This document shows positions 1 to 13,228 of a stretch of DNA of 13,228 nucleotides, piece by piece. The first letter of the stretch is position 1. Each line of letters opens with the position of its first letter. A program made the position numbers and the translations under genes. The notes below the pieces were generated by a model. The model searched no databases. It had not been told where the DNA came from and worked only from the letters and a program-made list of their open reading frames with translations. Source of the DNA: an uncultured Clostridium sp. (lineage in GTDB: Bacteria; Bacillota_A; Clostridia; Lachnospirales; Lachnospiraceae); contig CAMWKN010000008.1 of NCBI GenBank assembly GCA_947174825.1, forward strand, positions 1-13,228. The letters are read 5' to 3'.

Positions 1-171
1 TACGGTTTCCAGAGAAACATAGCCGGCTTCCTCTGCCTGTCTCACAATTTCCACCACACATTCCCGCTCTGTTTTCCCCACCGATAAAAATTCACGATAA
101 GCTGCATTCACCTTTTCCAGCTCTTTCCGCTCTTTTTTCGTATATTCTTTCCATGCATTTTTTCGTTCCAT
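1..171 (-). CDS. M18 family aminopeptidase, N-terminal fragment (runs off the window)
   Basis: Only the first 57 codons are present; the gene continues past the left edge. The translation starts MERKNAWKEYTKKERKEL and includes FLSVGKTERECV and AEEAGY. From memory this is the usual opening of clostridial M18 (aspartyl/aminopeptidase I-type) zinc metallopeptidases, cytoplasmic enzymes that remove N-terminal residues from peptides. The metal ligands lie further downstream in this family and cannot be checked here. The ATG at 171 is preceded by GGAGA 4 nt away and GGAGG 12 nt away. It starts 31 bp after the stop of the YlbJ-like gene, so the two are probably cotranscribed. The family call rests on the N-terminal pattern only. 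Confidence 0.72.
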   Translation of the reverse strand, partial: MERKNAWKEYTKKERKELEKVNAAYREFLSVGKTERECVVEIVRQAEEAGYVSLETV

Positions 172-202
172 CTGATCTCCAAACCTCCATATTTTTTTAC
201 TG

Positions 203-1150
203 CTATGATAACACATCCATGCCAAAAAGTGAAATCAACAGTGCCGTATACCCTGCTGCCAGAATCGCCTGTCGGCTTTTGGCACAAATATATTTGCGTA
301 TGGACAATCCCGTTTCTTCTAGCACACTGGCACTCTGTGCCACACTGGAACATCCTCCAAAGGCACTGCAGCCCAATAATAATATCATGCGATGCTGTGC
401 CGGGATCGCCATATGTACCATCTGATTGGCACCGGATGTAATCTCCAGCAAACCAGTTATCACAGCACGAACTGACACTGGAAAGGGTAAAGTCTGCTCT
501 AATACCCCTGCCAGAATGGAAAACAAAATAATATATCCGCCCACTTTAGCCAGGACAGTAAAACCACGCAAAATACTATCATCCAGCAATTCAATCAGAG
601 ATACTTTCTGCTGCATACACCATATGGATGGCATCTCTCCCTGAAATGACTTTCGCCGAAACAGCCGCTCCAACAAGGCATTGGTCCATGCAGCCAGATA
701 AATAATCCCCAGAATCAGCAGCGGTTGTTTCAGCCCAAGGCAATTGACACCGATAAATTGTAACAAAAACATAGGACTGGCATTATTACAAAAATGTAGA
801 ATGTATTGTGCCTCTTCTAAGGAAATCTTTTCCCGCCTAACCATCTCTGCCACAGTGGCTGCGCCCAAAGGATAACCAGACAGCATCCCAATCACCACCG
901 GATAACATCCGGCTTTTGAGATTCCAAATACACGAGTCAATACAGGTGATACCAAACGGCTGATACTGCCATCAATCCCCAGTCCCAAAATCACTGAAGA
1001 TAGAATCAGAAAGGGCAATAACGCCGGAAGAACAACTTGAAACCACAGAAGTAATCCCTCTTTTGCCGATGCACTGACTACTTGTGGATATAAGAAAAAA
1101 ATCAATATAATGATTCCGCTCACTGCGGCATATAGCATCCGTTTCATCAT
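203..1150 (-). CDS. YlbJ-like / nucleoside-recognition (Gate) domain integral membrane protein
   Basis: A 315-aa polytopic membrane protein. An N-terminal hydrophobic segment (residues 6-22) is followed by the family signature: LLPFLILSSVILGLG (44-58), IGMLSGYPLGA (87-97) and the FCNNASPMF motif (120-128). These are typical of YlbJ and related nucleoside-recognition proteins. B. subtilis YlbJ is a mother-cell membrane protein needed for spore cortex formation. Length is short of YlbJ itself, so a paralogous transporter-like role is possible. The gene begins ATGATG; the ribosome site CAGGTAAG lies 4 nt before the first ATG and 7 nt before the second, so position 1147 is an equally good start. 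It lies 50 bp after the 150-aa gene and 31 bp before the aminopeptidase. Substrate unknown; family membership fairly sure, sporulation role inferred. Confidence 0.8.
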   Translation of the reverse strand: MMKRMLYAAVSGIIILIFFLYPQVVSASAKEGLLLWFQVVLPALLPFLILSSVILGLGIDGSISRLVSPVLTRVFGISKAGCYPVVIGMLSGYPLGAATVAEMVRREKISLEEAQYILHFCNNASPMFLLQFIGVNCLGLKQPLLILGIIYLAAWTNALLERLFRRKSFQGEMPSIWCMQQKVSLIELLDDSILRGFTVLAKVGGYIILFSILAGVLEQTLPFPVSVRAVITGLLEITSGANQMVHMAIPAQHRMILLLGCSAFGGCSSVAQSASVLEETGLSIRKYICAKSRQAILAAGYTALLISLFGMDVLS

Positions 1151-1200
1151 CTTACCTGAATAGACTTGTTTGATGCTATGTTATGCGAAAAAGAAAAAAC

Positions 1201-1653
1201 TTATTCTTCCAGGTTCATAAAACGATCCCACTCCTCCACATCATGGGATGCTTTCACAGCAATATGATAAGTATATTCCTCCACATCCAGTTCGATATGA
1301 TAAATCCCATCTGTCTGGGTAATTTCATAAACCGTTGCATTTTGCATTTGCTGCAACACCGTTCCATCCTTCCCCACATCAATGGACTCATCCTCCTCTG
1401 TCTGTGTCAGATTACCATCTGCATCATATACACGATAGGCTTCCCGGACAAAGGAAACAAGCTCTCCATCCTGTAATTTCAGACACAGACCATTGGTACG
1501 CATATTCCGGATATCCCGATTACAAGAATTTTCTGCTGCAATCGTAACCTGATCCAGTTCCAGATAGAAACAGCCTGGATGGATCCGCATATCTGCCACC
1601 ACTGCATCCCGAAAATTAAAATGTCCTAACTCATCTCTTGTATGGTATTTCAT
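1201..1653 (-). CDS. Conserved hypothetical protein, 150 aa (soluble, beta-rich)
   Basis: I do not recognise a characterised family; it resembles short uncharacterised proteins widespread in Lachnospiraceae (possibly the DUF6145 type, unverified). No signal peptide or membrane segment is visible. The protein is acidic, with alternating hydrophobic patterns suggesting beta strands: CFYLELDQVTIAA (28-40), YHIELDVEEYTYHIAV (118-133). Cysteines at C28, C44 and C57 form no metal-site motif. The start ATG at 1653 is preceded by GAGG 11 nt away, rather far, with a closer AGAG. The gene sits 26 bp after the DUF1858 gene and 50 bp before the YlbJ-like gene, consistent with a housekeeping operon. Function unknown. 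Confidence 0.7.
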   Translation of the reverse strand: MKYHTRDELGHFNFRDAVVADMRIHPGCFYLELDQVTIAAENSCNRDIRNMRTNGLCLKLQDGELVSFVREAYRVYDADGNLTQTEEDESIDVGKDGTVLQQMQNATVYEITQTDGIYHIELDVEEYTYHIAVKASHDVEEWDRFMNLEE

Positions 1654-1679
1654 TTCTCTGTCATCCTCTTTTCTTGTTT

Positions 1680-1880
1680 TTACGATCCATTAATATGCTG
1701 GTTTAATTTTTCCATTAATGCTTCTACATCACACTGATGCACCTGACATGCCTGCTCTAAAGTCTCTCTTGGCGACATATGGCAGGATACACAGTTCATT
1801 CCCATCTCGCGAAAGCACTGTTCTGCGGAGGGATAATATTGTAAGATCGCCCCAATTAGGGAATACTTCGTAATAACCAT
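1680..1880 (-). CDS. DUF1858 domain protein (hybrid-cluster-protein-associated redox disulfide type)
   Basis: A 66-aa protein made of one DUF1858 domain: MVITKYSLIGAILQYYPSA, a central GMNCVSCHMSP with the CxxC pair, and a helical C-terminus. Small proteins of this family carry a conserved redox-active or metal-binding CxxC and are often near hybrid cluster proteins or Fe-S metabolism genes; no such partner is in this window. I chose the ATG at 1880 rather than the upstream ATG at 1904. GAGG lies 5 nt before 1880, domain homology begins there, and the upstream start has only a weak purine stretch. It is 60 bp after the hybrid kinase stop, with a hairpin between, and 26 bp before the 150-aa gene. 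Confidence 0.82.
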   Translation of the reverse strand: MVITKYSLIGAILQYYPSAEQCFREMGMNCVSCHMSPRETLEQACQVHQCDVEALMEKLNQHINGS

Positions 1881-1918
1881 AAACACCTCATTGTCATTCT
1901 GCATTTACATTTTTTCTC

Positions 1919-1939
1919 GCATGAGTGCCCAACTCATGC
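1919..1939. repeat. Short perfect hairpin immediately after the kinase stop codon
   Basis: GCATGAGT (1919-1926) and ACTCATGC (1932-1939) form a perfect 8-bp stem with a 5-nt loop, beginning one base past the stop of the kinase gene. On the minus-strand transcript it is followed by GAGAAAAAATG, an A-tract and not a U-tract, so it is not a standard intrinsic terminator in the direction of the genes. It may be an mRNA-processing or stability hairpin between the kinase and the DUF1858 gene, or an operator. Confidence 0.5.
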
Positions 1940-1940
1940 T

Positions 1941-4900
1941 CTATCTATCACTTAATATTTCCTGTAATGTTTCAAATAATACTTTGACATCAATTGGTTT
2001 TGCAATATGTCCGTTCATACCTGCCTGTAGTGCCTCCTGCTTATCTTCCTCAAATGCATTGGCTGACATTGCCACAATTGGAACCGCTGCCAATTCCTTA
2101 TTTTTCAATTTGCGTATCGCCTTGGTTGCCTCATATCCATTCATTACAGGCATCTGAATATCCATCAGAATCAGCTGATAATATCCCGATTCTGAGTTTT
2201 CTAACATCTCTACAGCAATCTGACCATTGTCGGCAATCTCCACCTGAAATCCTGCCTCAGTCAGAATCGCCTCTGCAATCTCCTGATTCAGATCCAGATC
2301 CTCTGCCAGCAGAATGCGACCAGCATGTGTAACAGCCATTTCCTCCTGTGATGATTTATTTTTCGGCTGCTCCTGATCCCCTGTCTCCTGTAACGATTTT
2401 CTGATTTCTGAGAAAAACAGCGGTTTATTACAAAATGCAGCAACCCCAGCCTCTCTGGCATCTTCTTCCAAACCAGACCAGTCATAGGCAGACAAAAGAA
2501 TAACCGGATTGTCCTCTGACAATTCCTCCCGAATCTGTCTGGTAAGATCAATTCCATCCTGATCTGGCAGCATCCGGTCAATAACATAGACACGGTAACT
2601 ATCTCCCTGGGTCTTAGCCTTCTGCGTCTGCTGAATTGCCTCCTGTGCAGATACCGCCTGATCTGCATGCATTCCCATTCGCTTTAACATACTGGCTACG
2701 CTGTCACAAGTAGTGGAATTACCATTGACAACCAACGCTTTGTAATTCTGATATTCCGGTAGGATCTGAGCTTCTTTTGCCTCCGTATTTTTATGGAATG
2801 TGAAATTCAAAATCACCTCTGTTCCAACATCCTGTTCACTCTGAACCGCAATAGTACCATTCATCAGCTCCACAATATTTTTGGTAATCGCCATCCCCAG
2901 TCCGGTTCCCTGAATCTTATTAATCGTGGAATTCTGTTCCCTCTCAAATGGATCAAAAATACGGGCTACAAACTCCTCACTCATGCCAATTCCATTATCC
3001 TGAATATAAAACTCGTATTCTGCGCTATCTTCTTGCTCCGCTGGTCGTTCCGTAACCCTGATATATATTTTGCCACCTTCTGGAGTATATTTAATCGCAT
3101 TGCTGAGCAAATTCAGCAATACTTGATTTAAGCGCAGTTCATCACAGTGAATCTCTTCATCCCATACATCCACAATATCAACACTTAGCTCCATCTGTTT
3201 CTTACGAGCGTCTGCCTGTATAATATTGCACAGACCATGCACGATCTCAGATAAATTGCAGGGTTTTTCATCTAATTGCATTTTGCCGCTCTCGATCCGG
3301 CTCATATCTAAAACATCATTAATCAGATTTAATAAATGATTTCCCGATGTCATAATTTTATTCAGATACCCCTCTACCTGCTCACTGTTGTTAAGATGAG
3401 TCAATGCCAACGTGGTAAAGCCCACAATGGCATTCATTGGGGTTCGAATATCATGGGACATATTGGACAGAAAAACACTCTTAGCCTTATTTGCCTTGTT
3501 CGCTTCCAGCAATGCTTCCTCCAACAAAGCATTCTGCTCCATTTCACTGCGGATCTCTTCATCCACACTACGGAATCCAATGACAATGCCATGGTTTTCT
3601 TCCCAAACACCAGTGCGTACTGCCCGCATCTGGTAGTATTTTAGCTCGCCATCCCGAAAAATACGGTAATTCACATAATACGAACTTTTCTGTTCCAGTT
3701 TTCCCCTTAGATTATCTACAGAGCAGGCAAGACGCAATACCTCCTGATCACTCTCCAGAACAAAAGTCTGAATATACTGTTCCATACTCTCTTGCAACAT
3801 AATTTCTCCGCTAAAAATATTCTCCAGATGATAGCCGTCATCCACCCGCAGAGAACTTCCCTTACCCGTATCCAGATCAAAGAAACAAACCAGATTAAAA
3901 TCAATACTCAATGCCTGCACCAATTCCATCTGTCTCTTTTCATGTTCCATCCGTTCCCTTTTTTCCCGCAATTTCTGGGTAGTACAATCCAATAGAAAAC
4001 GCTGGTAAAATAATTCCCCATTCTCCTGCAATAGCTTCACATTCCCCATCACATGCAGGATCTCTCCATTCTGATGCTTTACTCGATATTCAACGTTGAC
4101 ATTGTCTCCCTCTTCCTTCAGTTGCTTGATACAAGACCGTAACTTCTCCTGATCTTCCTCCATAACGGATGGTGCAATCATGGCAAATCCTGCCTTCTCT
4201 AGCTCTTCCCGGGACTCGTATCCCAGAATCTTTAATGCTGCCCTATTCACACTGATAATACGGGATCCATCCACTGTATGACGCATCACACCACAATCCA
4301 AAGTAGTAAAAATCCGCTCCAATGTAACATTCTTTTGTACAATTTCCTCTTCATACGCCCGTTCCTGGGAAATATCAATCCCCACGCCAACGGTTCCCAT
4401 CACGCTTCCATCCAGATCATATAATGGAGATTTATAGGTAGTCAGAATGCGTTCTCCCCGTCCGGTCTGAATAATTTCTTCACTGACATAGGTCTTACGT
4501 TTACTCATAACTTTCTGCTCGGATTCAATGCAGGCCGGATCATCCTGCTCCACATCCCAGATATAAGCATGCCCGCGTCCTTCCACCTGCTGCTTTTTCT
4601 TATTAACGGTACGACAGAAACTATCGTTTACCTTTTCATGAATACCATCTTTGTCCTTGTACCAGACCAGGGATGGAATATTATTGATGGTTGCCTCTAA
4701 ATACTGGCTGGTCTGCCAGAATTCTTTCTCCTGCCGATACGACTGCTGCCATCTCTGGAAACGGAAACGTATCTCCGCATCCGACATGGGCATTGTCCAG
4801 ATATCATTTATTTCTGCCATCCATTCTGTACACTGAGCAATTACTTCTTGTTTCGCCAATACAATCAGCTGGCAGTCTGGTGTCTTATTCTCCACCAGTT

Positions 4901-5096
4901 CCTCCAACGACTCAAGTACATCCTGATTCTCCATATTGACCAAAATTACATCTGCCTCAGCTGCATGCTTCGCATCTGGTCTATCACTGTTAGAAAATGC
5001 ATGACTAAAATGGTCAAGAGGAGTAATTCCCTTGACAACTTCCCACACCGGATCCTCTGATCCAACATAATAAAATTGAATATGGCAATGGTACAT
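1941..5096 (-). CDS. Soluble hybrid sensor histidine kinase with two C-terminal receiver domains
   Basis: A 1051-aa cytoplasmic hybrid kinase with no membrane segment. Domains in order: an N-terminal receiver-like fold (about 1-120) with N54 where the phospho-acceptor Asp is expected; a PAS domain (about 130-250, starting at ATINNIPSLVWYKDKDG); a second PAS (about 257-375); a third PAS-like region (about 390-512); HisKA with FLSNMSHDIRTPMNA, His548; HATPase with N657/N662/N666, DNGIG (700-704), FDPFER (714-719) and GTGLGMA (730-736). Then receiver 1 (about 785-903, D840, K891, but the N-terminal acidic pair is replaced by VVNGNS) and canonical receiver 2 (about 926-1049, AED, D979, AKP K1033). 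The start has a strong site, GGGAGG 7 nt upstream. This layout, with no separate output protein, fits phosphorelay to an HPt or an unlinked regulator. The signal sensed is unknown. Confidence 0.95.
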   Translation of the reverse strand: MYHCHIQFYYVGSEDPVWEVVKGITPLDHFSHAFSNSDRPDAKHAAEADVILVNMENQDVLESLEELVENKTPDCQLIVLAKQEVIAQCTEWMAEINDIWTMPMSDAEIRFRFQRWQQSYRQEKEFWQTSQYLEATINNIPSLVWYKDKDGIHEKVNDSFCRTVNKKKQQVEGRGHAYIWDVEQDDPACIESEQKVMSKRKTYVSEEIIQTGRGERILTTYKSPLYDLDGSVMGTVGVGIDISQERAYEEEIVQKNVTLERIFTTLDCGVMRHTVDGSRIISVNRAALKILGYESREELEKAGFAMIAPSVMEEDQEKLRSCIKQLKEEGDNVNVEYRVKHQNGEILHVMGNVKLLQENGELFYQRFLLDCTTQKLREKRERMEHEKRQMELVQALSIDFNLVCFFDLDTGKGSSLRVDDGYHLENIFSGEIMLQESMEQYIQTFVLESDQEVLRLACSVDNLRGKLEQKSSYYVNYRIFRDGELKYYQMRAVRTGVWEENHGIVIGFRSVDEEIRSEMEQNALLEEALLEANKANKAKSVFLSNMSHDIRTPMNAIVGFTTLALTHLNNSEQVEGYLNKIMTSGNHLLNLINDVLDMSRIESGKMQLDEKPCNLSEIVHGLCNIIQADARKKQMELSVDIVDVWDEEIHCDELRLNQVLLNLLSNAIKYTPEGGKIYIRVTERPAEQEDSAEYEFYIQDNGIGMSEEFVARIFDPFEREQNSTINKIQGTGLGMAITKNIVELMNGTIAVQSEQDVGTEVILNFTFHKNTEAKEAQILPEYQNYKALVVNGNSTTCDSVASMLKRMGMHADQAVSAQEAIQQTQKAKTQGDSYRVYVIDRMLPDQDGIDLTRQIREELSEDNPVILLSAYDWSGLEEDAREAGVAAFCNKPLFFSEIRKSLQETGDQEQPKNKSSQEEMAVTHAGRILLAEDLDLNQEIAEAILTEAGFQVEIADNGQIAVEMLENSESGYYQLILMDIQMPVMNGYEATKAIRKLKNKELAAVPIVAMSANAFEEDKQEALQAGMNGHIAKPIDVKVLFETLQEILSDR

Positions 5097-5133
5097 ATCC
5101 GTTCCTCCCTGTTCATCCGTTCCTTATTCGTTC

Positions 5134-5277
5134 TTATGCGTTCCAGATGGATGCCATCATCTCTAACAATAATGGTACATCCATCGGTTTCGTCAAATGT
5201 GCATGCAAGATATCTGCTAAATTACGCTCAAACTCTAAAATATGTTCATTATTGGCTTCTGTCCAAGAAATTTCCAA
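5134..5277 (-). pseudogene. Relic of a response-regulator receiver domain (C-terminal end only)
   Basis: Between the promoter at about 5.3 kb and the kinase start there is an open frame of 47 codons reading from a TTG (5277) to TAA (5134). Its translation ends in NLADILHAHLTKPMDVPLLL EMMASIW. This is the characteristic receiver-domain C-terminus (xAHLTKPxDxxxLLexl), with the conserved Lys-Pro pair. The N-terminal receiver core, including the phospho-acceptor Asp, is missing, and an in-frame stop lies directly upstream of the TTG. It resembles, but is not a copy of, the end of receiver 2 of the downstream kinase (HIAKPIDVKVLFETL). AAGGG lies 6 nt before the TTG but almost at the predicted transcript start, so translation is doubtful. 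I read it as the remnant of a deleted regulator; a translated leader ORF is the alternative. Confidence 0.6.
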
Positions 5278-5291
5278 TACTTACCCTTATA

Positions 5292-5320
5292 ATTTTATCA
5301 CAAAAAAATCGGTCTGTCAT
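5292..5320 (-). promoter_or_regulatory. Predicted sigma-A promoter for the hybrid kinase
   Basis: On the minus strand ATGACA (5315-5320) and TAAAAT (5292-5297) are separated by exactly 17 bp, with a TGA extension before the -10 (TGn motif). The transcript would begin near 5285, run through the receiver relic and continue into the kinase gene at 5096. The promoter lies just past the end of the DUF3592-like gene. A T7 run lies in the spacer. Confidence 0.6.
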
Positions 5321-5332
5321 TACCTGAGATAC

Positions 5333-6010
5333 TTACTTATAAAATGCAAAATAGAACGCAAGGATTCCAAAAGCAATGCAGGCTATCCCCACGAATTTCT
5401 GTACTTTCAGACTTGGATCTATTGGAACAAAAGCCTCTTCTGGTTTGGACGGATTAATCCATATCAGATATTCTTCCCCCTCCTCCGGCAAAGATCTCCT
5501 TTGCCAATTCGAACGCTCAGAAGGCTGATAATAATAGTCTTTGCCATCATATGAATATTTCCATGTGATATCATAAACCCTTTCTCTGCTCCATACCCCC
5601 CATACCGCTCTAACTTCAGTACACTGTGCCTGCACCGGATAGGTGCAGTGTTTCTTTTTCCAGCTCTCCTCATAACAGGCACACAACAGGAGAATCAATC
5701 CTGCCACAATAAAGGAAACACAAAATAATTTCCGTAATATCTGATCATTACTGCGGATACCAGCCACAAAAGGCACTTCTGCATAAGAAAGGGAAACAAC
5801 CATGATTCCCCCTCCTAATACCAGCATAAGCATTAAGCCCCAGGATCCTGTAATTCCGTTCTTTATGATTCCCAGTAATCCACAGCCAAAAAAGATAAAT
5901 CCACTCAACGCCAGTACCATAAATGGTTGTGTTGCAGCAAAATAAATAATTCCTACCGTAAGTGCCAGGAAAATGACAGTGCCTAAAATGGTTTTTGTTC
6001 GATCGCTCAT
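5333..6010 (-). CDS. DUF3592-like multi-pass membrane protein
   Basis: A 225-aa membrane protein. Four hydrophobic segments (about 7-24, 29-50, 56-75, 94-113) precede a soluble stretch of about 85 residues (118-200), and a last segment spans 203-222. The soluble part (YDITWKYSYDGKDYYYQPSE ..., then LPEEGEEYLIWINPSKPEEAF) has the pattern of DUF3592 proteins: a beta-rich domain followed by a 'G..y.i.vnP.nP.ea' turn. Function of this group is unknown. The start ATG at 6010 has AGGAGG 9 nt upstream and a good promoter at 6074-6103, so it is probably its own transcription unit. The family call is by pattern, not by search. Confidence 0.72.
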   Translation of the reverse strand: MSDRTKTILGTVIFLALTVGIIYFAATQPFMVLALSGFIFFGCGLLGIIKNGITGSWGLMLMLVLGGGIMVVSLSYAEVPFVAGIRSNDQILRKLFCVSFIVAGLILLLCACYEESWKKKHCTYPVQAQCTEVRAVWGVWSRERVYDITWKYSYDGKDYYYQPSERSNWQRRSLPEEGEEYLIWINPSKPEEAFVPIDPSLKVQKFVGIACIAFGILAFYFAFYK

Positions 6011-6046
6011 AATGTTTGTCCTCCTAGCGGGATGGGGGATTCCAGA

Positions 6047-6075
6047 ATAGAATCACTCTTATGAAACGATTCTAT
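6047..6075. promoter_or_regulatory. Dyad overlapping the -10 of the DUF3592-like gene (possible operator)
   Basis: ATAGAATC (6047-6054) and GATTCTAT (6068-6075) are perfect 8-bp inverted copies, 13 bp apart. The right arm overlaps the last two bases of the predicted -10, and the left arm lies in the start of the transcript. This position suits a repressor site or a 5'-leader hairpin. No regulator is known. Confidence 0.4.
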
Positions 6076-6103
6076 CTTAGCATCGCACTGGCAGACGTGT
6101 CAA
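6074..6103 (-). promoter_or_regulatory. Predicted sigma-A promoter for the DUF3592-like gene
   Basis: On the minus strand a perfect TTGACA (6098-6103) is followed after 18 bp by TAAGAT (6074-6079), with TGC directly before it (extended -10). It lies in the 136-bp gap between the subtilase stop and the membrane-protein start. The long untranslated leader of about 55 nt contains the right place for the inverted repeat noted separately. Confidence 0.62.
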
Positions 6104-6146
6104 ATTATCTACGAGGAATATAGTCCCTCTCCATTCCCTATCCATT

Positions 6147-7817
6147 TCACAAAGGCAGACTATCCTTCAAACACAACGCTCCCCACCCCGCCGTAATATC
6201 CGGCAGCTGCAGCTGCCCCGGCAGCCTTCTGGCCCCATTTATCAGATACGCCTTCACTTTCTCCCCATACAAATAAGGATCATTTCCCCTGACAATCCCC
6301 CACTCCATCATTAACGCCGCTGACCCGGCTACGAAAGGAGCTGCCATAGAGGTTCCTGTATGAAAGGTATAACCACCTCCCGGCGCTGGACACTGAATAT
6401 CCACCCCCGGTGCCACCAGATCAATGCCCAGTCTGCCGTCTGCCGTTCTGCCTCTGCCTGAAAAAGGTGCTACCGCATTCGTAGCGGCATCATAGGCGCC
6501 TACCGATATCACTTTGTAGGTGGTGGAAGGTATGGGCATGGTGGTTTCTATAGCCGGACGAATAAATCCGGTGGAACTGCCCACTACCTCCGATCCGGAC
6601 ATCCACAGCTCCACTCTGCCATCCCGTATCACTACCGGTTCCATCACAATCGTCCATACCCCGGATTCCACAAATCCATTATATCCAGGACGGAATCGAA
6701 TATATATTTCCTGAATCAGACGGTATGGCGATGGTTCCCCATAATAGAGCTGCACCGTACCATCTGAGCTTTCCCCTGGCACATCTGGTACCCGGTAACG
6801 CCGCCCTGAGGGCGATACCACGGAAATCTGGATCTGATCCACATATTGTTTCCAGATCTGTACCGTAAATCCCAGTTCCCCCTCCGCCACCGCAAATTGA
6901 ATTTCTTCTGTCTGCCACTGTCGTAAATCTGCTGCCGCATGGTGACGTTTGTCTCCCTCATTTCCCGTGGCAATCACAATCACATTTTTCCAGACTCCAT
7001 TTAATTCCGTAATGAAGTTTTCAAATAAAGATTCCCCATTGTGGGGTCCGTAATTATTTCCAAAACTCATATTGATACTGACTGGCATCTGCAGCTCCAA
7101 AGCTTTGCGCAGCACATAATCCAGTCCCATCATCACTTCCGTCGTCCGGGAAAATCCGTCCCCACTGTTCCCCAACTTCACAATCAGCAGTTCGCTGCCT
7201 ATGGCTATCCCCCGGTATCTCATGGCGGTTGATCCCCTGCCATTGCCGGCGGCAATCCCTGCCACCGCTGTCCCATGCCCGGTACGGCTGTCTGTGGTGG
7301 GAACAATGCGGCTGCGTTCCCCAATGGGTGCCGCTAATGCTTCATCAATATCTGCCGCTGTATATTCTGCCCCTACATCATACCCAGCAGGCATTCTGCC
7401 CTGTGCCCGGTCTGCTGGCACGGTCTGATCCCATAGATAGCGGATTCTGGTGCTACCATCCTCATTCCGGAAACTCGGATGTGCATAGTCGATACCGCTG
7501 TCTAATACTGCCACCAGTACACCGGCACCGGAAAGATTCTCTGACCGGCTGTCTGGCATTCCTGCCATCCCACCCTGTCCCGGTTCTGCCTGTACCTGAT
7601 TCACACAGGAAATACTTCGTCCATTCTGCAAACCAAAAAACAGCGTCTCCGGAGGTTCTATGTATTCTACCTCCGGCAACGCTGCCAAATCCGATAACGC
7701 CTGTTCCGGTAATGTCACAATTGCATATTGATGAAATAATTCCACTACAGTACTGTCCGCAAATTCGGACATTGCTTCTCTTAAACTGCCATGATACCGC
7801 ACAATCACTCTTGCCAT
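6147..7817 (-). CDS. S8 family subtilisin-like serine protease, Csp-like (germination protease type)
   Basis: A 556-aa subtilase with the full catalytic set: D106 in AVLDSGIDYAHP, H181 in GHGTAVAGIAAG, oxyanion N286 in ATGNEG and S490 in HTGTSMAAPFVAGSAAL. An N-terminal prodomain-like region (about 1-85) precedes the catalytic domain. There is no signal peptide. Between N286 and S490 sits an inserted beta domain (about 300-415; ISVVSPSGRRY ... GVWTIVMEP), as in clostridial Csp proteases, whose jelly-roll insert stabilises the fold. Csp proteases are packed in spores and activate the cortex hydrolase SleC during germination; that role here is inferred. Other cytoplasmic or spore subtilases of the family cannot be excluded. 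GGAG lies 6 nt before the ATG at 7817. No convincing promoter was found. Base composition is visibly GC-richer than the genes to its right. Confidence 0.9.
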   Translation of the reverse strand: MARVIVRYHGSLREAMSEFADSTVVELFHQYAIVTLPEQALSDLAALPEVEYIEPPETLFFGLQNGRSISCVNQVQAEPGQGGMAGMPDSRSENLSGAGVLVAVLDSGIDYAHPSFRNEDGSTRIRYLWDQTVPADRAQGRMPAGYDVGAEYTAADIDEALAAPIGERSRIVPTTDSRTGHGTAVAGIAAGNGRGSTAMRYRGIAIGSELLIVKLGNSGDGFSRTTEVMMGLDYVLRKALELQMPVSINMSFGNNYGPHNGESLFENFITELNGVWKNVIVIATGNEGDKRHHAAADLRQWQTEEIQFAVAEGELGFTVQIWKQYVDQIQISVVSPSGRRYRVPDVPGESSDGTVQLYYGEPSPYRLIQEIYIRFRPGYNGFVESGVWTIVMEPVVIRDGRVELWMSGSEVVGSSTGFIRPAIETTMPIPSTTYKVISVGAYDAATNAVAPFSGRGRTADGRLGIDLVAPGVDIQCPAPGGGYTFHTGTSMAAPFVAGSAALMMEWGIVRGNDPYLYGEKVKAYLINGARRLPGQLQLPDITAGWGALCLKDSLPL

Positions 7818-7978
7818 TTACCACTCCATCACCAGTGTCATATGTCACACAGTTTTCTCTATTTTTTCGCAAAACCTAAGACCAAACACTGGAGCAACGT
7901 TTTATAGTATCTTATGAAAGAATGACAGAGCCTATACATAATGCAATACATATTATTTGCACTATCCTCACCTTGCTC

Positions 7979-8021
7979 TAACAGTCTGAATGAATATGAC
8001 ATCCATTAGACTGTTATTTTT
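7979..8021 (+). terminator. Terminator-like hairpin pointing along the plus strand (orphan)
   Basis: TAACAGTCT (7979-7987) pairs perfectly with AGACTGTTA (8008-8016). The stem extends inward by AATG/CATT with a one-base bulge, and the right arm is followed by a run of Ts (8017-8021). It has terminator form only on the plus strand, yet no plus-strand gene is visible to its left. Confidence 0.45.
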
Positions 8022-8052
8022 CTCTGTCAGAGGTCTAATCGTTTTTTCTTGC

Positions 8053-8105
8053 AAAAAGCATATCGGAGCAAAAGCCTAATAGAAATCAGACCTTTGCCCC
8101 GATAT
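8053..8105 (-). terminator. Intrinsic terminator of the secreted-protein gene block
   Basis: On the minus strand ATATCGGGGCAAAG pairs with CTTTTGCTCCGATAT, a stem of about 14 bp with one G-U pair and one bulged base. It is followed within 3 nt by five Ts (8053-8057). It lies about 130 nt past the stop of the 146-aa gene, the last gene of the right-hand block. Confidence 0.65.
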
Positions 8106-8232
8106 ATATTTTTAATGTTTTTACATGGACAGACACATAAACAAAATTTGATTTTTCTAGTCCCTGTCCATATTGTTTCATTTCTGGCATATACATCAAA
8201 CGCTACAAAACTTCATCAATTGCAACTTCTCA

Positions 8233-8673
8233 CTAACTGTAATATACTTGTATTCTTACCGTTACAGTAGACACAGGTTTTATGTTTCCATTATATGATA
8301 CCCCACTGTTTTTAATCCATATTGTCCATGTGCCATATGGATCTTCCCCATTAAATACTGTTGTAGTAATGGTGTCACTCGGAATTGGACCCGCGAATGA
8401 CGATGTAGTCCCTTCCGGACTTTCAACATAAAGCGTATAAGGGTCTGAACCACTAGATACAGTACAACGTAATTCGACCTTCGTTACAGACTTATTATCT
8501 CCTACAGTTCCTGATGTCAATTTGCTTTTCGTTGAAATCCCACCACTATAAGCATTAAGTTTAACTGTCGTCTTACTGAAACTGCTCGCCGCTAATACGG
8601 GTGTCACAGACATTAAACAAGCCATCATGCAAGCTACAACAACCGTAAAAATTCTTTTTGAAAATATCTTCAT
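8233..8673 (-). CDS. Small secreted protein resembling a free-standing P-domain (beta sandwich)
   Basis: A 146-aa exported protein. KRIFTVVVACMMACLMSVTP with VLA-AS forms a clear Sec signal peptide, probably cut after A28. The mature part of about 118 aa is Ser/Thr-rich and beta-patterned. LYVESPEGTTSSF (81-93) and DPYGTWTIWIKNSGVSYNG (111-129) match the two landmarks of proprotein-convertase P-domains ('L.V.SP.GT' and 'G.W.L.V.D...G'). Such domains usually sit at the C-terminus of secreted subtilases, but here no protease is attached. No cell-wall anchor is present. A very good ribosome site (AAAGGAGGT, 7 nt spacing) precedes the ATG. It is the last gene of the block, 57 bp after the 227-aa gene, followed by an intrinsic terminator. 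P-domain assignment is by pattern and unverified. Confidence 0.78.
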   Translation of the reverse strand: MKIFSKRIFTVVVACMMACLMSVTPVLAASSFSKTTVKLNAYSGGISTKSKLTSGTVGDNKSVTKVELRCTVSSGSDPYTLYVESPEGTTSSFAGPIPSDTITTTVFNGEDPYGTWTIWIKNSGVSYNGNIKPVSTVTVRIQVYYS

Positions 8674-8730
8674 AAGTGAAACCTCCTTTAAAGTATGTTT
8701 CTGAAGTATATGCCATATAAAATATATCTG

Positions 8731-9414
8731 TTATATTTTCATATCTACAGATACCTGTGTTACTTTATTGTCTGACTTTTTCAAATTAGCCTCAACTGAT
8801 TCTCTCGTAATACCATCCAAAACACCTGATTTAATAGGTTTTCCTACTTTCCAATTTGGATCTGCCTCCCTCACCGCATTCAAAAATGCCTGCCGATATG
8901 CGCGTTCATACCGCTCTAAGGTATACCCGGCTGCCAATCGGTCTTTTTTTTGCATTTTACGATACAGATTTGTATATACATCGGAACGCTTTGTTGTGTC
9001 ACCATTTTTGACACCATTTTCACGTAGAAATTCTTTTTTCGTCAACTCAAACATCTCATCCCGACTGCTCTCAGGGATAGAGATAATACGTTTCCTGCTT
9101 TCTGCACTCTCATCTGTTACCAAAAGACCTGCTAATCCATTATTCGGATTAATATAATCCCCATCCTTGTCATAATCTTTCATCAGATTTTTTATGCTCT
9201 CAATATTCGTATACATTGCACCGTTTGCATTTGACATCATCTGTTTCAATGCAGCTTTGTATTGCTTGCTGTTTGTGTCAATACCTGCAGCTTTTAATTG
9301 TTTCTGCACAGAACTACTGTTTAACTGTGACAACTGAAAACTACCGGGAATAGTTGGCTTTTGTATCCTAAACATATTTTGAAACAAAAAACTATAATCT
9401 GTAATCCTTGCCAT
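8731..9414 (-). CDS. Hypothetical protein, 227 aa, with EF-hand-like calcium loop
   Basis: I do not recognise a characterised family. The start MARITDYSFLFQNMF is reminiscent of openings seen in uncharacterised Lachnospiraceae proteins. No signal peptide or membrane segment is visible. Residues 80-91 (DYDKDGDYINPN) fit an EF-hand or dockerin-like loop: Asp at positions 1, 3 and 5 and Gly at 6, but Asn in place of Glu at 12. The rest is charged and mostly helical (116-185 Lys/Arg/Glu-rich), and the last 40 residues look like strands. AGGAGG sits 8 nt before the ATG. Upstream is a 196-bp gap with the shared 22-bp motif and a 12-bp inverted repeat, so it probably heads its own transcription unit with the 146-aa secreted protein. 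Function unknown. Confidence 0.75.
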   Translation of the reverse strand: MARITDYSFLFQNMFRIQKPTIPGSFQLSQLNSSSVQKQLKAAGIDTNSKQYKAALKQMMSNANGAMYTNIESIKNLMKDYDKDGDYINPNNGLAGLLVTDESAESRKRIISIPESSRDEMFELTKKEFLRENGVKNGDTTKRSDVYTNLYRKMQKKDRLAAGYTLERYERAYRQAFLNAVREADPNWKVGKPIKSGVLDGITRESVEANLKKSDNKVTQVSVDMKI

Positions 9415-9477
9415 CTCTGTGTCCTCCTAATAATATTCAGTTAGTTGTGCATATTTCTGTTTTACCATTTCAATACG

Positions 9478-9507
9478 ATAAAATTTTACATTGAAAGCCC
9501 TGTCAAG
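9478..9507 (-). promoter_or_regulatory. Possible promoter for the 227-aa and 146-aa genes, inside the inverted-repeat arm
   Basis: A perfect TTGACA (9502-9507, minus strand) lies in the promoter-proximal arm of the 12-bp inverted repeat. TTTTAT (9478-9483) follows at 18 bp but matches the -10 consensus only moderately. It would place transcription start near 9470, about 55 nt before the ATG. The weak -10 makes this tentative. Confidence 0.35.
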
Positions 9508-9540
9508 GCTAATCTTCAATAAAATTCAGCCTTGACAGGA
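9500..9540. repeat. Perfect 12-bp inverted repeat upstream of the 227-aa gene
   Basis: CCTGTCAAGGCT (9500-9511) and AGCCTTGACAGG (9529-9540) are exact inverted copies with a 17-bp loop. On the minus strand it is preceded at once by AGGAGGT (9541-9547), a perfect Shine-Dalgarno sequence with no start codon at normal distance. It is followed by GGCTTTC, not a convincing U-tract, so a terminator is possible but weak. It could be an attenuator, an operator overlapping the TTGACA, or the terminator of the upstream gene. Confidence 0.6.
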
Positions 9541-9570
9541 ACCTCCTAAGAAAACTTATTTTTAGTGTGA

Positions 9571-9592
9571 TGTCATCACTTTCCAACACCAA
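9571..9592 (-). promoter_or_regulatory. Shared 22-bp motif, copy A (upstream of the 227-aa gene)
   Basis: On the minus strand this reads TTGGTGTTGG followed by AAAGTGATGACA. It is identical at 21 of 22 positions to copy B at 12038-12059. A second common block, AGTTTTCTT (9548-9556 here), follows after 14 bp, against 15 bp in copy B. It lies 157 bp before the ATG of the 227-aa gene and 19 bp past the stop of the 297-aa gene. Conservation outside coding sequence at two sites suggests a regulator binding site or a conserved leader element. Confidence 0.6.
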
Positions 9593-9610
9593 ATTGTTTC
9601 GTGTTCCACA

Positions 9611-10504
9611 TCAATCTTTCCAGAATCTGTTCGATAACTCAAATGTCAAAATTCCAGACAGAAAATTTTGCTGCTTAGCCATAAAGTTCCTTAGTCCAGC
9701 CAGAAAAGATTCTTTGGAAGAAATATCTATACCATCAAAATGTGCTGGCAGCTCTTTGTCCTTAACCTCTTTTTCAAAATACTTATTACTTTTTTCCTCA
9801 TATTCTTCATGAATTTTTGGCGTATCCTTTAATGACTTGATATACCAATCTGTAAGGAATTTTATTTGATTTAAAGGTCTGTCTTCATTGCTGCTTTCTG
9901 CACCAATCTTTTGATACTCATCATATGCTGCACTATCCATATATCTCATCATATCCAAAGTATTCGTAGTTGCAACAAGGTTACTTCCATGCCCCAAATA
10001 ACGGGATTTTGCAACACCATAATTCATATTGCCATTTTGGTCAGCCTTTCCTGCACTTGCCAATTTTGCTATGGTACTCATGGCATCCAAGAATTTCTCC
10101 CTATGTTCTTCCGGAATGAAATTTTCAGATGCATACTCTGCTTTTTTCATCCCCAACGCAATATTGGCCTGCCGCTCTTCTTCCGTTAAAGAAGATGTAT
10201 TTTCCGTCAGAAAATTCTGCCGGATAATACCATATACATAGATTTGTTCTTCTTTACTACAGCCTTCTACGGCAGTCGCAACAGCTTTGTCTGTCTTATA
10301 GATACCACAGTACTCCGGCAAAGCGATTCTTCTGTCAAAATGTTGTATCTCCTTCTCAAAGCGTTTCTGTGCCTCATCACTGATCTGTAAAGATGCAGCA
10401 ATTTCTCCATCTCCCTTTTTAGGAGGTACAAAGCCATCTTTCCTATTTATATTTTTCTGGAAAGCAGGCTCTTCAATACGATGGTGAATATTTGCTATTC
10501 TCAA
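9611..10504 (-). CDS. Hypothetical protein, 297 aa, helical, TTG start
   Basis: I do not recognise the family. I place the start at TTG 10504, giving MRIANIHHRIEEPAF. AAAGGAG lies 8 nt upstream, and no ATG in frame has a comparable site. There is no signal peptide or membrane segment. A polar, probably disordered N-terminus (1-40) leads into ISDEAQKRFEKEI (41-53), then a long, mainly helical body (84-150 and 183-255). GHGSNLVATTNTLD (171-184) is a loop-like, Gly/Asn-rich stretch, and the C-terminus SFLAGLRNFMAKQQNFLSG (266-284) could form an amphipathic helix. Proteins with a short basic start and an 'IS.EA' turn are common among small flagellar or secreted clostridial proteins, but this is only a resemblance. 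It lies 64 bp after the 465-aa secreted protein gene, probably in the same transcript. Confidence 0.75.
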   Translation of the reverse strand: MRIANIHHRIEEPAFQKNINRKDGFVPPKKGDGEIAASLQISDEAQKRFEKEIQHFDRRIALPEYCGIYKTDKAVATAVEGCSKEEQIYVYGIIRQNFLTENTSSLTEEERQANIALGMKKAEYASENFIPEEHREKFLDAMSTIAKLASAGKADQNGNMNYGVAKSRYLGHGSNLVATTNTLDMMRYMDSAAYDEYQKIGAESSNEDRPLNQIKFLTDWYIKSLKDTPKIHEEYEEKSNKYFEKEVKDKELPAHFDGIDISSKESFLAGLRNFMAKQQNFLSGILTFELSNRFWKD

Positions 10505-10568
10505 TATTATTACTCCTTTCAAATGGAATAACTCAAATACCTGAAACATCTCCAAACATCAAACTCTA

Positions 10569-11966
10569 TCAGAAAGTATCAACATATGCCAAGTGGAAAA
10601 TGGTTTCGCTATCACGTACACTAGTATTATCACTTACTACTACAGTAACACCACACACATCAAAATGATGAGTATGCGTTCCTACGGCATCGTCCTCCAC
10701 ACCAATAGCAGGAGGTAAATCTATTACCATTTCAAATTTACCCTCTGAATTTGTTATAGCAAATCCTGTCCTTGTTGCATTGGAAGATGTATTATTGGCC
10801 TCCCAAGCAGGACTATAATATAATCCATCAACATATGTAGCTTCCGCTGCATAACGCTCTTTTGTTGTTGGATCTGTAGCATATGCTACGCCATAAATTG
10901 TTAATGGTCCTGAACCTGCCTGAAAATGCGTTCCATATCCAGTATATGTTGCCGTCTTATTTAATCCATGCTTACTTTTCAAATCTGTTATTGTTATACC
11001 AGTAGCCTTTAATAATGGCAAAATCGTAAATGTATAGTTTTGAATATCTGAATCATCAAATTCATCCATGGAATTGGCATTACATACACGAATATAATAT
11101 GTTCCTGTGGATACAGTAACTCTATTGCCGCTACCTACCCTTTTCATTTGATATCCTGAAGATGCAATGTTTTGATATACCTCAACAGAACACTTATTCA
11201 CAGAATCAGTAGTAGCCGTCATAGAGAGCTTGTCATAAATTCTGTTACTTGGTATTGTGATTTTATACCAATCATTATCAACTGGTGAACTTAAGTTTCT
11301 TGCAGTGACTGACGCACCATCTGTTCCAAAGGTAAAAGCTTTCGCCTGCGATACATTTTCATCAATTTCAAATGAATCACATGCATTGCTGACAGTATAA
11401 TCAAGTGTAAATGATTCGCTAATACTTCCGCCTTTGGATGACCTTACATATAAATAATAGGTCGCTGTATCTCCAGATGTGATATATCCCAATGCCTCTG
11501 GCAATGTTCCATTGGTTCCGTTGATATTTGTAACATATTCAGAACCAACCAAAATATATCCTTCCGCATTTAATAAATACAAATCATAATCTAAATCGGG
11601 ATTTGCTGGTGTGGTTAATTGAGCCTGCAAATATACACCAGCAGGTATGCTAAGACCGTAAATCAATGCATCACCCGTTTCATTCAGATAGTCACTTGTT
11701 GTTCCAGCTATAACTGTTCTGCTCTTAAAATGTTTCACATCGGACTTGTCAAATTCGACTTTCTCGCCCACTGCCTGTGCATCACAGTCCCCTGCTGAAT
11801 CAAATTCTGTAATCTCCACAGGTTCCTGTTCCTTAATTTCAACCTGCGCATTGTCATTACCCTGTGTGTTTGTTGCCGCACTTGCTGTGTTAATGTTCAT
11901 CGGCAATGCTGTTGTACATACTAAGGCAAGTGTTAATAAACCAGAAATAATTTTACCTTTTCTCAT
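10569..11966 (-). CDS. Secreted protein with two PPC-like beta domains
   Basis: A 465-aa exported protein. MRKGKIISGLLTLALVCTTA ends in ASA-AT, a Sec signal peptide cut after about A30. A short acidic linker (35-75) precedes two domains of bacterial pre-peptidase C-terminal (PPC) type. The first, about 85-193, has YLQAQLTTP, LDYDLYLLNAEG and ATYYLYVRSSKG. The second, about 197-316, has VDNDWYKITIPS, CSVEVYQ and GTYYIRVCNAN. The last about 150 residues (317-465) are beta-patterned but not recognised, with a HTHHFD cluster at 431-436. PPC domains normally trail secreted peptidases; no catalytic domain is present here. There is no LPXTG or transmembrane anchor. GAGG lies 10 nt before the ATG at 11966. 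The gene sits 325 bp after agrB, with the shared motif copy B in between. Confidence 0.82.
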   Translation of the reverse strand: MRKGKIISGLLTLALVCTTALPMNINTASAATNTQGNDNAQVEIKEQEPVEITEFDSAGDCDAQAVGEKVEFDKSDVKHFKSRTVIAGTTSDYLNETGDALIYGLSIPAGVYLQAQLTTPANPDLDYDLYLLNAEGYILVGSEYVTNINGTNGTLPEALGYITSGDTATYYLYVRSSKGGSISESFTLDYTVSNACDSFEIDENVSQAKAFTFGTDGASVTARNLSSPVDNDWYKITIPSNRIYDKLSMTATTDSVNKCSVEVYQNIASSGYQMKRVGSGNRVTVSTGTYYIRVCNANSMDEFDDSDIQNYTFTILPLLKATGITITDLKSKHGLNKTATYTGYGTHFQAGSGPLTIYGVAYATDPTTKERYAAEATYVDGLYYSPAWEANNTSSNATRTGFAITNSEGKFEMVIDLPPAIGVEDDAVGTHTHHFDVCGVTVVVSDNTSVRDSETIFHLAYVDTF

Positions 11967-12291
11967 CTTCTTAATTCCTCGCTTTCATTTTGTGTTTTAG
12001 TTTCTGACAAATAAAGAAAACTCCGTGTTCTTAATATTGTCATCACTTTCCAAGACCAACAAAGTTACAATATGTTAACTATAAACCACCCCTTTCCTTT
12101 AACTTGCAGCCAGCCATGAGCAAAACTCTATACACCAAGTATTTTTGCAGTTTTGAAAAACACGGCAAACTCCATTGTTACACTATTTTTATAGAAACGA
12201 CTGGTCTCAAATAGTATATTTAATCATTAAAATCAATAACACCAAAAGAAAACTAATCGTTATCTACCATAAAAAACACTCAAGACATGAA
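11967..12291. other. 325-bp gene-free region between agrB and the PPC-like secreted protein
   Basis: No credible coding frame is seen. It holds the shared motif copy B (12038-12059), its companion block AGTTTTCTT (12014-12022, minus strand) and an imperfect palindrome AGTTACAATATGTTAACT (12063-12080; 14 of 18 positions symmetric) just before the motif. There is a T6 run after agrB at about 12270 without a clear stem, so I cannot call a terminator for agrDB. Several AT-rich -10-like hexamers exist, none with a good -35. Confidence 0.55.
12038..12059 (-). promoter_or_regulatory. Shared 22-bp motif, copy B (upstream of the PPC-like secreted protein)
   Basis: On the minus strand this reads TTGGTCTTGG followed by AAAGTGATGACA, one mismatch from copy A at 9571-9592. 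AGTTTTCTT follows 15 bp later (12014-12022). It is 72 bp before the ATG of the 465-aa gene. A weak -35/-10 reading of the motif itself (TTGGTC, 17 bp, TATTAA) works here but not in copy A, so a protein-binding or RNA role is more likely than core promoter. Confidence 0.6.
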
Positions 12292-12885
12292 TCATAATGA
12301 ATATTTTTCCATACTAATACCAGCTAAACGTTCTTTTCCTTTTCCTAGCAAAAGAAGTATTGCAGCCATTGCAATTCCATTTGCCAAATATTTGTATATT
12401 TCTATTTCATTCCATATCAATACCAAAAAAACAACATTACCTATCATTAATAATGAAATTGCCTGTCTGCGAAACTGAACTATTTCTTCTTGCTCTAATA
12501 TCCTATTTTCATTCCCTATCGGAGCCCATAACAATACAGCAATATCAGCAAAAAACAAGCAAAGAAGGATTATCCAGAATGGCAAAAATATTCTATTCAA
12601 TATACATAACATAATTACCATAGAACAAGAAAAAAAGTAACATCCTATTCGTGTATTAGCATGATAACCACCAGTTCTGGTCCTTAAAGGCATAAGTATA
12701 CATGCACTTACAAACAAACTAACAAGCGAATCTAAGACTATACCAATTACTATGTATGATGTATAATGAACCAATTTCAATAACATACATTCCAATCCGA
12801 AACTATAAATATCCAAGTCTTCTTCATTAATACAATCTTCCGAAATACTGTATTTTAATATAAAGCTTATAATATGGTTCATCAT
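12292..12885 (-). CDS. agrB: AgrB-type accessory gene regulator protein (peptide-processing membrane protease)
   Basis: A 197-aa membrane protein with about six hydrophobic segments (40-66, 83-100, 101-121, 142-157, 164-181 and neighbours). The AgrB signature is intact: RTGGYHANTRIGC (70-82), with catalytic His75 and Cys82 seven residues apart as in S. aureus AgrB (H77/C84). AgrB is a membrane cysteine endopeptidase that removes the C-terminal tail of AgrD and closes the thiolactone ring. The start ATG overlaps the agrD stop by 4 nt (ATGA), which implies translational coupling; a second ATG follows directly. agrD stands upstream of agrB here, the reverse of the staphylococcal order. No AgrC or AgrA is found in the 12 kb downstream. 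Confidence 0.93.
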   Translation of the reverse strand: MMNHIISFILKYSISEDCINEEDLDIYSFGLECMLLKLVHYTSYIVIGIVLDSLVSLFVSACILMPLRTRTGGYHANTRIGCYFFSCSMVIMLCILNRIFLPFWIILLCLFFADIAVLLWAPIGNENRILEQEEIVQFRRQAISLLMIGNVVFLVLIWNEIEIYKYLANGIAMAAILLLLGKGKERLAGISMEKYSL

Positions 12886-13034
12886 TTCTCTTTGTCCTTT
12901 TTTAGACGTTTCAATTTTTCTGGCATTTTAGGTTGATAACCAAAGAACGCACAAGCAGAATTCACCTCCTTTCTCGCATTTGCTAATGCTGCCTTTGAAA
13001 TTAACCGTAAGGCTTTCTGTTTCATTTTACCCAT
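12882..13034 (-). CDS. agrD: AgrD-type cyclic (thio)lactone autoinducer peptide precursor
   Basis: A 50-aa precursor. Residues 3-23 (KMKQKALRLISKAALANARK) form the amphipathic leader helix. NSACAFFG follows with the ring cysteine C28, then the conserved C-terminal recognition segment YQPKMPEKLKRLKK. By alignment with S. aureus CDFIM|DEVEVPKEL, the likely ring is the five residues CAFFG with a short N-terminal tail. The position of the C-terminal cut (after G32 or after Y33) is inferred. I start at ATG 13034 because GGAGG lies 7 nt upstream; a longer reading from TTG at 13073 would begin before the predicted transcript start. The product should be processed by the overlapping AgrB and exported as a quorum signal. 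Confidence 0.92.
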   Translation of the reverse strand: MGKMKQKALRLISKAALANARKEVNSACAFFGYQPKMPEKLKRLKKDKEK

Positions 13035-13077
13035 AATTACACCTCCAATATAAATTAAAAACAATATTTTCAATTTA

Positions 13078-13106
13078 TATATCGCATGATGAATTATTTA
13101 AGTCAA
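13078..13106 (-). promoter_or_regulatory. Predicted promoter of agrDB
   Basis: On the minus strand TTGACT (13101-13106), a 17-bp spacer, then GATATA (13078-13083) with TGC directly before it (extended -10). Transcription would start near 13071, giving a leader of about 37 nt before the agrD ATG. The 18-bp direct repeats end 7 bp upstream of the -35. Confidence 0.62.
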
Positions 13107-13113
13107 GAATAAA

Positions 13114-13151
13114 CGCACGAGGTACAGATTTTTCGCACGAGGTACAGATTT
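13114..13151 (-). promoter_or_regulatory. Two perfect 18-bp direct repeats upstream of the agrDB promoter (activator site)
   Basis: AAATCTGTACCTCGTGCG occurs twice without a mismatch (13134-13151 and 13114-13131, minus strand), 2 bp apart, giving a 20-bp period of about two helical turns. The nearer copy ends 7 bp before the -35. Direct repeats two turns apart just upstream of the -35 are the usual target of LytTR-type response regulators such as AgrA and ComE, whose half-sites recur at about 21 bp. The repeat sequence does not match the staphylococcal AgrA consensus, so the binding protein is inferred from geometry and context. Confidence 0.65.
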
Positions 13152-13155
13152 AACT

Positions 13156-13182
13156 AAAAAAGAGCATTTCTGCGCTGAAATG
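13156..13182 (-). terminator. Short intrinsic terminator of a gene beyond the right edge
   Basis: On the minus strand CATTTC-AGCGCA-GAAATG (13165-13182) forms a 6-bp stem, followed by CTC and six Ts (13156-13161). It would end a minus-strand transcript entering from the right. The stem is short and AT-rich, so strength is uncertain. Confidence 0.45.
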
Positions 13183-13228
13183 TAGATTGAGATTCCCGTT
13201 TTGTAAACGAATTTCACATTTTGAAAGC

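Follow-up and report, generated by a model that had tools for sequence, protein, structure and literature searches.

What could be the function of a 22-bp motif that occurs twice, almost unchanged, in the intergenic DNA of a locus with an agr system? The question arises from a stretch of 13,228 nucleotides of an uncultured Clostridium sp. of the Lachnospiraceae (the window), in which all genes concerned lie on the minus strand and follow each other leftward in the order agrD, agrB, motif copy B, the gene of a secreted-looking 465-aa protein (sec465), p314, motif copy A, a hairpin, a 227-aa gene and the gene of a secreted-looking 146-aa protein (Table 1). A first-pass annotation of this DNA had proposed that the motif precedes two transcription units and reflects their co-regulation, perhaps by the peptide signal, or else a conserved leader RNA.

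Table 1. Features of the agr-linked locus, in window coordinates
Feature	Position	Strand	Remarks
Tandem LytTR/VirR-like box	13114-13149	minus	TCTGTACCTCGTGC twice, period 20; upstream of agrD
AgrD cyclic lactone peptide precursor	12882-13073	minus	TIGR04223, E 4.6e-14
AgrB	12292-12885	minus	PF04647, E 2e-30
Motif copy B	12038-12059	minus	22-mer TTGGTCTTGGAAAGTGATGACA; end 71 nt before the sec465 ATG (11966)
AGTTTTCTT trailing copy B	12014-12022	minus	15 nt after B
sec465, secreted-looking 465-aa protein	10569-11966	minus	signal assigned by eye; modelled structure almost entirely strands
p314	9611-10507	minus	298 aa from likely TTG start (listed 314 aa from 10555)
Motif copy A	9571-9592	minus	22-mer TTGGTGTTGGAAAGTGATGACA; behind p314
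AGTTTTCTT trailing copy A	9548-9556	minus	14 nt after A
Strong hairpin between A and 227-aa gene	9493-9546	minus	core stem 9499-9539; not called as terminator
227-aa gene	8731-9414	minus	DUF3879, PF12995
146-aa secreted-looking protein	8233-8673	minus	

The repeat pair and its genes

The near-identical pair is real. The two 22-mers differ at a single position (21/22 identical), and the 16-mer TTGGAAAGTGATGACA is present exactly in both, at 9571-9586 and 12038-12053 on the minus strand. They are the sole pair of 22-mers in the window with at most one mismatch (9571/12038), and a comparable pair with its members separated by over 100 bp arose in none of 150 dinucleotide shuffles; the remaining exact 16-base direct repeats of the window all fall within the tandem box upstream of agrD. 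With up to three mismatches, TTGGAAAGTGATGACA matches the window three times against a shuffle mean of 0.18, and beyond copies A and B there is no extra match at up to two mismatches and one at three. Copy A begins 18 nt past the p314 stop codon and ends 156 nt ahead of the 227-aa gene (9414). The block AGTTTTCTT trails both copies in the window at just the spacings that had been described, and over the 60 bases past the motif the similarity between A and B is not significant (91 of 1000 base shuffles did as well).

What is encoded around the motif? For p314, no Pfam or NCBIfam family was found at E 0.01 and no fold match at E 0.001. For sec465, the Pfam search at E 0.01 was empty, and a fold search gave 148 matches at E 0.001, of which the 50 listed all had a TM-score of at most 0.25 by query length and yielded no usable name. 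Neither protein has a sequence relative in the PDB. In the literature, nothing was found on DUF3879, on the 16-mer, or on a cyclic lactone autoinducer, AgrD or AgrB of Lachnospiraceae. As a sec465-like gene is followed by a gene of the same direction in three distant genomes as well (loci L098, L099 and L106), sec465-p314 looks like a unit, and we infer that the two genes form one operon. Elsewhere in the window (6147-7817), an S8 protease with a CspB-type prodomain is encoded; its matches to the CspBA and CspC germination proteases are well below the cut-offs.

Distribution in related genomes

Is the motif peculiar to this locus? Among the 28 genomes of a genus set (the genus of genome G002), the exact 16-mer is found in three, G001, G003 and G023, at one place each. 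With one mismatch allowed, six of the 28 match, the one-mismatch places being copy B of G023 and one place each in G003, G019, G029 and G030, these last four in or beside unrelated genes; of 17 genomes reached through loci, two match the 16-mer at no more than one mismatch. In the family, the 22-mer with up to two mismatches occurs in a single one of 397 genomes (a list that excludes G001 and G003), namely in G023, at A and B only; its reversed control gave one match in these genomes, in another genome. At three mismatches, a scan of seven genomes added one place in G001, versus two matches of the reversed control. A regulator using the motif would thus have few targets, all of them at this locus, as judged from the genomes of relatives. 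The first-pass annotation had held it against its own proposal if the motif were to turn up at random places or as part of a dispersed repeat. Neither is seen in the three carrier genomes, and a dispersed repeat with many copies per genome was rejected, since the exact copies stand at one place each.

Ten stretches of viral contigs also contain the exact 16-mer; their flanks are unlike those of A and B, and they are probably chance matches. Neither sec465 nor p314 was found in viral contigs, the plasmid set gave no match, and in the phage set one record matched, covering the 227-aa gene only. In cellular genomes, p314 is detected at E 0.001 in 14 of the 397 of the family, with more than 59% identity only in G002, and at E 1e-100 in 1 of 369, which is G001 itself. 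sec465 is detected in 5 of the 397, the best match being at 37% apart from a 72% remnant in G002, and in 1 of 13 related genomes; an order-level search with a sec465 alignment at E 1e-60 returned 0 of 344, at a cut-off that also missed the known G002 remnant. In ten stretches around distant sec465 or p314 copies (L097-L106), no site scored above the weight-matrix cut-off.

Conservation around copies A and B

To which gene does copy A belong? Searching genome contigs with the 227-aa protein yielded 45 loci, of which two (L002 from G001 and L004 from G003) carry the 16-mer at up to two mismatches; in the 26 of the 45 that were inspected over up to 420 bp upstream of the homologue, the motif stands in L002 only, the rest having at least five mismatches. 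The 227-aa gene comes next after A in the window and L002 only. In L004 it is found ~4.9 kb from A, and in L055 (from G023) A is followed by a terminator-like hairpin, recognized by inspection, and then by a response-regulator gene. In L003 (from G002), p314 and the 227-aa gene are 77 bp apart and A is absent. Close copies of p314 (84-85%) exist in four genus genomes, three of which have A, so that A stands behind four of the five close copies when the window is included (window, G001, G003 and G023; absent in G002). In all four genomes with A (window, L002, L004 and L055), the distance from the p314 stop to the 16-mer is 24 nt. Copy A is thus tied to the end of p314 rather than being a feature of the 227-aa gene; the description of the motif as preceding two transcription units is right for B, but for A it fits some genomes only. 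In L004, the stretch 2074-6999 with ORFs of 899 and 297 aa separates A from the 227-aa gene, the first residues of whose product differ from those in L002.

At copy A, an invariant run of 31 nt (9566-9596) is common to the window, L002 and L055, and it ranks third in length among such runs in the 840 coding and 60 flanking bases compared. As the four-fold sites of the adjoining gene do differ, agreeing at 53 of 72 (window-L002), 58 of 71 (window-L055) and 69 of 75 (L002-L055), this run points to a constraint on A at the nucleotide level, within few lines and with transfer between them possible; L002 and L004, whose sequences agree at 97-98% in two stretches (2.2 and 3.0 kb), were counted as one line. 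An ORF of 11 residues, MWNTKQFGVGK (window 9576-9611, minus), overlaps the p314 stop with its start (TGATG) and terminates within A, and by eye it recurs in L002 and L055 as M-x-N-x-x-QFGVGK. Peptide coding alone was rejected as the cause of the invariance of A, since the synonymous positions in the invariant part of this ORF are equally unvarying.

Copy B can be followed in L055, whose order reads LytTR regulator, GHKL kinase, agrD, agrB, B, a broken sec465, other ORFs, p314, A (22/22), the terminator-like hairpin, and a second LytTR regulator with kinase. Here B keeps 20 of its 22 positions and 15 of those of the 16-mer. The entire interval between agrB and sec465 is likewise 87% identical to that of the window, so that in this one comparable locus B is without conservation beyond its surroundings. 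The sec465 homologue behind it (10277-11274) has its middle missing and a stop after 20 codons, and in L003 (2276-2521) only the last 82 residues are matched; p314, unlike sec465, is an open frame in both loci. The sequence TTGGAAAGTG ahead of the truncated sec465 in L003 was discarded as a motif copy because the upstream stretches align weakly, with 3 of 500 shuffles as good as the alignment to the window and 317 of 500 as good as that to L055. As for the trailing AGTTTTCTT, L055 keeps it after B at the same spacing. At A, L002 and L004 read AAGTTTACTT in the homologous stretch, ~90 bp further away. Past A, the similarity between relatives fades: in 1000 base shuffles, the score of the window-L055 comparison is attained by 384, that of window-L002 by 27 and that of L002-L055 by 90. 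The block is therefore firm at B and doubtful at A, where it is not demonstrably conserved.

Could two unrelated lookalike sites simply have been inherited with the locus? Both copies occur together in only one genome besides the window, B shows no constraint beyond its neighbourhood, and relatives could share A by recent transfer, as the near-identical stretches of L002 and L004 would allow. However, a pair that no shuffle reproduces, an A that is invariant where synonymous sites differ, and the presence of both copies in L055 make such an inheritance of chance likenesses very improbable.

A different view is suggested by the ends of homology. That between the window and L055 ends at 9566, and that between the window and L002 breaks at 9565, where L002 has ~90 extra bases; both breaks coincide with the 3' edge of A, and the sequence after it varies between genomes. 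The copies could then be direct repeats that flank a sec465-p314 cassette and mark past or present recombination, or A could be what a tandem duplication of the segment from B through sec465 to p314 left behind as a scar. Direct repeats do stand on either side of the unit in both the window and L055, and L002 contains integrase and MobA/MobL relaxase genes. However, homology continues straight across B, the loci compared include no excised or exchanged product, the plasmid set was empty and the sole phage-set match is confined to the 227-aa gene, and invariance across 31 nt is not what a scar would lead one to expect. We therefore regard a module boundary as unlikely, if still a serious contender.

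Does the motif act through RNA? Rfam has no match in the window at gathering scores, and the leader with B folds like its shuffles (z -0.54). For the 128-nt segment that spans A and the hairpin, folding is far stronger than in shuffles (z -5.5), which is due to the hairpin itself. L002 and L004 share this hairpin, in which one pair occurs as GC, GU and AU, and its covariation over the three sequences does not exceed the shuffle control (323 of 500); the stretch bearing it has one match each in G001 and G003 and none in G023. A hairpin follows the 16-mer of A by 28 nt in L055 (the terminator-like one), by ~30 nt in the window and by 114 nt in L002, with which L004 aligns. In L055 and L002, copy A folds into a hairpin of its own, which is absent from the minimum-energy fold of the window, and two pairs of this helix are mismatched in B (by inspection). 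As B lacks these pairs, sequence is favoured over RNA shape, and the idea of a conserved leader RNA finds no backing.

A role of the motif in RNA might still be played by its letters, if one single-stranded tag were present both in the 5' leader and at the 3' end of the sec465-p314 mRNA, where a small RNA or an RNA-binding protein could read it and so link or protect the two ends. The fixed distance of A from the p314 stop, the hairpin after A in L055, the window, L002 and L004, and the position of B ahead of the sec465 start codon agree with this; the empty Rfam search, the shuffle-like fold of B, and the helix of A that is kept neither in the fold of the window nor in B speak against it, and we consider it unlikely. 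It is quite improbable, to our mind, that a single RNA- or DNA-binding factor couples the ends of the transcript through its near-identical tags, of which the 3' one precedes a stem-loop, as a private two-ended control element.

Candidate operators beside the agr system

The best explanation, advanced tentatively and as one that falls a little short of being probable, is that one sequence-specific DNA-binding regulator, with targets confined to the agr-linked locus, recognizes both A and B. Arguing for it are the identity of the copies beyond what shuffles reach, the invariance of A, the presence of B with its trailing block in L055, the recurrence of A behind most close p314 copies, and the confinement of exact copies to this place in the three carrier genomes. 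That a protein binds the motif, that it acts on transcription, and that it is the same protein at both copies, is what we infer. Copy B occupies the stretch with the promoter or leader of the putative sec465-p314 operon and would set the transcription of that operon. From its place behind p314 and ahead of the hairpin, A could allow the same regulator to act on the next transcription unit, which is the 227-aa gene in the window and L002; alternatively, A might be a second operator, ~2.5 kb downstream, that acts on B. Against this explanation, the terminator-like hairpin of L055 begins 28 nt after A, so that it is hard to see how A could drive the gene beyond.

Against regulator sites also stand the G002 locus, where p314 and the 227-aa gene adjoin without A, the conservation of B at no more than the level of its surroundings and its persistence before a broken sec465 in L055, and the result of a tblastn search, which found no agrB or agrD relative in L002 and L004, the loci around A in G001 and G003. 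A sigma-70-like promoter was not found at either copy, as none of the 27 calls made in 8000-13228 by a simple consensus scan (-35/-10 hexamers, spacer of 16-18 nt) overlaps A or B. TTGGAA and ATGACA were considered by eye as -35 elements and rejected, as a promoter reading misfits some copies; CcpA, SigH, sigma-54 and box C sites were weighed against the motif and dropped.

Could the agr peptide act through such sites? In sequence, the tandem box ahead of agrD is unlike the motif, and scanning with its unit (up to five mismatches per unit and seven per pair, period 20-22) finds the box in the window at 13148 (minus) and misses A and B. The same box is present with one mismatch in G023 (L053, on the same contig as L055). 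From its sequence, this box, rather than the A/B motif, is likely the target of the agr response regulator. Of the proposed co-regulation, a shared regulatory site survives as the best reading, being gene-linked, kept in relatives and not dispersed, while its transmission of the peptide signal is not supported; peptide control of sec465, if any, need not use the A/B motif. LytTR regulators are encoded in L003 (one) and in L055, where two LytTR response regulators flank the unit; none was identified in the window. As LytTR sites are usually direct-repeat pairs and neither A nor B is one, a LytTR protein as their binder is disfavoured.

Weaker tandem pairs occur 158 bp (L010) and 141 bp (L014) before the 227-aa homologue, and in L008 a pair lies elsewhere (13439). 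Given the similar boxes in L010 and L014, agr may directly control some DUF3879 genes. Within 500 bp upstream of the DUF3879 gene, the sequence [GT]CCGATA[AT] is found in 9 of 44 loci (L007, L008, L009, L010, L014, L015, L016, L019 and L022, several of them closely related), where its density in these loci would predict ~2.6. We take it to resemble the -10 element of sigma-28, and a link to motility control is possible.

How do A and B relate to known systems? Paired operators of local regulators are few per locus and of the same sequence, one near the promoter and the other kilobases away. A and B share these traits, B being the copy in the putative promoter region and A the distant one; the regulator, the start site and any looping are putative here. 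If they are operators, they name the genes of a secreted-looking beta protein, of p314 and of a DUF3879 protein as standing under one regulator beside an agr system, and they would provide a short DNA bait for finding it. REP and MITE elements are dispersed repeats. A and B resemble them as short intergenic repeats; unlike them, they have exact copies at one place only in each carrier genome scanned.

The boxes of the LytTR regulators VirR, RgaR and AgrA are, like A and B, short repeated DNA sites beside agr genes and upstream of regulated promoters (PMC2838878, PMC4227749, PMC10602386; AgrA sites in PMC4227749). VirR and RgaR boxes are pairs of direct repeats, VirR boxes sit just upstream of the -35 element, and agrB1D1 of C. 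difficile is among the RgaR targets (PMC2838878, PMC10602386). Whereas such boxes are close direct-repeat pairs upstream of a promoter, A and B are each single, 2.5 kb apart and of another sequence; as a LytTR site, the tandem box ahead of agrD is the stronger candidate. Two signals can in this way be told apart at the locus, the agr box before agrD and a second, private site in the form of A and B.
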